Source of the DNA: Mycolicibacterium alvei
Lineage (GTDB): Bacteria > Actinomycetota > Actinomycetes > Mycobacteriales > Mycobacteriaceae
Direction of reading: 5' to 3'
DNA: 64,000 nt
NCBI RefSeq assembly: GCF_010727325.1
Contig: NZ_AP022566.1
Coordinates: forward strand, 186,001-250,000
Shown here: positions 1-64,000 of the stretch, piece after piece
How the letters are laid out: the number at the start of each line of letters is the position of its first letter
How positions within the stretch are numbered: the stretch's first letter is position 1
Translations under genes and position numbers: made by a program
Notes under the pieces: model-generated
Told to the model about the DNA's origin: nothing
Database searches by the model: none
Seen by the model: only the letters and a program-made list of their open reading frames with translations

Positions 1-1711
1 GATCCGGCAGGTCTTCGCCCGCCGTCTCCCCTGCCGACTCCTTGGCACCGGCAGCCGGTGGCGGTGTGGCGGCCGCCTTGCGCGCTTCCAGGTGGGGTTC
101 GGTCGGTTCGTCGAAGAAGTGGCGGGTGTGGCGGCCCTGGGCTTTGGCGGTGTACATCGCGAGGTCGGCGTGGCGCAGCATTTCGGTGACGTCGCGCCGT
201 TTGTCGAGGTCAGTGGCGACGATGCCGATGCTTGCGCTGATGCGCAGGGCGGCACCGGCCACCACCATCACCGCTCCGACCGATTCCAGGATTCGATCGG
301 CGATGGCCTGCAGTTCGCGACGGCTGAGTTCGCCGGTCAGCAAGACGATGAACTCGTCGCCGCCGAGTCGTCCCACGATGTCAACGTCACGCACGGCGCC
401 GCGCAGGCGTTGGGCGGTGATCCGGATCGCGTTGTCGCCTGCTTCATGGCCCAGGGAGTCGTTGATCTTCTTGAAATCGTCGAGGTCGATGAAGAGCACC
501 GCCGCCGGCGACTCCCCCGCCTGTTGCAGCCTGGCGATCCGTTCTTCGATGTGTGTTCGGTTGGGCAGCTCGGTGAGGGGGTCGTGGGCGGCTTGGTAGG
601 CCAATCGTTCTGTGGCTGAACGTTGTTCGGTGACGTCGCTGAAGGAGATGAGAATGGCCCGGTCGGCGGGGTCGAGCGGGTTGAGTAGTCGGCAGTTGAC
701 CGAGAGCCAGATGCGCTGGCGGTCTGGGATGTCTACTCCGATGATGTGGCCAGTGATTGGTTGGCCGGTGCGCAAGGTCTCGGTGATGAGAAATTGCGGG
801 TTGGCGATCTGGTGGCCGTCGGTGTCATAGAGCGCGTAGCTGTGGGTCTTCTTGTTGAGGTTTCCGCGCAGGAGGTCGCCGGGGGTGATGCCCAGGATTC
901 GGTGGGCGGCGGGGTTGGCTGTTTTCGGACGGCCGTGGCGGTCGACGACGATGACGCCTTCCTCCAGGGAGGAGACCACCGCCTGGAAGTGCTGTTCGGC
1001 GCGGCGCACCGCGGTCTGATCTGAGCACAGCAGGACAAATCCGTCTTCCATCGCTGCTGCAGACACGCGCATGAATAGGCGTGAGCCGTCACAGGCCCGA
1101 TGGATGCTCAGCGTCATACCGCCGGCATTGAGGATGTCGCCGGGGTTGAGCGGCGCACCGACGAGGTCGCTGACCGGTCGCCCCAGGGCCTGCTCGGCCC
1201 GACATCGGTAGATGGCTTCAGCTGCCCGGTTCCAGCTGGTGACGATCCCTGAGCCGGTGGTGGCGATGATGGCATCAGAGGCGTGATCGACCAGCGCGGC
1301 TTGGTAGCGCAGGGTGGCCTGAGCGGCCTTGTGGGCGGTGACGTCTCGGAAGATCACCTGATAGGCGGGGGCGCCGTCCCAGGTTGTCAGGACTGAGACA
1401 GCTTCGACATCAAGGGTGGTGCCGTCAAAACGCAGCATCTTGGCTTCAGACGGTGCCGATACGTCACCCTCGTGCTGCAATGCGTGAATTCTGCTGAGCA
1501 TCGGCCCGATCGAGTCCGGGTGGACGAAGCGGGTGATGTCGTAGCCGACCAAATGCTCTGCTGACTGCGCCGCCATCCAGCGAACACCGGCCGCATTGAT
1601 ATAGACCAGCTTGCCCTGCTGATGCACAACGATGGCGTCAGGGCAATGGTCGATTAGTTGTCGGAACCTGCGTTCGGCAGATTCATCGACGCGCTGACCC
1701 CCGTGTCCCAC
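1..1711 (-). CDS. PAS-GGDEF diguanylate cyclase (3' end outside window)
   Basis: The reading frame stays open from a GTG at 1711 to the window edge, so the C-terminus is missing. A purine-rich GAGGGG lies just upstream of the GTG. The N-terminal two thirds hold tandem PAS-like modules (for example the stretch around LIDHCPDAIVVHQQGKLVYI near the start and a second around SSLEEGVIVVDRHGRPKTAN). The C-terminal third is a GGDEF domain with an intact GGDEF active-site motif near bases 350-366 in the context RLGGDEFIVLL, followed by the usual helix ending HADLAMYTAKAQGR. Family knowledge: such proteins make cyclic di-GMP from two GTP molecules under control of the PAS sensors. No membrane segment is visible in the part present. 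After the GGDEF domain comes an Ala/Pro/Glu-rich tail; whether an EAL domain follows cannot be seen. Confidence 0.9.
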   Translation of the reverse strand, partial: MGHGGQRVDESAERRFRQLIDHCPDAIVVHQQGKLVYINAAGVRWMAAQSAEHLVGYDITRFVHPDSIGPMLSRIHALQHEGDVSAPSEAKMLRFDGTTLDVEAVSVLTTWDGAPAYQVIFRDVTAHKAAQATLRYQAALVDHASDAIIATTGSGIVTSWNRAAEAIYRCRAEQALGRPVSDLVGAPLNPGDILNAGGMTLSIHRACDGSRLFMRVSAAAMEDGFVLLCSDQTAVRRAEQHFQAVVSSLEEGVIVVDRHGRPKTANPAAHRILGITPGDLLRGNLNKKTHSYALYDTDGHQIANPQFLITETLRTGQPITGHIIGVDIPDRQRIWLSVNCRLLNPLDPADRAILISFSDVTEQRSATERLAYQAAHDPLTELPNRTHIEERIARLQQAGESPAAVLFIDLDDFKKINDSLGHEAGDNAIRITAQRLRGAVRDVDIVGRLGGDEFIVLLTGELSRRELQAIADRILESVGAVMVVAGAALRISASIGIVATDLDKRRDVTEMLRHADLAMYTAKAQGRHTRHFFDEPTEPHLEARKAAATPPPAAGAKESAGETAGEDLPD

Positions 1712-1875
1712 ATTTCCCCTCGAACCGCCATAGCCGTTCCCCTACTGAGCCCATCGAAGCAGTGCAGACGATTTCGATCAAGACCAGCCATGTGGGCTGG
1801 TTGTTTCCGGCTCGCTGACGGTTAATCAGAGCGTGGCGGCCCACCCCTGGCGCCGCACGTGAGGAAAGGAACGCA

Positions 1876-3066
1876 GTGAATACCGATCTGACCTTTGTGG
1901 CAGGCATTGGAGCGGTTACCGGTTACGGCTGGGGCGCCGACGAGTTGTGGGCGGGGCTGCTCAGCAGCAAACCGGCCGCAACACTGGTCGCGGGCTACGC
2001 CGACGATGGGCAAGGAAGTGCGTGGCTGGCGCAGGTGCCGGCGGGCGGCGATCCTCAGGACGGGCCGACCCGGTCGGCGCGGGCGATGCGCGCCGCCGCG
2101 CGGGAAGCGATCACCGATGCCCGGCGGCGTGGATGGCGTCCCGGGCCACGCGTGGGCTTGTTGCATGCGGTGGTGCTTCCCGAAGTCGAGGAGTGGCGGC
2201 GGTTCTATGTTGAGGAGGGCGGGCAGCGGCGCGTGCGCGACTATTTGGCCCTCATGCCTTCCACGCCGGTGTCGATGCTGATGCAGGAGTTCGGGTTTCA
2301 CGGCCCGGCGATGAATGTGTCGGCGATGTGTGCCTCGGGCAACGCCGGGCTGATCACCGCGAAGTTGTGGCTGGATGCCGGGGTGGTCGATGACGTGGTG
2401 TTCATCGCTACGGACTTGTCTCTGACCCCGGAGAATGTGGGGCATTTCGTGAAGTTGGGCGTGGCGGTGGTCGACACCGAGCCACTGGATGCGTGCCGGC
2501 CCTTCCAAGAGGGCAGCCGCGGGTTCTCTGTCGGCGAGGCATCGGTGGGCTTTGTGCTGTCCAAGCACGCTGACAGTCCCTATGTTTCCTTGCTCGGCGG
2601 CGCGATGACTCACGACGCGCACCACGTCACGTCGGTGGACCCGGCGCGCACGCAGGTTGATCAGTGTGTGAAGTTGGCGTTGTCCAATGCCGGGGTGACG
2701 GCGTCTGAGGTGCGCTATATGAACGCGCACGGTCCCGGGACTCAGCAGTGCGATACAGCCGAGGCAGGCGTTCTCGACGAGCTGTTGGAGGGGCGGCCGG
2801 AGATCTATTCGGTCAAACCGCTGACCGGTCATTGTCAGGGCGCTGCGGCCGCGGTCGAGGTCGCGGCCGCAGCGTTGGGATATGAGCGCGGTGTCGTGCC
2901 GGCCTCGCCGACTGTTGCTGCCGGTCACCGGCGCCTGGTGGACGGGCCGTCGGCCATGGCCGCTGGGTTGACGCTGAAAACGTCGCTGGGCATGGGCGGG
3001 CAGAACTCGGCTGTGGTGCTCGGCCCGGCGCCGTACCGTCCTGCGCAGCCGTTGCGGTCTTGCTGA
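1876..3066 (+). CDS. stand-alone beta-ketoacyl synthase (FabF/KAS-II-like)
   Basis: 396 residues with a GTG start preceded by GAGGAAAGGA. The thiolase fold of condensing enzymes is recognisable: the nucleophile cysteine sits in VSAMCASGNAG, and the two catalytic histidines in MNAHGPGT and LTGHCQGAA. The C-terminal glycine-rich SLGMGGQNSAVV is also typical. All three catalytic residues are therefore present and the enzyme should be able to condense acyl thioesters, probably acyl-carrier-protein bound. It lies alone between a divergent PAS-GGDEF gene and an unknown gene; no carrier protein, ketoreductase or acyltransferase is nearby, so its pathway cannot be told. The KAS family is certain; the substrate is unknown. 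A chain-length-factor role is unlikely because the cysteine is retained. Confidence 0.85.
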   Translation: MNTDLTFVAGIGAVTGYGWGADELWAGLLSSKPAATLVAGYADDGQGSAWLAQVPAGGDPQDGPTRSARAMRAAAREAITDARRRGWRPGPRVGLLHAVVLPEVEEWRRFYVEEGGQRRVRDYLALMPSTPVSMLMQEFGFHGPAMNVSAMCASGNAGLITAKLWLDAGVVDDVVFIATDLSLTPENVGHFVKLGVAVVDTEPLDACRPFQEGSRGFSVGEASVGFVLSKHADSPYVSLLGGAMTHDAHHVTSVDPARTQVDQCVKLALSNAGVTASEVRYMNAHGPGTQQCDTAEAGVLDELLEGRPEIYSVKPLTGHCQGAAAAVEVAAAALGYERGVVPASPTVAAGHRRLVDGPSAMAAGLTLKTSLGMGGQNSAVVLGPAPYRPAQPLRSC

Positions 3067-3205
3067 GCGGGCCCTTGGAGTTCCGACACATCGCTGGATC
3101 AGCTGTTGAGTAGGGTCCGCGCTGCTCAGTTGATTCTGAGGCCCTGTTGATAGGTGCGCCAGGCGCCGCCGGCCCCTCGGGGGTGGCCGGCGGCGGTCCC
3201 GGTAG

Positions 3206-3694
3206 TTAGATGGGGTGCCGGCCGAGGCGCTCGAGTTCGGCGACCGCGGCGTCCACGTCGCGTTTGCGTACGCCGAACAGGGGGTTGAGGCCACCGCTGT
3301 CCTTCATCGGGTAGCCGGCCATCAGCGCGGCGGCGATGAATTCGCCATTGGTCACGTAGTGCTGGACGCTCTGCTCAGCGACGTGCTTGAGGTAGTAGCT
3401 GCTGCGCGTCGGTGTCTTGATCATGCCGATCGAGGACTGGAGCCAGAAGAGCACGCGAACCACGCTGACAAATCCCTCGCGAAGGTTCTGTCGGTGCCGT
3501 TCGAAGTCCGCCTGTTGTTGAGCCAGGGTGGTCCGGCGATCACGGCTGAGGCCTAGCCCGTTGGCGGATAGGCGGGGATTTTTCTCAAGAATCGACTCGA
3601 ATTCTTTAGCGAGGCGGGCCATTTCAGCGTAGCTGCGGCCAGTCGCTTCTGAAGCGGCGCGCACGAGTTCCTTGTGCGATCGGTTGGTGGTCAT
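3206..3694 (-). CDS. hypothetical protein, 162 aa
   Basis: The frame is open further upstream to 4030, but the upstream part is low-complexity Arg/Pro sequence typical of a shadow frame, so the ATG at 3694 (MTTNRSHKEL) was chosen. There is no strong Shine-Dalgarno sequence. The protein is soluble and mostly helical, with a charged N-terminal half (RAASEATGRSYAEMARLAKEF) and a middle section of aromatic and hydrophobic residues. No signal peptide or membrane span is visible. The N-terminal piece could be a short DNA-binding or coiled-coil element, but no family was recognised. It converges with the upstream ketosynthase gene. Confidence 0.6.
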   Translation of the reverse strand: MTTNRSHKELVRAASEATGRSYAEMARLAKEFESILEKNPRLSANGLGLSRDRRTTLAQQQADFERHRQNLREGFVSVVRVLFWLQSSIGMIKTPTRSSYYLKHVAEQSVQHYVTNGEFIAAALMAGYPMKDSGGLNPLFGVRKRDVDAAVAELERLGRHPI

Positions 3695-4165
3695 GAGATA
3701 GTCCGTTCTGCCGCGACGCTTCCCACGTTCGTTCCACGGCTCTACTCGACAGCATCCAGAGCAACGGTGTGTGCGCGATTCCCAGAACCTTGTCCTCTGA
3801 CGTCCTCGCCGACGTGGGCGGTGAGGACTCAGATCAGGCAGGCGCGGCTGCCCGGTCCTGATTCTACGCTGGGGGCCCGGAGGTCGCCTGGGTGAGCAAC
3901 GTCTCGCGACGTCGCGTGGGCGCAGGAGCCCGAGACCATCTGTCGGCGCTGAATACCTCGGTGTGTGCAGGCACCTGGTGCTGCGAGGGCGCGCCCGCGT
4001 TCTGCTGGCCTGATGTACACCGAACCGCAATCCCGGCGACGTGGGCGACGTCCAGGATCAGATCCCCGATTCGGCAGGAGTTCGGGCGCAGACCCGAGAC
4101 GATGCTGTATTTCTTTCTCAGCGACGTTCCTCTTACGGGAGCGTCACTAGTGAAGGGGCGCAGGG
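3695..4165. other. intergenic stretch without a supported gene
   Basis: About 470 bases between an unknown gene on the minus strand and the lipoprotein gene on the plus strand. Several frames are open here but their translations are Arg/Pro-rich shadows. The stretch should hold the promoters of both divergent genes; no convincing operator was seen. Confidence 0.5.
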
Positions 4166-5035
4166 GTGAGGAACTGGATGACACGGCTCGCGGCGGTTGC
4201 AGCTGTGAGCTCGGTGGTGGGTACCGCAGCCGGGTGCGGGGAGGACGCAGGGCCGTCTGGGCACGCATCCGGCGGCCCGGCTGACTGGATTTCCGCGGCA
4301 TGCAAGTACGTCCCCCCGGACGGCCCTGGACCGTTGATGTGTCACGGTCATGAAGATCCCACCAACGGTCCGTTGGCGTTCACCCCGCGGTTCACGATCT
4401 ATCAGTACAAGTCGCTGGAGCAGATGCAGCAGGACAACACCCGCCGCGACGTGGGTTTCGGCTCGGCGCAGTGCGTCTCACGTGATCGCGGGGCGATGGT
4501 GTTCATTGCTGACGTTAGCGGGATGGGTGAGCGATCGGACGCGGTGCGAATAGCAGCCCAGGCCATGCAGCCCCTCGATCAGTTTGGCTGCACCATCACC
4601 GACGCGACTCCCTCCAACCGCCGCCCAAGCACTGTGCCTCCGAAGGCAGCCAATCCTCCGGTGACACCTCCCTCGGCCATACCCCCATCGCCGTCAGCGA
4701 CGGCCCCCGCTGGGCGAGCGTTGCCCATCAACTCGTTCGGGTACGCCGCGGTTGCCACGAAAAGCGGCCTGACGACATGCATGATCGCCGCCGATTACGT
4801 GGGGTGTGAAAGCCGTGGCGGCAAATGGCCGGCGCTGGGAGTGAAGATCCTTCCCGACGGCTCCACCAGTTGGATCAACGGCAACCTCGGAGACATCAAC
4901 CCGGTCTCGATCGACTACCAGGTCTACACCGCGCTGGGGTGGACGGTTACGGCCACCGCAGCCGGGACCCGCTTCAACAACGACCGCACCGGCCACGGAG
5001 CGTTCGTCAACGCCCAAGCCGTCACACCCTTCTAG
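4166..5035 (+). CDS. putative exported lipoprotein
   Basis: 289 residues from a GTG preceded by AAGGGGCGCAGG. A short basic N-terminus (MRNWMTR) is followed by a hydrophobic segment ending in a lipobox-like GTAAGC, which predicts lipid attachment at the cysteine near residue 24. The first half contains several cysteines and a compact domain around residues 40-150. A Pro/Ser/Thr linker of about 35 residues follows, then a second domain of about 100 residues with two further cysteines (TTCMIAADYVGCES), suggesting a disulfide. The second half resembles small exported domains found in mycobacterial surface proteins; no enzyme family was recognised. It stands alone and is likely located on the outer face of the plasma membrane. 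Confidence 0.75.
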   Translation: MRNWMTRLAAVAAVSSVVGTAAGCGEDAGPSGHASGGPADWISAACKYVPPDGPGPLMCHGHEDPTNGPLAFTPRFTIYQYKSLEQMQQDNTRRDVGFGSAQCVSRDRGAMVFIADVSGMGERSDAVRIAAQAMQPLDQFGCTITDATPSNRRPSTVPPKAANPPVTPPSAIPPSPSATAPAGRALPINSFGYAAVATKSGLTTCMIAADYVGCESRGGKWPALGVKILPDGSTSWINGNLGDINPVSIDYQVYTALGWTVTATAAGTRFNNDRTGHGAFVNAQAVTPF

Positions 5036-5077
5036 ACCATGTCGCCGGGTTCGCCGGTTCACCAAGGGGTGCCCGCG

Positions 5078-5308
5078 TCAGCGCTCTGCGCGCCCGTACC
5101 GCTTGATCCAGTTCCCGATGGGCATTCGAAAACTGCCCTTGTTCGTGGGGTCGTCGGCATAGGTGTAGAACACCTCTCCGCGCCGGACAGCGGTCACTTT
5201 CATCACGGCGAAGGGTTGCGTGCCATCGGGGAGCAGTCGACGGAAGCTTGAGTGGGTGAACTGCATTCCGCGCTTTGGCTGTAGCGATACAGGTTCGTCC
5301 GCTGCCAT
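5078..5308 (-). CDS. small hypothetical protein, 76 aa
   Basis: The start at 5308 (MAADEPVSLQ) was chosen because AAGGAG lies seven bases upstream; an upstream start at 5350 would add 14 residues. The product is small and soluble, with a central beta-rich part (FAVMKVTAVRRGEVFYTYAD) and a basic C-terminus. The pattern of MKVTAVRRGxVFYT is common in small plasmid and phage proteins of actinobacteria, but no function can be assigned. It converges with the lipoprotein gene. Confidence 0.6.
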   Translation of the reverse strand: MAADEPVSLQPKRGMQFTHSSFRRLLPDGTQPFAVMKVTAVRRGEVFYTYADDPTNKGSFRMPIGNWIKRYGRAER

Positions 5309-5556
5309 GCCGATCTCCTTGTCCCGGGCGTTCGTCACCTGATTGTGCACCTCCTCAGCGACGCTGCTTGGTCAAAAACGGCCGAAGATCGAGTGGGTAC
5401 CTCACGGCCGCGAGGACGCGGCGCTCGCCGGTCTGCACTCCGGGCGCGGTACGCACTGATAAGGGGGCTTATCAGTTCCATCTTTGCATTGTCGCACTCC
5501 AGCGTTCGAAACTGGTTGCTATGACGACTGTTTCGAGTTGCAGGGAGGACCATTCG

Positions 5557-5838
5557 ATGGTGGCAAACATCGAAGTACCACGGACCACCGATGCGGCACA
5601 CGCTAGCTCTTGGAGTGATTTCAGTCGACCGGTCTGGGATTTCGCACAGGTGCTGCGCGCGGCTGATCTCATGCCGTCCGATGAGGATGAGTATTGGGGA
5701 AAACCGCACAAATGGGATCCTGAGCATCAGTTGTGGGACGCTGCGGGCTGCCCCTGTGAGCCGGACGGTGGCGAACCAATGTCGTTGGGGTGGCGCCGAT
5801 TCCTGGATGCTGTGACCCAGCGCGAGGCGTCGCAGTGA
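5557..5838 (+). CDS. small hypothetical protein, 93 aa
   Basis: The ATG at 5557 (MVANIEVPRT) is preceded by AGGGAGGAC at a good distance, so the upstream ATG at 5521 is less likely. The product is acidic and rich in Trp and Asp (DEDEYWGKPHKWDPEHQLWD), with a CPCEPDGG turn. No family was recognised. Its TGA overlaps the GTG of the next gene (GTGA), so the two are probably translationally coupled. Confidence 0.65.
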   Translation: MVANIEVPRTTDAAHASSWSDFSRPVWDFAQVLRAADLMPSDEDEYWGKPHKWDPEHQLWDAAGCPCEPDGGEPMSLGWRRFLDAVTQREASQ

Positions 5839-6080
5839 CCGGAAATGCAGCAGCTGCTGCGCAGTTTGAGGGGCAGATGTTCGAGTATCGCGGCGTGCGG
5901 TACACCATTTGCGAGACGGACGGGGTTGTGGATCTGTTGCCGGACGGCTCAGGGCTTTTGTTGGCACGTAACCGACGAGGGGATCTCGTCACCTTGGCCG
6001 TGGTCGCGCATGACGGTCGGATCGTGCGCGTCGCAACGAAGCGTGGACCTTGGGCTGACGTGGTGCCGGTCGATGACTAG
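5835..6080 (+). CDS. small hypothetical protein, 81 aa
   Basis: Begins at a GTG overlapping the stop of the preceding 93-residue gene by three bases, a sign of translational coupling. The product is beta-rich (MFEYRGVRYTICETDGVVDLL and LVTLAVVAHDGRIVRVATKRG) with no signal or membrane segment. Two small partners in one coupled unit could form a complex, but nothing in the sequence says what they do. Confidence 0.6.
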   Translation: MTGNAAAAAQFEGQMFEYRGVRYTICETDGVVDLLPDGSGLLLARNRRGDLVTLAVVAHDGRIVRVATKRGPWADVVPVDD

Positions 6081-6530
6081 CAGCTGCACTGTTCCATGAT
6101 AGTGGTTGCGCAGCAGGGCATTCGGCGGATCTGGCGATACATCGCTTGGACCTGCGCGTGACGCAGTCCGGGCAAGGCCAGGGGCGTCCAGGTTGGTTTG
6201 CGACGGCTCATGCGGAGTCTCTGGCAAGGTCGGCGATGGGCTGAGCGATCCCAGATCCGCCCGTCCAGCGGCTGATGTCCATGACGATCCCTCGTTGGGG
6301 TGGGAATATGGCCGATGCCTGTTCCCGTCTTGCCGCACTTTAGGACATACGACTAGCCGGTCGAGGAGCCTGATAGCGCGTCGGTGGCCGAGATCTCCAG
6401 GCTTCTCTGTGTCGAGCCGATGCGAATTGGACGCCGGTGTCGATCCAACGAGTCGATGGTTCCCGTGAGTCCGTACTCCCGTCGCCCCGCGGCACCGCGG
6501 TGCAGGGCTTCCGCGGGTTCGGGCGGGCCG
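6081..6530. other. intergenic stretch without a supported gene
   Basis: About 450 bases between two convergent transcription units. Open frames on both strands give low-complexity translations without a ribosome binding site. No repeat or strong hairpin was noticed. Confidence 0.45.
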
Positions 6531-8069
6531 TCACTGTGACGGTTTGTTGGCGGTCGAGAGGATGCCCAGGATCAGGGCGAGGTGTTCGGGATCGGCGCGG
6601 GGAGGTTGGATTCGGGCGTCGTAGCCATTGGGATGGTTGAGGTTGATCCGCCGGCGGCCGCGAAGGCCTCCGTATTCTCCGTGAGTGAGCGCTTCCATGC
6701 CAGTGGAGAACAGTTCGGTGAAGCTGGTATTGGGATAGTCCTTACCCATGTAGCTGGAGGCGAAGCCGTCTTCGATTACGTATTCGTTTTTGGCGTAGCG
6801 GGTTTGAGGTAGCCCGGCAGTGCGACGGCGCAGGAACTCTTTGGTTGCGATGCTGATGTCGGGGTTGAAGTCCTCCATGCGGTGCCCGAGTTCATGGACC
6901 ATCGATCGGGAGTCGGAGTAGGTGAGTTCGGCAACGGGCTCGGGGTCTCGATGTGTGGTGACCATGGTGCGGGTGCCGGTCACGTAGATGACTTGTTCGG
7001 GTGCGCCGTCGTGTGGGGATGGCCTGGTGGCAGTGCGGAGGGTGGCAGGTTCGCGGGGGCGCTCGCTGTTCCACAGGTCGATGAGCTCTTGTACGCGCGC
7101 GAGGGTTTCTGGGGTGTTGACCAGCACGGTGCGTTGCGCGGCGCGTCGATCGGTGTCGTCGGCGGGGTTTCCTTCGGCCATGGCGGCGGGGTTGGTGACG
7201 TAGGGCCAGCTGGCGAAGCGGCCCGTGGTTAGTGCGTCGCGTAGGTCGAATACCTGTTTGGTGGTGCGGCGGCGCTTCTGGCGTTGAGCGCGGCTGTAGT
7301 GGGCTCGGGCTTTTGAACGTTTGGCCACCATGGGGAGCAGACTGTTTGATCGCTCGACCATGTCGTCGGGGTATAGGGCTGTGGTGGCGGTGAGCATGGA
7401 GCGGTCGGAGCGGGTCATCTTGTCGTGGTTGGCTGGCGTGATTGTGACGGTGCCGAATGAGCGTTCCTGGCTGAGCAGTTGATAGTAGGTGTCTCGGATG
7501 ATGTTGGTGCGCAGGGTATTGAGCTGCTCTTCGCGTTGTGCGATGTCGCGGTTGATGGTCGTTGCCGCGTTGAGGTAGGCGTATCGGGCGGCAGTGATGT
7601 CGGCCTGGTCCGCTGGCGGGTGCTGGTCGCGGATCCGGTAGAAGGCGTTTTCTGCTTCGATGCGGCGGCGGTTGAACTGCTCGACCTCGGCGGCGATGGA
7701 CGCGTCGTCGAGGCCGTGGGCCTGGAGTGCGGCTTCGAGTTGGGGTTCGGCGCGGTCACGTAGAGCGGCTCCGTGGTCGAGCAATGCGTTGAGGTATTCG
7801 GCTCGGGTTTGTGGGTCCGTGGGATTGGTGCGCAGCGCGTTGAGCGCGCCGTCTGCGACGGCGCGCGTCGACAGATGGTTGTGATGCGGGTTGTCGTCGG
7901 TCGCCTGGTGCTCGGTGGACGCGACGGGGCCGGTGGGATCGAGGAGGTCGGTGCCCGCGGGCACGGACTGGGCGGTGCGCAGGGCGTAACGCAGGCGTTG
8001 GTAGGCGCGGCGACGATCGCCACGGGCGCATGGGCAGCGGCGGCCACCGTCTGTTTGGGATCGGCACAT
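6531..8069 (-). CDS. putative zinc metallopeptidase with Cys-rich N-terminal tag
   Basis: 512 residues if started at the ATG at 8069; the frame is open to a GTG at 8141. The later start is preferred because MCRSQTDGGRRCP is a recurrent N-terminus of actinobacterial plasmid proteins. A long helical, charged middle region (residues about 30-330) is followed by a peptidase core: SMVHELGHRMED provides the HExxH zinc site, and a glutamate in TSFTELFSTGMEAL is placed as a possible third ligand. There is no signal peptide or membrane helix, so it is predicted to be cytosolic, or exported by another route. The same N-terminal tag begins the ArdC/IrrE-like gene at 46579-47631. Its substrate is unknown. 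Confidence 0.75.
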   Translation of the reverse strand: MCRSQTDGGRRCPCARGDRRRAYQRLRYALRTAQSVPAGTDLLDPTGPVASTEHQATDDNPHHNHLSTRAVADGALNALRTNPTDPQTRAEYLNALLDHGAALRDRAEPQLEAALQAHGLDDASIAAEVEQFNRRRIEAENAFYRIRDQHPPADQADITAARYAYLNAATTINRDIAQREEQLNTLRTNIIRDTYYQLLSQERSFGTVTITPANHDKMTRSDRSMLTATTALYPDDMVERSNSLLPMVAKRSKARAHYSRAQRQKRRRTTKQVFDLRDALTTGRFASWPYVTNPAAMAEGNPADDTDRRAAQRTVLVNTPETLARVQELIDLWNSERPREPATLRTATRPSPHDGAPEQVIYVTGTRTMVTTHRDPEPVAELTYSDSRSMVHELGHRMEDFNPDISIATKEFLRRRTAGLPQTRYAKNEYVIEDGFASSYMGKDYPNTSFTELFSTGMEALTHGEYGGLRGRRRINLNHPNGYDARIQPPRADPEHLALILGILSTANKPSQ

Positions 8070-8227
8070 GGTGCGAAAGCTATGCTCACCTGTCTTTTCC
8101 TCGTCCCTTCCCCGGGCGTGTCGTGTCGTGGGTGTCGCCACCGGATGGCCCGCATTGAGGGTGAGCGATCAGAGATAGCCCGAGAATTGCCGGCCGGGGT
8201 GGGCCTGGCCGCATTACCGTGGAGTGC

Positions 8228-8590
8228 ATGGGCAAGCCGGTCACGTTCACGTTTCGCACCGATTCGGGTGTGGTGGCGTATACGGCCAATGAGCGTCCCG
8301 TTGGCGGAGATGCGGGTTTTGTGGCCGGCGGTCTGCTCGGTGGAGACGAGCACCTTGTGGAGTGGGTGACGTTCATGCTGACCGAGCGTCAGGTCAGCAA
8401 GGTTCGAGTCGTTGAACCCAACGTCGACTTTGTGTTCACCGAAAGCCGGGATACTCCCGCCGATGTAGCAGCAGCGTTTCTCGCTGTCGGCGGCGGCCGC
8501 GGGGAGCTCTCCCCCGCCGGCTGGGACGTTCTACTGGATGCGCTGCCCGTGGCGGCACGCGCACCGCGCGACGATGCCGTCGTGTACTGA
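8228..8590 (+). CDS. small hypothetical protein, 120 aa
   Basis: Divergent from the metallopeptidase gene. Start chosen at ATG 8228 (MGKPVTFTFR); a GTG nine bases upstream is also possible. The product is soluble, with an N-terminal beta-rich half and a helical, Ala/Gly-rich C-terminal half (TPADVAAAFLAVGGGRG). No family was recognised. Confidence 0.6.
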   Translation: MGKPVTFTFRTDSGVVAYTANERPVGGDAGFVAGGLLGGDEHLVEWVTFMLTERQVSKVRVVEPNVDFVFTESRDTPADVAAAFLAVGGGRGELSPAGWDVLLDALPVAARAPRDDAVVY

Positions 8591-8716
8591 TTGCCCAGCG
8601 TCATCTATCGCGCATTGTTTGCCTACGCTGTCGTGACAGCACGCTAATGCTAGTCTGCTGATTGCGGGCACTACCCATCCTTTCGGTTGACGCCAAACCT
8701 AAAGCGTCCGCAGACT

Positions 8717-8742
8717 GCCCCGGCCGCTGTGCGGTCCGGGGC
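8717..8742. terminator. GC-rich hairpin, likely terminator
   Basis: GCCCCGG and CCGC pair with GCGG and CCGGGGC around a TGT loop with one bulged T. It lies just past the 3' end of the minus-strand sce7726 gene and downstream of the plus-strand 120-residue gene, and is followed on the plus strand by a short T run. It probably ends transcription from one or both sides. Confidence 0.5.
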
Positions 8743-8766
8743 GATGTCTTTTGTAGCCAGCGCTGC

Positions 8767-9675
8767 CTATCGCGGCCGGATGTACTGCCAGGTGTCCCCT
8801 ACCCGCCGGCTCAGGTGAACTTGTACCCGCCGCCACGCAGGCCGGGTGAGTTTGAGGGCATAGGCGTTGGCGTACAGCGACTCTGGAAGACCGATCGCCT
8901 GGGCCTGAGCGAACGACTTGTGGTCGCGGGAGCGCAGCTCCTGCACGAACTCGCGGTGGGCGATGTCGATGGGAATCTGAGTGAACAGCCCGGCGGTGCG
9001 CGACCATAGTTTTGCGCTGGGAACGTCGGGCTGATAGCCCATTTGTCGTTGCAGGATCGCCAGGATTTCGCCGCGGCGCAGAATTCGGAACACGTGGGAA
9101 TGTTCGATTTGCTGGCTGTGGCTCTTTGCCGATCGCAGTGTGGTGAGTGCGCCGGTTGACTCGACAGCCAGGATGCCAACGTGTTCGGCGGTACGTTCGG
9201 CAATCCGGACAGCGCGTGTGGGTGAAGCGACGACGTTGACGTATTCGAAGCATCGCGAGTACTCACTGAGTTGCAGGTCCAACCTGCCAAGGGTGTCGAG
9301 GTCTGTCTTGATCTCATGGGCGGTGGCGGTCGTTCCGACTGTTACGACGTCGGCGACGGCTTGGCCGGCCGCTAGTTCGAGTAGTGCGTTGACGGGGCGT
9401 GGGGGCTCAGTGGTGCTGGTTGCGTGGCGCAGCAGGGTGTTCTTGTAGACGTACTCGTTGCGGTAAGCGCGAGTGAGCGTTGCATAGCTGCTGTCGAATG
9501 CGGCCGATAGGGTGTCGCGTGGATCAGCTCCGTCGAGCACCGGGAGCAGCTGTTGTGGCAATACCGTTGCGCTTCTGGCCATTTGACGGATCGTTGCCGT
9601 GGAGAAGGCCTGCGCGAGCGTGTGCAGACCAACCGGAGTGGTCGAGCTTTGGCCGGTGCCGGCTCTGGTGGTCAC
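8767..9675 (-). CDS. sce7726-type PD-(D/E)xK nuclease-fold protein
   Basis: 302 residues from a GTG. The segment around residues 115-155 is characteristic: a hydrophobic strand (VADVVTV) followed by HEIKTDLDTLGRLDLQLSEYSRCFEYVNVV, in which the E-x-K and downstream residues match the catalytic core pattern of the sce7726 family. The N-terminal third is helical and the C-terminal half is basic and Arg-rich, suiting nucleic acid contact. Family members are mostly uncharacterised and are often plasmid or prophage borne; a role in defence or DNA processing is possible but not shown. It has its own unit, with a hairpin on each side. Confidence 0.7.
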   Translation of the reverse strand: MTTRAGTGQSSTTPVGLHTLAQAFSTATIRQMARSATVLPQQLLPVLDGADPRDTLSAAFDSSYATLTRAYRNEYVYKNTLLRHATSTTEPPRPVNALLELAAGQAVADVVTVGTTATAHEIKTDLDTLGRLDLQLSEYSRCFEYVNVVASPTRAVRIAERTAEHVGILAVESTGALTTLRSAKSHSQQIEHSHVFRILRRGEILAILQRQMGYQPDVPSAKLWSRTAGLFTQIPIDIAHREFVQELRSRDHKSFAQAQAIGLPESLYANAYALKLTRPAWRRVQVHLSRRVGDTWQYIRPR

Positions 9676-9745
9676 TATCTGAGTGTGCCAATGCCAGCTG
9701 CGCTCAATGTCTGCGTTTTGCCGCTATTTTGGTCCGGCTGAGGGG

Positions 9746-9785
9746 AAAGTGCCCGCGGTCAAGTGATGGTCGCCGCGGGCACTTT
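9746..9785. terminator. strong hairpin, terminator of the zinc peptidase gene
   Basis: A perfect 13-base inverted repeat, AAAGTGCCCGCGG pairing with CCGCGGGCACTTT over a 14-base loop. It sits 13 bases past the end of the minus-strand gene at 9799-11352 and upstream of the next minus-strand gene, so it likely ends the peptidase transcript. Confidence 0.7.
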
Positions 9786-9798
9786 CTGGTGTGGTTGG

Positions 9799-11352
9799 TC
9801 AGGGGAAGCGCTGGTAGCACTGCTCGGCATTGCCGGTGAGGCCGGATCGGAATGCCGCGATGCGGGTGAATCCGGCCGGCACCGTGTTGCCGTCCTTGTC
9901 GCTGGCCACCCAGCCGTTGGTGAGCAAGCCCGCGACGGCTTCGTCGAGGTCTCCTGCGGTGAGTTGGAAGGTGTTGCCCGAGGGCAGTTTGACCGGTTCG
10001 GACATGTCGCGGTTGGCCAGGCCGGTCATGCATGCCGTGCGAAGTGCAGCCGAGGCGCCGGTGAGGGACGCGCCGTGGGCGTGTTGCAGCGCCTGCATGT
10101 ATCGGGAGGTGACGATCGACATTGCAGAGTTGTCGCCTTGCAGGAGAACGCCTTTGGACTCGTCTCCGGAGGCGCCGATCTCTTTAAGCGCTGAGAGGTC
10201 GACGGTGATGGTGTTGGTGGCTGGGCAGTAGTCGGCCGGAGATTTGGTGTCTTGGCCATCTGGGCACGGCGCCGCGTCGTAGGCCAGCTTCGGCGCGTTG
10301 GCCGGGGTGTAGATGGTGTTGAGCAGCTCCATCAGCGCGGTGAGGGTTTCTTCGTTGATCGGGGAGTTGGGCGATTGAAGGTTGCCTTTGTCGTCCTCCT
10401 GCAGGGCGATCGGCAGGTTCGCGCGGCGCTGGTCGATTTCGTCGAGGTTGATCTCGGTGCAGGCGCTGTTGCCAGTGGTGAACCCCATCTGGAAGGCGGT
10501 GACGCGGTCCAGAGCGGTGCCGTGACCGTCTTCGACGAGCTCGCTGTATTCCGGGGTGATGAGCGGGTCACGGATGGCGATGGCGGCGGCAAGGACGCGG
10601 TTGAGGCCATCGCCGGTGTTGATGGTGAACCGTTTCGAGTTGCCCTCGGCGACCCAGCGCATGTAGGAGCCGGCGAAGCAGTCGGCTTGCTGCTCAAACA
10701 CGATGGTCGGCGTGCGCCGGTTGACCAGGCCGGCCATGCGCTGCACTGCGTGACCGTACTCGTGAGCCAGCAATGCGGGGATGCTCATCGTGCCGAAGTA
10801 CTTCTGCCCGGTGGGCACCAGCGCGCCGCGGTCCCAGGCGATCATTCTTTCGCTGTGGCAGTAGAACGCGTTCGGGTTTTTGTACGGGCTCGACCCACAC
10901 AGTTCGCGGGCGGCGGGGTCGGTTGAGTCGTAGGACACCAGGGTCTGGACTGGGCGAAATGCGCCGTCCAGGCCGTTGTAGGCCTGCTTCCAGAACTCCT
11001 CGACGTCATTGACCGACTGGAGTGCCAGTTTGTCTGCGTCACTGTTGTTGGTGTCGATGACGGTCCCTTCCGGTGCCGCCGCATCTCCGCGAAGTCCGCT
11101 GGGGCCGTCGGTGACGGGCATTCCGCCGACGCGGTCGGGGTCATAGAGTCCCGATACCGGTTCGCCCGCAACGACGTTGCCGGCGAATGTGCTGAACAGC
11201 AGGATCGCGGCGGTACCGATGACGACAATCACCACCAAGGTAGCGGCGAAGGCGCGCGCTGCGGCACCCAGCCGGCTCGGCCGCGGGTGGGCGGGCGTGG
11301 TGGAGGGTGTCTCCTGGTCGTTCTTCTTCTTGGCAGTTTTACGGCGAGACAT
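9799..11352 (-). CDS. membrane-anchored neutral zinc metallopeptidase (YpfJ-like)
   Basis: 517 residues. A basic, Lys-rich N-terminus (MSRRKTAKKKN) and a Pro-rich stretch precede one membrane helix near residues 35-58, predicting a type II topology with the catalytic domain outside. The zinc site is LLAHEYGHAVQ, and the downstream FEQQADCFAGSYM gives the third ligand region of the putative neutral zinc metallopeptidase family. Paired cysteines (RELCGSSPYKNPNAFYCHSE; CTEINL; CPDGQD to DYCPA) fit an extracytoplasmic, disulfide-bonded domain. The C-terminal half beyond residue 300 has no recognised domain. The gene lies 18 bases downstream of the XRE regulator gene on the same strand, so the two likely form an operon under the shared-motif promoter near 12185. 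Confidence 0.85.
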   Translation of the reverse strand: MSRRKTAKKKNDQETPSTTPAHPRPSRLGAAARAFAATLVVIVVIGTAAILLFSTFAGNVVAGEPVSGLYDPDRVGGMPVTDGPSGLRGDAAAPEGTVIDTNNSDADKLALQSVNDVEEFWKQAYNGLDGAFRPVQTLVSYDSTDPAARELCGSSPYKNPNAFYCHSERMIAWDRGALVPTGQKYFGTMSIPALLAHEYGHAVQRMAGLVNRRTPTIVFEQQADCFAGSYMRWVAEGNSKRFTINTGDGLNRVLAAAIAIRDPLITPEYSELVEDGHGTALDRVTAFQMGFTTGNSACTEINLDEIDQRRANLPIALQEDDKGNLQSPNSPINEETLTALMELLNTIYTPANAPKLAYDAAPCPDGQDTKSPADYCPATNTITVDLSALKEIGASGDESKGVLLQGDNSAMSIVTSRYMQALQHAHGASLTGASAALRTACMTGLANRDMSEPVKLPSGNTFQLTAGDLDEAVAGLLTNGWVASDKDGNTVPAGFTRIAAFRSGLTGNAEQCYQRFP

Positions 11353-11370
11353 GCGTGCAGGGCTCCGGTT

Positions 11371-12114
11371 TCAGCAGTGGGCAGCGTGTGACTGCAGGAC
11401 AAGTTCGAGGGCGCCGACGGCGGTGTCGGAAATGGGCTGTTCGGCTTCGGCGGCGTTCACGCTGTCGACGGACACGCCAGCGGCGTAAGCGGTTTCGTCG
11501 ACGGTGAGTTTGGTGCGGTGACGGAAGGCATAGAGACGCTGCCCGAGGGTGGGCCCGGGCGCGTGGGCGCACAGCAGCATCAGGTCGTGGTAGGCACGAC
11601 GGACGTCGCTGAGGACGAGTACAGCTTCGACGCTGGTCGCGCGGTGATGGGCGGCGCGGGCACTGGTCTCACGCAACTTGCGCAAATCCTCTAGTAGTGG
11701 CGCGGCCGCGGCGGTGAACCCGGCCCTGGTCGGTGGCGGTAGTTCCCCGATGCGGGTGGTGATGTTGTCCAGCGCAATCTGGGCTGCCTCCACGGTGAGG
11801 GTGATCTGGTGTGCGGCCTCGCCGCACGAGTCCGCGCGACGGTGGTCATTGTCGTTGATTAGACCAGTGCGGATGCGATCTATGGTGCCCAACGGCCACT
11901 GGAGTCGCACTTCGAGTTTTGTGCGGGTGCTTTGCCGTGGCCAGGACCGTCCCCGTTCGAAGGCAACCAGGACACTCTGGCTGATCGTCTTGTCGTCGTT
12001 GAGATCACGTTGGGACAGCCCGAGTCGCTGGCGGCGCTCAGCGACGGCCTGGCCGGCGCGTCGACGCCCAGCGTCGTCGATGGAGCGGGCGAGTGGGCTG
12101 GACATCGTGGTCAT
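11371..12114 (-). CDS. XRE-family HTH regulator, paralogue of the FHA-XRE protein
   Basis: 247 residues from ATG 12114, with AGGAG about ten bases upstream; the frame is open to 12186. The N-terminal HTH is visible in VAERRQRLGLSQRDLNDDKTISQSVLVAFERGRSWPR. A helical middle part and a second HTH-like C-terminal segment (GQRLYAFRHRTKLTVDETAYAAGVSVDSVNAAE) follow. It aligns along its length with residues about 140-375 of the FHA-XRE protein at 31813-32940, sharing FERGRSWPR/FEKGRSWPR and GPTLGQRLYAFRHRTKL/NATLGQRLFAARHRANL, but it lacks the FHA domain. Tandem HTH segments recall the general EspR-type layout. It probably controls itself, the peptidase downstream and nearby sensor genes. Confidence 0.8.
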   Translation of the reverse strand: MTTMSSPLARSIDDAGRRRAGQAVAERRQRLGLSQRDLNDDKTISQSVLVAFERGRSWPRQSTRTKLEVRLQWPLGTIDRIRTGLINDNDHRRADSCGEAAHQITLTVEAAQIALDNITTRIGELPPPTRAGFTAAAAPLLEDLRKLRETSARAAHHRATSVEAVLVLSDVRRAYHDLMLLCAHAPGPTLGQRLYAFRHRTKLTVDETAYAAGVSVDSVNAAEAEQPISDTAVGALELVLQSHAAHC

Positions 12115-12184
12115 CGCTGGGCTGCTCCTGGGCGCTTGGGGTGCATTGCATCCGCGCGGGCTGCACCATCGGTTCCGTTGCGTC

Positions 12185-12195
12185 AAACCATAGCA
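12185..12195 (-). promoter_or_regulatory. copy of the TGCTAYGGTTT promoter motif facing the XRE gene
   Basis: On the minus strand this reads TGCTATGGTTT, one base different from the core of the two plus-strand copies at 12390 and 15202. It lies about 70-80 bases upstream of the XRE start at 12114. The 340-base gap between the divergent XRE gene and the secreted sensor gene therefore carries the motif in both directions. Confidence 0.5.
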
Positions 12196-12380
12196 GTCGC
12201 AGCGTTAATGCGGCAACGGTGCTTCACTTTCGGCCGGTTTTGACGCCACCCTCAAGGCAGAACCGGTGCATTCCGAAGCGGTCAGGAGCGGATTCCCTGC
12301 CCGTAAACACGCCGTTTACCTGCACTTATCGTGCACGCCGCGTTGTCTGCGCCAACTTCACTCGAAGCCGCTGCACCTTT

Positions 12381-12420
12381 CTGTTGCATTGCTACGGTTT
12401 AGTGGGTTAAAGTCGTAGCA
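12381..12420 (+). promoter_or_regulatory. conserved promoter element with TGCTACG/CGTAGCA inverted repeat
   Basis: CTGTTGCATTGCTACGGTTT here is 19 of 20 identical to the element at 15193. It is followed by a TTAAAG-containing stretch and CGTAGCA, so that TGCTACG (12390-12396) and CGTAGCA (12414-12420) form an inverted repeat with a 17-base spacer. The start of the downstream gene is 31 bases further on. This arrangement looks like an operator around promoter elements. Confidence 0.6.
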
Positions 12421-12451
12421 CTTCCAGAACAGGAACTCCGAAGGGAACACC

Positions 12452-13147
12452 ATGATCCGCACCACGACCGCCGCCACCCTGCTCGCCGGCGTTGCCGCCA
12501 CCGTGCTTGCCACTGCCGCGCCGGCAGCCGCCGCGCCGGCAGCCCCGATCCCCACCTTCAACTACGGCACCAAGTCCGGGGAGGTCCTGCTCACCGCAGA
12601 ACAGATCGGCGAGATCACCGATGCACCTGAGATGAGCGTGGTGGGCCGCAGCGACGACCTGATCGATGCGAAGAGCTCGATCAGCCCCAAGGAGTGCCTG
12701 AGCGCGTTCGAACCCGCCCGCGCGGAGTCCTTCTCTGATGCCGATCCCAAGTCGGTCACCATCGAGCAGCTCGCCGACGGCAAGCCGGGCAAGGCCCCCC
12801 ATGTCGTGATCCAGGCCGTGATCGGGTTCAGCGACAAGAGCGAGCTCGGTGACCACATGCGTGCCACCGCGCGGAGCTGGAAATCGTGTGGCGGACAAAC
12901 GGTCACCACGACCTCCAAGTCCGGCGATGAGGTCGAGTGGCAGCTCAGCGACCCGTCGACCAAGCAGGACGACACCATCCTGGTCATCTCGCAGCGCTCG
13001 GGGAAGGCCAACTGCGAGCGTGCCATTGCCGGCTACGGCGCCACGTTCATCGACGTCATGTCGTGCAGCTTCGAAGGCGGGCGCGCGACCGGTCAGGCCG
13101 AGGACATCGCTGCTCAGATCAGCGCCAACCTCGCCGACCAGAAGTGA
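12452..13147 (+). CDS. secreted PknH-type sensor-domain protein
   Basis: 231 residues. An N-terminal signal peptide (basic start, hydrophobic run, AAPAAAAPAAP) predicts export by Sec; there is no lipobox cysteine. The mature part (from about residue 35) resembles the extracellular PknH_C fold: an opening LLTAEQIGEITDAPEM element, a central VVIQAVIGFSDKSEL strand, WKSCGG, CERAI, and a closing strand with a cysteine (FIDVMSCSF). Cysteine positions match the disulfide pattern of that family. It is the only free secreted version here, the other copies being membrane-anchored. It starts a short operon with two small downstream genes and lies behind the conserved promoter element. Confidence 0.8.
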   Translation: MIRTTTAATLLAGVAATVLATAAPAAAAPAAPIPTFNYGTKSGEVLLTAEQIGEITDAPEMSVVGRSDDLIDAKSSISPKECLSAFEPARAESFSDADPKSVTIEQLADGKPGKAPHVVIQAVIGFSDKSELGDHMRATARSWKSCGGQTVTTTSKSGDEVEWQLSDPSTKQDDTILVISQRSGKANCERAIAGYGATFIDVMSCSFEGGRATGQAEDIAAQISANLADQK

Positions 13148-13202
13148 CTTTGACAGTCACATCTTCGTTCCCACTCCGATTACGCAGCAGAGGATTTGAC
13201 CA

Positions 13203-13421
13203 ATGATGGCCGCTGTCGACGGCACTGCTCGGCCGGGGGTTGGTGATGAGTTCTCCGACGCTGACGAGTTCACCATGCTGTCGCGCTACGCGCAGGCGTT
13301 GATCGCTGGATGCCATGAGGTCCTGTCCAGCACACCTGGTGATGCTCGGGCCAAAGCAGATCTTCGAGCACTTCTGGACGAGGGGCCGCCTCGTGGTCGG
13401 CCCCTCAGGGATCCCCGATGA
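13203..13421 (+). CDS. small hypothetical protein, 72 aa
   Basis: Starts 56 bases after the secreted sensor gene; its TGA overlaps the ATG of the next gene (ATGA), which supports it being translated. The product is acidic in the first half with one helix (FTMLSRYAQALIAGCHEVL) and ends basic. A perfect GAGGGGCCG/CGGCCCCTC hairpin (13380-13406) lies inside its last codons and might act as an attenuator before the next gene. Confidence 0.5.
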   Translation: MMAAVDGTARPGVGDEFSDADEFTMLSRYAQALIAGCHEVLSSTPGDARAKADLRALLDEGPPRGRPLRDPR

Positions 13422-13699
13422 CAGGCGGGACTCGGCAGATGCGATTGTCCCCCAACCTTTCTCGCTGTTCGAAACGAGTAATCGACGTGCTACTGATTGC
13501 CATGCTTCTATCGGCTCTGGCCGAGGTGCCCATCAAGGATCTGCGGTTGGCCCTGGGCTTGTCGTTGCTCGCGTTGATCCTGCGTATCGCCATCGGCGTC
13601 CTGAAGGTGGTCGGTCAGCACCACGCTGAGAAAGAGGCGCCTGCACCACCCTTCTGCGACCCCGGTCCCTCGATCGGGCATCGGTGTCCGGCGATCTGA
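13418..13699 (+). CDS. small membrane protein, 93 aa
   Basis: Overlaps the preceding gene by four bases (ATGA). Two hydrophobic segments are visible (VIDVLLIAMLLSALAEV and LALGLSLLALILRIAIGVL) after a basic N-terminus, predicting a small two-helix membrane protein with a His/Pro-rich tail. No family was recognised. Being coupled to a secreted sensor operon, it may be an accessory of that system. Confidence 0.55.
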   Translation: MTGGTRQMRLSPNLSRCSKRVIDVLLIAMLLSALAEVPIKDLRLALGLSLLALILRIAIGVLKVVGQHHAEKEAPAPPFCDPGPSIGHRCPAI

Positions 13700-13804
13700 T
13701 GCACCACCGCCTGAGCACCGCGAAGAAACCATCGGTCCGATCGGGCTGCATGCCGGCCCGCACGGGCCGCTCACGCCGAACCAGAAGCGGAGCGGCCTGC
13801 GCGG

Positions 13805-14704
13805 CTAGGCCGGGACCCCGTTCTGTTTGACCCATGACTGCAGGCCGGGCACGAGGTTTTCGACTACCACTCCCCCTGGTTGGCTGCTGAGCTCACGCAG
13901 CAGCTTGCGGGCGGTCGTCGCAAATTTCTTTTCGGCCCTGGCCCGGCACTCGGCCAGCAGGTGTTCTTTGTCCACGCCAAGTTTGACGGCCAGCGCGTTG
14001 GCCGTGGTGTCGATGCTTCGCACCCAGTCCTGCCCAGATGGATGCGCGTCGCCGTACCACAGGAGGCTGTCGAGTCCCGAAGCGATCGCATTGGTGGCCG
14101 CGCGTTCGGTCTTAAAGAGCTGTTTGCCGCTGGCCGGGTCGATGACCGCGGCCGCGGCCTTGGCTTGCGCCTTGTCGGCCTTCTCAGCGTCGCGCCGTTC
14201 GCGTTCGACATCGGCTGGCCGGCGAATCTCCCCGACTCGAGTGAGCGCCTCCACTGGCGCCGACGGGTAGCAGATCGTACAGGCGAGTTCTCCTGCTGCC
14301 CAGACGATTTCTTCTTCTGACTTTCCGCTGTAATCGGTCAGCCAGGCGTAGCGCGTCGACGCATAGCACGAACTACAGCGGGTAGAGCTATGGACATGGC
14401 CCCCGTTGTTTTGCACCAGGAACGCGCGGGTCCAGCCGCCGCGGCGTACATACTCGGCCTCCAGCGGTGCGATTCGGCCGGCCAGGTCTTGCGCCTTGGC
14501 GCGCTGCTGCTCGGCCTGCTCCTCGTAGAACTTGGCCTTCACGGGGTCGGGTCGCTGGTGTCGTCGGCCTTCGGCCGATTCCTGCGCCAGCTTGGCGAAC
14601 TGCTCGGCGCGGCTGCGTACCACCGCCAGTTGGTAGCCCAGGTCGTTGAGCACAGCGTCGATCTCGGCGGGTGTCTTGGCTTGCAGCAGCAGCAGATCGG
14701 TCAT
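13805..14704 (-). CDS. hypothetical protein with paired-cysteine motif
   Basis: 299 residues from ATG 14704, preceded by AGGAGGACCCCG, a strong ribosome binding site. The N-terminal half is a long charged helix (residues about 10-90), probably coiled-coil. The middle contains HVHSSTRCSSCYASTRYAWL and, about 30 residues on, ELACTICYPSAP. The two CxxC pairs plus histidines suggest a zinc-binding knuckle. The C-terminal third is again helical and basic. Similar proteins occur in actinobacterial phages and plasmids without known function. It is divergent from the RHH gene at 14779, and the two share an operator region. Confidence 0.7.
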   Translation of the reverse strand: MTDLLLLQAKTPAEIDAVLNDLGYQLAVVRSRAEQFAKLAQESAEGRRHQRPDPVKAKFYEEQAEQQRAKAQDLAGRIAPLEAEYVRRGGWTRAFLVQNNGGHVHSSTRCSSCYASTRYAWLTDYSGKSEEEIVWAAGELACTICYPSAPVEALTRVGEIRRPADVERERRDAEKADKAQAKAAAAVIDPASGKQLFKTERAATNAIASGLDSLLWYGDAHPSGQDWVRSIDTTANALAVKLGVDKEHLLAECRARAEKKFATTARKLLRELSSQPGGVVVENLVPGLQSWVKQNGVPA

Positions 14705-14724
14705 CGGGGTCCTCCTACCCAAAT

Positions 14725-14776
14725 AAATGGCTTGCCATTTAAACTAGCGCGAACGATTGAAAATGGCAAGCCGTTT
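14725..14776. promoter_or_regulatory. pair of inverted operators in a divergent promoter
   Basis: AAATGGCTTGCCATTT at 14725-14740 and AAATGGCAAGCCGTTT at 14761-14776 are near-perfect reverse complements of each other, 36 bases apart, and each is nearly palindromic. They fill the 74-base gap between the divergent genes. The RHH-like product of the plus-strand gene is the obvious candidate binder. Confidence 0.65.
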
Positions 14777-14778
14777 AT

Positions 14779-15024
14779 GTGAGAATCCAGAGCGTGGCAG
14801 AACAGAAAGGCTCAGACAGAGACCCGGCAATGACCGTTCGCATGCCAAAGGGCCTGAGAGAAGTTGCGCGCAAAGCGCTCTCGGCACGCGACCGGAAGTT
14901 GGGCGACTTTGTCGTCGCGTGCATGAATGCCTTACGCGAGAACCCCGACGACCTCCTGGAGAGACTCGCACCACACTGGCCAGAACCTAACCGCCGAGGC
15001 CGCCCACCGAAGCATCGCAGCTGA
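14779..15024 (+). CDS. small RHH-like DNA-binding protein, 81 aa
   Basis: GTG start at 14779; in-frame starts at 14794 (GTG) or 14830 (ATG) are possible, since the operator touches the first start. The core MTVRMPKGLREVARKALSARD followed by a helix (LGDFVVACMNALRENPDDLLERL) fits a ribbon-helix-helix fold: a short strand then two helices. The C-terminus is basic (PNRRGRPPKHRS). It probably represses its own and the divergent promoter through the paired operators next to it. Confidence 0.6.
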   Translation: MRIQSVAEQKGSDRDPAMTVRMPKGLREVARKALSARDRKLGDFVVACMNALRENPDDLLERLAPHWPEPNRRGRPPKHRS

Positions 15025-15192
15025 CACTGCCCCTGCCCGACCTGGACGTTCCGCCCATTCATGGATCCAGTTGGTGCGGGCGCAACTTCCAAACGATTGA
15101 CCCGTCCCCTGCTGCGTGACGGGGCCGCAATGAACGGCCGCCAGAACAGAGGCCACAGGCTCCACCCGCCACGCATGCGGCAGCATTTCAAA

Positions 15193-15231
15193 CTGTTGCA
15201 CTGCTACGGTTTGAGCGTTATAGTCCTAGCA
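15193..15231 (+). promoter_or_regulatory. second copy of the conserved promoter element
   Basis: CTGTTGCACTGCTACGGTTT matches the element at 12381 in 19 of 20 bases. It is followed by TTATAGTCCTAGCA, aligned with TTAAAGTCGTAGCA of the first copy with a one-base length change between the halves. The start of the downstream sensor gene is about 110 bases away, leaving room for a long leader. Confidence 0.6.
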
Positions 15232-15342
15232 ACGCTTCGGTTACAGGATGGAATTGCTTCGATTACCGGGTCCCGTGGCGTAGCACGAGGAGCCTGGGTC
15301 CACCTGGCGCTTCAGCCCCACTGTCTTGCCAGAGAGGACACC

Positions 15343-16353
15343 ATGGACACACGATTCCAGGCCGGCGCCGGCCACGGCGAAGAGGCCACCGTCCAGGTTC
15401 AACAGATGCCACGCCCTCAGGCCGCTCAGGCCGGATACTCCGCCTACCAGCACCCCTCGGCTGGCACACTGCCGCATTCGGCACCCGCTCCCCACCCTCC
15501 CCACCCGGGTGTCGCGCCCTGGCAACAGCCCACTGCGGGCGCCTGGAGCGCACCTGCACCTGGCAACGGATACCCGCAAGCTCCGGGTCAGCCGCCCGGG
15601 GGCCGCGGATCGGCCAAATGGTGGGGCGTGGCCATCGGGGTCCTGGTCCTGATCGTGGCAGTCCTGGTGGGCTGGATGGCGATCCCGTTCGGCAAGGACA
15701 AAGAGCCCAGCTCCCAGGATCAGACGCCGGCCCAGACTGCCGAGGATCCCGCGGCCGAGCCGGTGAAGGTGACCGCGTTGACCGGGTTGCTCTTGAGCCC
15801 GACCGAGGCCGCCTCGGCTATCGGTGTGCCGACCATGGGCCCCAGCAAGGACACCGGCTTGCGTGTGCTTGAACGGATGGGAGCGGGCTCGGCGATCGAC
15901 CAGGAGTGCATGATCATGTGGCCCGGGTCGTTGGCAGGCTACGAGGGCAGCGGATACACCGCTGTCAGGCGCCAGTACCTGACGAGCCCGGAAAACGGCA
16001 CCAAACTGGGCCAGACCGTGGTGTCATTCAACGACGCGGCCGCCGCTGAAAACTACATTGCTGCAGCCAAACCCAAGCTGAACAAGTGCGCCAACCGCAA
16101 TGTCAACTACCGTCCCATCGACGAGCCGAACGCGCCGAACAGGTATTGGTCGGTCGGCGCAGTCAACGAATCCAACGGGGTCTTGAGCGTGTCCCAGGTC
16201 CAAGAAGGCGCCGACGGCTGGGTATGCCAGCGAGCGTTGGCGTCACGCAACAACATCGTGATCGACTTCTTCGTATGCGGTGACAACTTGGCGCCGTCGG
16301 TAGTGACCCCGGTCGCCGACAAGATCGGGGAAAAGGTACAGGCCGAGGAGTGA
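15343..16353 (+). CDS. membrane-anchored PknH-type sensor-domain protein
   Basis: 336 residues from ATG 15343, with AGAGAGGA upstream; the longer frame from 15061 is not supported. A Pro/Gln/Ala-rich cytoplasmic part of about 85 residues is followed by one membrane helix (VAIGVLVLIVAVLVGWMAI) and an extracellular PknH_C-type domain of about 190 residues opening with LTGLLLSPTEAASAIG and closing with RNNIVIDFFVCG. Cysteines at CMIMWP, KCANR, VCQRA and VCG fit the two-disulfide pattern. Unlike PknH it has no kinase domain; the cytoplasmic part holds no obvious catalytic motif. It heads a same-strand series of four such genes. Confidence 0.85.
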   Translation: MDTRFQAGAGHGEEATVQVQQMPRPQAAQAGYSAYQHPSAGTLPHSAPAPHPPHPGVAPWQQPTAGAWSAPAPGNGYPQAPGQPPGGRGSAKWWGVAIGVLVLIVAVLVGWMAIPFGKDKEPSSQDQTPAQTAEDPAAEPVKVTALTGLLLSPTEAASAIGVPTMGPSKDTGLRVLERMGAGSAIDQECMIMWPGSLAGYEGSGYTAVRRQYLTSPENGTKLGQTVVSFNDAAAAENYIAAAKPKLNKCANRNVNYRPIDEPNAPNRYWSVGAVNESNGVLSVSQVQEGADGWVCQRALASRNNIVIDFFVCGDNLAPSVVTPVADKIGEKVQAEE

Positions 16354-16453
16354 GGCGACCTGATCGGGCCTGCAGCGGGCACGCCTCCCAGCCGTGCAGC
16401 GAACTTTCGGCCTTCCTGATCGAGATGATCACCGAGCGAACAGAGGACCAGAG

Positions 16454-17419
16454 ATGACCGGCCGCGGTGGATATGACCACTCCGAGGATTCCGAGCAGAC
16501 CCTCCAGTACGGGCAGGTGTACCAGCAACACCCGAATTGGACGGCCCCGCCGTCGCCAGGGGCACCTCAGGCCCTATCCCAGCAGCAGACGCCGCGGTGG
16601 CAGGCGACGGCTACACCGTGGCCGCCGGCCTCCTCTCCTGCGGCGCCGCCGGCGCCCAGGCGCGGTGGTCGTGGCGCCTGGCTGGGAGCCGGCGCCGCCA
16701 TCATCCTGGCTGTCGCCGCGGTGGCCATGGTGGTCATCCAGATGCGCGGCGACGACCAGTCAAACCCTGCAGCGCCCGCGGCGGCACCAAACTCGACTCC
16801 GGCCGGCGCCGACCAGCAGTCCACATCGGCCCCCGCGCCTGCTGCTGCGGCGGTCAGCTCGCAGGATCTACCCGCATTGCTGCCCAACGCGACCGAGCTG
16901 TCCGACATGCTCCTGCTGGGCACGCTGTCACTGGTCAACGACGCCGCTCTGCCCTATGGCGATACCAGCGACCAGGAAGATTGCGGCGGCGTCGCGGCGC
17001 CGGGACTGCACCAGGGATACGACGGGTCGGGCTACACGGCAATGCGGGTTCAAGACCTCTACGACGGAACACCGGACACCTTCTCCGTTTCGGTCAGCCA
17101 GGCCGTGGCGACCTTTCCCGATGACCAGAAGGCCCAGGAGTTCGTGCGCACGGAATCGGGCCGCTGGGCTCAGTGCAAGTACAAGGCGGTCACCTTGCGC
17201 TACCCGGGGGTTGCCGACAAGGTGTGGCAAATTCGCAATCCCAGTTTCACCAACGGCGTCCTCACCGTTTCGATGAGCGGTTTTCCTGGCGGTGGCTGCC
17301 AGCACACACTGACCTCTGCGCGCAACGTGGCCATCGACGTGCGGATCTGCACCGACAGAGGCAGCGCGCAGGCTCCACAATTGGCTGCCAAAATCGCCGA
17401 GCGGGTCCCTGCGGCCTAG
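16454..17419 (+). CDS. membrane-anchored PknH-type sensor-domain protein
   Basis: 321 residues. A cytoplasmic Pro/Gln-rich segment of about 70 residues precedes a membrane helix (GAGAAIILAVAAVAMVVIQM), then a Thr/Ala/Pro linker and the sensor domain from about residue 135 (DLPALLPNATELSDMLLLG to RNVAIDVRIC). Cysteines at EDCGG, QCKYK, CQHT and ICTD match the other copies. It follows the 15343 gene by 100 bases and is likely cotranscribed. The low identity outside signature residues suggests old duplication rather than a recent copy. Confidence 0.85.
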   Translation: MTGRGGYDHSEDSEQTLQYGQVYQQHPNWTAPPSPGAPQALSQQQTPRWQATATPWPPASSPAAPPAPRRGGRGAWLGAGAAIILAVAAVAMVVIQMRGDDQSNPAAPAAAPNSTPAGADQQSTSAPAPAAAAVSSQDLPALLPNATELSDMLLLGTLSLVNDAALPYGDTSDQEDCGGVAAPGLHQGYDGSGYTAMRVQDLYDGTPDTFSVSVSQAVATFPDDQKAQEFVRTESGRWAQCKYKAVTLRYPGVADKVWQIRNPSFTNGVLTVSMSGFPGGGCQHTLTSARNVAIDVRICTDRGSAQAPQLAAKIAERVPAA

Positions 17420-17651
17420 TCGGCGGCACGGATCGAGATCGGGTGGTGTTCGATATCACCATGCTGGGATATGACCAGTCACGGGGGCACGGTAGTCGAG
17501 CACCCTGGCTACCTTTCACCGGGTCGGTACGTCCCGGGAGGGAGCAGGCCAGCCAGGCGCGGATGCATGCCGCGGCGCACGACCACATCAGTCTTGGTGA
17601 GCACTCTCACCACATTTTCAATGAAGTTCTAGGGGAAGGCTTTTCAACGCA

Positions 17652-18896
17652 ATGAGCAAGCACGACGGCGACAACCAGCCAGAGGATATGACGGTCGATT
17701 GGCCAGCCCGCCAACGTGAGCAGACCCCGCCGACGGCCAGCCCAGACGAAGAACGCACCACCGTGCTGCGCAATACCCCACCCCCGCCCGCCGGCGGCTA
17801 CTCATCACCCACCCCGCCTCCTCCCCCACCCTCGACCGGCTATGCGCCGCCCACTGCCCCGGCCGGCGGATACGGGAGCCCGGCAAGTGGCTACACGCCC
17901 CTGCCCCCCGCACCAGGGACTCCGACCGTGGCCGCTCCGGCGGCACCCTGGCAAAGCCCGCCCCCGCCCGCTACACCGGGGCAAGGGTGGCCCCCGGCTG
18001 GCCCCGGTGGCGGGTACCCACCGGCGCCCCCGACTGGCGGGTACCCAGGTGCTCCGGAGCCCTCCGGTCCGCGACGTGGCGGCATCCCCAAGCTCGGGAT
18101 CGCGTTGGGCGCTGTCGCAGCGATCGCCATCCTGGCAATCGGCACGGTTGCGTTCCTGCGGATCAACGACGGCGAGTCCACGCCCAGTGACACCACGACG
18201 ACGGCAGCCGCGGCCACCACCACCCCGGCAGGTGAGCAGTCGCCCACCTCGTCGCAGACCACCTCACCCACCGACACTCCTGCCCCCACCGGTGGCGCAG
18301 GCGCCGGCGGGTTGGTCGATCCGGCGAACCTGTCCAAGCTCTTGCTCACCGCTGACGTGGTCAGTACCCGAATGAGCAGCCCCGGAATGACGCCGGGCGA
18401 TCTGTCGACCAAGCCCGTTTCCGGCGTGAGTGTGGATCCGCCGGGATGCACCGGCGTGTTCACCCCTGCCCATACCATGGTCTACGGCGGCGAGGCAGGG
18501 TTCGCCGCGCAAGCAGTTTTCGATCCCAACAAGGGGCCGCACACGGTGATTCAGGCGGTCGCGTCGTTCGAAACTGCCGAGCTGGCCAGGCAGTTCTTTG
18601 ACCGCCAGGCCGACGATTGGGCCAAATGCAAATTCACGACGCTCACCATTTCAAGTCCGGAGAGCTCGGACACCAACACCGTCAAGACCAGCGCGGTCAA
18701 CAACGACGAATCTGATCCTGATGCACCGATGCTGCAGACGTTGATGATTCAGGACGCACCCAAGAAGATGTGCGGGCGCAACATGACGGTTCGGGCCAAT
18801 GTGGTGATCGATGTTCGAGCGTGCTCGGACAACCCCGGCAGCGCGGCGTTCACCATGGTGCGTGACATCGGAGAAAAGATCACCGGCAAGCGCTAA
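17652..18896 (+). CDS. membrane-anchored PknH-type sensor-domain protein, long Pro-rich tail
   Basis: 414 residues, the longest of the series. The cytoplasmic N-terminus of about 145 residues is extremely rich in Pro, Gly and Tyr (repeated GGY and PPPP runs) and contains ERTTVLRNTPPPP, a Thr pair followed by Val that resembles substrate sites of mycobacterial Ser/Thr kinases. One membrane helix (IALGAVAAIAILAIGTVAFL) follows, then a Thr-rich linker and the sensor domain ending NVVIDVRAC. A threonine in this context could be read by an FHA domain. A strong hairpin follows the stop codon. Confidence 0.85.
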   Translation: MSKHDGDNQPEDMTVDWPARQREQTPPTASPDEERTTVLRNTPPPPAGGYSSPTPPPPPPSTGYAPPTAPAGGYGSPASGYTPLPPAPGTPTVAAPAAPWQSPPPPATPGQGWPPAGPGGGYPPAPPTGGYPGAPEPSGPRRGGIPKLGIALGAVAAIAILAIGTVAFLRINDGESTPSDTTTTAAAATTTPAGEQSPTSSQTTSPTDTPAPTGGAGAGGLVDPANLSKLLLTADVVSTRMSSPGMTPGDLSTKPVSGVSVDPPGCTGVFTPAHTMVYGGEAGFAAQAVFDPNKGPHTVIQAVASFETAELARQFFDRQADDWAKCKFTTLTISSPESSDTNTVKTSAVNNDESDPDAPMLQTLMIQDAPKKMCGRNMTVRANVVIDVRACSDNPGSAAFTMVRDIGEKITGKR

Positions 18897-18903
18897 CAAG
18901 CAC

Positions 18904-18943
18904 CCCGATCCCAGCCGTGACCGGCAGCACGGCTGGGATCGGG
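18904..18943 (+). terminator. strong 16-base-pair hairpin terminator
   Basis: CCCGATCCCAGCCGTG pairs perfectly with CACGGCTGGGATCGGG over an 8-base loop, 8 bases after the stop of the 17652-18896 gene. There is no clear T run, as is common in mycobacteria. It probably separates the first three sensor genes from the fourth. Confidence 0.75.
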
Positions 18944-19052
18944 TTCCCACCGACAGCCGAAACTGACTGGGCACTTGTGGCGCCACGGCCGGCATCCCTG
19001 CCACTGCGACTACGCCCACATTGCACGCTCAAGGCGATAGAGGACAGATTCC

Positions 19053-20039
19053 ATGACAGGCAACAGCGGCTACGGATCGGAGCCGAGCGAAGACGCCACG
19101 GTGATACGCCCGCAGGTGCCCCGCCCGGGAGCCCCGACTCATGGGGCCGACTCGAGCGCACCCTGGGCCGGCGCCGGGCAGCCCACACCGCCGTGGCAAC
19201 AGCCTGGTGGCACACCGGGGTGGCCTAGTGTCACTCCCCCACCACCTCCGCCAGCGCCGGCGCCACAGTCGCGGCGTAGCCCCGCCCTGTTGGTTGCCTG
19301 CGTGGCAGTCGCAGTCCTGGTGGCGGCCGCCGCGGTCCTGGTCTACAACCAGTTCAGCGGTTCGTCGACGAGCACCCCATCGACCGCTGAGCCCTCCGAG
19401 GGCGCACCAGCAGAGCCGACCCCCAGCTCCACCACCGCGGCCCCAAGCCCCGAGGAGCAGACCGTGAATCCCTCCACGATCAAGAATCTGCTGCTGAGCA
19501 CCGACAAGCTCAACCACATGCTCTACACCCAGGGGCTGGCCGTTGCCGAGGAAGGTAATAACGCCGGCGATGACGCACAGCCGGCGAACTGCGTCGGCGT
19601 GTATGGGCCACTGGAAAAAGGGTCCTACGAGGGATCGGGCTACTCCGCCAGCATCGTTCAGGTCATTGAGCATGCCGATGGGCAGCCGCGTGAGCGCAAG
19701 GCCGTAATGCAAGGCGTGGCGGCATTTCCCGGAAGCGCCGGGGCCAAGCAGTTCTTCGACGCTGAGACAGCGCGATGGAATCAGTGTGCCCACTCGGACG
19801 TCTCCGTCGGCACAACCGCGGGCCAGACGTTGGTCATGCGGGTGTTCGGAGTGGAATCCGCCAAAGGCATGACCACGATCGAGTGGGTGCGCATGGGTGG
19901 GACCGGCTGGGGCTGTGGCCGCGGCTTACAGGTGCAGCGCAACGTGGTCATCGACGTACGGGTGTGCGACTACGCCGGATCTCCGCTGCGCATAGACGAA
20001 CTCGTCGACGCGATCGCCAAGCGCGTGACTTCGAAGTAG
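19053..20039 (+). CDS. membrane-anchored PknH-type sensor-domain protein
   Basis: 328 residues. The N-terminus carries EDATVIRPQVPRPG, again a threonine followed by Val-Ile-Arg as in phosphothreonine sites, then a short Pro-rich part, a membrane helix (LLVACVAVAVLVAAAAVLVY) and a Ser/Thr/Pro linker. The sensor domain runs from about residue 145 (TIKNLLLSTDKLNHMLYTQG) to RNVVIDVRVC. It lies behind the hairpin at 18904, so it may have its own promoter. It converges with the 174-residue gene on the other strand, 20 bases away. Confidence 0.85.
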   Translation: MTGNSGYGSEPSEDATVIRPQVPRPGAPTHGADSSAPWAGAGQPTPPWQQPGGTPGWPSVTPPPPPPAPAPQSRRSPALLVACVAVAVLVAAAAVLVYNQFSGSSTSTPSTAEPSEGAPAEPTPSSTTAAPSPEEQTVNPSTIKNLLLSTDKLNHMLYTQGLAVAEEGNNAGDDAQPANCVGVYGPLEKGSYEGSGYSASIVQVIEHADGQPRERKAVMQGVAAFPGSAGAKQFFDAETARWNQCAHSDVSVGTTAGQTLVMRVFGVESAKGMTTIEWVRMGGTGWGCGRGLQVQRNVVIDVRVCDYAGSPLRIDELVDAIAKRVTSK

Positions 20040-20059
20040 TTGGCGCGGTCAGGCCGCCG

Positions 20060-20584
20060 TTACAGGTGGGTGACGCCGTTCAGCGGCCAGCCGCCTTCCT
20101 CGCGCCGGCTCGCCCATTCGATATGGTCGCGGACCCGTCGGGTGAGTTGATCTGAGGGCGTGACACGCAGGGTCTGCTTGTCGATGGTCAACACGCGAGT
20201 CGCGGGGCCACGGTCTGGGCGGCGGACAGCGAGAACCGTCAAGTGGTAGTCGACCGAGTGTTCGTCTTCCCGGGAACGCTGCAGCGTGATCTCCCACCGA
20301 TATGGGTAGACCTGGCGGCCGGGCAACCGCTCGCCGTTGCGTTTGGCTTTCGAATATCGTTCGGTCACCGTGTTCATTGGCAAGCTCGACTGCATTGTCA
20401 CGATTTTGGTGTCGGAGTCGATTATCAGGCTCGCCGCACCGAGGCCCCGTCCCATGTTCTCGTGCGGTGGCAGCCCTTCCTTGCAGATCCATCCGCCTTC
20501 GAACCTATGGACGTCAAACGGTACGCCCCAATAGATCTGGGACAAATAGGCTCTGACCTGTTCCTCGGTTTCAAGGTCAGGCAT
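20060..20584 (-). CDS. hypothetical protein, 174 aa
   Basis: Starts at ATG 20584 with a GAGGAGCC stretch upstream. Soluble, no signal peptide. It has a mixed alpha/beta composition with a leading helix (EEQVRAYLSQIYW) and strands such as SLIIDSDTKIVTMQS and YRWEITLQRS; the pattern recalls small immunity-type or plasmid accessory proteins, but no family was recognised with confidence. It lies 180 bases downstream of the kinase gene on the same strand and could belong to the same transcript. Confidence 0.65.
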   Translation of the reverse strand: MPDLETEEQVRAYLSQIYWGVPFDVHRFEGGWICKEGLPPHENMGRGLGAASLIIDSDTKIVTMQSSLPMNTVTERYSKAKRNGERLPGRQVYPYRWEITLQRSREDEHSVDYHLTVLAVRRPDRGPATRVLTIDKQTLRVTPSDQLTRRVRDHIEWASRREEGGWPLNGVTHL

Positions 20585-20765
20585 CGAGGGCTCCTCAAGG
20601 AGTTCGATCGGCAGGTTGACCAGCTGGGCGGGGCCGAATCGGTGCGTTAGCTGGCCATCGCTTCCCCCCGGGGCCTTCGTTGCCCTGGTCCAGCGATCAC
20701 CAACCCGGGATGTTTGTCTGCGGGCTTGTCTTCGTTATACGTCTCGTGTTGCGTTGTGTGTGAAT

Positions 20766-22829
20766 CTATTTGATCTGCCGGGCGAGGTCTGGAACCAGGT
20801 TCCCGTTCAAGAAATCAGTAGCCAAAACTCCCCCTGGTTCAGCCAACGCGGCGACGGTGTCTGGATTGTCAACGATCACCATTGTTCCGAGGTAGGACTT
20901 GAATTCGTTGGGCAAACCACCGAACCCACCACCACCTGCGGCGGCGTCGCTGCGAATCACGAGTAGTACATCGGTTTTGATCCTGAATACCGCGCTGGTC
21001 TCAGGCATTGGCCGAGTAGCGCCGGTATCGGTCGGCTTGCGGCGCAGGTCGTCGTTGTAGCGGAAGCCAAGGCCTTCGAGGTAGTCAGCGGCGTTTGAGG
21101 GAGTGAGCATCTCGGCGACACCGCCGTCCGAGACGGTCACTGCTTCAATTGATTTCCCATTAAATGCTGGGTTCTGGTTCTTCAAGTCGGTCTGCTGATC
21201 GCTCACCGACTTGATTTTCTCCTCAGCCGCGCCTTCTCGGCCCAGGATTCGTCCCACCCACTTTAGTTGGGTTTGCCAGTTCCATTCTCCGCTCTGGCTG
21301 GGGCGGGCGATGGTGGGGGCAATGGTCGAGAGCCGTTGATAGGTGGCGTCATCGATATCGCTGGTGGCGATGATGACGTCGGGCTTGGCGGCGGCGATCG
21401 CTGCGGTGTCGACGAAGCTGACCACGGTCGCGTTGCCGAGCTTGTCCTCCAGCCAGCTGGGCACCTTGCCGTTGGGCGCGGTGATCGCCACCGGTGTGAG
21501 GCCCAGTGCCAACACGGCATCGGCGTCGCCGGCTCCCAGGGCTGCCACCGCGCTCGGTGCCGCTTTGAGCTCGGTGGATCCGTGGGAATGGTCAAACGTT
21601 TGCGGTTGGTAGTCCGGTTGCCCACTGCCGGTCAGAAAGTAGGTCGTGGACGCAGCGACCAGCAGAATGACCGCGGCCGCAGCACCAATGATGCTCCACC
21701 GCTTCTTGTTGCTCCGACCTTTGGTTGGCGGTGCTGACCGGGCGGGTGGGGCGGGCGGCCCGGGGGCCACCCGTGCGTGCTGTCCTGCTGCGGGCGGTCC
21801 CGGGTACTGGCCAGCAACGGCAGTGCGGGCATGGGGGCCGCTGTCGAAATTGGTCGGGTAGGTCAAGGCGGCAGACCCTGTGGGTGGCCCCGGAGGGTAG
21901 GGCGGGGCCGCGTGCGAGGGGCCCGGCGGCTGCGATGAGGTCGACCACTGCTGGGTGCCGCTTGCCCGCGGTCGTTGTACGGGGGTGGTGGCCTCACCGT
22001 TGAGAGCTGCGGCGGCCGCCGCGGCCAGTTCGCTCGCGGTCCGGAAACGGGCCGAGGGGTCTTTGGCCATGGCGATCGCCACCACGGTGTCGAGTGCCGC
22101 CGGAAGGTGCGGTGCTTCGTCGGTGACTCGGGGCGGGGGCTTTGACAGGTGACCGGCAGCGACGGCGGCCATGCCTCCAGAAGCACTGGAAAACGGTGTC
22201 TTTCCGGTCAGCAGCCGAAACAATGAGCATCCCAGCGCATAGATGTCGGCGCGATGGTCCACGCCTTCGCCGCTGAGCGTTTCGGGGGCGGCGTAGGCCA
22301 CCGAGGCCATCACCATCCCGGTTTGCGTCAACCCGACCGCTTCGTCGACGGCACGAGCAATGCCGAAGTCAGCCAGGAAAATTCGTTCGTCGTTCTCGGC
22401 GAGCAGGAAGTTGGCGGGCTTAACGTCGCGGTGCAAGATGTTGCGGCGGTGCGCGAAATCGAGGGCCTTGGCCACCTCGGTGATGATGTGCACCGCCCGG
22501 GCCGGGGTCATCTTCTTGTCGCGCAGTTCCTTGTCCGCATCGGTGCCGGCGACGTACTGCATCGCGATCCACAGTTGACCATCGTCGGTCTTGCCCCTGT
22601 CGTAGACCCCCACGATGTTGGGATGGTCGAGGGAGGCAGCCAGGTCGGCTTCCCGGAGGAATCGGGTACGGAACTGTTCGTCTTGGGACAGTTCAGCGCT
22701 GAGCACCTTGAGAGCGTCGCTGCGCGGAAGGGTGCGGTGCCTGGCCCGGTACACCGTGCCCATGCCACCGGCCCCGAGGACACTTTCGATGGTGTAGCCG
22801 GCGACCACCTCGCCGACGTTGAGAGCCAT
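20766..22829 (-). CDS. receptor Ser/Thr protein kinase with siderophore-binding-protein-like sensor
   Basis: 687 residues. Residues about 12-270 are a Hanks-type kinase: glycine loop GAGGMG (19-24), ATP lysine K41 in DALKVL, catalytic loop [13 protein letters not shown], and APETL. A Pro-rich juxtamembrane stretch and a basic KGRSNKKRW precede one membrane helix near 385-405. The roughly 280-residue extracellular part resembles type III periplasmic binding proteins for iron-siderophores (Peripla_BP_2): [34 protein letters not shown] and [12 protein letters not shown] are signature elements. Known mycobacterial kinases carry PASTA, beta-propeller or PknH-type sensors, so this sensor is unusual. 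Likely targets are the FHA proteins encoded nearby. A metal-chelate ligand is inference. Confidence 0.9.
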
Positions 22830-22869
22830 TGCCGCTCAATCCCTTTCTATTGCCTGGTCCGCATCATCG

Positions 22870-24129
22870 TCATTTCGCCAGTGCCATGAGGTACTGCGCG
22901 GCCAGCTGTTGGTGAGCGTCGCGCAACTGGGTGGCGTTGGACTCGATGGCGTAGCGCCCGGCGGCCGCTGTGCAGTAGAAGCTGCCCGACGGTATCTGCA
23001 AACAGCGTGACCCGGGCAGGTGCTCAACTGGGTCGGCGGGTCGGCTGACCGCGGCGGTCTCGTCGATGAACGCCGCCGCGATCCGGGTCGCCCCGGCATC
23101 ATCTTTGGTCTGGTAGAGGGTGGTCATCCCTCGGACCATCGTGTCCATTCCAGTTTCGTTGAACAGCGGCGCCGAGGTCACCGGGTTGGACTGGAAGTGC
23201 AATGTTCCGTGTTGCCCGAAGGTGGCGTTTTGCACGATCGTGGCCGATTTGTCCGGCACCGGCAAGGTGCGCGCCAGCAGGCCAGTCGGATCCCTCGGGA
23301 GGTCAGCGAACTTTTCGGGGTCGGTGGGCTGGAACTGATCGATCAGCGGAGCCTGCAGATCTAATGTCTTGGCGATCAATTCGAGGGCGGGGTCCAGCCC
23401 GTCGGTGGATTCGGCCTGTTGCAGCAACACGTAGGGTCCGTGCGCAGTGACCCCCTGCGCCACCGACCAGCGTCGGTCCGAATCCGTGTCGACGAAAACG
23501 TGGCTGACACCCGACGTTTCAGGATGGCGTGGGATTGCCGTGGTCTCGATCGGTGGGGTGGCGACCTTGGACTCCAGTGCTGCGCGCGCCAACACCTCGG
23601 CTGCAGCATTCGCTGCTTCCGGTGTGCGGTACCGCAATACGGAGTTGATGACGATCTTGCTGCCGTGGACAGAGCGGGCAGTGACAAAACCGTTGACGAA
23701 GTCCGGTCCGCCGATGGCTTGCACGATTTCGCTGGAGAAGGTGTTCTTCAGCGGCTGCGCGTTCCGAAGGACCATGGCGCCGAAGCCGTAGCCCTCGATC
23801 AGGGCGGGGTCGACCTCCCAGGGGCCAGTGACGAAGTCGGCCATCCGCTGACCTTCGATGATCGCCCCGTTGACCCCTGAGGTGCCCAGCGGTGGGCGTG
23901 GCTTAGTTGGGTAATTGCCCACGTCAAGCAGCGCTGGATCAGCAGCCCCGGCTGCCGGTGCCCCGGTCTCCTTGGACGCCGACCCGTCGACCACACTGTT
24001 GCATCCCGCGGTGACAATCACCGCGCACAGCGCCATGACAAACGCCCGTGGTGCTGACGCACCACGCCCCCGTAACCCTCGAATCCTGCGCAGCATCCCC
24101 GCAAAAGTACCGCCTCGACCAGGATTCAC
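22870..24129 (-). CDS. DUF7373-like mycobacterial lipoprotein
   Basis: 419 residues from a GTG at 24129, or 408 from ATG 24096. The N-terminus is basic, then hydrophobic (AFVMALCAVIVTAGC), with a lipobox ending VTAGC, so it should be a lipoprotein. The mature protein is long, with a signature opening (LLDVGNYPTKPRPPLG) seen in a family of mycobacterial exported lipoproteins. Two cysteines near the C-terminus (SRCLQIPSGSFYC) probably form a disulfide. The family's function is unknown. The gene ends 41 bases upstream of the kinase gene on the same strand, so the two likely form an operon. Its promoter overlaps the palindromic operator at 24140. Confidence 0.8.
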   Translation of the reverse strand: MNPGRGGTFAGMLRRIRGLRGRGASAPRAFVMALCAVIVTAGCNSVVDGSASKETGAPAAGAADPALLDVGNYPTKPRPPLGTSGVNGAIIEGQRMADFVTGPWEVDPALIEGYGFGAMVLRNAQPLKNTFSSEIVQAIGGPDFVNGFVTARSVHGSKIVINSVLRYRTPEAANAAAEVLARAALESKVATPPIETTAIPRHPETSGVSHVFVDTDSDRRWSVAQGVTAHGPYVLLQQAESTDGLDPALELIAKTLDLQAPLIDQFQPTDPEKFADLPRDPTGLLARTLPVPDKSATIVQNATFGQHGTLHFQSNPVTSAPLFNETGMDTMVRGMTTLYQTKDDAGATRIAAAFIDETAAVSRPADPVEHLPGSRCLQIPSGSFYCTAAAGRYAIESNATQLRDAHQQLAAQYLMALAK

Positions 24130-24139
24130 AACAGCGAAG

Positions 24140-24155
24140 TACCCACATTTGGGTA
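24140..24155. promoter_or_regulatory. palindromic operator between divergent starts
   Basis: TACCCACATTTGGGTA is an inverted repeat (TACCCA/TGGGTA, 4-base centre). It lies 11 bases from the GTG at 24129 and 13 bases from the ATG at 24168. TACATT on the plus strand overlaps its edge and is placed as a -10 element for a leaderless or near-leaderless start at 24168. AbiEi-type antitoxins typically bind inverted repeats in their own promoters, so the 24168 product is the likely ligand. Confidence 0.6.
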
Positions 24156-24167
24156 CATTCTGTGATT

Positions 24168-24860
24168 ATGCGCAGCAAAGAGGCCGAAGCTGCGTTGGCG
24201 ATCCGGGCGGCTGACCAGTGGGGATTGTTTACCACCGGACAAGCGCGCCGCCTCGGTCTCACGCAGAAACGCCTCACCCAACTCACCGCGGCCGGCCGGA
24301 TCAGTCATGCCGAGGCGCGCGGGGTGTACCGGTTCGCCGGCACCCCGACTGAAGCGACCCACGAAGCGCTGCGCGTGCATTGGTTGGCGCTCAACGCCAG
24401 CAGATTTGCTTCCGAACGCGTGCAATCTCTGCGCGATGGAACACCCGATGCGGTGGTATCGCACATGTCGGCGGCCGCGGTCGTCTATCAACTGGCCCGG
24501 GCCAAGTCCCCACTGCTCGACTACACGGTGGCCGCGCCCAGACGCACCACGATCCAGTACGTCCAGCTGCACACCGCCACCGCTGCCGTCGAATGGGATT
24601 GCGTCGACGGGCTGCCGGTGACCACTGTCACCCGCACCATCGTCGACCTGTTTCAAACCGGCACCGCCACCACCGTTCTGGGCGGCATCATCACCACCGC
24701 CCTGCAGCGCGCCATGGCCGATGTCCGCGCCATCAGCCAGGCCCTCGACCCGTTGACCGACGGCGCCGGCCGCGACACGGTGATGGCGGCACTGACCGCG
24801 GCGGGCGCGCCTGACACTCTTGCCGAAGGCAATCGACTGTTGTTCAGCGGGCGGCGATGA
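24168..24860 (+). CDS. AbiEi-like antitoxin-type transcriptional regulator, no toxin partner
   Basis: 230 residues from ATG 24168. The N-terminal winged-helix domain is typical of AbiEi-family antitoxins: GLFTTGQARRLGLTQKRLTQLTAAGRISHAEARGVYRF. The following half contains the family's VVSHMSAAAVYQLA-like element (VVSHMSAAAVVYQLARAKS) and the GLPVTTVTRTIVDLF motif. In complete type IV systems a nucleotidyltransferase toxin (AbiEii) follows directly, but the next gene, 62 bases away, is the FHA-ABC transporter. It is therefore an orphan, probably used as a plain repressor of the divergent lipoprotein-kinase unit and of itself. Confidence 0.75.
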   Translation: MRSKEAEAALAIRAADQWGLFTTGQARRLGLTQKRLTQLTAAGRISHAEARGVYRFAGTPTEATHEALRVHWLALNASRFASERVQSLRDGTPDAVVSHMSAAAVVYQLARAKSPLLDYTVAAPRRTTIQYVQLHTATAAVEWDCVDGLPVTTVTRTIVDLFQTGTATTVLGGIITTALQRAMADVRAISQALDPLTDGAGRDTVMAALTAAGAPDTLAEGNRLLFSGRR

Positions 24861-24921
24861 ACCGGCCGTTCGTGTGTTCCGACGAGTTGACGTGTGACCA
24901 ACCCCCGAAAGGACCCAGTCC

Positions 24922-27900
24922 ATGGTGACCCCTGCGCCCCGATCCTCGGCCGCACCGTTGACGGTATGGCTGGGCTCGAAGATGTACACCTTCGCGCCCG
25001 GCCGTGAAGTGACGATCGGACGAAGCGAGCAGGCCGACATTCGCGTTGAGGCCCCTGGGAAGCAGGCCATCTCACGCATCCACGCCGTGCTGAGCGCTCA
25101 GGGCCCGGAGTGGGTCGTCATCGACAAGAGCAGAAACGGGATCTACCTCAACGGTGGAACGCGGGCGGCGAACGTGGTGGTCAACGACGACACGGCGGTG
25201 GCACTCGGCGCACCCGAAGGGCCCCGCCTGACGTTTCGGGTGACCAGCCAGCAGATTCCGGCCGCCCGGTCGGTGCCGCCACCGCCACCGCCACCGGCGC
25301 GGCCTACCGGACCTGCCGCGCCAGCACGGGGCCCGCAACAGCCCGGGCCGGCGCCGCTGGCCGGCGGACCGCGACCGCCTCAGCCTCCCGGGCCGCCCCA
25401 CGGTGGACCACAAGTGGGCCCGCCGCCGCGCGCACCCATGCCCTCCGCCGCGCCGCAGTCGCCGCCGGGATATCCGGCTGCTCCACCGCCGACGCACGCA
25501 CCGATGGCGCCCCGGCCAACAGGTGGTCCTGTTCCTCATGCCGGGTATGCGACACCGCCGCGGCCGCCGGCGCCGTCGTACGACCAGGTCCCGGCCGCGC
25601 ACCGCACCGTTCAGCCGGAACCTGAACCGGATCTGGTGGGCCGTCTGACCGGAGTGGTCAAGAAGGCATTGCCGGCGCGCCCGGCTACGGCTGCCCCTCC
25701 AGGGGCGCGCACCGTCGGCCGTTCGGCCAGCAGCGATGTCGTGGTCGACGACGCGCTGGCATCGCGCGTCCATGCGTTCCTGGTACAAGGACCCGCGGGC
25801 ATCGAGATCCGCGATAACGCTTCGAGCAACGGCATTTTCGTCAACGGCAACCGCGTCGCCGGGGCCCTGCTCGCACCTGGCGATGTGGTCACGATCGGCA
25901 ACACCGACCTCAGTTTTACCGGCGCCACGCTGGTTCCGCGCCAAGCCAGCCCACAAACCGGTGGTCTGCAGGCCTCCCAGATCGGGTTGAACATCGACGG
26001 GCATCAGCTGCTCAGCAACGTGTCGATCGCGGCACGGCCGGGCACCCTCACCGCGGTGATCGGACCGTCGGGGGCAGGTAAGTCAACGTTCAGCAGAATT
26101 CTGTCTGGCGCCAACGTGCCCAGCTCCGGCGTGGTGACCTTCGACGGACACAACGTGCATGCCGAATATGCCTCGTTGCGTTCGCGTATCGGCATGGTGC
26201 CGCAAGACGACGTCGTGCATCGCCAGCTCACTGTGCAGCGGGCGTTGAGCTACGCCGCCGAACTGAGGCTTCCGCCAGACACCAGCCGCAAGGATCGGCG
26301 CGCGGTCGTTGATCGTGTTCTTTCTGAGCTGGAGCTCACCGAGCATCGCGACAAGCGCGTCGACACATTGTCTGGTGGGCAGCGAAAACGAGTGTCCGTT
26401 GCCATGGAGTTGCTGACCGGGCCTTCGCTGCTGATCCTCGACGAGCCCACCTCGGGTCTCGATAAAGCCCTAGACCGACAGGTGATGGCGATGCTGCGGC
26501 GGCTGGCCGACGCGGGCCGCGTGGTCATCGTTGTCACTCACTCGCTGGATTACCTCGATGTCTGCGATGAGATTTTGCTGCTGGCACCGGGTGGCAAGAC
26601 CGCGTACTACGGGCCCCCGGCGGCGATCGCTCGAACGATGGGGACCGGCAACTCCTCGACCATTGGCCCCAACGACTGGGCTGACATCTACACGTGGGTC
26701 GCCAACGATCCTGATGGGGCGCACCGGTTCTATCTGTCGAAGAACCCCGCGGCCAACCAGCCACCGCCACCAGCTGCCCCGCCAGGGCCGCTGGGCGAGC
26801 CGGCGCACACCAGCCGGCTACGCCAGATTCTGACGCTGGCCCGTCGCCAGGTGCGCCTGATCTTTGCCGACCGCGGCTATTTCGTGTTCCTGGCGGTGTT
26901 GCCATTCATCCTGGGCGCGCTGTCCTTGGCGGTGCCCGGCGATGTCGGGTTGGGCAAGGCCGACGTCGGAGGTGATGCCCCCAGCGAGCCGAATCAGTTG
27001 CTGATCTTGCTCAACATCGCCGCGGTGTTCATGGGCACCGCGCTGACGATCCGTGACCTGGTCGGCGAGCGTCCGATCTTCCGTCGGGAGCAGGCCGTCG
27101 GGCTGTTCGCCGGCACCTACATGACCGCCAAGATCGTCATCTACAGCGTCGCTGCGGCACTGCAAGTCGCAGTCTTGACCGCCATCGTGGTGGCCGGCAA
27201 GGGCGGACCCACCCAAGGTGCGGTACTGCTGGGCAATCCGGTCGCCGAGCTCTACGTGTCACTGGCACTGACCGCGATCGTCTCGGCCATCGTCGGGTTG
27301 GCGTTGTCGTCGCTGGCACGCACCAACGAGTGGATCCTGCCAATGTTGGTCGTGATGATCATGCTGGCGATCGTGTTCTCCGGCGGCATGATTCCGGTGA
27401 CCGGACGCGTGGGACTCGACCAGGCGTCGTGGCTGCTACCCGCCCGGTGGGGTTTTGCCGCGTCAGCATCGACCATCGACCTGTTGGCAGTGGCCCCGCT
27501 GATGACCTCCGATGACGTTCTGTGGCGCCACCAACCGATGTGGTGGCTGCTCGACATGGGCATGCTGCTGGTCCTCGGCTTGGCCGCGATCGCGGTGGTC
27601 CGGTGGCGGCTGCGGCTGCCGGCGCACACCGGCGCGGCCGGCAGCGGGCAAAGCGGGATGCCCGGATGGGTCATCGGGGGCGGTGCGCTGCTGCTGATCG
27701 CGGCTCTGATCGCCGGACTGACCGTGGTGACCCGCGACAGCGGCACCCGTAGCGCCAGCCCCATGGCCGGCGCACCTGCCCAAGGCCCGGCACCAGATCA
27801 GAAGCCGGTCGACGCCGCCGCGTTGCCGGGGCTGCTGCTGGCCGCAGGCGAGGTCGCCGATGTGATGGGGGTCCCGGGACTTTCGTCGGCGACACCGGTC

Positions 27901-28365
27901 ACGGTGGGCAAACCGCGCGCCAATACCGCCACTCCTGCCGAGTGCACCGGCGTCGTCGATCCGGCCAACCAGGTCACCTACCGTGACGCGAATTTCACCG
28001 GATTGGCCGGGCAGCTGCTGACCGATACCAGTGATCCGAAGACCACGGTGGAGCAGTTCGTCGTCAGCTTCGTCAACGCCGAGGACGCCGCACGCTTCCA
28101 CGATGCCCAGAACACCGCGTGGATGAGCTGCGCGTCCACCACGGTGACGTTGACAGTGGGCTCGGAGCCGGCTCGCGAGATCGCCGTAGGAGCCCTGGAG
28201 TCCCCCGAGGGCCAGATCGCAGTAGAGCTCAAGGAGACCGACCGGGTCTGCCAGCGGTCACTGTCCAGTGACTCCAACGTCGTCATCGACGTCAAGACCT
28301 GCACGGCCGCCGGCGGCCAGCAAGCCCAAGCCATCGCATCCAAGATCGCCGAGCGCATCGGCTAG
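24922..28365 (+). CDS. FHA-FHA-ABC transporter with C-terminal PknH-type sensor (Rv1747-like)
   Basis: 1147 residues. Domain order: FHA1 (about 15-105, with IGRSEQADI, SRIHA and NGIYLNG), a Pro-rich linker of about 140 residues, FHA2 (about 255-335, VGRSASSDVVVDD, SRVHA, SSNGIFVNG), an ABC ATPase (about 350-590, GPSGAGKST, LSGGQRKRVSVAMELL, LLILDEPTSGLD) and six membrane helices of the ABC-2 type (about 640-900). These match Rv1747 of M. tuberculosis, an exporter controlled by kinase phosphorylation and FHA binding. The extra part is a further membrane helix near 915 and a PknH_C-type domain from about 960 (LPGLLLAAGEVADVMG to NVVIDVKTC). One chain thus joins phosphothreonine reading, export and an external sensor. 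Confidence 0.92.
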   Translation: MVTPAPRSSAAPLTVWLGSKMYTFAPGREVTIGRSEQADIRVEAPGKQAISRIHAVLSAQGPEWVVIDKSRNGIYLNGGTRAANVVVNDDTAVALGAPEGPRLTFRVTSQQIPAARSVPPPPPPPARPTGPAAPARGPQQPGPAPLAGGPRPPQPPGPPHGGPQVGPPPRAPMPSAAPQSPPGYPAAPPPTHAPMAPRPTGGPVPHAGYATPPRPPAPSYDQVPAAHRTVQPEPEPDLVGRLTGVVKKALPARPATAAPPGARTVGRSASSDVVVDDALASRVHAFLVQGPAGIEIRDNASSNGIFVNGNRVAGALLAPGDVVTIGNTDLSFTGATLVPRQASPQTGGLQASQIGLNIDGHQLLSNVSIAARPGTLTAVIGPSGAGKSTFSRILSGANVPSSGVVTFDGHNVHAEYASLRSRIGMVPQDDVVHRQLTVQRALSYAAELRLPPDTSRKDRRAVVDRVLSELELTEHRDKRVDTLSGGQRKRVSVAMELLTGPSLLILDEPTSGLDKALDRQVMAMLRRLADAGRVVIVVTHSLDYLDVCDEILLLAPGGKTAYYGPPAAIARTMGTGNSSTIGPNDWADIYTWVANDPDGAHRFYLSKNPAANQPPPPAAPPGPLGEPAHTSRLRQILTLARRQVRLIFADRGYFVFLAVLPFILGALSLAVPGDVGLGKADVGGDAPSEPNQLLILLNIAAVFMGTALTIRDLVGERPIFRREQAVGLFAGTYMTAKIVIYSVAAALQVAVLTAIVVAGKGGPTQGAVLLGNPVAELYVSLALTAIVSAIVGLALSSLARTNEWILPMLVVMIMLAIVFSGGMIPVTGRVGLDQASWLLPARWGFAASASTIDLLAVAPLMTSDDVLWRHQPMWWLLDMGMLLVLGLAAIAVVRWRLRLPAHTGAAGSGQSGMPGWVIGGGALLLIAALIAGLTVVTRDSGTRSASPMAGAPAQGPAPDQKPVDAAALPGLLLAAGEVADVMGVPGLSSATPVTVGKPRANTATPAECTGVVDPANQVTYRDANFTGLAGQLLTDTSDPKTTVEQFVVSFVNAEDAARFHDAQNTAWMSCASTTVTLTVGSEPAREIAVGALESPEGQIAVELKETDRVCQRSLSSDSNVVIDVKTCTAAGGQQAQAIASKIAERIG

Positions 28366-28551
28366 CCGGAGGTGCTGCGGTTCGGGGACTCATCTATAGC
28401 ACCTCGTTCCCGGATTGCATTGCACCAAATCCAGCGAAAACTGGTGCACTTGATCCCTGCCAGTGTTAGCTACGCTAAGCGGGAAGTTGAGCGCACCAAG
28501 CAGTACGCCCACAGCACCATCATTGCTGTGAACCAACAGAAGGGGAAATAT

Positions 28552-29274
28552 ATGAAGGTCGGGATCCGTGCCGCCGTAGCGGCAACCGTTGCGGCAGCGC
28601 TGATGCTCACAGCATGTGGGACCGATTCCAAGGAATCCGGTCCCGCCGGTGAGGGCAGCGGCGGCGACGCTGCCGCGCTGGTGCAGCAATCTGCCGACGC
28701 GATGAAGCAGGTCACCGGCCTGCACCTGGAACTCACCGCCGAAGGCAAGGTTCCCAACCTCAAGGTGTCCAAGGTCGTTGGCGACATCTCGACCAAGCCC
28801 GCACCGGTGGCCACCGGATCGGCCAACGTCGAGGTCAGCCGCGACAACACCGTCGACGCCAAGCTCATTTTCGTTGACGGACACCTGTACTCCGACGTGG
28901 CAGAGCCCGGCGTGTGGACCGACTACGGCGAGGGCAGCGCCGCCCTTTACAACCCGACGCGACTGCTGGACCCGAACATGGGCCTGGCCACCTTGCTGTC
29001 GAATCTGAAAGACACCAAGAACGAAGGCACCGAAGACGTCGGCGGGGTCAAGGCCACCAAGGTCACCGGTACCTCCACATCCAAGGACGTCCTCGTGCTG
29101 GCCGGCTCCAACGTGGCACCCGAAAAGTCGGTGGACCTGCCGGTGACCGTCTGGATCGCCAACGACGACCCGCACCGCCTGCTCAAGGCGCAGATGAACG
29201 CCACCGACGACGCGACGGTGACGCTGACGCTGTCTGACTTCAACAAGCAGGTCACCGCAACCAAGCCCGTCTAG
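28552..29274 (+). CDS. LppX/LprAFG-family lipoprotein
   Basis: 240 residues from ATG 28552, with AGAAGGGGAAA upstream; the frame extends to 28372 but that part has no ribosome binding site. The signal peptide ends in a clear lipobox, LMLTAC. The mature part matches the LppX_LprAFG family: the opening ALVQQSADAMKQVTGLHLELTAEG, the middle VDGHLYSDVAEPGVWTDYG, and the closing PVTVWIANDDPHRLLKAQM. Family members have a hydrophobic cavity and carry lipids or lipoglycans from the plasma membrane outward. Lying directly after the FHA-ABC exporter, it is a plausible partner for a lipid substrate. A GCTACG element lies about 85 bases upstream. Confidence 0.88.
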   Translation: MKVGIRAAVAATVAAALMLTACGTDSKESGPAGEGSGGDAAALVQQSADAMKQVTGLHLELTAEGKVPNLKVSKVVGDISTKPAPVATGSANVEVSRDNTVDAKLIFVDGHLYSDVAEPGVWTDYGEGSAALYNPTRLLDPNMGLATLLSNLKDTKNEGTEDVGGVKATKVTGTSTSKDVLVLAGSNVAPEKSVDLPVTVWIANDDPHRLLKAQMNATDDATVTLTLSDFNKQVTATKPV

Positions 29275-29333
29275 CCGTCCCCTACCCACATTCTTCGGGC
29301 CGCCATCACCGGCCCTCCAGAAAGGAATCCATC

Positions 29334-29702
29334 ATGAAGGTCAATGTTCGTCGCCACGGCGCCGCGGTCGCTGTCGCCGGTGTGACCGTGTCAGCAGCCA
29401 TCGTCGGTACGCCGGCAGCCAACGCCGCCCTGTACTACGGATCCATCGCCTACGCCCCCAACGGCTCCTACGGCCGAGCATGGGACTACCCCACTCGCGA
29501 GGACGCCATCACCAACGCGATCTACGCGTGCGGCTGGACCTCATGCAAGACGCTGACCACATTCACCGAATGCGGTGCAGTGGCCGAGAACTCCGAGCGC
29601 TTCCAGGGCGGTTCTGGCCGCACCCTCATCGAGGCCCAGAACGCCGCCCTCGCCCAGCTGCGCGGCGGCGGTGGCTGGATCGCCACCTGGGCATGCAATT
29701 AG
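29334..29702 (+). CDS. secreted DUF4189 protein
   Basis: 122 residues with a signal peptide ending ANAA around residue 32, preceded by AGAAAGGA. The mature part has the DUF4189 pattern: YYGSIAYAPNGSYGRAWDYPTREDAITNAI, several cysteines (ACGWTSC, TECGAV, WACN) and an AQNAALAQL helix. Mycobacteria encode several such exported proteins of unknown role. A strong intrinsic terminator follows, so it likely ends the transcript shared with the lipoprotein gene 59 bases upstream. Confidence 0.85.
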   Translation: MKVNVRRHGAAVAVAGVTVSAAIVGTPAANAALYYGSIAYAPNGSYGRAWDYPTREDAITNAIYACGWTSCKTLTTFTECGAVAENSERFQGGSGRTLIEAQNAALAQLRGGGGWIATWACN

Positions 29703-29728
29703 CCTCTGAGTAACACCTTGAGGGGTAC

Positions 29729-29771
29729 GCGCCGGGCGGGCCAGCATAGGTCCCGCCCGGCGCGGTCTTTT
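29729..29771 (+). terminator. intrinsic terminator with U-run
   Basis: GCGCCGGGCGGG (29729-29740) pairs perfectly with CCCGCCCGGCGC (29752-29763) and is followed by GGTCTTTTT. It is a classical Rho-independent terminator, 26 bases after the DUF4189 stop codon. Confidence 0.85.
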
Positions 29772-29842
29772 TGGCAGCGCCGCCAGGGCGCTTCCTCCAC
29801 GGGGTTCACGACAGCGCTGTCCGACGACCTGAAAGGTTCGAG

Positions 29843-31234
29843 ATGTCCTCTGCCAATGGCGATCAGCCAGCCGACTCGACCAACGACCCCACCCCACCAC
29901 AACCGCAGGCCGCTACTCCGTCGCAAGGAGGTCGGCGCCGTGCCCCCGAACTCAATACTGCCGCCGACCAAACGCTTGTCATGCCGATGCTGGGTCCCCT
30001 TGCCGACAGCACCGCCGCCAGAGCCACTACCGAACCGCCGGCCGACAACGATCGATTATTCACCGAGCCGAACGGCTGGCCCTCCCGCATCAATGACAGT
30101 GACTCACTGTGGCAATCCCACCTATTCCCGCCGATGCCCAGTCCCGGACTGATGCCCTCGGCCGAGGACTACGAGATCACCCCGACCAGCCGGCATGCCA
30201 GCGGGCAGTATCTGCAACCCGCCGCACCAGCCCAACCGCAGGGCCCGCCAGCACCCGCACTACCGCCGCCACCACAGCAGCAGCCCACCGTCGGTGTCAA
30301 CGACGGTGTTCTGCCCAGTGTCGTGCTAGCGACTCCGCCGCGTGCCGTCCTACCTCCGACGCAGGGATGGCGCCGGGTCCTGCACTCAGTGGCCAAGATC
30401 AACCTCGGCCCCTCCCGAGATGAGCTGCACGAACGTGATCTTCACGCGCGAATTCGTCGCGCGGCGCGCGACTCCTACCAGATCGGTGTCCTGGGCCTCA
30501 AAGGCGGCGCCGGCCGGACCGCGGTGACGATCGCGCTCGGATCGCTCCTCAGCCACGTTCGAGGTGACCGGATCCTCAGCGTCGATGCCGACCCGCACGC
30601 CGGAAATCTCGGCGATCGCACACCGCGCCAATCCGAGGCGACCGTTTCTGAGCTGCTGTCGGATCCCGAATTGGTGCGTTACAACGCAATTCGCAGCTAC
30701 ACGCAGATGAACACCGCGAACTTGGAGGTATTGGCCTCCCCGGACTACAGCCGGATGGCCCGGCCTTTCAACGGAAAAGACTGGCATCGCACCGTTGAGG
30801 CGGCCGCTCCCTACTACAACCTGATCCTCTCCGACTGCGGGAATAGCTTTTTCGACGACACCACGCAGGCTGTACTGGCCTCCGGAGCCAGCGTCGTGGT
30901 GGTTGCCAATGCGTCGTTTGACGGTGTGAAGCAAGCCGCGAGTGCACTCGAATGGTTGCGCAATAACAACTTTCAGGACGTACTCGGTCGCGCGTGCCTG
31001 GTGATCAACCACGTCACCCGGGACAAGCCGAATGTCGACTTGGACGTTGTCATTGACCAGTTCGGCCGTCACCTGTCACCACACCGGGTGATCGAGTTGC
31101 CGTGGGATAGACACATCGCCCACGATCCTGAGATTCGGCTGGAATCGCTCGGACGTACCTACCGGCGCAGGATCACCGAACTCGCCGCCGCCTTGTCCGA
31201 CGACTTCAGCATCCGCCACGAGCCCAGACACTGA
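29843..31234 (+). CDS. EspI-like ESX ATPase with altered Walker A
   Basis: 463 residues from ATG 29843 (GAAAGG upstream). The first 170 residues are a Pro/Gln/Ala-rich disordered region typical of EspI (Rv3876). Then come WRRVLHSVAKINLGPSRDELHERDLHARIRR and a MinD/ParA-like ATPase core. The P-loop reads GLKGGAGRTAVT: the invariant Walker A lysine is replaced by arginine, whereas the second EspI-like gene at 49389-50831 keeps KGGVGKT. Other motifs (SVDADPHAGNLGDR, LILSDCGNS) are conserved. EspI proteins influence ESX secretion and are membrane-partner ATPases. Here it is far from the ESX locus, at the end of the signalling island. Reduced ATP hydrolysis is inferred from the substitution. Confidence 0.82.
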   Translation: MSSANGDQPADSTNDPTPPQPQAATPSQGGRRRAPELNTAADQTLVMPMLGPLADSTAARATTEPPADNDRLFTEPNGWPSRINDSDSLWQSHLFPPMPSPGLMPSAEDYEITPTSRHASGQYLQPAAPAQPQGPPAPALPPPPQQQPTVGVNDGVLPSVVLATPPRAVLPPTQGWRRVLHSVAKINLGPSRDELHERDLHARIRRAARDSYQIGVLGLKGGAGRTAVTIALGSLLSHVRGDRILSVDADPHAGNLGDRTPRQSEATVSELLSDPELVRYNAIRSYTQMNTANLEVLASPDYSRMARPFNGKDWHRTVEAAAPYYNLILSDCGNSFFDDTTQAVLASGASVVVVANASFDGVKQAASALEWLRNNNFQDVLGRACLVINHVTRDKPNVDLDVVIDQFGRHLSPHRVIELPWDRHIAHDPEIRLESLGRTYRRRITELAAALSDDFSIRHEPRH

Positions 31235-31248
31235 GAAACCGCGGGCCT

Positions 31249-31267
31249 GACCCGGCCCACCCGGGTC
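31249..31267. terminator. hairpin between convergent genes
   Basis: GACCCGG pairs perfectly with CCGGGTC over a 5-base loop, 14 bases after the EspI-like stop and 19 bases from the end of the DUF732 gene. It likely ends transcription from both directions. Confidence 0.6.
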
Positions 31268-31286
31268 GGACCCGCCGGCGGGAGGC

Positions 31287-31619
31287 TCAGCCGGGCGCCT
31301 GCGTGCACAAAGTGCCGCGCGCAGCGCCGAGTGCCGCCGACGCCTGATCCGGTGAAGCACCGTATTGCGCTGCCGCCGCGTTGATCACGGCCTGGGCGGA
31401 CTGCCCCGTGTACAGGCCGCGGCACATTTGGCGGCCAGCAAGCAGCCTTTGGTCATCGTCTCCCGGGAAAACGCCTCTGGTGGCATTGAGGTAGTTGATC
31501 TCGTCGGAAGTCAGCGGGATCGGCCAGGCCGCGGCGGGGCCAGCCGCAGCCCCCAACACCGCTCCGCAGGCCAGCGCCGCGGCGCCGACGATCCGCGCGC
31601 ATCGAGTTGCTGTAGTCAT
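31287..31619 (-). CDS. secreted DUF732 protein
   Basis: 110 residues from ATG 31619, with AAGGGGGAAGCG just upstream. The signal peptide is clear (ARIVGAAALACGAVLGAAAGPAAAW). The mature part has the DUF732 pattern: DEINYLNATRGVFPGDDDQRLLAGRQMCRGLYTG, then QAVINAAAAQYG and a closing LCTQ; the two cysteines should form a disulfide. Such small exported proteins are abundant in mycobacteria and have no settled function. It is a single-gene unit converging with the EspI-like gene. Confidence 0.85.
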   Translation of the reverse strand: MTTATRCARIVGAAALACGAVLGAAAGPAAAWPIPLTSDEINYLNATRGVFPGDDDQRLLAGRQMCRGLYTGQSAQAVINAAAAQYGASPDQASAALGAARGTLCTQAPG

Positions 31620-31812
31620 CGCTTCCCCCTTGTGAGACTGCGCCTGGTCGGCGCATTCGTGTTGTCCGGCTTGGACGGTCAACGTTCACTCTAGTTCCAG
31701 GCGCGCGCCCTCTTGTGCACCAGTTTTTGCTGCCGCGAACCCAGACCTGGACACGGCGGGGCGGCCAGGTTCGCGGCCTGGGCCGGATATGGATTGCTCT
31801 CGCTCGATTTGT

Positions 31813-32940
31813 TCAGCGGCGCGGCCCGGCCAGCGCCGAGACGAGGTACTCGATGGCGGCGATGTGACGCTCGGCCAGTGCCGCATCGGCTTCGGCCGCG
31901 GCGATCACTTCTGGGGTGACCGCGGCTGCAGCCGCGGTTTCGTCGACGCTGAGGTTGGCCCTGTGGCGGGCGGCAAAAAGACGTTGCCCCAGGGTGGCGT
32001 TGGGCGCATCGGCGGCCCGCAGCATGAGTTCCCGGTAAGCGTGCCGGATTTGGCTGAGAACCAGCACGACGTTGGGTGCACCGGTGGTGCTCTTCGCCGC
32101 CTTGGCGGCGACCGTTTCCAGCTTGCGCAAGTCGGCAAGGATGCTTGCGGCCCGGTAGTTGAAGTCTGGGTCGGCAGCGTCTGGTAGGTCTGCGATGGTC
32201 GAATTGATGGTGCTGAGGGCGACTTCGACCGCCTCTGCCATGAACCTGGCTTCGATCGTCGTTGTCCCGCCGGTCATTTCTGCCCGGTCCGGCTCATCCT
32301 CCACATGGTCTCTAAGCCGCTCAATTGTGCCGGGCGGCCACTGCAAAACCTTCTCGAGCCGCGCCCTCGTGGCTGCCCGGGGCCAGCTCCTGCCCTTCTC
32401 GAAGGCGATCAGTGCGCCGGCATTGATGATTTTGTCTTGAGCCAGGCTGCGTTGCGAGATGCGCAGCTGTTCGCGTCGAGCGGCGACGGCGGCGCCGGCG
32501 CGGGTGATGTTGGCGGTGTCTTCTGCGGCGCGCTCGGATGTTTCCTCGGCGCCATCGCCCAGATCGTCGACGTCGTCGCCGACGTCGGCATCGGTCGCAT
32601 CGGTGACGCTGAATCTGACGGCGATGCCCTCTTCTGGGTGGCCCAAGTAAACCGTCAGCCCGTCGGTGATGTCGAGCGTCGATCGGCGTTGGCCATTGAC
32701 GAACACGCCGTTGGAACTCTGGTCTATCCCTGTCCAGCGTCCGTGGTGTTCTTCGATCCGCAGGTGTGATTTGGAGATACCCGCGTGCGGGATTTGGACT
32801 TGCGCCGGATACTCGCGGCCGATCACCACCGGCCCACCGACGGCTGGAAATGGATACGCTTCCGCGCCGACGTGAATCGTCAGCGTCGACCGGTGGTCCG
32901 CCGTGGACAGGGCGCCGTGATCCGGGCGCGCGTTCTCCAT
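31813..32940 (-). CDS. FHA-domain XRE-family regulator
   Basis: 375 residues from ATG 32940, with AAAGGAG upstream. Residues about 18-115 form an FHA domain (VVIGREYPAQVQIPHAGISKSHLRI then SSNGVFVNGQ), a phosphothreonine-binding module. After an acidic linker (DATDADVGDDVDDLGD) come an XRE-type HTH (VAARREQLRISQRSLAQDKIINAGALIAFEKGRSWPR), a helical region and a C-terminal HTH-like segment (LGQRLFAARHRANLSVDETAAAAAVTPEVIAAAE). The part after the linker is a paralogue of the 11371 regulator. FHA plus HTH suggests a transcription factor switched by the nearby receptor kinase, similar in logic to PknH-EmbR but with a different DNA-binding domain. Confidence 0.88.
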   Translation of the reverse strand: MENARPDHGALSTADHRSTLTIHVGAEAYPFPAVGGPVVIGREYPAQVQIPHAGISKSHLRIEEHHGRWTGIDQSSNGVFVNGQRRSTLDITDGLTVYLGHPEEGIAVRFSVTDATDADVGDDVDDLGDGAEETSERAAEDTANITRAGAAVAARREQLRISQRSLAQDKIINAGALIAFEKGRSWPRAATRARLEKVLQWPPGTIERLRDHVEDEPDRAEMTGGTTTIEARFMAEAVEVALSTINSTIADLPDAADPDFNYRAASILADLRKLETVAAKAAKSTTGAPNVVLVLSQIRHAYRELMLRAADAPNATLGQRLFAARHRANLSVDETAAAAAVTPEVIAAAEADAALAERHIAAIEYLVSALAGPRR

Positions 32941-33244
32941 GCTGAGATACTCCTTTACCGTTGCATCTGCTACACATGCTACGGCAACGCCTGCCAGCGC
33001 TTCGTCGAAACTTTGCCCAATTCTTCTCCGCGGCCCAGTCTGCCGTTTGCATGCATTGCCTGCGGATATTCGCTGGCTCGTTGCGGATTCAACCGATCTG
33101 CGCGCCATTCGCGCGTCCCACACCGACAGCCAAACTGCAGCACATTGACAGCAAGTAGTAGCACTTGCGCAGCGTAGGGAGTCGACTAGCTGGGCGCCGG
33201 GCGCGGCTGTCGATTTGGGCCCTGGGCCTCGATAGACTTCGGAT
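32941..33244. promoter_or_regulatory. upstream region of the FHA-XRE gene with TGCTAC boxes
   Basis: About 300 bases between divergent genes. On the plus strand it contains GTTGCATCTGCTACACATGCTACGG near 32960-32985, two TGCTAC boxes nine bases apart and similar to the TTGCAYTGCTACGG core at 12381 and 15193. A further GTAGTAGCACTT lies near 33155. These may be binding sites of the XRE regulators. Confidence 0.45.
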
Positions 33245-33454
33245 GTGGCCGATGGCAAAGCTCGCCGCGAGCAGAACCTCATCCCCGGGGGGAAGTCTCT
33301 CGGGGGCGACGGTAGCCACTCGCCAGCGCTCAAGACGAGCGTGCCTGAGTCGGTGAAGGAAGATTTCAGCGCGCGAGCGCGCGCGCAGGGGTCAAGTCCG
33401 GCGAAGTTGCTTCGCAAGCTGGTCTATGACTACCTCGCTCAGCCACAGGACTAG
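33245..33454 (+). CDS. small RHH-like protein, 69 aa
   Basis: GTG start at 33245 without an evident ribosome binding site. The C-terminal half (LKTSVPESVKEDFSARARAQGSSPAKLLRKLVYDYLA) reads as a strand followed by two helices, fitting a ribbon-helix-helix fold like plasmid copy-number or antitoxin repressors. The N-terminus is basic and Gly-rich. No toxin partner follows; the IS3 element begins 160 bases downstream. Confidence 0.6.
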   Translation: MADGKARREQNLIPGGKSLGGDGSHSPALKTSVPESVKEDFSARARAQGSSPAKLLRKLVYDYLAQPQD

Positions 33455-33645
33455 ATCGCGGTCACTTCGGAATTTGTTTCCATGAACAGGCCGCACGAAA
33501 AGGTAGCCGCCGTATAGCGGACCGGGTTCTTGGCGACCAGAAGATGTTGGTGACGGACATGGATGGTGGAGCCCCACCACGGCGGAGCAAGCCAACCTAA
33601 CCCTCGTTCACTCGGGTCTGCTGCACGATCAGGTGACAGTTTCGG

Positions 33646-34530
33646 TCACGCGGCCTGACTGGCCGGTGCGGTCATAATCGCTTCGAATTCGATCGGGGTC
33701 AACCGCCCGAGTCCGGCTTGGCGCCGGCGCCGATGGTAGGTCCGTTCGATCCAAGTGACGATCGCGATCCTCAACTCTTCTCGTGTGCTCCACCGGCGGC
33801 GATCGAGCACGTTCTTCTGGAGCAGGGCGAAGAAGCTCTCCATGGCCGCATTGTCGCCGGCCGCCCCGACGCGGCCCATCGATCCGACCATCTCGTAGCG
33901 GCCGAGGGCGTGCACGAATTTCCTTGACCTGAACTGAGATCCGCGATCGGAATGCAGAATGCAACCGGCCACATCACCGCGGCGTGCCACCGCACTACTG
34001 AGCGCTGCGGTGGCCAGCCGGGACTTCATCCGAGAGTCGATCGAGTACCCGACGATGCGGTTGGAGTACACGTCCTTGATCGCACAGAGATAGAGCTTGC
34101 CCTCATCGGTGCGATGCTCAGTGATATCTGTGAGCCACAGCTGATTTGAACCACCAGCGGTGAAGTCGCGCTCGACAAGATCATCGTGCACCGGCGGACC
34201 CACTTTTCCGTTCTTACCGCGCTTTTTGCCGAAGACGCTCCACCACTTATTGTCCGCGCAGATCCGCCAGGCGGTGCGCTCGGCCATCGGCTCACCGGCA
34301 TCACGGGCCTCCTCGACCAGGTAGCGGTACCCGAACTCTGGATCCTCGCCGTGGGCGTCGAACAGCGCGTTGGCGCGGTAGGCCTCGACGACCTCCGCGT
34401 CGGTGATGGGATTGGCCCGCCAGCGGTAATAGGGCTGGCGGGCGAGCTTGAGTACCCGGCACGTCACCGCCACGGGAATCCCGTCAGCGGCGAGCTCACC
34501 TACGAGCGGGTAGAGCCTTTTCCCGGCAGA
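33646..34530 (-). CDS. IS3 transposase OrfB (DDE catalytic part)
   Basis: The annotated-style start is at 34473 (MAVTCRVLKLARQ), but the frame is open upstream into OrfA (RLYPLVGELAADGIP), so the catalytic product is most likely a fusion made by frameshifting near GGGAAAAGG at about 34525. Visible features are a HTH_21-type segment (ANALFDAHGEDPEFGYRYLVEEARDAG) and an integrase core with LTDITEHRT (first Asp), HSDRGSQFRS (second Asp) and AAMESFFALLQKNV (Glu). All three catalytic residues are present, so the element may be active. Confidence 0.85.
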   Translation of the reverse strand, partial: SAGKRLYPLVGELAADGIPVAVTCRVLKLARQPYYRWRANPITDAEVVEAYRANALFDAHGEDPEFGYRYLVEEARDAGEPMAERTAWRICADNKWWSVFGKKRGKNGKVGPPVHDDLVERDFTAGGSNQLWLTDITEHRTDEGKLYLCAIKDVYSNRIVGYSIDSRMKSRLATAALSSAVARRGDVAGCILHSDRGSQFRSRKFVHALGRYEMVGSMGRVGAAGDNAAMESFFALLQKNVLDRRRWSTREELRIAIVTWIERTYHRRRRQAGLGRLTPIEFEAIMTAPASQAA

Positions 34531-34859
34531 TTGGCCTGCGACAGGTACGCCGCGGCCCGGCGCAAGACCTCATTTTCCTGCTCCAACAACTTAATCCGAC
34601 GCCGCGCATCCCGTAGCTCACCGGACTCGCCGGTGCTCTTACCAGGCTTGGTGCCCTCGTCGATGTCGGCTTGGCGCATCCACTTGTGCAGGGTCATCGG
34701 GTGGACTCCGAAATCGGTGGCGATCTGCTCGATCGTCACACCGTCGTCGCGGTTGCGGGCAATGCGGACGACGTCGTCGCGGAACTCACGGGGATAGGGC
34801 CTGGGCACAAGGACATCCTTCCAGCTCGCCCAGCACGGGCAAGCCAACTCAGATGTCAC
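34500..34859 (-). CDS. IS3 transposase OrfA
   Basis: 119 residues. The body begins around LVPRPYPREFRDDVVRIARN, so translation probably starts at the internal GTG near residue 18. It holds the HTH (GVTIEQIATDFGVHPMTLHKWMRQ) and the leucine-zipper-like helix (LRDARRRIKLLEQENEVLRRAAAYLS) that binds the terminal repeats and multimerises. It overlaps OrfB in another frame, the classic IS3 arrangement. Confidence 0.85.
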   Translation of the reverse strand: MTSELACPCWASWKDVLVPRPYPREFRDDVVRIARNRDDGVTIEQIATDFGVHPMTLHKWMRQADIDEGTKPGKSTGESGELRDARRRIKLLEQENEVLRRAAAYLSQANLPGKGSTRS

Positions 34860-34883
34860 CTATTCGTGCAGCAGACCCAACTG

Positions 34884-35022
34884 TCAGATTTGCGGCAACC
34901 ACACGGATCAGCCACCGCCACTCCAGAGGCGTCAACTCATCGCTGGCTTGGATGCGGCGTTGCTCTTTGAGCCATTGCCGGTAACCGGCTTCAATCGTGC
35001 TACTGCTGTGGATAGTGTTCAT
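34884..35022 (-). pseudogene. gene fragment cut by the IS3 element
   Basis: From ATG 35022 the minus strand encodes MNTIHSSSTIEAGYRQWLKEQ, continuing QRRIQASDELTPLEWRWL and running into the IS end. The composition is protein-like (Trp-rich, amphipathic helix), and the frame ends only a few residues inside the element. No matching continuation was recognised on the far side of the IS at 33613 and below. The original gene was small or lost its remainder. Function unknown. Confidence 0.4.
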
Positions 35023-35083
35023 GCCGCTAGATCATCCACTGCGGGTACGACATTCGTATCAACGGTGGCAAGTGACCAAGGCT

Positions 35084-35770
35084 TCACGCTGCGGAGTCCT
35101 CCTCGAACTCGGGTTCGGCGTTGGCCGCCCAGCAGGTGTCGCACACTGGTACCGGGATGGGTAGCTTGGTGCGCAGGGTGCCCGGGGTGCATTGGCAGTT
35201 CACGCAGTGGCCGGTGACGGTGCTCATGGCCAGCTCCACACCGAGGTCCGGGACGATCGACGCCGGCCGCTCGTCGGCCGCGGACCGTTCCTCGAGGATG
35301 GTCTCGGCCCAGCGGCCCAACGCGGTGGCCAGCGCCTGGCCGGGGAACCTGCGGGCAGCGGCCCTCGCCGCCGCCACCAGCGCCGTCTTGGGGTTGGTGA
35401 TCGTCCCGAACCGGACCGCCGCCGCCTGTAACGCGTGGTCGCGTTGATCGGCTGTGGTGGCCTCGGTGACCTCGGCGAGCGACCGCTCCACGGCCTGGTC
35501 GCTGCGGGTCCGCTCCGCCGCCGCAGCGCGGGCGTCCCAGGCCTGCTGCAGCGGCGCCAAGCGTGGTCCGGAGCCGATTTGGTTCTTGGCTAGGCGCCAC
35601 ATGGCTAGGTGCAGTGGCGATTTCACCCCTCCGGGCAGGGGTGCGGCCAGGATCGCGACGACCTGGCCGGGGCGCCAGCCGCGGCCCAGCTGGCGGCGAA
35701 TCAGACCGCCGAGACGCCACCGGGTGCGGGTCCCGAGGCCCTGGTAGGCCTCGGGCAGGGCCGCGAACAC
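35084..35770 (-). CDS. putative plasmid replication-associated protein
   Basis: 228 residues from a GTG. The protein is basic and helical. The opening FAALPEAYQGLGTRTRWRLGGLIRRQLGRGWRPGQVVAILAAPLPGGV and the later MWRLAKNQIGSGPRLAPLQQAWD are, as I recall, typical of proteins encoded beside replication genes on actinobacterial linear and large plasmids. A C-terminal CVNCQCTPGTL and VCDTCWAAN form two CxC/CxxC pairs that could bind zinc. It follows the 213-residue gene by 26 bases on the same strand. A role in replication initiation is likely but not proven by any motif. Confidence 0.55.
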   Translation of the reverse strand: MFAALPEAYQGLGTRTRWRLGGLIRRQLGRGWRPGQVVAILAAPLPGGVKSPLHLAMWRLAKNQIGSGPRLAPLQQAWDARAAAAERTRSDQAVERSLAEVTEATTADQRDHALQAAAVRFGTITNPKTALVAAARAAARRFPGQALATALGRWAETILEERSAADERPASIVPDLGVELAMSTVTGHCVNCQCTPGTLRTKLPIPVPVCDTCWAANAEPEFEEDSAA

Positions 35771-35796
35771 CTCGCGGACCTCGTCGGGATGAATTT

Positions 35797-36438
35797 CTAC
35801 CCCCGTCGGTCGAGAGTCGCTTGTGGCCTGGGTGTCGGTGCTGCGGGGGGTAGGGGGGTAATTGGCCTTTGGCCTATAAGAGGAAGGGGCTTCAGAAAGG
35901 TGACGGATTCAGCGCTCGCGGGCACGATGACACGGCCGGTTTCGTCGCGTTGGAGTACTTCGATGTCGTCGACGAAGCGGCGGTGGATGGCCACCAGAGC
36001 CCGGTTTCCGCGGCCGCGGGCCGGGATGTAGTCGACGAGCTCGTCGGCGGCCAGAGAGGCCAGCGCACGCCCAATCGTCTTGTCGCAGTACCGGCGTCCG
36101 CCGGCCTCCACGATCAGATCAGCCAACTGATACAGCCGCACCGCGTCATCAGTGATCCGGCTGTGCCGGCCCGGCAGCAGCTCCAGCACGGCGGCCAGCA
36201 CCGCTTTGCGGGCCCCACGCAGGCCCATACCGGCCGCGTGCGCCTGCACCCGCGACACCACCCGCCGAGCATCGGACTTCAACACCCGCGGCCGATCCTG
36301 GCAAATACCACGCCGAGCCCGCGCAGCGGCGGATCGGTACCGTGCATTTGTGCAGCTAGTATGCCTATTCGGCGGACCAGCTGCGACCGAATTCTGTCCG
36401 ACTTCAGGGTAGGAAGTAGCCTCAGAAGTACCTGGCAA
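35797..36438 (-). CDS. putative winged-helix plasmid replication protein
   Basis: 213 residues from a TTG at 36438, chosen because GAGGAG lies eight bases upstream. After a basic N-terminus the centre (residues about 70-140) looks like a winged helix: ITDDAVRLYQLADLIVEAGGRRYCDKTIGRALASLAADELVDYIPARGRGNRALVAI. Such domains occur in replication initiators of actinobacterial plasmids. A Pro-rich tail follows. It forms a two-gene unit with the downstream replication-type gene; the gene-poor stretch upstream would be a sensible place for an origin or copy-control elements. Confidence 0.55.
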   Translation of the reverse strand: MPGTSEATSYPEVGQNSVAAGPPNRHTSCTNARYRSAAARARRGICQDRPRVLKSDARRVVSRVQAHAAGMGLRGARKAVLAAVLELLPGRHSRITDDAVRLYQLADLIVEAGGRRYCDKTIGRALASLAADELVDYIPARGRGNRALVAIHRRFVDDIEVLQRDETGRVIVPASAESVTFLKPLPLIGQRPITPLPPAAPTPRPQATLDRRG

Positions 36439-36470
36439 AGGTATTTCTCCTCGTGAATCGGGGAGCTGAG

Positions 36471-36539
36471 ATGCGAATGGCCTTCGATCTCGTGCTGGCA
36501 GGTCTCAGGGCTGGCACCCTGGACGACCGCAATTGGTGA
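36471..36539 (+). CDS. possible short peptide, 22 aa
   Basis: GGGGAGCTGAG precedes ATG 36471, and the frame encodes a 22-residue peptide ending in a TGA at 36539 (central part FDLVLAGLRAGTLDDRNW). A CCCCC/GGGGG hairpin follows within ten bases. It is divergent from the replication gene. It may be a leader peptide or chance. Confidence 0.25.
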   Translation: MRMAFDLVLAGLRAGTLDDRNW

Positions 36540-36964
36540 GTGGCCCCCTCACGGGGGTTCTCTCACATCGCGCACGCGCTCCCGATGAAGTTGTTCTCAG
36601 ATCTCGCGATCGAGCAGGTGTTGTGTGTCGCCACGCTCCTTTCGATCCGGTGTGACCAGATGGGCCTCGTCGCCGCAGAGCTGTGCGATCGAGGACGATG
36701 ACGACCGCGCCGGCGGGCAGGTCTCAGCACGGCGGCCAGCAGGCCGGGCGCACGCGACAGCGGCGGTCAGCGGAGTGCGCATGACCTGCAGGTAGTGGTG
36801 TGTTCCGCGCGCGCAGAGACTCGCGTCGGCGGTATCGCCGCGGCGCACGGGCGCGGCGGAGTGCTCCAGACGCGGGCATGAAGTATCGTGAGACCTGTCA
36901 TTGGGACAGTCCCTTCTTGGGGCAATGTGCGCGAGCACAACCAACCGAGCTGAGACCTCGGTTT

Positions 36965-36998
36965 ACAAAGGCCCTCGGTTGCCGCCGGGGGCCTTTGT
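36965..36998. terminator. hairpin, likely terminator
   Basis: ACAAAGGCCC pairs with GGGCCTTTGT over 14 bases containing a further CGG/CCG pair. No gene ends right beside it, which leaves room for a short untranslated RNA in the stretch before it. Confidence 0.45.
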
Positions 36999-37189
36999 CG
37001 TGTGGTTCGCTATTTGAGAGTGCTTAAGCGGCTGGGTAATTCAGCCGGTCCTCGCGGTGTGTGCGATCCGCGGTGAGTCGAGGTGCAGCGATGAGACGCT
37101 GCGTGAGTACGCCACTGAGCGGCGACGTCGGGGCGTGGACACCTCCTGCCTGGTATGGATGGTTACCAAGGGGATGTTCGCACGAAAAA

Positions 37190-37228
37190 CGCGGGTACCC
37201 GCGCCGACACGCGGCGCGAGTACCCGCG
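37190..37228. terminator. long hairpin downstream of the RHH/MobC-like gene, includes a 14-base palindrome
   Basis: CGCGGGTACCCGCGCCG pairs with CGGCGCGAGTACCCGCG with one mismatch over a short loop. It lies 20 bases past the end of the minus-strand gene at 37249. Its first 14 bases, CGCGGGTACCCGCG, recur exactly at 37563-37576 upstream of that gene. Confidence 0.55.
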
Positions 37229-37248
37229 CAAATTGTGAGTGCTGTGAC

Positions 37249-37494
37249 TTATGAGGCGGCGGCGGCCTCGACTTGAGGGGCCACAAATTCAGCCAGGATG
37301 TACTGCTGAATATTCGAGTAGCCGGCCTCGGCGGCCTTGCGCATCATCACCTTCTCTTCGATGTCGAGCAGGCTGAGCTTGCACTGCCGGTTGCGCTGCC
37401 GAGTCTCTGACCCGCTGCGCTTCTTGCGGCGTGGCTGCGTGCCGGAATTCACCATCCTCACTGCGATCGTGTCGTCCATGCTCACTGTCTGCAC
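37249..37494 (-). CDS. MobC/RHH-like small protein, 81 aa
   Basis: GTG start at 37494 with CGAGG upstream; an ATG at 37479 is the alternative. The N-terminal half is strongly basic (TQPRRKKRSGSETRQRNRQ). The C-terminal half reads CKLSLLDIEEKVMMRKAAEAGYSNIQQYILAEFV, a strand followed by two helices as in ribbon-helix-helix proteins of relaxosomes such as MobC. No relaxase gene is present in the window, so a mobilisation role stays open. The gene is bracketed by two copies of the palindrome CGCGGGTACCCGCG. Confidence 0.6.
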   Translation of the reverse strand: MQTVSMDDTIAVRMVNSGTQPRRKKRSGSETRQRNRQCKLSLLDIEEKVMMRKAAEAGYSNIQQYILAEFVAPQVEAAAAS

Positions 37495-37562
37495 TGGCTC
37501 TACCTCGCTAAATGTCTGGTAAGTGAACGTTCTCGACGATCGTAGAACGCCGTCGTGCGCAA

Positions 37563-37576
37563 CGCGGGTACCCGCG
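37563..37576. promoter_or_regulatory. palindrome CGCGGGTACCCGCG in a divergent promoter
   Basis: A perfect 14-base palindrome 69 bases upstream of the minus-strand RHH gene and about 130 bases upstream of the plus-strand HTH gene. It is identical to the left arm of the hairpin at 37190, both preceded by AA, which suggests a protein-binding site rather than chance. Confidence 0.5.
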
Positions 37577-37706
37577 TGGGCGTGTCGCCCGAAAAGAAGA
37601 CATGCCTGTCCACAATTGCAACATTTTCGCAGTCCAGAGGTGCCTCGGTGCGCGCTGGCGGCGCGATAAGATGGCGGCGACCACCTCGGCAGTGCGAAGG
37701 ATCACT

Positions 37707-38270
37707 ATGGGCATCGAGAATCGGCCGCAACGCGGCCGGCCCAAGATCAGCGCCCGAGAAGCTGCCCGCATCCTGCAGCGCGACGTGCGCACGGTCCGGC
37801 GCATGATCGAAGACGGCGATATCGCTGGCGGTGCGACCGAGGGGCCCAAACAAAAACGCTGGTGGGTGTATGTCGACCAACTCCCCCAGTCTGCGCAGCA
37901 CGCCGCGGCGAGCGGCGATCATGACTCGACGAGCTCAGCGCGTGCCACCATCGAGGCGCTTCGTGCTGAAAACCTTGATCTGCGCATCCAACTCAGCGCA
38001 GCGAACGAGACGAACCAGCTCTTGCTGGCCGCCCAGGCCAACATGCTCGACGCTGTCGAGCAGTATCGCCAATCAGCCGCCGAGACCGTGGGTGCTGCCG
38101 ATGGCTACCGCCAGGCCGCAGAAGGTTACCGGGACGCGGCCGACCGCTACGGCCGGGCGACCGCGGGATTTCAGAACAGCGCCGAGCAGCTGATGGCGGT
38201 CGTCGACCGATACCGCGACGCACTGACGCAGTACACCGCGCCGGCGCACCCTGCCGACATCACCCGATAG
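37707..38270 (+). CDS. HTH protein with C-terminal coiled coil
   Basis: 187 residues from ATG 37707, with GAAGGA six bases upstream; the frame is open to 37602. Residues 5-60 form an excisionase/MerR-like HTH (RPKISAREAARILQRDVRTVRRMIEDGDI) followed by a wing-like KQKRWWVYVDQL. The rest is a long coiled coil (IEALRAENLDLRIQLSAANETNQLLL) and an alanine-rich heptad region with repeated YRxAAE/YRDAADRY units. It may be a plasmid-maintenance or partition-type DNA-binding protein. It converges with the DUF2637 gene. Confidence 0.7.
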   Translation: MGIENRPQRGRPKISAREAARILQRDVRTVRRMIEDGDIAGGATEGPKQKRWWVYVDQLPQSAQHAAASGDHDSTSSARATIEALRAENLDLRIQLSAANETNQLLLAAQANMLDAVEQYRQSAAETVGAADGYRQAAEGYRDAADRYGRATAGFQNSAEQLMAVVDRYRDALTQYTAPAHPADITR

Positions 38271-38312
38271 GACCAACACGTCAGCGCCGATCCTTGGCCG
38301 AGTCTGACGACC

Positions 38313-39293
38313 TTAGATTGCCAGCGGGGTGTCTTTGAGCAGTTCCTTGCTGACGTTGATGATGTTGGTGACGGTGCCCCGATTGAGCCCCGTCCGCTCG
38401 GAAATGGCATGGGGCACATAACCGGCCTTGTGCATGTCCAGTATCCGGCAGACGTGTTTGACCGACTGTTTCGTGCGACCGCTCTCGACGAGCGTGCGGG
38501 CGAACTCAGTGAAGTCGTAGCCGGAAGCCTCGATGTCATCACTGACGGTTAGATGACGGTGCGCAGGGCGAGCGTGCGCGATGACGTTGTCGGCGCCGGT
38601 GCGTCGCTCCGGTTCCCAGGATGCCTCGGCCGGCTCATCGTCGACCGCGTCCTGCTGCCAAGTGGAAGGAGTCAAATGGCGTGCCGCCGGGGCGGTCTGC
38701 TCCTCACGCTGAGCCTGGGGAAGGCTCGCCGAGAGGACCTGAGTGGCAGGCGTCTTAGTAAGAGGTACCCGGGTCTCGGGTTCGTCGCTGGACGCTTCCA
38801 GCTCTGGGCGATCTGCGGCGAGGGCACCGACGCGGTCGATCTGCACCTGATGCGGCTGCTTATCCCCCTCAGGCTCCTCATCGTCTCTACTTCGGTGGGT
38901 CAGTGACCACAGCCCGAGCGTAGAGACGGCGATCGACGCGTCGATGATGACCGGCCACAACCATGCTGGCCGCATCCCGAGAATCATCGCCAGCTCCCTG
39001 AGCGAGTAGAACATCAGCCAGAACGCGGCAAGCCCCAAGAACACCGTTACGAAGACTGAGAGAACGAACTGGGGACCATACCGGCGGGCCCTGATCTGCA
39101 GAATCACCGAATGGGTAGCTGCCACGAAGACAACTGGGGCAACGATATGCGCTATCGCTGATCCCACCATGATCTCCGGCGGCGCAGTCATTTTCGCGTG
39201 ATAGATCTGAGCGGCTGCAGAGCCCAGGGTCGCGAAGACCTGCCATCCTTGCTGGAACTTGATGGCTTTCCGGCGGTATGTCTCGTCGGCCAT
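38313..39293 (-). CDS. DUF2637 membrane protein with C-terminal HTH (SpdB-like spread protein)
   Basis: 326 residues. Four hydrophobic helices fill residues about 15-130 (IAHIVAPVVFVAATHSVIL, FVLSVFVTVFLGLAAFWLMFY, WLWPVIIDASIAVSTLGLWSL), typical of DUF2637/SpdB proteins of actinobacterial conjugative elements. A charged linker leads to a C-terminal HTH (VKHVCRILDMHKAGYVPHAISERTGLNRGTVTNIINVSKELL). Such membrane-HTH fusions accompany plasmid spread genes. It stands 145 bases downstream of eccA on the same strand, so it may be read from the ESX transcript. Confidence 0.8.
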   Translation of the reverse strand: MADETYRRKAIKFQQGWQVFATLGSAAAQIYHAKMTAPPEIMVGSAIAHIVAPVVFVAATHSVILQIRARRYGPQFVLSVFVTVFLGLAAFWLMFYSLRELAMILGMRPAWLWPVIIDASIAVSTLGLWSLTHRSRDDEEPEGDKQPHQVQIDRVGALAADRPELEASSDEPETRVPLTKTPATQVLSASLPQAQREEQTAPAARHLTPSTWQQDAVDDEPAEASWEPERRTGADNVIAHARPAHRHLTVSDDIEASGYDFTEFARTLVESGRTKQSVKHVCRILDMHKAGYVPHAISERTGLNRGTVTNIINVSKELLKDTPLAI

Positions 39294-39438
39294 GTGCCCG
39301 CGGCCCTTTCTGAAGGCGCCAAGTCTAAGGCGCGGGGGTGGCGGCGGCGAAGGAGGTTTTCGGGCCGCCAGGTGGCCCCCCGCGTGATTCGACTCTAACG
39401 GGCGATGATGTTGTCCTGAGCCAGTTTTCAGGCCAGTT

Positions 39439-41178
39439 TTAGCGCGATGCAGATCCCATCAGGCGGGCGTGCACAGAGCGGACCGCGGCCTTCATGTCCT
39501 CGCCGGTGATGACCTGCAATTCCTCGATTGTCAGCTCCTCGGGATCGAGCACCTCGGCCTGGCGCCGATCGCGGGCCAGCTCACCGGCTTCCACGATCTG
39601 GCGCGCGTAGCGGCCGTTGCCGGCCAGATCCAGCCCAGGCTTTCCGTTGATCTGCTGACCTGCGAGATGCCCAGCTGCGGTCAGTAGTTCGTCTCTGGCC
39701 TCTTTGGTGAGGATCGAATCACTGTCGACTGCAATGACTTCAGCAATCTGCACGATCTCTTCTGGTGTGTAGGAGTCGAATTCGATGCGCACAGAGAAGC
39801 GCGACGGAAGTCCGTCGTTGGTTTCGAGGGCGCGATCGATGTCAGTCGGGTACCCGGCGATGATGACAACCAAGCGGTGGCGCTCGTTCTCCATTCGCGC
39901 CAACAGGGTGTCGACGGCTTCCTTGCCGAACGGATCGGCTCGGCCGTCGCGGTCCTGGACGACCGTGTAGAACTCGTCGATGAACAGCACGCCGTCCAGT
40001 GCGCGATCGACAAGGCGGGAAGTCTTTGTGGCGCTTTGACCTTCGTACTCTGCGCACAGATCGGCACGGCCGTTGGCCACGACGACTTTCGGTTCTGGGA
40101 TCACACCCAAACCGGCCAGGTTCAAGGCAACGATGTGAGCGATGGTCGTCTTGCCGGTACCGGGCGGACCGGAGAAGATCATGTGCCTCGAACCCTGCTT
40201 GGCCTTGAGGCCCTTGGCGGCTCGAACAGCCGCCATCTGGACGGAGGCGCGGTAATCGGCGATTTGCTCCTTGACGCCTTCCAGGCCGATCTGACGCTGC
40301 AGCTGGGCGGTCGCGTCAGCGAGCAGTTCCTTGCGGATGATCGGTCCGCCACCTTCTTGGGCCTCGTCTTGCCACGGGTTCGAACGCTCGGCGATCCGCT
40401 CGCGGGTCGTAACAGGCAGTCGAACGGTGGGATCTTTGCGTGCCGCTTCGACTTTGGGCGAAGGGAAGTTTGCGTGTAGCCATTCGAGTTTGGCCATGGC
40501 TTCTTCTTCGCGTCCGGTCGCTCGGTAAACCATCGCGAGGTACCAGGCTCCGTGCTGGGCGCACGGGATCTTGGAGTGTTCAGCTTGCAGCGCGTTGATG
40601 AGCCTGCGTTCAGCTTCAGCGAACAAGCCCAGATGGGTGGCTGCGGCGCCATGCAGGACTTCGGCGCACTGCGCGTAAATCGGTTCTCTCCAAGCATGTT
40701 CGTTGAGAGCCTCGATCACCTTGTCCCATCGGGTGCCGGTGGCGTAAATGACTGCACGGACCCAGGCGATGAGATCGCTGGGTTGGTTGTCTGCGAGCAC
40801 TTCAAGTGCGTCGTCGTAGGCTTTGGCGTTGATCGCCTCAGACAGGGCGTAGCCGGCGGAGAGCACGGCCGGAGAAATGACGGGTGCGCTGAGGTTGGCG
40901 AACTCGCCTCCGATCGGGACCCATGCCTGCAGGGATACCACGGACAGATCAGCGGCGTCGGCGAGCACACCGAAGTTGCGTCGTGAAAACCAGGCGCGGA
41001 AAAGGGTGGTGCGGTCATAGTCGCCACGGCTGATTCGTCCTATCCAGGCATCGCAGGCGGACTCGTCAGTGTTGGTGATCGCGGCGAATTGGTCGAGGGC
41101 GAGTTGAGGATTCTCCGCGCCGGCTGCGGCTGCGTAGGCGCTGGCTAGGTAGTCGAGATCGCTGATGTTGGCGGTCAT
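39439..41178 (-). CDS. eccA: EccA, AAA+ ATPase of the ESX system
   Basis: 579 residues from ATG 41178, overlapping the espG stop by four bases (ATGA). The N-terminal 280 residues are helical repeats of the TPR type (for example PIYAQCAEVLHGAAATHLGLFAEAERRL), as in all EccA proteins. The C-terminal CbxX/CfxQ-type AAA+ domain has Walker A GPPGTGKTT, Walker B GVLFIDEFY and the arginine-finger region GLPSRFSVRIEFDSY. EccA is cytosolic and is thought to release EspG from PE-PPE substrates. It is the last ESX gene of the block. Confidence 0.95.
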   Translation of the reverse strand: MTANISDLDYLASAYAAAAGAENPQLALDQFAAITNTDESACDAWIGRISRGDYDRTTLFRAWFSRRNFGVLADAADLSVVSLQAWVPIGGEFANLSAPVISPAVLSAGYALSEAINAKAYDDALEVLADNQPSDLIAWVRAVIYATGTRWDKVIEALNEHAWREPIYAQCAEVLHGAAATHLGLFAEAERRLINALQAEHSKIPCAQHGAWYLAMVYRATGREEEAMAKLEWLHANFPSPKVEAARKDPTVRLPVTTRERIAERSNPWQDEAQEGGGPIIRKELLADATAQLQRQIGLEGVKEQIADYRASVQMAAVRAAKGLKAKQGSRHMIFSGPPGTGKTTIAHIVALNLAGLGVIPEPKVVVANGRADLCAEYEGQSATKTSRLVDRALDGVLFIDEFYTVVQDRDGRADPFGKEAVDTLLARMENERHRLVVIIAGYPTDIDRALETNDGLPSRFSVRIEFDSYTPEEIVQIAEVIAVDSDSILTKEARDELLTAAGHLAGQQINGKPGLDLAGNGRYARQIVEAGELARDRRQAEVLDPEELTIEELQVITGEDMKAAVRSVHARLMGSASR

Positions 41179-42026
41179 GCCTCGTCCAGTTCGTCGTCGT
41201 GGGCGGTGTTGGGCATCCATGTGCCCGAGGGGAGAAACGTGGTGAGCTCGGATAGTGCCCGGCTGAGATTGTCGAGGGTGCCTGCGGTGAAGGACGCGTA
41301 GAGGGTGCTGTTGATGTTCTTCGGAATGGAGACGATGCGTCCGATGGGGCTATCCAGGACGCCGGCAGCAACCTCCGGGCGGCTCACGGTGCCGCCGTCG
41401 AGGCGTTCGGTCATGACGATCTCCACCCAGGAGTCAGGGCTGCGCACCGCGTTGAGCAGGGTAGCCGCTGATCGTGGGTCAGCGCCGAATCGGATGAGGT
41501 CATCGGGCGCCTGGACGGCGGAGATCTCGGAAGACGGTCCCATCACCGGTGAAGTGATGGCCGCGGGAGCCACTGTGCCGATGATGGTTTCCAGCATGCC
41601 GGCCAACCCTACTCGGCTGGAGATTCGTTGCAGCACGACCTTATAGCCGCCTTCACCGCCGCGAACGACGATCACATGTTCGGAGCCGTGACGGCAAATC
41701 GCGAACCGGGTCATGGACCCTTCACCGGCTGTGCGGAACCATCGGCCCTCCAGGGTGCGTTCCGCGCGGGTGGCGGTCTGGATCATGGCCGCGACCCCAG
41801 GGTGCACGGCACCTGTGTGGTCAAGGATCTCCTGTGCGGTCAGTGACTCCGCGACCGCCGCCCACACTTGGGCCCGCACATCGAGGTGAAAGATGTTGTT
41901 CTGGATACCTAGGGCGACGGGAAAGTCGTTGGTAACACCGAATTTGTCGGCGAGTACCAGGAGCCCGTCGAGGGTCAGGTCCACGGCCGTGGTGAGCGGT
42001 TCAGTGTTGTGCGAGCCAACCAGCAT
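41175..42026 (-). CDS. espG: EspG, PE-PPE chaperone
   Basis: 283 residues. The family fold is recognisable from NTEPLTTAVDLTLDGLLVLADKF at the start, the middle part RFAICRHGSEHVIVVRGGEGGYKVVLQRI and the late VEIVMTERLDGGTVSRPEVAAGVLDSPIGRIV. EspG proteins bind the tip of PPE partners in the cytosol and confer system specificity. It lies between the esx pair and eccA, overlapping eccA by ATGA, which fits the order seen in other ESX loci. Confidence 0.9.
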   Translation of the reverse strand: MLVGSHNTEPLTTAVDLTLDGLLVLADKFGVTNDFPVALGIQNNIFHLDVRAQVWAAVAESLTAQEILDHTGAVHPGVAAMIQTATRAERTLEGRWFRTAGEGSMTRFAICRHGSEHVIVVRGGEGGYKVVLQRISSRVGLAGMLETIIGTVAPAAITSPVMGPSSEISAVQAPDDLIRFGADPRSAATLLNAVRSPDSWVEIVMTERLDGGTVSRPEVAAGVLDSPIGRIVSIPKNINSTLYASFTAGTLDNLSRALSELTTFLPSGTWMPNTAHDDELDEA

Positions 42027-42190
42027 CTGACAGGTCCTTGATGTCTGTGGGGGGGTGAAGCGAAGGTATCAGCGCACAGAAAGGGGTTCATCTTCTGTGC
42101 CGATTGGATGGTTCAGGGAAGCAGAGACAGAAGCAGCCCGGTCGCGCACGGGGAATATGGCGACCGGGCTGACATCTGCGGGGCCGGCGT

Positions 42191-42493
42191 TTAGCCGGAG
42201 AACTGGCTCTGGACGAACGACTCGGTTGTCTGCATCTCGTCGGCCGCGTTGTGCAGCGACTTGGCGAGCGAGACCAGCGCCTGATTGGTTTCCGCAGCGC
42301 GGGTGTCCCACCGATTCTGCAGTTCGAGGTAGGCCGAGTTGGCGGATCCGCCCCAGAGTTCGGCGAGTCGCGCAAGCGTGGCCTTGCCTTCGGCGTGCAG
42401 GCCGTCGATCATCGCGCTCTGGGAGGTGATACCGCTCGCGGCAGCATGAACTGCCGGGAAATTCCATACCTGACCGCCGGGTGCTCCAGCCAT
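42191..42493 (-). CDS. WXG100 protein, EsxA-like
   Basis: 100 residues forming two helices around a WGG turn (LAELWGGSANSAYLELQNRW), the WXG motif of ESAT-6-like proteins. The C-terminus (NAADEMQTTESFVQSQFSG) is helical. It lies 42 bases after the other esx gene and the two should form an antiparallel heterodimer that is exported by the ESX machine. Confidence 0.92.
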   Translation of the reverse strand: MAGAPGGQVWNFPAVHAAASGITSQSAMIDGLHAEGKATLARLAELWGGSANSAYLELQNRWDTRAAETNQALVSLAKSLHNAADEMQTTESFVQSQFSG

Positions 42494-42535
42494 GTTTGTG
42501 GTCCTTTCTGAAGAGGTGTGGCTGTGGGGTTAGGG

Positions 42536-42844
42536 TCAGCGCGCCGGGAAGGCGTTGTTGACCAGGTGGGAACCGTCGGAGTCAGTGTCGCCGTAGCGCA
42601 GACCCGAGGAGTGGATGCGCTCCGAGATCGAGGTCAGTTCCACGATCTCGGCGTTGGCGGCCTCGCTGTAACGGGCAGCCGACGCCTGGGCGGCGGTGCC
42701 GGTCTGACCCTGCAGGGTGGGCACGAGCGAGTCGGCCTCGGCCTCGATGGCCCGCAGGCGACCCTGGAGTTCACCGGAGATTCGGTCGTAATCCGAAGCG
42801 GCGGCGGCCATGCCCTCTTCGTCTGTATGCATCGGTTGGCTCAT
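42536..42844 (-). CDS. WXG100-type protein, EsxB-like with C-terminal export motif
   Basis: 102 residues. Two helices flank a turn, LQGQTGTAA, where the WXG tryptophan is replaced. The C-terminal part has YGDTD, which satisfies the YxxxD/E export signal of type VII substrates (Y, three residues, D). It should therefore be the signal-bearing subunit of the Esx pair. It is followed 42 bases downstream by the EsxA-like gene and preceded by the PPE gene. Confidence 0.9.
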   Translation of the reverse strand: MSQPMHTDEEGMAAAASDYDRISGELQGRLRAIEAEADSLVPTLQGQTGTAAQASAARYSEAANAEIVELTSISERIHSSGLRYGDTDSDGSHLVNNAFPAR

Positions 42845-42992
42845 ATCGATGTGTCCCTTCTCGTTGTGGGCTTCCCCCCGGTTAGCGCCGGAGAAGCTGG
42901 TGAGGCGTAGTGCGCATGTGGTTGTTGAGTTTTACTGATCGTATCGGTGTATTTGGAGGCGATTTCGCAGTTTTTTGACCAACTAGCTCCCA

Positions 42993-44351
42993 TCACCAGT
43001 CGTCGATGTCATCGACGTCGTCGTCGAACATCAAGGGGCCGGGTGCAACGAGCTCCTCGACGGTTCCCCCCGAGGATTTCTGGCCGTGAGTGCCGGCCAT
43101 CGGCGCCATTCCCATTGGCGCAGCGCCTGCGCGCATAGCAGAGGGGTTGGCCGCAGCCGACGGGCTGGAGGTCACCGGTGCGGTGGTCGTAGCCGCGGGC
43201 GGAGCGGTGACCGTGGCCAAAAGCGGTGTGCGCGTCGGTGCCCCGCCGCTTCCGGGAACTGATCCGCCGGTGAGCATGCCGCCGCCGACTGGGGCGCCAG
43301 TGCCCCCGGCGAGCGGGTGGTTGGACTCGGGCTGGGTGTCGAACAGTCCCACCTGAGACACGTCGGCGCCCGTGGAGTCCTTACCGAATCCCCCCGAAAA
43401 CATCTGGGTGAATTGCTGCATCGGCGACATCAGCTGCTGCGGTAGCTGCATGGCCTGCTGAGGTGCCTGCATCAGCTGCTGGGGCGCCTGGGTAGCCTGC
43501 GAGATGAGCTGAGTGGCCATCTGAGGCCCCATTTGAGCAGCCTGGGCGGCCTGCTCGGGCGACTGCTGAGCGGCCTGCTGGGTGACTTGTTGGGCTGCTT
43601 GCTCACTCGCCAGCTGCGCCATATTCGCACCGAACTCGCCCTTGCGCTCGGCATCGCCACCGTAGGCGGCCGCTCCGGCCGCCTGCATACGCACCGTGGA
43701 CATCACCGACTGGGCCGTGTTCAACGCCAAGGTCATGTTGCGGCCGGCAGCCTCGGGCGTGCCCGTCAAGCTGAGCAGTCCCGCGTTGGACACGGACGTC
43801 AGCCCCGCACCCGGCATCGCGATCGGCATAGGCGGTATCACCGTGCTGAGCGAGGCGACATTGGCAGCGGTGTCGGCCATGTAGCCCAACATTGCGTTGC
43901 CAGCCTGCTGGGTCATCCGCACGAAATAGTCGAACTCCTTGACCCCGATCGGCACAGTGTTGATGCCAAGGAAGTTTGTGGAGTACAGCACCGCGCGGGT
44001 GACGTGGTTGGCGGCGATGTCGGGCAGCTGAGGAACCGCGGCGAAAGCAGCCTCATAGGCGCCGGCCTGCATTGTGGCCGCGGCTCCGCGGGCAGCGGCG
44101 ATGACAGCGGCGGTAGAGAGCCAGACGGGCATTTTGGCTGCTGCAGCGGCCGAACGGAACGATGCCAGGCCCTCCCATTGCGAGGCTGTCTCGCTGATTG
44201 CTGAGGCCATTACCGATGCCTGCGTGGCAAAGTTGGCGGCCTGGACTTCGTAGGCCGCTGCGGCCTCCAGCATCGGTGCGGCCTGTGGCCCCGCCTGCAA
44301 TCTGCCTGTGGTGACCTCCGGCGGCGAGGCGAACCAGTCGACTACTGCCAT
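42993..44351 (-). CDS. PPE-family ESX substrate (PPE68-like)
   Basis: 452 residues from ATG 44351 (MAVVDWFASPPEVTTGRL); the PPE signature is in SPPE and the longer frame is a shadow of the PE gene. The roughly 170-residue PPE domain contains the WxG-like SQWEGLAS. A Gln/Ala-rich region follows (repeats of QQ, QAPQQLM), then a Pro/Gly/Ala tail. The acidic end, EELVAPGPLMFDDDVDDIDDW, is close to that of PPE68 of ESX-1. It starts 10 bases after the PE gene, the usual PE-PPE pair that is exported as a dimer with EspG as chaperone. Confidence 0.92.
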   Translation of the reverse strand: MAVVDWFASPPEVTTGRLQAGPQAAPMLEAAAAYEVQAANFATQASVMASAISETASQWEGLASFRSAAAAAKMPVWLSTAAVIAAARGAAATMQAGAYEAAFAAVPQLPDIAANHVTRAVLYSTNFLGINTVPIGVKEFDYFVRMTQQAGNAMLGYMADTAANVASLSTVIPPMPIAMPGAGLTSVSNAGLLSLTGTPEAAGRNMTLALNTAQSVMSTVRMQAAGAAAYGGDAERKGEFGANMAQLASEQAAQQVTQQAAQQSPEQAAQAAQMGPQMATQLISQATQAPQQLMQAPQQAMQLPQQLMSPMQQFTQMFSGGFGKDSTGADVSQVGLFDTQPESNHPLAGGTGAPVGGGMLTGGSVPGSGGAPTRTPLLATVTAPPAATTTAPVTSSPSAAANPSAMRAGAAPMGMAPMAGTHGQKSSGGTVEELVAPGPLMFDDDVDDIDDW

Positions 44352-44361
44352 GCCCGGACGC

Positions 44362-44664
44362 TCACACCGTGGTGGCGACCGCGGCGTCGGTCCCCGTGTA
44401 GGCGCCGGCAGATTCGATGAGCGCACCGCCCCAGAGGCCGATGTGCATCTGCGCAAAGGCATTGACCGCATTGAGAGCCGCAGTCTGAGTGTTGAAACCC
44501 ATGGCCGCCAGGGCGCTGATCTCATCGAGGCCGGCTGGGATGATCGTCGTCGCCGGAATCAGTGTCGCGGTGGTCTGCGAGACACCTTGACTGGCGTTCT
44601 CAATCATCCGCGTACCCGACTGCATCAGGCCTTCTTCGTCGACTCGCAGCATCATGGTTAGCAA
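44362..44664 (-). CDS. PE-family protein
   Basis: 100 residues, the length of a bare PE domain. Pattern: MLRVDEEGLMQSGTRMIENASQ as first helix, a TTIIPAGLDEISALAAMGFNTQTAALNAVNAFAQ stretch as turn and second helix. The Pro-Glu pair itself is replaced (VDEE). It is followed 10 bases on by the PPE gene; the two should fold as a helical bundle. Confidence 0.88.
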   Translation of the reverse strand: MLTMMLRVDEEGLMQSGTRMIENASQGVSQTTATLIPATTIIPAGLDEISALAAMGFNTQTAALNAVNAFAQMHIGLWGGALIESAGAYTGTDAAVATTV

Positions 44665-44772
44665 CCCCCATTTCGGTTTAGCGCGCCGCAGATATTGCGG
44701 GATTCACGCATTGTGGTCCAGAGTATGAACGGATTCGTGTTTGCGCAATTCACAGAGCAAACTTCCTTTCAC

Positions 44773-45765
44773 TTAGTTGGCGACTTTGAGGGACGACGGC
44801 GACCGCCCGGGGGACGGGGTCAAAGAATGCAGCAACTGACCCAGTCGAGACAGCCTCTGCGCTGCGACAACAGCATTCGAGGCTAGTGATTCGCGCATCG
44901 CAGGCGAAGCGGTCCTGGCGAGTGCGACCGGGTCAGAACGCAGCACCGTAGCAATGGCTTCAGCGAGCTCGCTGGAATTCGCTGAAGCTCCCGAGCTTGA
45001 CTCCCCCGCCGCGGGTTCATCATCTGGTGGCGAGTGACTCCCGCCCACGTCCTCGGTGTCTTCGGAATCCGTGTCTGCGTTCGCTGCCCGAGGGGCGGCG
45101 ATTGTCGATCGTTCGTCGTCAGCGTCGACGTCCTCCGGAGTTGAGATAGCCCAGGGCGGACCCTCGTCGCCAGTCGAGTCGGACCACGGCGGTCCGGCGA
45201 CCTCTGCACTGGAGGTCTCTTCCTTGGTCGGTGTGAAGTTCGATGACTGTTCAGGGATCTCTGTCGGCACCAAATTGCCAAGCGCTGGCACGTCAGCGGC
45301 CGGCGTGGCACCGGCTGGCGGTTGTGCCACGAGCCGGTCGATCAATTCCCGCAGCGCAGTGGTTTGTTCACTGCTTTCCGTGAGATCGGCCAGCACCGCG
45401 GGGGCCTGGTCCACGACAGCCTGCGCGCCGGCCAGCCCAAGCCGAGCCACATCCGCCGACGTGACCGGAATCTGAGTGCCCGGCAATGCCAGTTCCTGTA
45501 GCGGCAGGATCAGGCCAGTGATCCCCTGCTGGTAGCGACGCGCGTACGACCCCGCCACACCCAGATGGTCCTGCACGAAGCCAGTGAACGTGGTGTAGGG
45601 CGCGCCAGCGTGGTCGGAAAGGTGACGCCAGTCTTCATCCCGGTAGATCTCGGCCAGCGTCCGGAACATCGTCGAGACTGACGAGGTGAGTGCCGCTGCG
45701 CGTCGTTGGGCGCGCTCAGCCGGAAGTTCCACTTCCCCGGCCGGGCGAAAAGCTAGGTCGCTCAT
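44773..45765 (-). CDS. hypothetical protein within the ESX block, 330 aa
   Basis: Overlaps the preceding gene by ATGA at 45762. Residues 1-170 are ordered and helical, with an aromatic patch (TLAEIYRDEDWRHLSDHAGAPYTTFTGFVQDHLGV) followed by SYARRYQQGITGL. This resembles the DNA-binding N-terminus of some plasmid partition proteins, but not convincingly. A long acidic Ser/Glu/Asp-rich region (residues about 170-270) precedes a helical C-terminus ending in TPSPGRSPSSLKVAN. No ESX core function fits. It probably is cytosolic and specific to plasmid ESX loci. Confidence 0.65.
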   Translation of the reverse strand: MSDLAFRPAGEVELPAERAQRRAAALTSSVSTMFRTLAEIYRDEDWRHLSDHAGAPYTTFTGFVQDHLGVAGSYARRYQQGITGLILPLQELALPGTQIPVTSADVARLGLAGAQAVVDQAPAVLADLTESSEQTTALRELIDRLVAQPPAGATPAADVPALGNLVPTEIPEQSSNFTPTKEETSSAEVAGPPWSDSTGDEGPPWAISTPEDVDADDERSTIAAPRAANADTDSEDTEDVGGSHSPPDDEPAAGESSSGASANSSELAEAIATVLRSDPVALARTASPAMRESLASNAVVAAQRLSRLGQLLHSLTPSPGRSPSSLKVAN

Positions 45766-46409
45766 GACTGCACCGCCGTCGCACGCTGCGCGATCGCGGC
45801 CGCCAGGTCGTTGGAGGCAGCTGCGCCAACCAACTCGCTGATGCGGGCCCGGGCCTTGGCGTCTCGCCAGGCAGTGGTGATGATGTCTGCCAGCGAGCCA
45901 GTGATTACGCCGAGATCCGCGTGGGCGCTGAGCCGGGTGCGACGCCGGGTCACGCTGTCTGGCAACAGGATCAGCAAGTTGACAGTGACACTGCCCGAGC
46001 TCAGTGCCGCCGGCCCACTGCGGTAGGTCGCCATGACGCGCTGACTGATCAGCACGCGTGACACCGGATCGGTGAACTCTCCAACGGGTACGACCTGCAG
46101 GTCGCCATCGCGGGCACTGGCGGCATCGCGCTCCTGGCGTTGGATGTACTCCTGCGAAGCCAAGTCGAGGCCGGCGAGGTAAATCTCCTGCAACTCAGCG
46201 CGTTCAGACTCTGTGGAGGCCAACTCGAACCGTCGGTAAGTCTCGGCCGCGCCGTCTGGAGTTGCGGCGTACTCCACGGCGGCCGCCCTCTCCTGGCGGC
46301 GGGCTTCTGCCAGAGCCCGACGAACGTCGATGAGCTCCTTGAGCTGCTGCGCACGCAGCGCGTCACGGTCAGACAAGGCGCGGTTCTGGCTGGAGGTATC
46401 GATGCTCAT
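45762..46409 (-). CDS. hypothetical protein within the ESX block, 215 aa
   Basis: Coupled on both sides by ATGA overlaps (46406-46409 and 45762-45765). The first 100 residues are one or two long charged helices, likely coiled coil (LRAQQLKELIDVRRALAEARRQER). The middle has strands (SSGSVTVNLLILLPDSVTRRRTRLSAHADLG) and the end is helical. No signal or membrane segment. Tight coupling implies a fixed stoichiometry with its neighbours. Confidence 0.65.
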   Translation of the reverse strand: MSIDTSSQNRALSDRDALRAQQLKELIDVRRALAEARRQERAAAVEYAATPDGAAETYRRFELASTESERAELQEIYLAGLDLASQEYIQRQERDAASARDGDLQVVPVGEFTDPVSRVLISQRVMATYRSGPAALSSGSVTVNLLILLPDSVTRRRTRLSAHADLGVITGSLADIITTAWRDAKARARISELVGAAASNDLAAAIAQRATAVQS

Positions 46410-46582
46410 TGCTGCTCGCGTTCGTTTGCGTCGGTAACACCGAGGGCCGCGTCCGCGGCGGCCTCGGCCTCTTCTTCAGTGGATCCAGTGAAAACGTGGA
46501 CAACACTGGGATCCTCAGGGTCGGTGACCTCGATCGACCAGCGTTGGCCGGCGGCGTTGGACGGGTCGTGTGCGTTGGTCAT
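46406..46582 (-). CDS. small acidic protein, 58 aa
   Basis: ATG 46582 overlaps the stop of the peptidase gene and its TGA overlaps the next ATG, so it sits in a continuous chain of coupled genes, which is the main support for it. The product starts MTNAHDPSNAAGQRW, has a strand-like IEVTDPEDPSVVHVFTGS and an acidic helix (EEEAEAAADAAL). Function unknown. Confidence 0.6.
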   Translation of the reverse strand: MTNAHDPSNAAGQRWSIEVTDPEDPSVVHVFTGSTEEEAEAAADAALGVTDANEREQQ

Positions 46583-47631
46583 GATGTGATCCGATCGAGG
46601 ATGCGCTTGCTCGCTGCGACCACCGCTTCTGCGGTGCCACGAACCTTGTCCTTGTCGCCGTGGGCCCAGCCATCGATGTAGGCAAACGAGCTGGGGCCCG
46701 GTGAGAGCCCGTAACGCCGGCCGACCACGTAGGCCACGCTCTCTGCTTCGACTTCCATGCGAGGCCTCTGACCGCCAGCTCGGGTGTGATAGTCGCTGGT
46801 GTTGCCCATGTGACCCAACTCGATGTGGGCGAGTTCGTGGGCCAACACCTGCGCCTGGTGGGCGTCGCTGTACCGATTGCTGATCACGACCACCTTGTTG
46901 ACGCCGTCTGTGTAGCCTTCGGCCGCGTCGGGGCCGAGGTCGCGACGTTCGACGCGGTACCCGTGTCCGACGACCTGGGCTTCCAGATCGCTGTGCATAC
47001 GTGGCGGCGCCACGCCGCTGTCGCGGCTGTAGGACACGACCGGCGGCTCCGGCAACGGATTGCCGGAAGTCTGCGACACGTCGAAGACAGGCACCGATTT
47101 GAAGCCGATGACCACCCGCTCGTCTTCGCCTGATCCGTCGTCCTTCGTGCGCTTCTTGATCATGGGTGCAAGCACCCAGATGGCCTTCTCGCCCTTGTTG
47201 ACGTCGCGGCCGAGTTCCTTCCACTTGTTGAAGCCGGCCACTCGTGTCGCATCGGGCTTCTGCATCGCGATCAGCAGCTGGTTGTTGAGGCTGTAGTTGT
47301 GGAACCGTTCGGTGAACTCCAGCCATTGAGCCCAGTTCTGGGCAGTGCCCAGATTGTCGATGGCCGTGTCGATTTCGGAGCGGATGTCTTCCAGTCGTGT
47401 GGTCTTGTCAGCGAAGCTCACCGCCGACGCAGTGGCCTGATCAGGCATACCGTCAAATGCGTTGGGAGCCTGCGACTCGCCTCCGCCCACGCCTGCTTGG
47501 TCGAGCCGCTGCAGCAGGTCGGTTTCCTCACGTTCGAGGGTGGCAACCAAGGACGATGCGCGGGCGAGCTGCACGCGGGTGTCCCCAGAGCATCGGCGTG
47601 GACCACCGACCTCGGTGCGGGAACGGCACAT
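46579..47631 (-). CDS. ArdC/IrrE-like zinc metallopeptidase (antirestriction-type)
   Basis: 350 residues. The N-terminal tag MCRSRTEVGGPRRCSGD is followed by a helical part and an ArdC-like ssDNA-binding domain (residues about 85-190: WAQWLEFTERFHNYSLNNQLLIAMQ, then GFNKWKELGRDVNKGEKAIWVLAP). The C-terminal peptidase part has AHELAHIELGH (HExxH) and MEVEAESVAYVVGRRYG (Glu ligand and the typical Glu-x-x-Ala-x-x-Val element). ArdC-type proteins protect incoming single-stranded plasmid DNA from restriction. It sits inside the ESX block directly after eccD and is coupled to the next gene by ATGA, a hint that secretion and DNA transfer are linked. Confidence 0.85.
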   Translation of the reverse strand: MCRSRTEVGGPRRCSGDTRVQLARASSLVATLEREETDLLQRLDQAGVGGGESQAPNAFDGMPDQATASAVSFADKTTRLEDIRSEIDTAIDNLGTAQNWAQWLEFTERFHNYSLNNQLLIAMQKPDATRVAGFNKWKELGRDVNKGEKAIWVLAPMIKKRTKDDGSGEDERVVIGFKSVPVFDVSQTSGNPLPEPPVVSYSRDSGVAPPRMHSDLEAQVVGHGYRVERRDLGPDAAEGYTDGVNKVVVISNRYSDAHQAQVLAHELAHIELGHMGNTSDYHTRAGGQRPRMEVEAESVAYVVGRRYGLSPGPSSFAYIDGWAHGDKDKVRGTAEAVVAASKRILDRITS

Positions 47632-47874
47632 TGCAGGCCTCCTGTGCTGTCAAAGAGGGACGCGCTACTGGCTATAGCGCTGAATCTACTGGACTGCAGA
47701 GGGGGTACCGCGCACGTTTTTTGCCGACTTTGACCCCGGGGTGGATCGGCGATAATGCGCACGTCAGTGCGGGTAGGGGTCAGTCGCAACAGGGATTTGG
47801 CCGCCGGCGCCCGGAGTGTGGGAAGCGTCGGCGGCCAGAGCCCCAGCCTGCTGTGGGCAGGCCGCTGTATTGGG

Positions 47875-49371
47875 TCAGAACACGAGGTTGCGCACGAGGT
47901 CGTAGACACCAGCGACCCAGAACAACAGCGGCACGATGGCCGCGATGGTCAGGCCGTCAAAGCGCTCGAGAGTCTTCTTGGTTATCGGGCTGATCCGCTT
48001 GACGTCGCGGGTCGCGGCGATCCCGACGATGACTGTTGTGGTCACGGCGAGCAATCCCGCGGTGACAGCCGGCGTATCGGCGGGGTGCCAGGCGATGAGT
48101 TTGGCGGCGCAGCCGATCGCGATGGCCGCTGAGGCTGTAAGCAGCGCCCAGGCGCACCGGCGGTTGGCGTAGAACCGCGACCTCAAAGCAGAGGTCACTG
48201 CGCACAACGCGGCCACGATGGAGCTGTGCCAGAGGAAGTGGCCTGACTGGAAAGTCATGACCGCTCCGAGCGCCAATGTCGCTGAGCCGACCCACACGAA
48301 CCCGGTGAGCAGCTGCTGAGCCAACGCTGAGCGCTCCACGAGCCGCGCCGAGGACGACGGCACCGATTCAAGGATGGCCCGCCACGATTGCCTACCGGGG
48401 TCGTTGGCGGCCTCTGCCGCCGAGTCGATAACGGGATCGAGCAGGTCATCGACATCGACCGGCTCACCGGCAGCAGGTATCGGAGGCAAGGTGAACCGGG
48501 CGAACAGCACGGTGAGCTTGGCTGCCGAGGTGATCAGGAACAAACCAAGGGCGATCACTGCAGGCCAGATCCATTGATGCCACCCATAACCCATCGACAG
48601 GGCGATGAGGGTGGCGACGAGGCCACCGGTGGCCACCGTCGTCGTCACCGTGTGCCGGCGCAAGGGACCCCCGCGCAGAAACAGCGCGCACGCGAACAGG
48701 GCGAAACCCGCCCCGGCCAGGTTGGGCGCACCCAGCCACGTTGCGTCGCGAGCAAGCGGGACGGTCAGTGCCGCGCCGGTGGCAGCCAGAATCGTCGTAG
48801 CCACGAAAAGGCTTTCGGCCGTGTGGACTTGGTCGTAGCGGCGCCACAGGTGCATTCCGGCGGCGCCGAGCGCTACGGCAAGCACCAAGACGGCTGGCCC
48901 CCACCACAGGCGCTGACCCGGGTTCGCAGACCAGCCGACCACCGCCGCAGCAGCGACTCCCGCTCCGACCACGGGGATCAGGCCGTTGACCCATTTTGTG
49001 ACGTCTGCGCGATTGAAGGCCGTGTTCGGGTTGAGCACGGCCACACCGTCGATGACGTCTTCCACCAGTGGCCGGTAGCGCTCGGTGTGCGAGACAGATA
49101 CCAGCTGGACCAGAGCGCCGTCGACAATCCCGGCCGAGTTGAGGTTATGGGCGCGCTCGATGGGCGGTGCACCCACGGGAGCCAAGGTCCACACGCTGTC
49201 ACCGTCGAAATCGAAGCCGATGTCGGCGCCGCGGTGCACCGAAGAGACGAAGTCGACGACGTCGGCGATCCACTCCTTGATCGGCACCTCGGACTGAACC
49301 GTGACGTCGGTGGTTTTCGTACCGGTGATCAACGAGATGTTGGTCGTGAGTGCGGTGATCGAGCTGGTCAT
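47875..49371 (-). CDS. eccD: EccD, membrane channel component of the ESX system
   Basis: 498 residues. The N-terminal 95 residues are a ubiquitin-like cytosolic domain (TNISLITGTKTTDVTVQSEVP, GALVQLVSVSHTERYRPLVEDVIDGVA). About eleven membrane helices follow, such as VLVLAVALGAAGMHLW and AVIALGLFLITSAAKL. This is the EccD layout; EccD dimers line the membrane vestibule of the secretion machine. It starts 17 bases after the espI gene. Confidence 0.93.
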   Translation of the reverse strand: MTSSITALTTNISLITGTKTTDVTVQSEVPIKEWIADVVDFVSSVHRGADIGFDFDGDSVWTLAPVGAPPIERAHNLNSAGIVDGALVQLVSVSHTERYRPLVEDVIDGVAVLNPNTAFNRADVTKWVNGLIPVVGAGVAAAAVVGWSANPGQRLWWGPAVLVLAVALGAAGMHLWRRYDQVHTAESLFVATTILAATGAALTVPLARDATWLGAPNLAGAGFALFACALFLRGGPLRRHTVTTTVATGGLVATLIALSMGYGWHQWIWPAVIALGLFLITSAAKLTVLFARFTLPPIPAAGEPVDVDDLLDPVIDSAAEAANDPGRQSWRAILESVPSSSARLVERSALAQQLLTGFVWVGSATLALGAVMTFQSGHFLWHSSIVAALCAVTSALRSRFYANRRCAWALLTASAAIAIGCAAKLIAWHPADTPAVTAGLLAVTTTVIVGIAATRDVKRISPITKKTLERFDGLTIAAIVPLLFWVAGVYDLVRNLVF

Positions 49372-49388
49372 GATCTCGGTGCTCTCCC

Positions 49389-50831
49389 TCAGCGGTGAGA
49401 CGGTTCAAAGATGGTGTCAGGCCGGCGATACGGGCCGACGCTCTTATCGGGCCGGCGCGGCTTGTCGAAGTTGTCCGACAGGCGGGCAGCGACTTCGGTG
49501 ATCCGACGAAGCACCGTGCGGTTGACCAATCTCAAGTTGATCTCGGTGCCCTGATCGATGTGAGGATCAAAAGGCATCTCGAAGACACGGTCCTCCCCCA
49601 CAACTTTGGCGAATTGCGCTTTGACTTCATCGATATCGGCCGACTCACGTCCCCGCTTGGTGTGGTTAATGACAACCACAGCGCGCGCGATCAGACCCGG
49701 GTGGCCCTTGGCCCGGATCCAGTCGAGGGTTTCGCCGGCCTTCTTGGCGCCGTCGATCGAAGTATCGGCGACGATCACCAAACCCCACACCGATTCCAAG
49801 ATGGCTTGGGCAGCGCTGCCGAACAGCCCGGTTCCGCAGTCAGCGATCAGGATCGGGTAGTACGGCGAGACGATCGCGGTGGTCGTCTGCCAGTCCGCAC
49901 CACTGAATTCCCGCTTGGCATCGACGTAGTCCTGGGCAGCCAGCACCTCTAGGTTGGCCTCATTCATCGACGTGTGAGCGCGAACAGAGTTGTAGGAGTT
50001 CAGTTCCCTACCTGCGGCCACCAATTGAGCCAGCGAATGTTCCGATTCCTTGCGGGAGCGATCAACGAGGTTTCCTGAGTCCGGGTTGGCATCGATGGCC
50101 AGCACCGGATTGGCCCGCACCTTAGCCAGAACCGATCCAAGCAGCACAGTGATTGCTGTCTTACCCACTCCCCCTTTAAGACTCATCACTGCGACCTCGT
50201 AGGTCGAGTTGGCGGCGGCGGCATGCGGGTCGGTAACGATCTTGCGGATCTTGGCGTGCAGCTCGCGCTCATAGGTCTCGTCAGGCGACAAGCCCAGGTT
50301 GATCCGGGTAAGCAGCATAAGCCAACGGCGCCAACCCTTCTCGGGTGGCAGCTTGGCCATCGCGCGCACGGCGACGTGGGACATGGATTCGGCAGCACGG
50401 GACGGGACCACGCTGGCGTTCACCGCGCGGGGCTGCTGATACTGGTAGGCCTGTTGGGCCGGAGGGTTCGGCATCTGGACCTGCGGTGCCGAAGGGAACG
50501 GCGGAGCCGGCACTGCCTCTTGCCGCGGAGGAGCCGCCGATACGGCCGGGGGCCGGCTCACGGTGGGCATGGAGATCTGTTGGGTCGTCTCATGCACACC
50601 GTTGCTGCTGTAGCCCGGCACCTGTGCAGTCTGAGTGGGTCGGTTCTGCCAGAGATTCGAATGCGTCGGCATGGTCATGCTGCCGTCGCCCGGCGGCTGT
50701 TCCTGGGGCGCTGGGATCGGAGGCGGAGCCGGAACCTGGGGCGGAGCGACAGAGGGCGCCGCCGAATCGGGGCCATCGACGATGGCGTCGATGGCCGGTC
50801 GAGGATAGGCCCCGGGAGTGTTATCGGACAT
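49389..50831 (-). CDS. espI: EspI-like ATPase of the ESX locus
   Basis: 480 residues. A Pro/Ala/Gln-rich disordered half (residues 1-180) leads into GWRRWLMLLTRINLGLSPDETYERELHAKIRKIV and a MinD/ParA-type domain with an intact P-loop (LKGGVGKTAITVLLG), an AIDANPDSGNLVDRS switch and ILIADCGTG. It is the paralogue of the 29843 gene, whose P-loop lysine is changed. Position between eccE and eccD fits ESX-1/ESX-2-type loci, where EspI tunes secretion. Confidence 0.88.
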   Translation of the reverse strand: MSDNTPGAYPRPAIDAIVDGPDSAAPSVAPPQVPAPPPIPAPQEQPPGDGSMTMPTHSNLWQNRPTQTAQVPGYSSNGVHETTQQISMPTVSRPPAVSAAPPRQEAVPAPPFPSAPQVQMPNPPAQQAYQYQQPRAVNASVVPSRAAESMSHVAVRAMAKLPPEKGWRRWLMLLTRINLGLSPDETYERELHAKIRKIVTDPHAAAANSTYEVAVMSLKGGVGKTAITVLLGSVLAKVRANPVLAIDANPDSGNLVDRSRKESEHSLAQLVAAGRELNSYNSVRAHTSMNEANLEVLAAQDYVDAKREFSGADWQTTTAIVSPYYPILIADCGTGLFGSAAQAILESVWGLVIVADTSIDGAKKAGETLDWIRAKGHPGLIARAVVVINHTKRGRESADIDEVKAQFAKVVGEDRVFEMPFDPHIDQGTEINLRLVNRTVLRRITEVAARLSDNFDKPRRPDKSVGPYRRPDTIFEPSHR

Positions 50832-50934
50832 GGAAACTCCTATTCGTCGGCACCGTAATGCCTTTCAAATGACGGTAGCGGACTTCAGGTGGGCTCTGAT
50901 GCGCAAATTTTGGCCAGTACTACTGCGGGCGGGA

Positions 50935-52338
50935 TCATGTCAGCGTCGCCACTTCCTCCCGAGGTCGAATCCAGGTGATCGGCATCCGGCCCCGCTCGGT
51001 CACGATCTCGCGGTCGTTGAACTGCACAATGTGGCTGGAGCGGTGAGTTACCAACCACGTGCGCGCCCGACTCGGCCATTCCAGGTATGCGTCCTGGCCG
51101 AAACTGGCTCCCACTCGCTCAGCGACGGCACGCCAAGCCGGATCGGCAGGTAGCCGGATGATCGCACCACAGGCCGCAGCACGCACGATCACCTGCACCG
51201 TAACCATCGGGTCAGCGATGTGCAGCACAGAGTCGACCGTATCCAGTGGCAGGTAGACATGGGATTCGCTGTGAGCGGGGTTCTCGGCGTTGCCTGGCAC
51301 GACACCTACGAGAAGTCCCGCCGAGCCGATAGGAATGTCCCAGTGGGTGTCGGTGACCGGGGTCTGTCCGCTCAGGCCCGCGATCTGGCTTCCCCGCAGA
51401 CGTGTCCAGCCCACGGGATTGAGCTTCATCCGGCCGACCGTGGACAGGGCCACCACCGAACGCGGCGGCTGGCCCACCGCGAGCCGGGTCCGCGTCACCG
51501 TCCGGTCAGCACGTACCGACCACCACTGGTCGGGCCCCCCTGGGGCGGAAAACACCGTGGTGTAGTCGTCGCGGCCGTGGATGTCTGACCAGTTCTCCTT
51601 CTCGACCTTGCCGGGATCGGTGAGCTGATCGTAGATACGGAAGTCCGACGACACCCGGGCCTCGACACCGTGGCGCGACAGTTCCTCAGCGAGGCGGGTG
51701 GCGGCCGAGACCGCGGCTGCAGCCACACCGGGGATTCCGCTGCCGCGCCACTTCGCTGGCTGCAGGGCCGTCTTGGGGTCGAGTCGCACAACCAGGAATG
51801 TGCGTCGCACAGCCGGGCACGGATCGTTGGCGATCATCTGCTCGTAGAGCTGGTGGACCGTGCGGGGGGCTTTGCGGGCGACCCGCCAGCCGGCGGAGAC
51901 CACGTCGACGGTGACGGGGACGTCCAGCTTGGCGATGGTGTCGGCAATGAGCTTGGTGGAGACCGTATCGTCGTGAAGCGTCCGCCCGGAGTTCAGAACG
52001 ATGCTGAACGTGAACGGCCGCGGATGCAGGGCGATGAGAGCAGTGAGGGTATCGCCCTCCCACCGGACGGCGACATCTTCGCCTGGCATGGCCAGCGCGC
52101 CCCGATCAGCGCGAGAAATCACGGGCAACTGGTGGCGACGGCCCCTGATGTTGATCAACAACCTGAGCCACTCCGTGAACAGGCGGCTATCGAAGGCGAA
52201 GGTGGCCAGCATGATCACCAGCACCGCGCCGGCCAGTCGGGCCCACCACGGCCAGGGCATCAGGGCCAGGCCCACGATGAGCGTCGCCGCAACGATCACA
52301 TGCGGGGTGGATTGCTTGATGGAGAAACGCCCGATCAT
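50935..52338 (-). CDS. eccE: EccE, membrane component of the ESX system
   Basis: 467 residues from ATG 52338, overlapping the mycP stop (ATGA). Two adjacent N-terminal membrane helices (VIVAATLIVGLALM and LAGAVLVIMLATFAF) are followed by a large cytosolic domain with MPGEDVAVRWEGDTLTALIALHP and a late DTVDSVLHIADPMVTVQVIVRAA, as in EccE proteins. EccE sits at the periphery of the membrane complex. Pairing with mycP upstream is the standard arrangement. Confidence 0.9.
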   Translation of the reverse strand: MIGRFSIKQSTPHVIVAATLIVGLALMPWPWWARLAGAVLVIMLATFAFDSRLFTEWLRLLINIRGRRHQLPVISRADRGALAMPGEDVAVRWEGDTLTALIALHPRPFTFSIVLNSGRTLHDDTVSTKLIADTIAKLDVPVTVDVVSAGWRVARKAPRTVHQLYEQMIANDPCPAVRRTFLVVRLDPKTALQPAKWRGSGIPGVAAAAVSAATRLAEELSRHGVEARVSSDFRIYDQLTDPGKVEKENWSDIHGRDDYTTVFSAPGGPDQWWSVRADRTVTRTRLAVGQPPRSVVALSTVGRMKLNPVGWTRLRGSQIAGLSGQTPVTDTHWDIPIGSAGLLVGVVPGNAENPAHSESHVYLPLDTVDSVLHIADPMVTVQVIVRAAACGAIIRLPADPAWRAVAERVGASFGQDAYLEWPSRARTWLVTHRSSHIVQFNDREIVTERGRMPITWIRPREEVATLT

Positions 52339-53708
52339 CGTGAACCCACCGCCCGTCGGATCAGCCACACCGCGGCGGCGACGACCGCGCTGCCCGCTAC
52401 GACCAGCAGGACCAACGTATTGGGCCCGCGATCAGGGACATATGGCGGCGGTGGCGGCGGGATCTGTTTGGTCGGGAACGTCGGCACCTGCGGCCCAAGC
52501 GGTACATCCCAGGTGAGTGCGGCCAGTGCGTCGACAGGACCGTATCCCACGGTGTTGTCGCGGCCCGCGCCTGGATGTCGGGCGGTGCGCAGGATGCGGT
52601 CCATCACCTGGTTGGCGGTCCAGTCGGGGTACTTCGCGCGCACGAGCGCAGCGACACCGGCGACGTAAGCACTGGAAAATGAGGTCCCGTTGATGTCGAC
52701 CGGCCCTTCGTCGCCCGGTCGAGCATTGACCGGGGCGTTGTTGAACAGGGCGACTGAGCGTTCTCCCGGGGCCGCGGCCGCGACCCATGGCCCGCTCATG
52801 GAGAAGTCGGCGGGCTTGCCGCTTTCAGTGATGGCGCCCACGGACAAGACCAGGGGGCTGTACCAGGCGGGGCTGACCACGGTCTTGACGTTGCCCCAGC
52901 CGAACGGGTCGTCGGGCTTGTCTGCACTCGGCGGCGGGTTCTGGACACAGCTGCCACCCAGACCCCCTTCGTTCTGATTGCCGGCCGAGGCAACCACGAC
53001 TGCGTCCTTGTCGACAACGGCATAGCGCACCGCGGCGCCGAGCGTGTTCTGGTCGATGCGCTCGGTGGCCTTGATGCATGCCGTCAGGGAGATGTTGATG
53101 ACGCGAGCCCCGAGATTGGCGGCGTGCACGATCGCGCGGGCCAAGGTACGGATCGATCCAGCTGCCTCAGACTGGTTGGGGTCGTTGGGATCTCTCTGGG
53201 CGCTTGTCGGTGAGAATGCCTTGGAAGTGTGTCGGATGGAGACGATGCGGGCCTCGGGCGCGACACCGACAAACGCGTCTTCGGGCGCGGGTCGACCGGC
53301 GATCAACGATGCCACGAGACTGCCATGGGCATCACAGTCCGACAGCCCGTTGCCATCGGGGGTTATGTAGTCCCCGCCAGGTTCGGCCGGGACCCGAGGA
53401 GAGCCGTTGACGCCGGTATCGATCACGGCCACCAGGACGTCCTTGCCGGTAGACCACTTATGAGCCTCGCCGAGTTGCAGATAGCGCTGCGACCACTGTG
53501 CGTCGTTGAACACCGCGCCTTCGGTGGCGAAGGCAGCCATGCACGCCTTGCGCTGCTCCAGAGGTTGCTCCGGGCCCGTCGTATCGGGAGGCACTGCTGC
53601 CGGATCGATCACCGGCGGCGCGATCGCCGCTGCTGGCGGCGCAGTGAGCATCGTCAATGAGACCGTGGCCGCCAGGGCCAGGCCGCGAAGTGTCCAGTTA
53701 GTGCTCAT
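52335..53708 (-). CDS. mycP: mycosin MycP, subtilisin-like protease of the ESX system
   Basis: 457 residues from ATG 53708. A signal peptide (LALAATVSLTMLTAPPAAA) is followed by an S8 protease domain with the triad Asp in AVIDTGVNG, His in CDAHGSLVAS and Ser in NGTSFSSAYVAG; the oxyanion asparagine is in ASAGNQN. A Pro-rich linker and one C-terminal membrane helix (LVLLVVAGSAVVAAAVWLI) anchor it outside the membrane. Mycosins stabilise the ESX membrane complex. The gene overlaps the end of the Tpg-like gene by 11 bases, tying the ESX block to the tap/tpg-like pair. Confidence 0.95.
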   Translation of the reverse strand: MSTNWTLRGLALAATVSLTMLTAPPAAAIAPPVIDPAAVPPDTTGPEQPLEQRKACMAAFATEGAVFNDAQWSQRYLQLGEAHKWSTGKDVLVAVIDTGVNGSPRVPAEPGGDYITPDGNGLSDCDAHGSLVASLIAGRPAPEDAFVGVAPEARIVSIRHTSKAFSPTSAQRDPNDPNQSEAAGSIRTLARAIVHAANLGARVINISLTACIKATERIDQNTLGAAVRYAVVDKDAVVVASAGNQNEGGLGGSCVQNPPPSADKPDDPFGWGNVKTVVSPAWYSPLVLSVGAITESGKPADFSMSGPWVAAAAPGERSVALFNNAPVNARPGDEGPVDINGTSFSSAYVAGVAALVRAKYPDWTANQVMDRILRTARHPGAGRDNTVGYGPVDALAALTWDVPLGPQVPTFPTKQIPPPPPPYVPDRGPNTLVLLVVAGSAVVAAAVWLIRRAVGSR

Positions 53709-54405
53709 AGCCTGGTCCCACCACACCTTCAGGAGTTAGTACATAGTCGGCCTGGTCCCACAAATCGGTTCCAGGAGTGAGGATTTGAGTCAGCTCCACG
53801 TCCACCATCTCTTCCATGTACTGGCCGTAGATGAGGGGTTCGAGGATCTGGAGCGCCGAGCCGATGTCACCGGATCGAACGAGACGGTCCAGCGCCTCGA
53901 TATCGCGCTCGTGGACGCTGAGGATGACCTCCACCTCGCGACCGGATTCTGCTTGTAGCCCGCCGGTAAGCGTATTGAACTCGACACGAACAAGCAGGGT
54001 GACGCCCACGCCGATCGAGTAAATGATCCGCTCGATTCGATCCCGTTCGGCCCGGCTGCGCCGGCCGCGGCCAGCCAGCCACGACAACGTCTTTCGCACC
54101 GAGAGCCCGAAGGCATCGGCTGTGCGTTGAATGCCACCCAGCCGCCACACCGCAGTTGCGCGGTTGACCGCAGCTACACCCGACGGCGGGACACCGTGAC
54201 GATTCCAGTCGCGCAGCGTACGCGCGGCACGGCCCGTCGCCTGGGCCACCAGGTTGCGGATCTCGTGAGCTTCCCCCCGGTCGCGAGCGGTGGACAGCAA
54301 GTGGCTGTATCCCGCGGCGCGCATCGGACGGTTGGGTCTCGGCTCGTCGTCGCCGGCGGCCGCGGCGCCCAGCGGAGTCAGGAATCCCCCATCCCCCGAC
54401 GTCAT
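53698..54405 (-). CDS. tpg: Tpg-like putative telomere terminal protein
   Basis: 235 residues from ATG 54405, overlapping the Tap-like stop by ATGA; the frame is open to 54834 but that part is a shadow. The layout follows streptomycete Tpg: an HTH-like segment (AVWRLGGIQRTADAFGLSVRKTLSWLAGRGRRSRAERDRIER), then a strand-rich part starting VEFNTLTGGLQ, then a helix DIEALDRLVRSGDIGSALQIL leading to LIYGQYMEEMVDVELTQI, which corresponds in place to the Tpg ending VAEGLxEVYF...VEFTDIDY. Tpg is covalently bound to the 5' ends of linear replicons and primes end synthesis. The match is by remembered pattern, not by search. Confidence 0.6.
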   Translation of the reverse strand: MTSGDGGFLTPLGAAAAGDDEPRPNRPMRAAGYSHLLSTARDRGEAHEIRNLVAQATGRAARTLRDWNRHGVPPSGVAAVNRATAVWRLGGIQRTADAFGLSVRKTLSWLAGRGRRSRAERDRIERIIYSIGVGVTLLVRVEFNTLTGGLQAESGREVEVILSVHERDIEALDRLVRSGDIGSALQILEPLIYGQYMEEMVDVELTQILTPGTDLWDQADYVLTPEGVVGPGYEH

Positions 54406-55796
54406 TTCGGTTGTCCTGTGCGGGTGGTTCGGGTCAGCTTGCGCCAGGTCTCGACCGTGTGGGGTAGCTCCTCTTTGACTCGGTACTTGCCGTTGGCCGT
54501 CGAGGGGTCGGTGAGAAAGGAGCTGTCGGCTCGCGCGGGCAGACGGTAGATCCAGGCGTCGGCTACGCCGGCAACCGGGAGCAGCCCGTTGTAATCGCGC
54601 TGGATCTTGGCTTGGTAGCGCAAGCCTCGCGCCCGCACGTCGGCGCGAATGCAGCCCGACCAAACCAGCTGGCTGTGCACTGTTTTGGCCGAGTACTGCG
54701 AGGACACGTGGCTGTAGTAGCGCGCGTAGATCTCTTTGAACAGTCGGTCCAGAGACGGATCGCCATCGGCCTCGGCGATCGCGTCGCGGATCTTCTTGGC
54801 CCAGGCGCCCAGCTTGACGCTGGTTTGCGGCCACACGTAGGCCTCGCCGATCTCCAGATCAGAGCTGTCCATGCCGTGGCCGCCGTCAGCGGTGGGCTCA
54901 AGCATCTGCTTGATGGTGCGTGTGCAGGCCCAATCGGTGACCGGCTCATCGACACGTTGGGCCGGATGCACTTTGAACGACTCGGGAAGATTCAGATAGC
55001 TCAAGGCGGGGAACGTAACGAGGGCGACGGCCACCGGCGGATTCTTTTCAGCCCAGTCGATGTCTTCGGCGTTGGGAAAGTGTTCGGGTGCGCCCACCCC
55101 CAGCGGCGTAGTCCCCATCGCGGCCAGAACGGCCCGCCGCTGGTCGGTGACGACGAGTTTCCCTCCGCGCACGGGCTTTTCGGCTGCCCAGTTGGTAACG
55201 GGCTCCAGGCGCGTCGGCGTGAGCTGAGCCTCGGTGAGCGGCCACTGCCCCTCGGGGGGAAGAGGATTCCAGGTCTGCTCGGCGATGCGTGCGCCCAGCT
55301 GAGCCGCCGGTCCCGCGGCTTCGATACCCAGATGGTCGTTGATCCAGCGGACACGGTGGATGATCTCGCGCACCGGGTCGTCAGTGACCAGGTTGTCGAT
55401 GACGCCGCGATTGCCGTCGGTGATCATGCCCAGGCGGGCGGCGATGACCTCGGCGATCACCTCGTCGCGGCGGGCCCACGAGCGGCACACGCGGAAGCGG
55501 TAGGCACGTTTTTCAACGATCGCGTTGGAGTCGAGGACTTTGTAGGCGTCCAGCACGGAGTCGTGGACCGCTTCTGCGGTCGCCTTGACATCCTCGGGGT
55601 TGTCCAGCCACCCGTACCGTTGCGCCAGTTCGGCCCCCAGCAGCCAAAAGACAGGGGCGTGCGCGCCCCGCTTGGTGAGCCATTGGGTGAGTTTGACGAC
55701 GTCGGTAACAGTTTGGGGGGACTTTTCGACGATCACTTCGCCGTCGGGGCCGATAACGCAGTCGTCGAGGACGAAGACGTGGGCTTGCTTGGCCAC
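54402..55796 (-). CDS. tap: Tap-like telomere-associated protein
   Basis: 464 residues from GTG 55796 (AGGGGAA upstream; a TTG three bases earlier is possible). Shorter than streptomycete Tap (about 730), missing its N-terminal HTH and Ala/Pro linker. Colinear elements: a start VFVLDDCVIG, then VVKLTQWLTKRGAHAPVFWLLGAELAQRYG, which parallels Tap's DWTL...LLVLTEAALERYGLP; a middle PVAVALVTFPALSYLNLPES; and near the C-terminus CIRADVRARGLRYQAKIQRDYNGLLPVAGVADAWIY, which parallels Tap's PDIRAAVISRTRINMHRKI...YPVAILSDCVVY. Tap recruits Tpg to telomeric DNA. The gene order tap then tpg with overlapping codons also matches. Confidence 0.6.
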   Translation of the reverse strand: MAKQAHVFVLDDCVIGPDGEVIVEKSPQTVTDVVKLTQWLTKRGAHAPVFWLLGAELAQRYGWLDNPEDVKATAEAVHDSVLDAYKVLDSNAIVEKRAYRFRVCRSWARRDEVIAEVIAARLGMITDGNRGVIDNLVTDDPVREIIHRVRWINDHLGIEAAGPAAQLGARIAEQTWNPLPPEGQWPLTEAQLTPTRLEPVTNWAAEKPVRGGKLVVTDQRRAVLAAMGTTPLGVGAPEHFPNAEDIDWAEKNPPVAVALVTFPALSYLNLPESFKVHPAQRVDEPVTDWACTRTIKQMLEPTADGGHGMDSSDLEIGEAYVWPQTSVKLGAWAKKIRDAIAEADGDPSLDRLFKEIYARYYSHVSSQYSAKTVHSQLVWSGCIRADVRARGLRYQAKIQRDYNGLLPVAGVADAWIYRLPARADSSFLTDPSTANGKYRVKEELPHTVETWRKLTRTTRTGQPK

Positions 55797-55824
55797 CAAT
55801 TTCCCCTACCCGTAGCTGTATGTA

Positions 55825-55887
55825 CCCCCATATTCTATGGGGGAACGAAGGGCCCATGATGCACATTCTTCCCATACTTTTCATGGG
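55825..55887. promoter_or_regulatory. two related inverted-repeat operators in the tap/HTH divergent promoter
   Basis: CCCCCATA-TTC-TATGGGGG at 55825-55843 is a perfect palindrome. CCCATACTTTTCATGGG at 55871-55887 shares the CCCAT/ATGGG arms. They lie 28 bases apart between the tap-like gene and the plus-strand HTH gene, which is the natural candidate for binding. Confidence 0.6.
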
Positions 55888-55969
55888 TATGATGAGGGAG
55901 GGTTCAGCAACTGCGGAAGGGTTAGGTGATGGCGCTATCGATCGGGCTGTCGTGCGCGACTGAGCCGAC

Positions 55970-56416
55970 GTGCCAACGGAATTCACGCCCGCGTTGACCT
56001 CGACCCCAGATCGACAGACGACCACCGCGCCCACCGAAAGCCACGGCGGCCGGCGGATGACCGGTGCGCAGCTGCGCGTCCAACGGGAGTTCCTAGGCTT
56101 CAGCAGAGCCCAGCTGTCGGAAGTCCTCGGTATCACCGCCGGAGTGATCGCTGACTGGGAAGACGGTCGCGACCCTACGCCGTACCACCTTCCTGAACGC
56201 ATCGCAGCGATTGTGACCTTCACGGAGAACTACCTGAAGGAGCTCGTCGCCGAACACGTCGGCCCAGGCGTCGTGATTACCTATCGGACAGATGCGGGCT
56301 ACGCCAAGCATCACCCAAACCCGGCCTACACCGCGTCGTGGCATCGCAGGGTGTGCGGACGCTTACTTGAACGAAACGCCGCCCTGGTGATTGAGTTCTA
56401 CGACTCGGCAAAGTGA
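55970..56416 (+). CDS. HTH regulator, YdiL/DUF1870-like
   Basis: 148 residues from GTG 55970; an ATG at 56057 would give a 119-residue product that begins right at the HTH. MTGAQLRVQREFLGFSRAQLSEVLGITAGVIADWEDGRDPTPYHLPERI is an XRE-type HTH of the DUF1870 style, followed by FTENYLKELVAEH and a mixed C-terminus. It is divergent from the tap/tpg/ESX block and the two operators lie between, so it may control that transcript. Confidence 0.75.
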   Translation: MPTEFTPALTSTPDRQTTTAPTESHGGRRMTGAQLRVQREFLGFSRAQLSEVLGITAGVIADWEDGRDPTPYHLPERIAAIVTFTENYLKELVAEHVGPGVVITYRTDAGYAKHHPNPAYTASWHRRVCGRLLERNAALVIEFYDSAK

Positions 56417-56453
56417 ACCCGGTCTGGCGCCGGCGGGATCACCCCTGGATCAA

Positions 56454-56861
56454 TTAGGCCTTCGGGGCAGAATCAGGCAGATAGTGCTTGGCCATCAAGA
56501 GCCGGACTTCATCCTTCACCTTGGCGTCGCGTAGGACGCGCTGCAGGTCCATCTCTATGACCAAGTCCTCGTCGAGATCCAACGTGATGCGTTTGGTCGG
56601 CTCGTCCCGTTCGAGCGGGTACACGCCCGGGCTTACGTCAGGTGACGTTTTGTAGTGACGCTCAAGCTCAATGCGCGCCACAGCCACGATCGGGGTTCTG
56701 GTGCGGATCGACTGGATCTTCATCGCCTTGTGCAAGTCCAAGCCCACATCGAGCGTGAATTTCACCAGCTTCTTGGCCCCGACATCGTCGGGAGCCTCCG
56801 GTTGCGCCGAATTGGGGCGCGGAGCCGGCGTCTCGCCTTTGGAGGTCATAGGCGCATTCAC
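56454..56861 (-). CDS. tandem ribbon-helix-helix-like protein, 135 aa
   Basis: Two segments each read as strand-helix-helix: KKLVKFTLDVGLDLHKAMKIQSIRTRTPIVAVARIELERHY (residues about 30-70) and TKRITLDLDEDLVIEMDLQRVLRDAKVKDEVRLLMAKHYL (about 88-128). A chain with two such units could act as a single-chain RHH dimer and bind short repeated sites. The N-terminus is Pro-rich and flexible. AAGGGGG lies upstream of the ATG. An array of 38 eight-base units begins 61 bases upstream of its start, and it is the likely ligand or partner for that array. Confidence 0.65.
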   Translation of the reverse strand: MNAPMTSKGETPAPRPNSAQPEAPDDVGAKKLVKFTLDVGLDLHKAMKIQSIRTRTPIVAVARIELERHYKTSPDVSPGVYPLERDEPTKRITLDLDEDLVIEMDLQRVLRDAKVKDEVRLLMAKHYLPDSAPKA

Positions 56862-56922
56862 CTATCCCCCTTGCGACAGTTGGAAGGCCCTCGGAACCAC
56901 AACAATGATGGTACCCACTTTT

Positions 56923-57226
56923 GACCCGTAAACCCGCGATTCCGTACACCCGTTTTACCGCAGTGCCGCAGTGCCGCAGTGCCGCAGTACCGCTGCACCG
57001 CTGCACCGCGACGCCGTACCCCCGTCATACCGCGATACCGTTGCGCTGTGGAGCCGTGATACCGCAAAACCGTAGAACCGCACTACCGAGGAACCGTAGT
57101 CCCGTCATACAGTAGTGCAGTAGGACCGTGTGCCCGTATTGCCGCAGGCCCGTACTCCCGAATAGCCGTAATCCCTTAGTGCCGTACACCCGCTGAGCCG
57201 TACTCCCGTAATACCGTACGGCTGTA
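56923..57226. repeat. degenerate 8-bp tandem array, 38 units, core CCGYA
   Basis: From 56923 the sequence divides without a break into 8-base units of the form NNNCCGNN, most often ending CCGTA or CCGCA: GACCCGTA, AACCCGCG, ATTCCGTA, and so on to CGGCTGTA at 57219-57226. About 33 of the 38 units keep CCG at positions 4-6; three consecutive units are identical (GTGCCGCA, 56963-56986). There is no slip in phase over 304 bases. No gene overlaps it. It lies upstream of the 135-residue tandem RHH gene and downstream of the ParB-like gene. It fits a centromere or operator bound by RHH proteins, or replication iterons. Confidence 0.9.
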
Positions 57227-57456
57227 CTGGCCAGGGTGAATCCCGTTAGCGTATGCCGGACAAACTCCGGCTTTCGGCAGTAAACCGCTCGCTGACCCCA
57301 CACGGTCGAAGCGCTGCGTCGACGCAAGACGGAGAGCCCTGTCAGAAGAACATGGCTCCCCCAGGCAAGCCCTGCCAGACCCGACTTCTACCCGCCGGCC
57401 ACTCCAGGGCCAACAAGACCCATCGCGACATCGGGCCGCGGCCCAACCAGCGGCAC

Positions 57457-58203
57457 TCAGCCCTCCGGCCTCTGCACTGGCTTCTTGCCACGCTTGGCTT
57501 TCGCCGGCAGCAAATGGTGTTCGAGCACCCGGGCAATGAACTCAGAGAACGCATCGACCTTGACGGCTGCCATCCGTCCCTCAATCCACTCGCGCTGCGG
57601 GGCACTGAAGGAGATCCGCGCCTCAGTCAGAGGCGTTGACGACTTGGCACGCGTTGTCGACGACGGCATCAACCATGGGTCCGCGCTCTCAGAGACCTTG
57701 AACAGATCCGCCAACACATCATCAGGCGACTTCTGTTGGTCGGCCGCTTCCTTCGCGATCTGGGCGAATGCGTCCTGAACAATCTGCGCGTAGTCCTTGA
57801 CCTTGAGCCGCTTTGTGGTCGTGAGCTGCTTATAGGCCTCGGCAGTCAGGTACACCGACGACGCGGATGCTCCTCTGCCCGCAGTCCCGGTGCGCGGTCG
57901 CCGCGGCCGAACAACGGTCCGAGTGCTACCAGCACCACCGCCGTTGTCCGCAGCTGCAGTTTCGTCTCCCCCCGGGGAGGCGGACTCCAGGTTGTCGGCA
58001 GGCACCGCGGGAGTGCTTTCAGCAGGATCTGCCGGCGGGATCGGCTCTGAAGGGGGAGGTGTCGTCTGGGCTGGCTGCGCCGCGGCTGCGGCACGAGCAG
58101 GCGTATCGAGCAAACCCTGCAGCCTGCTCCCCCGCCCCGACGCGGGGGCCCCGCCGAACGCGCCGGCCAAGTTCTTATGGTTCGCATTCCCGTTCGAGGC
58201 CAT
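57457..58203 (-). CDS. putative partition partner (ParB-like, tandem RHH)
   Basis: 248 residues. The first 100 residues are disordered (Pro/Ala/Glu-rich) and then basic (RPRRPRTGTAGRGASAS). Two RHH-like segments follow: SSVYLTAEAYKQLTTTKRLKVKDYAQIVQDAFAQI and EARISFSAPQREWIEGRMAAVKVDAFSEFIARVLEHHLL, with a linker of about 50 residues between. The end is Lys-rich. It starts one base after the parA stop, so the two are one operon. It does not resemble classical HTH-type ParB; its role as the DNA-binding partner of ParA is inferred from position and fold. Confidence 0.7.
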   Translation of the reverse strand: MASNGNANHKNLAGAFGGAPASGRGSRLQGLLDTPARAAAAAQPAQTTPPPSEPIPPADPAESTPAVPADNLESASPGGDETAAADNGGGAGSTRTVVRPRRPRTGTAGRGASASSVYLTAEAYKQLTTTKRLKVKDYAQIVQDAFAQIAKEAADQQKSPDDVLADLFKVSESADPWLMPSSTTRAKSSTPLTEARISFSAPQREWIEGRMAAVKVDAFSEFIARVLEHHLLPAKAKRGKKPVQRPEG

Positions 58204-58204
58204 T

Positions 58205-59200
58205 TCAGATCTCCTCCCCCGCTGCCGCGTCTTCGCTGATCAATTCGTTCATCCTCATGAGCACCTCTGCTGCAAGGTTCTCGTAGTCCTCGGCCAACCC
58301 CTTACTGGTCCCAGCCCCGGTGCCCACCACATCGTCACTGAGCTTCTGGCCTGATCGCAGAGCTGCAAGTTTCCTACTCTTGGCATCGGTGCTCGCCGAC
58401 TCCAGCTCGTGGGCCAAAAGCCCGTGGCGGCGAGAATCCTGCATCGCCGAATCCGAGTGACGAATGATGGCGTCGAAGACGGGCGAGACACCACCAAGAA
58501 TCCGCTCGACCGTGTCCCGCGCGCGGGCTGCAACCCGTGTGGCCTGACTTCCGATGCCAAACCTCACCACGCCGCCAAGGCTCAACCAGGGGTTGTCCAG
58601 CTTCGCCGGCCCGAACAGATCCGCAATTGTCGACAACCCGTCGATGCTCGCGTCGTCAGCCTTGACCGGAATGACCACCATGCCGGCCACCCGCAACACC
58701 GCTTCGAGCGCAGTGATATCAACCGGTGGGGCGTCGATCAGGATCAGGTCATAGGATCGACCCAGGCCGATGATCTCCCGCTGGATGGCATCGGCGAGGC
58801 TCTCCTTGGAGTTCGCCGCGAAGTACTTGTAGATGCGCTCCAGTCCCCCACCGCCAGCGATCAGATCAACGTTGGGCCGCACCTCGGTGTACAGCGGCGG
58901 TGGCGCACTCGGGGACTTCAACAGCAAGGCCGCTGCATGCTGTTCACCATTAGCGTCGATCACATCCTTGATCGACTCGTACTCATCGACCGGCAGGCCG
59001 TAGTCGCGAGCGCAGTTGCCCTGTGGATCCAGCTCAAGCACCAGCACCCGATAGCCGGCCTGGCCGTAGAGGCCGGCCAGGTTCGCCGTGGCGCTGGTCT
59101 TCCCGACTCCGCCCTTGCCGTTTGCGAACGCGATCACCCGGAACGGCGATGGCACCACTGAGGCCAACGCGTGGACTGGTGCAGTCAACTCCGTCATCAT
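58205..59200 (-). CDS. parA: ParA-type partition ATPase
   Basis: 331 residues from ATG 59200 (GGGAGGGTAAGGA upstream). Deviant Walker A in FANGKGGVGKTSATANLAGLY, Walker A' in LELDPQGNCARDYG, Walker B in YDLILIDAPPVDI. The C-terminal 80 residues are helical and charged. ParA binds nucleoid DNA and moves plasmids by cycles of ATP hydrolysis with its partner, here the gene one base downstream. A 12-bp-periodic array begins 21 bases upstream of the start, in the promoter region. Confidence 0.92.
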   Translation of the reverse strand: MMTELTAPVHALASVVPSPFRVIAFANGKGGVGKTSATANLAGLYGQAGYRVLVLELDPQGNCARDYGLPVDEYESIKDVIDANGEQHAAALLLKSPSAPPPLYTEVRPNVDLIAGGGGLERIYKYFAANSKESLADAIQREIIGLGRSYDLILIDAPPVDITALEAVLRVAGMVVIPVKADDASIDGLSTIADLFGPAKLDNPWLSLGGVVRFGIGSQATRVAARARDTVERILGGVSPVFDAIIRHSDSAMQDSRRHGLLAHELESASTDAKSRKLAALRSGQKLSDDVVGTGAGTSKGLAEDYENLAAEVLMRMNELISEDAAAGEEI

Positions 59201-59220
59201 TCCTTACCCTCCCAAGGGTA

Positions 59221-59940
59221 TTTACGCCCGGTAACGCGCGTCGGATGTCGCGCCATATCGCGCGTCATTCCCCGCATGTCCACGGGCGCAACGTCACGCG
59301 CGATTAGCGCTGATACTAGCGCACCACACCGAGCGTTGCATCACGCGTTGCATCACGCGTTGGTAACGCCTTGCGGCTCGCGGTATATACCGCACCACGC
59401 ACCGCTCCATGAAGCGCGCACTATCGCGCCCCGCACGGTGCGCATATCAGCGCTGAATTCGGGGCGGTTGTGAGCGCGACATATACCGCGGTGCAGTCGC
59501 CCATCAGTACGCGTGGCCATCCGCCCACTAGGGCGCGTCTGATCACGCGTGCTAGTACGCCTATTGAAAGGCGGCATATGACGCGGGCGCGTACGCGTTG
59601 CGACGCGCCAATACATGGGCGTACCTGAAGGCGTGCACCAGCGCGCACTCGTACGCGTGCTACAGCGCGTATGACGGGCGCAGCAGCTAGCCCGCCAAAC
59701 CGCGTGGCATTGGGCTCTGGTACTCGCGCGCTCAACCGCGCGGCATCCGCGTGGCCCAACACGTGGGAGTCCGCGCAGGCCCGTGCGCGACCCAACGCGC
59801 CCCGTCGGGCGCAGTGCAGGGCGCGAGGTATCACGCGCAAGTATGCGTTATGCAGAGCACGATTCGTAGCGCGACCATCCACCCGATACGACACGCGCAA
59901 GGAACGCGGCACCAAGCGCGCCATACCCGCGTTACCAGGC
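59221..59940. repeat. degenerate 12-bp tandem array, 60 units, GCG(C/T) core
   Basis: The 720 bases split into 60 consecutive 12-base units in constant phase. Nearly every unit has CGC or GCG in its first six bases, for example TCACGCGTTGCA, AGCGCGCACTAT, ACGCGTGGCCAT, GCGCGTCTGATC, ACGCGTGCTAGT, GCGCGCACTCGT, while the other six positions vary freely. Because each 60-base line holds exactly five units, the phase can be followed across all twelve lines. The array fills the region upstream of parA. Candidate centromere, origin iterons, or both. A minus-strand frame stays open through part of it because 12 is a multiple of 3. Confidence 0.92.
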
Positions 59941-60059
59941 ATTTTCGGGAGCAGGATGGGGTTTCTCTGGGTGTCGGATGCGACGCCGACAATAGCCTGG
60001 AGGACAGGTCGAACACTATGCGCCGGACCTGCATCTTCATGCGATGTGCTTCCTTGCAT
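59421..60059 (-). CDS. doubtful ORF running through the 12-bp array
   Basis: ATG 60059 is preceded by GGAGGTGAT seven to fifteen bases upstream, an ideal ribosome binding site. The frame encodes 212 residues: about 40 unrepeated (MQGSTSHEDAGPAHSVRP...) and then a tetrapeptide-like pattern rich in Arg, Ala and Val caused by the array. The stop at 59421 lies well inside the array, which goes on 200 bases in the same phase; this argues that the array is conserved for its DNA. Translation of a short product from the strong start is nonetheless plausible. Confidence 0.3.
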   Translation of the reverse strand: MQGSTSHEDAGPAHSVRPVLQAIVGVASDTQRNPILLPKMPGNAGMARLVPRSLRVSYRVDGRATNRALHNAYLRVIPRALHCARRGALGRARACADSHVLGHADAARLSARVPEPNATRFGGLAAAPVIRAVARVRVRAGARLQVRPCIGASQRVRARVICRLSIGVLARVIRRALVGGWPRVLMGDCTAVYVALTTAPNSALICAPCGAR

Positions 60060-61343
60060 CAAATCACCTCCTGGGCTGCTCTGGCTCGGTTCATCACTAG
60101 TTGATTGCGCCCCGCACAGTACATGAGAGAGGCCCGCCAGTGCCTGGGTGCCACACCCCACGAGAGATGCCGCTATTGGCGCAGGCGGGGAGCTTAATGT
60201 GGCTCGCGATGATTCGCGAAGTGCGTAGACACGCCTCTGCATGTATCACTGGACGCGGTTAGCACCCGCATCAAATGCCTCTGCACCCGCTTCGGCGGCG
60301 TGCCTAAATGTCATCGCGGTGGAGTTCATCGCAAACGTGTCTGGTGCGCTAATAAGTGCAGCCGGCATAGCCACCGCAGAGATGCGCAGCACGATGACGA
60401 TCAATAGAGACCGCTGGTGTGCGGTGACGATTGGGCTACCAAGGCCCACTCGCCACCGCTCTTGGCCCGACGTCTCGATTCCGTTTCCGCCGGACCGATC
60501 AACGGGGCCAGCCCTCAACATCGTTGGACCCACGAAGGTGCCGTCAGCGGGGGAGTGGGGCTCCATATCCGCTCGCCTTGCATTGGCGAGTACGCCATCG
60601 AGCATTCCCGGATGAGAGCGCGATACGGACTGCTTGTAACCAGAATGTGCCGAACGCGAGGCGCCGTCTTGAAGGGCGGCCCGGTCTCATGCGCGGCGGC
60701 CAGACGCCCTCGCCGGAGACCGGAAGGGAGCGTCGACCTGGGGAAACGCCAGCCCGCCGAGAAGCGACTATCAGCGTGAGTCCCAGAATGGCTCCCCAGT
60801 GCGCTTCTCTAGGCACATACGTCGTCTCAGGCACCGTCTATCCAGGCCGCTCCTGTTTGTGCGTCTGTGGCCTGACTGGGATGTATTCCCAGGTGGGAAC
60901 AGCCACGGCCTCAGCGCTCGTGCGAACTCGGGGGAGTGGCAACTGGCCAATGGCACTTTGGCGGTCAGCTCTGCGTCTCTGATTGCCGACGAGGGAAGAC
61001 GCTCGATACCCCTGGACGCACAACGAGGCTCAAACCCTGGTCTCGGCAACGTTCTACACTCCGAGGTCGTCGGCCGAGCGCGCCCTTACGTCAGAAGGCC
61101 CACGCGGAGCGGCTACAAGCTCGCGATGAGAGGCCAATTCGGGCCGTGGCGGGGCCGCGCGCGCCGACGTCTCAACTAGCGGGCTGTTCCGCTGGGCCAC
61201 CATTGTGCGTGCCCGTTCGAACATCGGGTGGGGCGATCGTTTCCAGAAGACTCGGGAACGCAACCGCGTGAAATCGCCCACGCGACAGTGCTCGGTCGGT
61301 CAATGATGTTCAGGGAACGCCAACTGACTCTGGACAGGCTGCG
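60060..61343. other. 1.3 kb without a recognisable gene
   Basis: Several frames are open on both strands (for example around 60241-60615, 60431-60982, 60799-61179), but none combines a ribosome binding site with a protein-like translation, and they overlap each other. The stretch may be decayed sequence, or it may carry regulatory or structural DNA next to the array. Confidence 0.4.
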
Positions 61344-61805
61344 ATGACGAGCTCCGAGTTCATAGATGATCGGGCCGCGGTGCTTGACCGTATCGTCCGT
61401 GCGCGGTCCGGAATCGTCGTTGACCTCGGCGCCGGTCGATATCGTCAAGCGCTTGATGCCGGTTGGCAGATGCTCGAGTTTCTTGGTGATTGGCGCGACC
61501 GGCGGTCGGGATGGCCGGGTGCCGATCCGGCCGAGCCCTACAGTCCCGCCGAGATGCCGCTGGTCGTCCAAGAGATCGGGCTGCTCAGCGACTTGCTGTT
61601 CGCCGCAATGGGAGAAGGGGACAGCAACCGGGTGATCGGGCTTCTCCTCGAACGTTTGGTCGCCAGCGCAGACCATGTGAAGCGCAGCGGATGGGTCCAC
61701 CAAGCGGCAGGTGCTGCGATGGGCTTCGAAATCACGGTCTGTCAGCACAATCTCCCGACAGTAGATCCGCTGGGACGCTGCTTCCGCACGCCATGCCCAC
61801 CGTGA
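61344..61805 (+). CDS. hypothetical protein, 153 aa
   Basis: Starts at ATG 61344. Soluble and helical: IVDLGAGRYRQALDAGWQMLEFLGDW, LVVQEIGLLSDLLFAAMGEGD, RVIGLLLERLVASADHV. The helical repeats with Leu/Ala spacing suggest a protein-interaction fold. It overlaps the next gene by 13 bases, so the two are probably cotranslated. No family was recognised. Confidence 0.6.
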   Translation: MTSSEFIDDRAAVLDRIVRARSGIVVDLGAGRYRQALDAGWQMLEFLGDWRDRRSGWPGADPAEPYSPAEMPLVVQEIGLLSDLLFAAMGEGDSNRVIGLLLERLVASADHVKRSGWVHQAAGAAMGFEITVCQHNLPTVDPLGRCFRTPCPP

Positions 61806-62455
61806 TCGATGTTGGGGCGTACGAATCCACGGTGCTCAAACCCGCCGTGTTCCTGATAGCTGCACTGGCGGCGGCGGACTATGCCGATTACGTATGCCGA
61901 ATCGCCTGCTCAACTCCCGGGCCCCGCATGCCTGTCAACAAGTGGCTGGAAGCGTTCCGAAAGCGGATCGGTACGACCAGCGTAGTAATCAAAGATGCCG
62001 CAGCCGGCTCTACACGCTCCGACGACGAACGGGCTGCAGATCACGCCCTGTACGTGCAGGAAAGTGACCGCCAGTTCGAGTTGATGCTGGTCTGCGGCTC
62101 GATTGGTCTAGCTGCGTGGAGCCAGCTGTTTGTCTCGTCGGAGAACACGCCGGCAAACCGCTTGTCCGGCCTCACGCTGGGGCTGTTGTTCGCTGGTTCG
62201 GCGTGCCTACTTGCTGCACCGTTGATCTGGCGTCGTAAGGGTGCATATCTGACCGCGGTGGGGAGAGGCGCGGCTCTACGCCTCGGATTCTCACTCATCG
62301 TGGTATCCCTGGCGGCCGTGGTCATCGATCTCCACATACAGTTCTTTGCGGGGATCGCGGTGCTCGTGGCGTACGGAATTGTCGCTCGTGAGATCTACAA
62401 GACCGCCACCGATATCGGCATGCAGCGCACCGCGGTTCGCAAGCTGCCGCCTTGA
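61793..62455 (+). CDS. hypothetical membrane protein, 220 aa
   Basis: From ATG 61793, inside the end of the preceding gene. A hydrophobic N-terminal segment (AVFLIAALAAADYADYV) is followed by a cytosolic loop of about 65 residues and then a cluster of helices (LMLVCGSIGLAAWSQLF, LTLGLLFAGSACLLAAPLIW, LRLGFSLIVVSLAAVVIDLHI, FFAGIAVLVAYGIVA). The pair of a soluble helical protein and a membrane protein could form a small complex; no known family was recognised. Confidence 0.6.
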   Translation: MPTVIDVGAYESTVLKPAVFLIAALAAADYADYVCRIACSTPGPRMPVNKWLEAFRKRIGTTSVVIKDAAAGSTRSDDERAADHALYVQESDRQFELMLVCGSIGLAAWSQLFVSSENTPANRLSGLTLGLLFAGSACLLAAPLIWRRKGAYLTAVGRGAALRLGFSLIVVSLAAVVIDLHIQFFAGIAVLVAYGIVAREIYKTATDIGMQRTAVRKLPP

Positions 62456-62574
62456 GGCCCCTTCATCGTTACTGGTTTGAACAGTCCGTGATGATTTTTT
62501 GAGGCGTCTGCAGCGTTTCAAGCTTTGGCTGTCGTTGCGGGCGGCAGTCGCTCTTATTCGACCGCACAGAAGCC

Positions 62575-63099
62575 TCACACGCCGCCAGCGGATTCATCCG
62601 TGGATCGACGTTCCTCCTGCCCCCACTTGGCGCACCATCGGTCAATTACGGCCTGGGCCTGCTCGGCGGTGATCTCTTCGTGATCGTCGTCGTTGTGTCC
62701 CAGGAAGTACCGGCGTAGGTACTCCGTGGGATGCCACTGCATGTTCCGTCCAAACGCCTCGTCGATCGGCATTGGGCTGGTGTGAATGCGCCGGACGATT
62801 CCCGCTGGATCGTCGCGAGTGCTGCCTGCCGCTAATACTGCGTAGTAGGTGGTCTCTGGCTCGATCAGGCCAAGTTCGGCGTGGTCGATGAAGACGACAG
62901 ACTCGGGGTGACCAGCTGGATGTACCCGCAGTGTCAATGTCGGATTGGGTGTGTCATCAAGGATCACGACGTAGTCCGTGCCTGCCCGTAGCAGATTCAC
63001 CGGGACCCCTGCGTCATTTGTCGGCAGCTCGGTCAGTAGTACAGCCATACGGCCCGTTAGGCCAGTCTGGTCGTAGCGAATCGGTGCCGGGTTGGGCAT
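62575..63099 (-). CDS. hypothetical protein, 174 aa
   Basis: ATG 63099 with GAGGC upstream. The first 120 residues are strand-rich (MAVLLTELPTNDAGVPVNLLRAGTDYVVILDD, LRVHPAGHPESVVFIDH), suggesting a beta-sandwich-like domain. The last 50 are helical and end in WCAKWGQEERRSTDE. It lies 56 bases downstream of lsr2 on the same strand. Function unknown. Confidence 0.65.
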   Translation of the reverse strand: MPNPAPIRYDQTGLTGRMAVLLTELPTNDAGVPVNLLRAGTDYVVILDDTPNPTLTLRVHPAGHPESVVFIDHAELGLIEPETTYYAVLAAGSTRDDPAGIVRRIHTSPMPIDEAFGRNMQWHPTEYLRRYFLGHNDDDHEEITAEQAQAVIDRWCAKWGQEERRSTDESAGGV

Positions 63100-63155
63100 T
63101 CAGAAAGCCTCTGTTCGTACAAGCCTGTGAAAAACGGAGTCTAGCCAGGTAGTCG

Positions 63156-63536
63156 CTACGGGTTCGGGGTGCTCGCGTCAGAATCGTCACCGTGACGATG
63201 AGCCGATATGTGCGCGTTGTAGGCGTAGGCCACTGCGGCCGGTAGCCGACCGACGGGGGAGACGTGATAGCCGTTGGCTTTCGCCCACGTGCGTGCGGCG
63301 GCGGGGTCGCTCACTGCGGGGACGGTGGAGCTGTAGGGCCCGCGTTTCCAGGGGCCTTTGACGCGGCGGGCGCACTTGATCCATTTGGCCAAATCGTGGC
63401 GCAGCCTTTCGGCGTTGGCGTCGCAGAGATCGATTGTGTACTCGATGCCGTCGAGGACGATCTCGTGGGATTTGACTACGCCGGGGGAGGCGGGGTCGCA
63501 GTCGTCGACGAGTGTTACCGACGTCTTCTTGGCCAC
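63156..63536 (-). CDS. lsr2: Lsr2-family nucleoid-associated silencer
   Basis: 126 residues from a GTG with GAGGAAGG upstream. N-terminal dimerisation strands MAKKTSVTLVDDCDP and IVLDGIEYTIDLCDANAERLRHDLAKWI match Lsr2, as does the C-terminal DNA-binding part (ARTWAKANGYHVSPVGRLPAAVAYAYNAH), in which VSPVGRLPAAV takes the place of the AT-hook-like RGRIP motif. Lsr2 is the actinobacterial H-NS analogue that silences AT-rich foreign DNA. A plasmid copy could lower the cost of carriage or modify the host's Lsr2 network. It lies 33 bases after eccC on the same strand. Confidence 0.9.
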   Translation of the reverse strand: MAKKTSVTLVDDCDPASPGVVKSHEIVLDGIEYTIDLCDANAERLRHDLAKWIKCARRVKGPWKRGPYSSTVPAVSDPAAARTWAKANGYHVSPVGRLPAAVAYAYNAHISAHRHGDDSDASTPNP

Positions 63537-63569
63537 GGCCCAGCCTTCCTCATAGCTGTCACCGGTACG

Positions 63570-64000
63570 TCATTCCGCCGGCGGATCGAAACCGGCCTGT
63601 ATTAGCTCCAGGCCGTCCGCTGTGCGGTAGAGCCCTTGGCCCTTGGGCCGCTTCATCACCGAGAATTCGCGGCCGCTCGGGAAGTCCACCTTGTCGCCGG
63701 AGAGCAGGATGGTGGAGGATCCCATGCCGTACGCCGAGCTGATGAGCCCGCGCGACAGGAGTCCGTTGGCGAACTTCATGTGGCAGCCGGCGATGAGGTG
63801 GAAGCCGACGTCGGTCGCCGAGCTGATGTAGGGCAGCAGTTCGGACATCGCGCTATTGGTGTGCGAATGCGCCTGGGTCATTGCGTGGAAGTCGTCGATG
63901 ACCAGGACGACGTCATAGCCCTCCCACCACGAACGTTCTTTGAGTTGCTCGGCGGTCAATGAGGCCGGCGGGCGCCGGGTGTTGAGAAGTCCGGCCAGCA
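63570..64000 (-). CDS. eccC: EccC, FtsK/SpoIIIE-type ATPase of the ESX system (C-terminal part)
   Basis: The frame is open to the window edge; only about 143 C-terminal residues are seen. LTAEQLKERSWWEGYDVVLVIDDFHAM matches the conserved end of the last ATPase domain of EccC, with the Walker B aspartates in VIDD. FHLIAGCHMKFANGLLSRG and GLYRTADGLELIQAGFDP are further family elements. EccC energises export by binding the C-terminal signals of Esx dimers. eccB, not in the window, would be expected upstream. Confidence 0.93.
   Translation of the reverse strand, partial: LAGLLNTRRPPASLTAEQLKERSWWEGYDVVLVIDDFHAMTQAHSHTNSAMSELLPYISSATDVGFHLIAGCHMKFANGLLSRGLISSAYGMGSSTILLSGDKVDFPSGREFSVMKRPKGQGLYRTADGLELIQAGFDPPAE

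Follow-up and report, generated by a model that had tools for sequence, protein, structure and literature searches.

What does a long, degenerate array of 12-bp units do directly upstream of a parA gene, and which of its properties are kept by selection? The window analyzed here, a stretch of 64,000 bases, represents bases 186001 to 250000 of contig C2 (304,163 bases) in a genome of two contigs, the other being the 5.7-Mb C1. The array occupies positions 59221 to 59937 on the minus strand and comprises 60 units read toward parA, with the core (C/G)GC(C/G), ending approximately 20 bp short of the parA start codon. These coordinates agree with the preliminary description, apart from a 2-base shift of the ends that depends on how the units are framed. 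On the minus strand the array (59937 to 59221) is followed by parA (59200 to 58205), a partner gene (58203 to 57457), a second array (57228 to 56917), and the gene of a 135-amino-acid (aa) protein (56861 to 56454). Type VII secretion genes (EccA, EccD, EccE, PPE, and subtilase) and an Lsr2 homologue are encoded in the same 64 kb.

The 12-bp period is real and strong. Autocorrelation at lag 12, the check that had been proposed for the periodicity, is 0.427 compared with 0.275 (±0.017) in 500 dinucleotide shuffles (z = 8.8), and it remains high at lags 24 and 36 (0.415 and 0.401 versus approximately 0.275; z = 7.8 and 6.9). A chain model with a 12-column unit and permitted spacings of 11, 12, or 13 recovered 60 units with a score of 195, against no more than 35 in 12 first-order Markov simulations and 24 to 55 on the array itself at widths 10, 11, 13, 14, and 15. 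When the 64 kb was scanned in 115 windows of 1.1 kb, the lead of width 12 over the same window's width-15 score was 157 and 101 in the two lying most over the array and at most 24 in the other 113; chromosomal ParA-like loci used as controls (L002 to L006) gave leads of at most 11. The array is also the clear period-12 maximum of the whole 304-kb contig (margin, 0.19; next, 0.10). Chance periodicity is ruled out by the shuffles, the simulations, and the 115-window scan, and the three-base periodicity of coding DNA is rejected as the cause because control windows score about equally at widths 15 and 12, while the array does not. A search for RNA families in the 54- to 64-kb part of the window returned none at the gathering score.

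The 59 spacings of the array include 52 of 12 bp, 6 of 11 bp, and 1 of 13 bp. The units are thus not all in one phase, as had been claimed, and by eye the core drifts from approximately columns 3 to 6 to columns 1 to 4 of the originally proposed frame. The CGC/GCG core described earlier holds for 53 of the 60 units, in which either trinucleotide is found, and is absent from the remaining units. Its most constant part is the GC dinucleotide (56/60 units, compared with 5% at a spacer control position), flanked by C or G on both sides in 42 units and present as CGCG in 27. The core is almost palindromic, which gives the units hardly any directionality.

A tblastn search with ParA against 72,556 plasmid records returned 1,903 matching records. 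Among the best 40, four encode a ParA of 60 to 80% identity, all mycobacterial, and the other 36 (36 to 43%) come from Rhodococcus, Arthrobacter and kin, Gordonia, and Amnibacterium. We sampled 16 of these 40, taking all four of the nearest and selecting 12 from the remaining 36 to cover a broad range. With the window counted in, the 1.1 kb preceding parA was examined at 19 loci, after dropping L014 and L016 (which lie on the contigs of L007 and L010), L021 (a record that begins 71 bp before parA), and L001 (the window itself). Two pairs among the 19 are not independent: L011 and L017, with identical parA, and L013 and L019 (99%). The width-12 lead exceeds 24, the largest lead in any control window, at 18 of the 19 loci, so that the expectation of an array in relatives that keep parA holds. 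Unit numbers and width-12/width-15 scores are, for the mycobacterial loci, 60 (195/41) in the window, 61 (211/41) in Mycolicibacterium wolinskyi (L007), 58 (180/34) in a plasmid of M. abscessus subsp. bolletii (L008), 57 (196/31) in pCBMA213_1 (L009), 66 (194/34) in M. aubagnense (L010), 43 (127/57) in M. avium pS2b (L011), 53 (184/32) in L015, and 42 (120/58) in L017. The Rhodococcus loci have 51 (174/57) in pBD2 (L013), 55 (186/54) in L018, 52 (171/56) in L019, 47 (150/44) in pFiD188 (L020), 43 (134/40) in L022, and 64 (170/56) in L023. Farther afield are 29 units (75/40) in Arthrobacter FB24 (L012), 38 (71/35) in pAD51 (L024), 73 (112/35) in Gordonia SMJS1 (L025), and 26 (61/34) in Amnibacterium (L026). 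The one locus with no convincing array upstream of parA is L027 (R. antarcticus; 23 units, 47/55), which was not accepted. Among the accepted loci, the lead is borderline in L026 (27) and modest in L012 and L024 (approximately 35); in these three and L025, lag autocorrelation alone does not rise above the simulated maxima, and acceptance follows from the chain model. In L011 and L017, 11-bp spacings are roughly as frequent as 12-bp ones, and width 11 scores as well as 12. Within the genus, parA was detected at an E value of ≤1e−60 in 5 of 396 genomes, with the array upstream in each (window, L007, L010, L015, and L017).

Rhodococcus cores differ from the mycobacterial ones (approximately TTCC..C in pBD2), and array length shows no significant correlation with plasmid size (rho = 0.36, P = 0.16, 17 records). 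The six sampled Rhodococcus linear plasmids with the array (L013, L018, L019, L020, L022, and L023) carry it within approximately 20 kb of one end, near the gene of a telomere-binding protein. Their common order is a protein of approximately 225 to 245 aa without clear family, the array, parA, the partner region, a small gene, and the telomere-binding protein gene.

Neighboring units resemble each other a little more than under a column shuffle, by approximately 2.1 to 2.4 standard deviations in L008, L013, L015, and L018 and by 1.7 in the window, where 9 unit pairs match at 10 or more positions (3.9 expected) and one exact 2.5-copy repeat is found (59333 to 59362). Despite this slight likeness of neighbors, recent tandem duplication was rejected as the main origin of the array.

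The best view of constraint within the units comes from L013 and L018, whose ParA proteins are 98% identical while the four-fold sites agree at only 59%. Their arrays align without gaps for 48 units, and the high-information columns are 87% identical (n = 192) compared with 65% for the low-information columns (n = 240; Fisher P = 2e−7); with L018 as the reference, the values are 87% and 73% (P = 3e−4). The closest Rhodococcus pair, L013 and L019, gives no such contrast (97% and 96%), because its divergence is too small to tell. Together with the lag-12 signal above shuffles and the recurrence of the array at 18 of 19 loci, the better-kept core columns support the earlier proposal that selection acts on spacing and core rather than on the identity of copies.

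Comparison of the window with L007, whose parA genes are 66% identical at four-fold sites, divides the mycobacterial array into two blocks. The first 19 units counted from parA match at 6 to 12 of 12 positions, after which the match drops abruptly to background; with the core dinucleotide set aside, identity is 67% over the first 18 units and 37% over the remainder, against a background of 33%. The parA-proximal block conserved between the two (59221 to 59449, minus strand) has approximately 19 units, and four plasmids (window, L007, L008, and L015) have 11-bp spacings in common at about −176 and −117 relative to parA. The distal block (59450 to 59937, minus strand) has approximately 41 units, which are periodic although homology to the nearest relative can no longer be detected in their sequence. 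When 48-bp blocks of the distal array in the window are compared with other arrays, the best matches average 0.528 with L007 and 0.508 to 0.516 with four less related arrays (L007 to L008, 0.526); the closeness of these averages leaves next to no distal homology. L009 and L010 repeat the pattern, with 71% identity over the first 22 units and 34% beyond unit 24. Unit number and spacing are nevertheless roughly kept (60 and 61 units in the window and L007; 57 and 66 in L009 and L010). Blastn detected no homology between the window and L007 outside parAB and the proximal block, so that the distal block may have been replaced by recombination. In L009 and L010, a 176-bp nonannotated stretch upstream of the array (approximately 4379 to 4551 and 4124 to 4296) is 76% identical, compared with 55% at parA four-fold sites; homology on both sides of the distal array favors turnover in place. 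Most of the array has been kept by descent in the Rhodococcus pair L013 and L018 (best 48-bp blocks, 0.73).

The parA gene (58205 to 59200, minus strand) encodes 331 aa, matches the Pfam family AAA_31 (E = 7.5e−24, residues 21 to 194), and has a deviant Walker A motif, GKGGVGKT, at residues 27 to 34 that is invariant in all seven aligned ParA proteins and leaves no room for an N-terminal helix-turn-helix (HTH) domain. Its nearest named relative among the searched genome contigs is from M. wolinskyi (91%). A tblastn search of 50,697 phage records gave 33 matches, none covering 80% of ParA, and a viral-contig scan found no relative. The ParB_N profile (PF02195) has a single match in the genome, on C1, and none on C2, which does not fit a canonical ParABS system with an HTH-ParB CTPase on this replicon. 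A search within and above the array found no sigma-70-like promoter, and an inverted repeat over the parA ribosome site was dropped as a conserved element, because just two of 30 loci, the window and M. wolinskyi, have it in exact form.

Directly downstream, the putative parB (57457 to 58203, minus strand) encodes 248 aa, with an N-terminal motif (F16, R24, L28, and L32), a low-complexity linker, and two predicted ribbon-helix-helix (RHH) motifs at 113 to 155 and 193 to 231 in one chain. It matches nothing in Pfam or NCBIfam (no Pfam family at E ≤ 1), and RPRD1B (E = 0.034) among the solved-structure sequence matches was taken as chance, none being credible. Foldseek with the predicted fold gave weak E values (best, 0.16), and the fold resembles the single-chain tandem RHH proteins TraY and VirC2 at 5 to 10% identity over the match. 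The RHH fold is a structural prediction, and the sequence gives no link to any known ParB. A partner-profile search across the family found it in 2 of 401 genomes, both among the relatives already identified; outside the mycobacteria, partners from 6 of 10 loci were aligned, that of L023 read from an earlier start than annotated. The locus thus has the makeup of a type Ib-like system, with a deviant Walker A ParA lacking an N-terminal HTH, a downstream partner with predicted RHH motifs, and an upstream repeat array.

We therefore consider the array to be most probably (approximately 0.78) the centromere (parS) of a type I RHH-ParB partition system, the best explanation among the functions first suggested. 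The ParB would be the protein encoded straight after parA, its two RHH motifs folding into a single-chain pseudodimer that inserts one two-stranded sheet into the major groove wherever a GC core lies. One ParB would bind per 12-bp unit, up to approximately 60 copies being laid side by side, and the flexible N-terminal tail with its conserved arginine may touch ParA-ATP on the nucleoid and induce ATP hydrolysis. Since RHH-ParB proteins do not spread from their sites, how large the partition complex becomes would depend on array length, which may be why there are so many units. The block adjoining parA probably also holds the parA promoter and mediates autorepression. Weighing against this reading are the partner's lack of sequence kinship with known ParB proteins, the weak Foldseek values, the nonsignificant correlation of array length with plasmid size, the failure to find a sigma-70-like promoter, the unconvincing array in L027 and the borderline one in L026, and the missing core contrast between L013 and L019.

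That the array is only a long operator controlling parAB transcription, with no role in segregation, seems unlikely to us. The array does stop approximately 20 bp before parA, and its sequence-conserved part is the proximal 13 to 19 units, as an operator would suggest, but farther upstream the mycobacterial relatives retain both spacing and core over approximately 40 more units, apparently beyond an operator's need. Slightly less probable still is another of the functions first suggested, an origin of replication whose iterons bind a replication initiator, for which we found no positive support. Long phased arrays beside a plasmid backbone gene do look like iterons, direct repeats upstream of parAB in Deinococcus reportedly serve as an origin as well as in a parS-like role (PMC7671480), and no rep gene was found by its authors on the related pCBMA213_1 (PMC7478629), so that an origin must lie somewhere. 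However, Pfam identified no replication-initiator domain in 10 neighboring proteins from relatives or in 20 window proteins (many of these 30 lack any match), it is parA that constantly accompanies the array, and the near-terminal position in the six linear plasmids also speaks against an origin.

A tetrapeptide repeat protein is very improbable and was rejected on codon usage, third-position G+C, and the lack of a common Shine-Dalgarno sequence, although an excess of open frame stands in some mycobacterial arrays. A frame with a perfect Shine-Dalgarno sequence, AGGAGGTGA, and ATG enters the array (212 codons in the window, approximately 60072 to 59423, through the distal block; 221 in L007, from −886 relative to parA). 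Frames on the parA strand are longer than in block shuffles (fraction as long: L008, 0.005; L010, 0.018; L009, 0.037; window, 0.087), as they are on either strand under column shuffling (L008, 0.01; L010, 0.02; L007, 0.04; L009, 0.08; window, 0.09), but not in block shuffles of L007 (0.26), L015 (0.34), L011 (0.52), or any of five Rhodococcus arrays (0.24 to 0.998). Third-position G+C is 0.62 and 0.67, lower than for parA (0.77) and the partner (0.72), six rare codons make up 8.5% and 5.4% rather than 0.9% and 1.2%, L008, L009, and L010 have no such Shine-Dalgarno sequence at the corresponding place, and the 11- and 13-bp spacings would shift the frame.

Extending the centromere reading, we tentatively propose, with more doubt than confidence, a widespread class of actinobacterial megaplasmid centromeres coded by spacing. 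A single-chain double-RHH ParB would read a 2- to 4-bp core every 11 to 12 bp over approximately 30 to 70 units, array length would replace CTP-driven spreading, and the outer two thirds of the mycobacterial arrays would keep rhythm, core, and rough unit number while their letters change faster than synonymous sites, so that the identity of the centromere would be its periodicity and not its sequence.

The second array (56917 to 57228, minus strand) has 39 units with the consensus approximately AnTACGGy, all 38 spacings being exactly 8 bp (score 175, compared with 14 to 65 at six other widths). Near-identical neighbors in its last part, at 56957 to 57011, including four ACTGCGGy in a row, point to clearer recent unit duplication than in the 12-bp array. 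The 135-aa protein downstream (56454 to 56861, minus strand) has two RHH-like stretches by eye and a weak match to Pfam Omega_Repress (E = 0.043; 14.5 bits, under the 33.3 cutoff), and its structure prediction (pLDDT, 39) is too poor to use. One homologue (86%) was found in a set of 5.8 billion, and none in the 396 genomes of the genus besides its own or in plasmid or phage records. Possibly this array is a recent acquisition that serves as another centromere or a regulator; no ParA of its own adjoins it.

A 2026 survey that assigned partition types by homology to well-characterized proteins reports RHH-ParB as enriched on plasmids of <50 kb and 52.1% of plasmids as having no or an unidentified partition system (PMC13245405). 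The loci described here consist of parA and an unannotated second gene, with no annotated centromere in the records examined. They would place an RHH-type system on plasmids mostly of 150 to 470 kb in mycobacteria, rhodococci, gordoniae, and arthrobacters, and they allow two questions to be tested directly: how large cargo is moved by ParB proteins that do not spread, and what amount of sequence besides spacing a bacterial centromere requires.

The tandem-RHH chain matched by the partner is, we presume, F TraY; TraY and the Ti-plasmid VirC2 act in conjugation or T-DNA processing, and we know of no long array in either case. TubR sites of TubZRC systems are 12 bp, the same binding-site spacing as here, but the suggested relationship is not supported, because the motor here is a ParA ATPase (AAA_31) and the partner a predicted RHH protein. 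Our search of the open-access literature, subscription papers being outside its scope, found no earlier description of the array. In the text available to us, PMC7478629 describes pCBMA213_1 with ParA and without the array and calls it linear (the sequence record says circular). Short tandem repeats beside parA have been proposed as mycobacteriophage centromeres (PMC3585329), and predicted parS sites of Arthrobacter plasmids are mentioned in PMC6305408, among which such arrays may be included. The impression that the array looks new therefore stands for its length, its degeneracy, and the partner family, while arrays upstream of parA were already known. Deinococcus chromosome II and its megaplasmid likewise have direct repeats upstream of parAB, but as 11 or 8 iterons of 18 bp bound by ParB2/ParB3 (PMC7671480). 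The parABS of mycobacteriophage RedRock also pairs actinobacterial ParA and ParB with directly repeated short parS units near parAB, with eight copies of an 8-bp motif per site versus approximately 60 units here (PMC7157519). In type I RHH-ParB systems generally, the array lies upstream of the ParA gene and an RHH partner binds it statically, without spreading (PMC13245405, PMC9499535). The delta/omega system of pSM19035 is similar in combining ParA with an RHH ParB and contiguous short repeats, which there overlap par promoters and of which at least four are needed for activation (PMC9499535). It differs in having 7 to 10 WATCACW heptads per site rather than approximately 60 units of 12 bp with a 2- to 4-bp core, and our partner, predicted to have two RHH motifs per chain, has no sequence match to omega; with no Pfam family at E ≤ 1 and a period of 12 instead of 7, it falls outside that family. 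The locus thus appears to depart from the known RHH-ParB layout in its scale, its tiny core, and its predicted single-chain partner.
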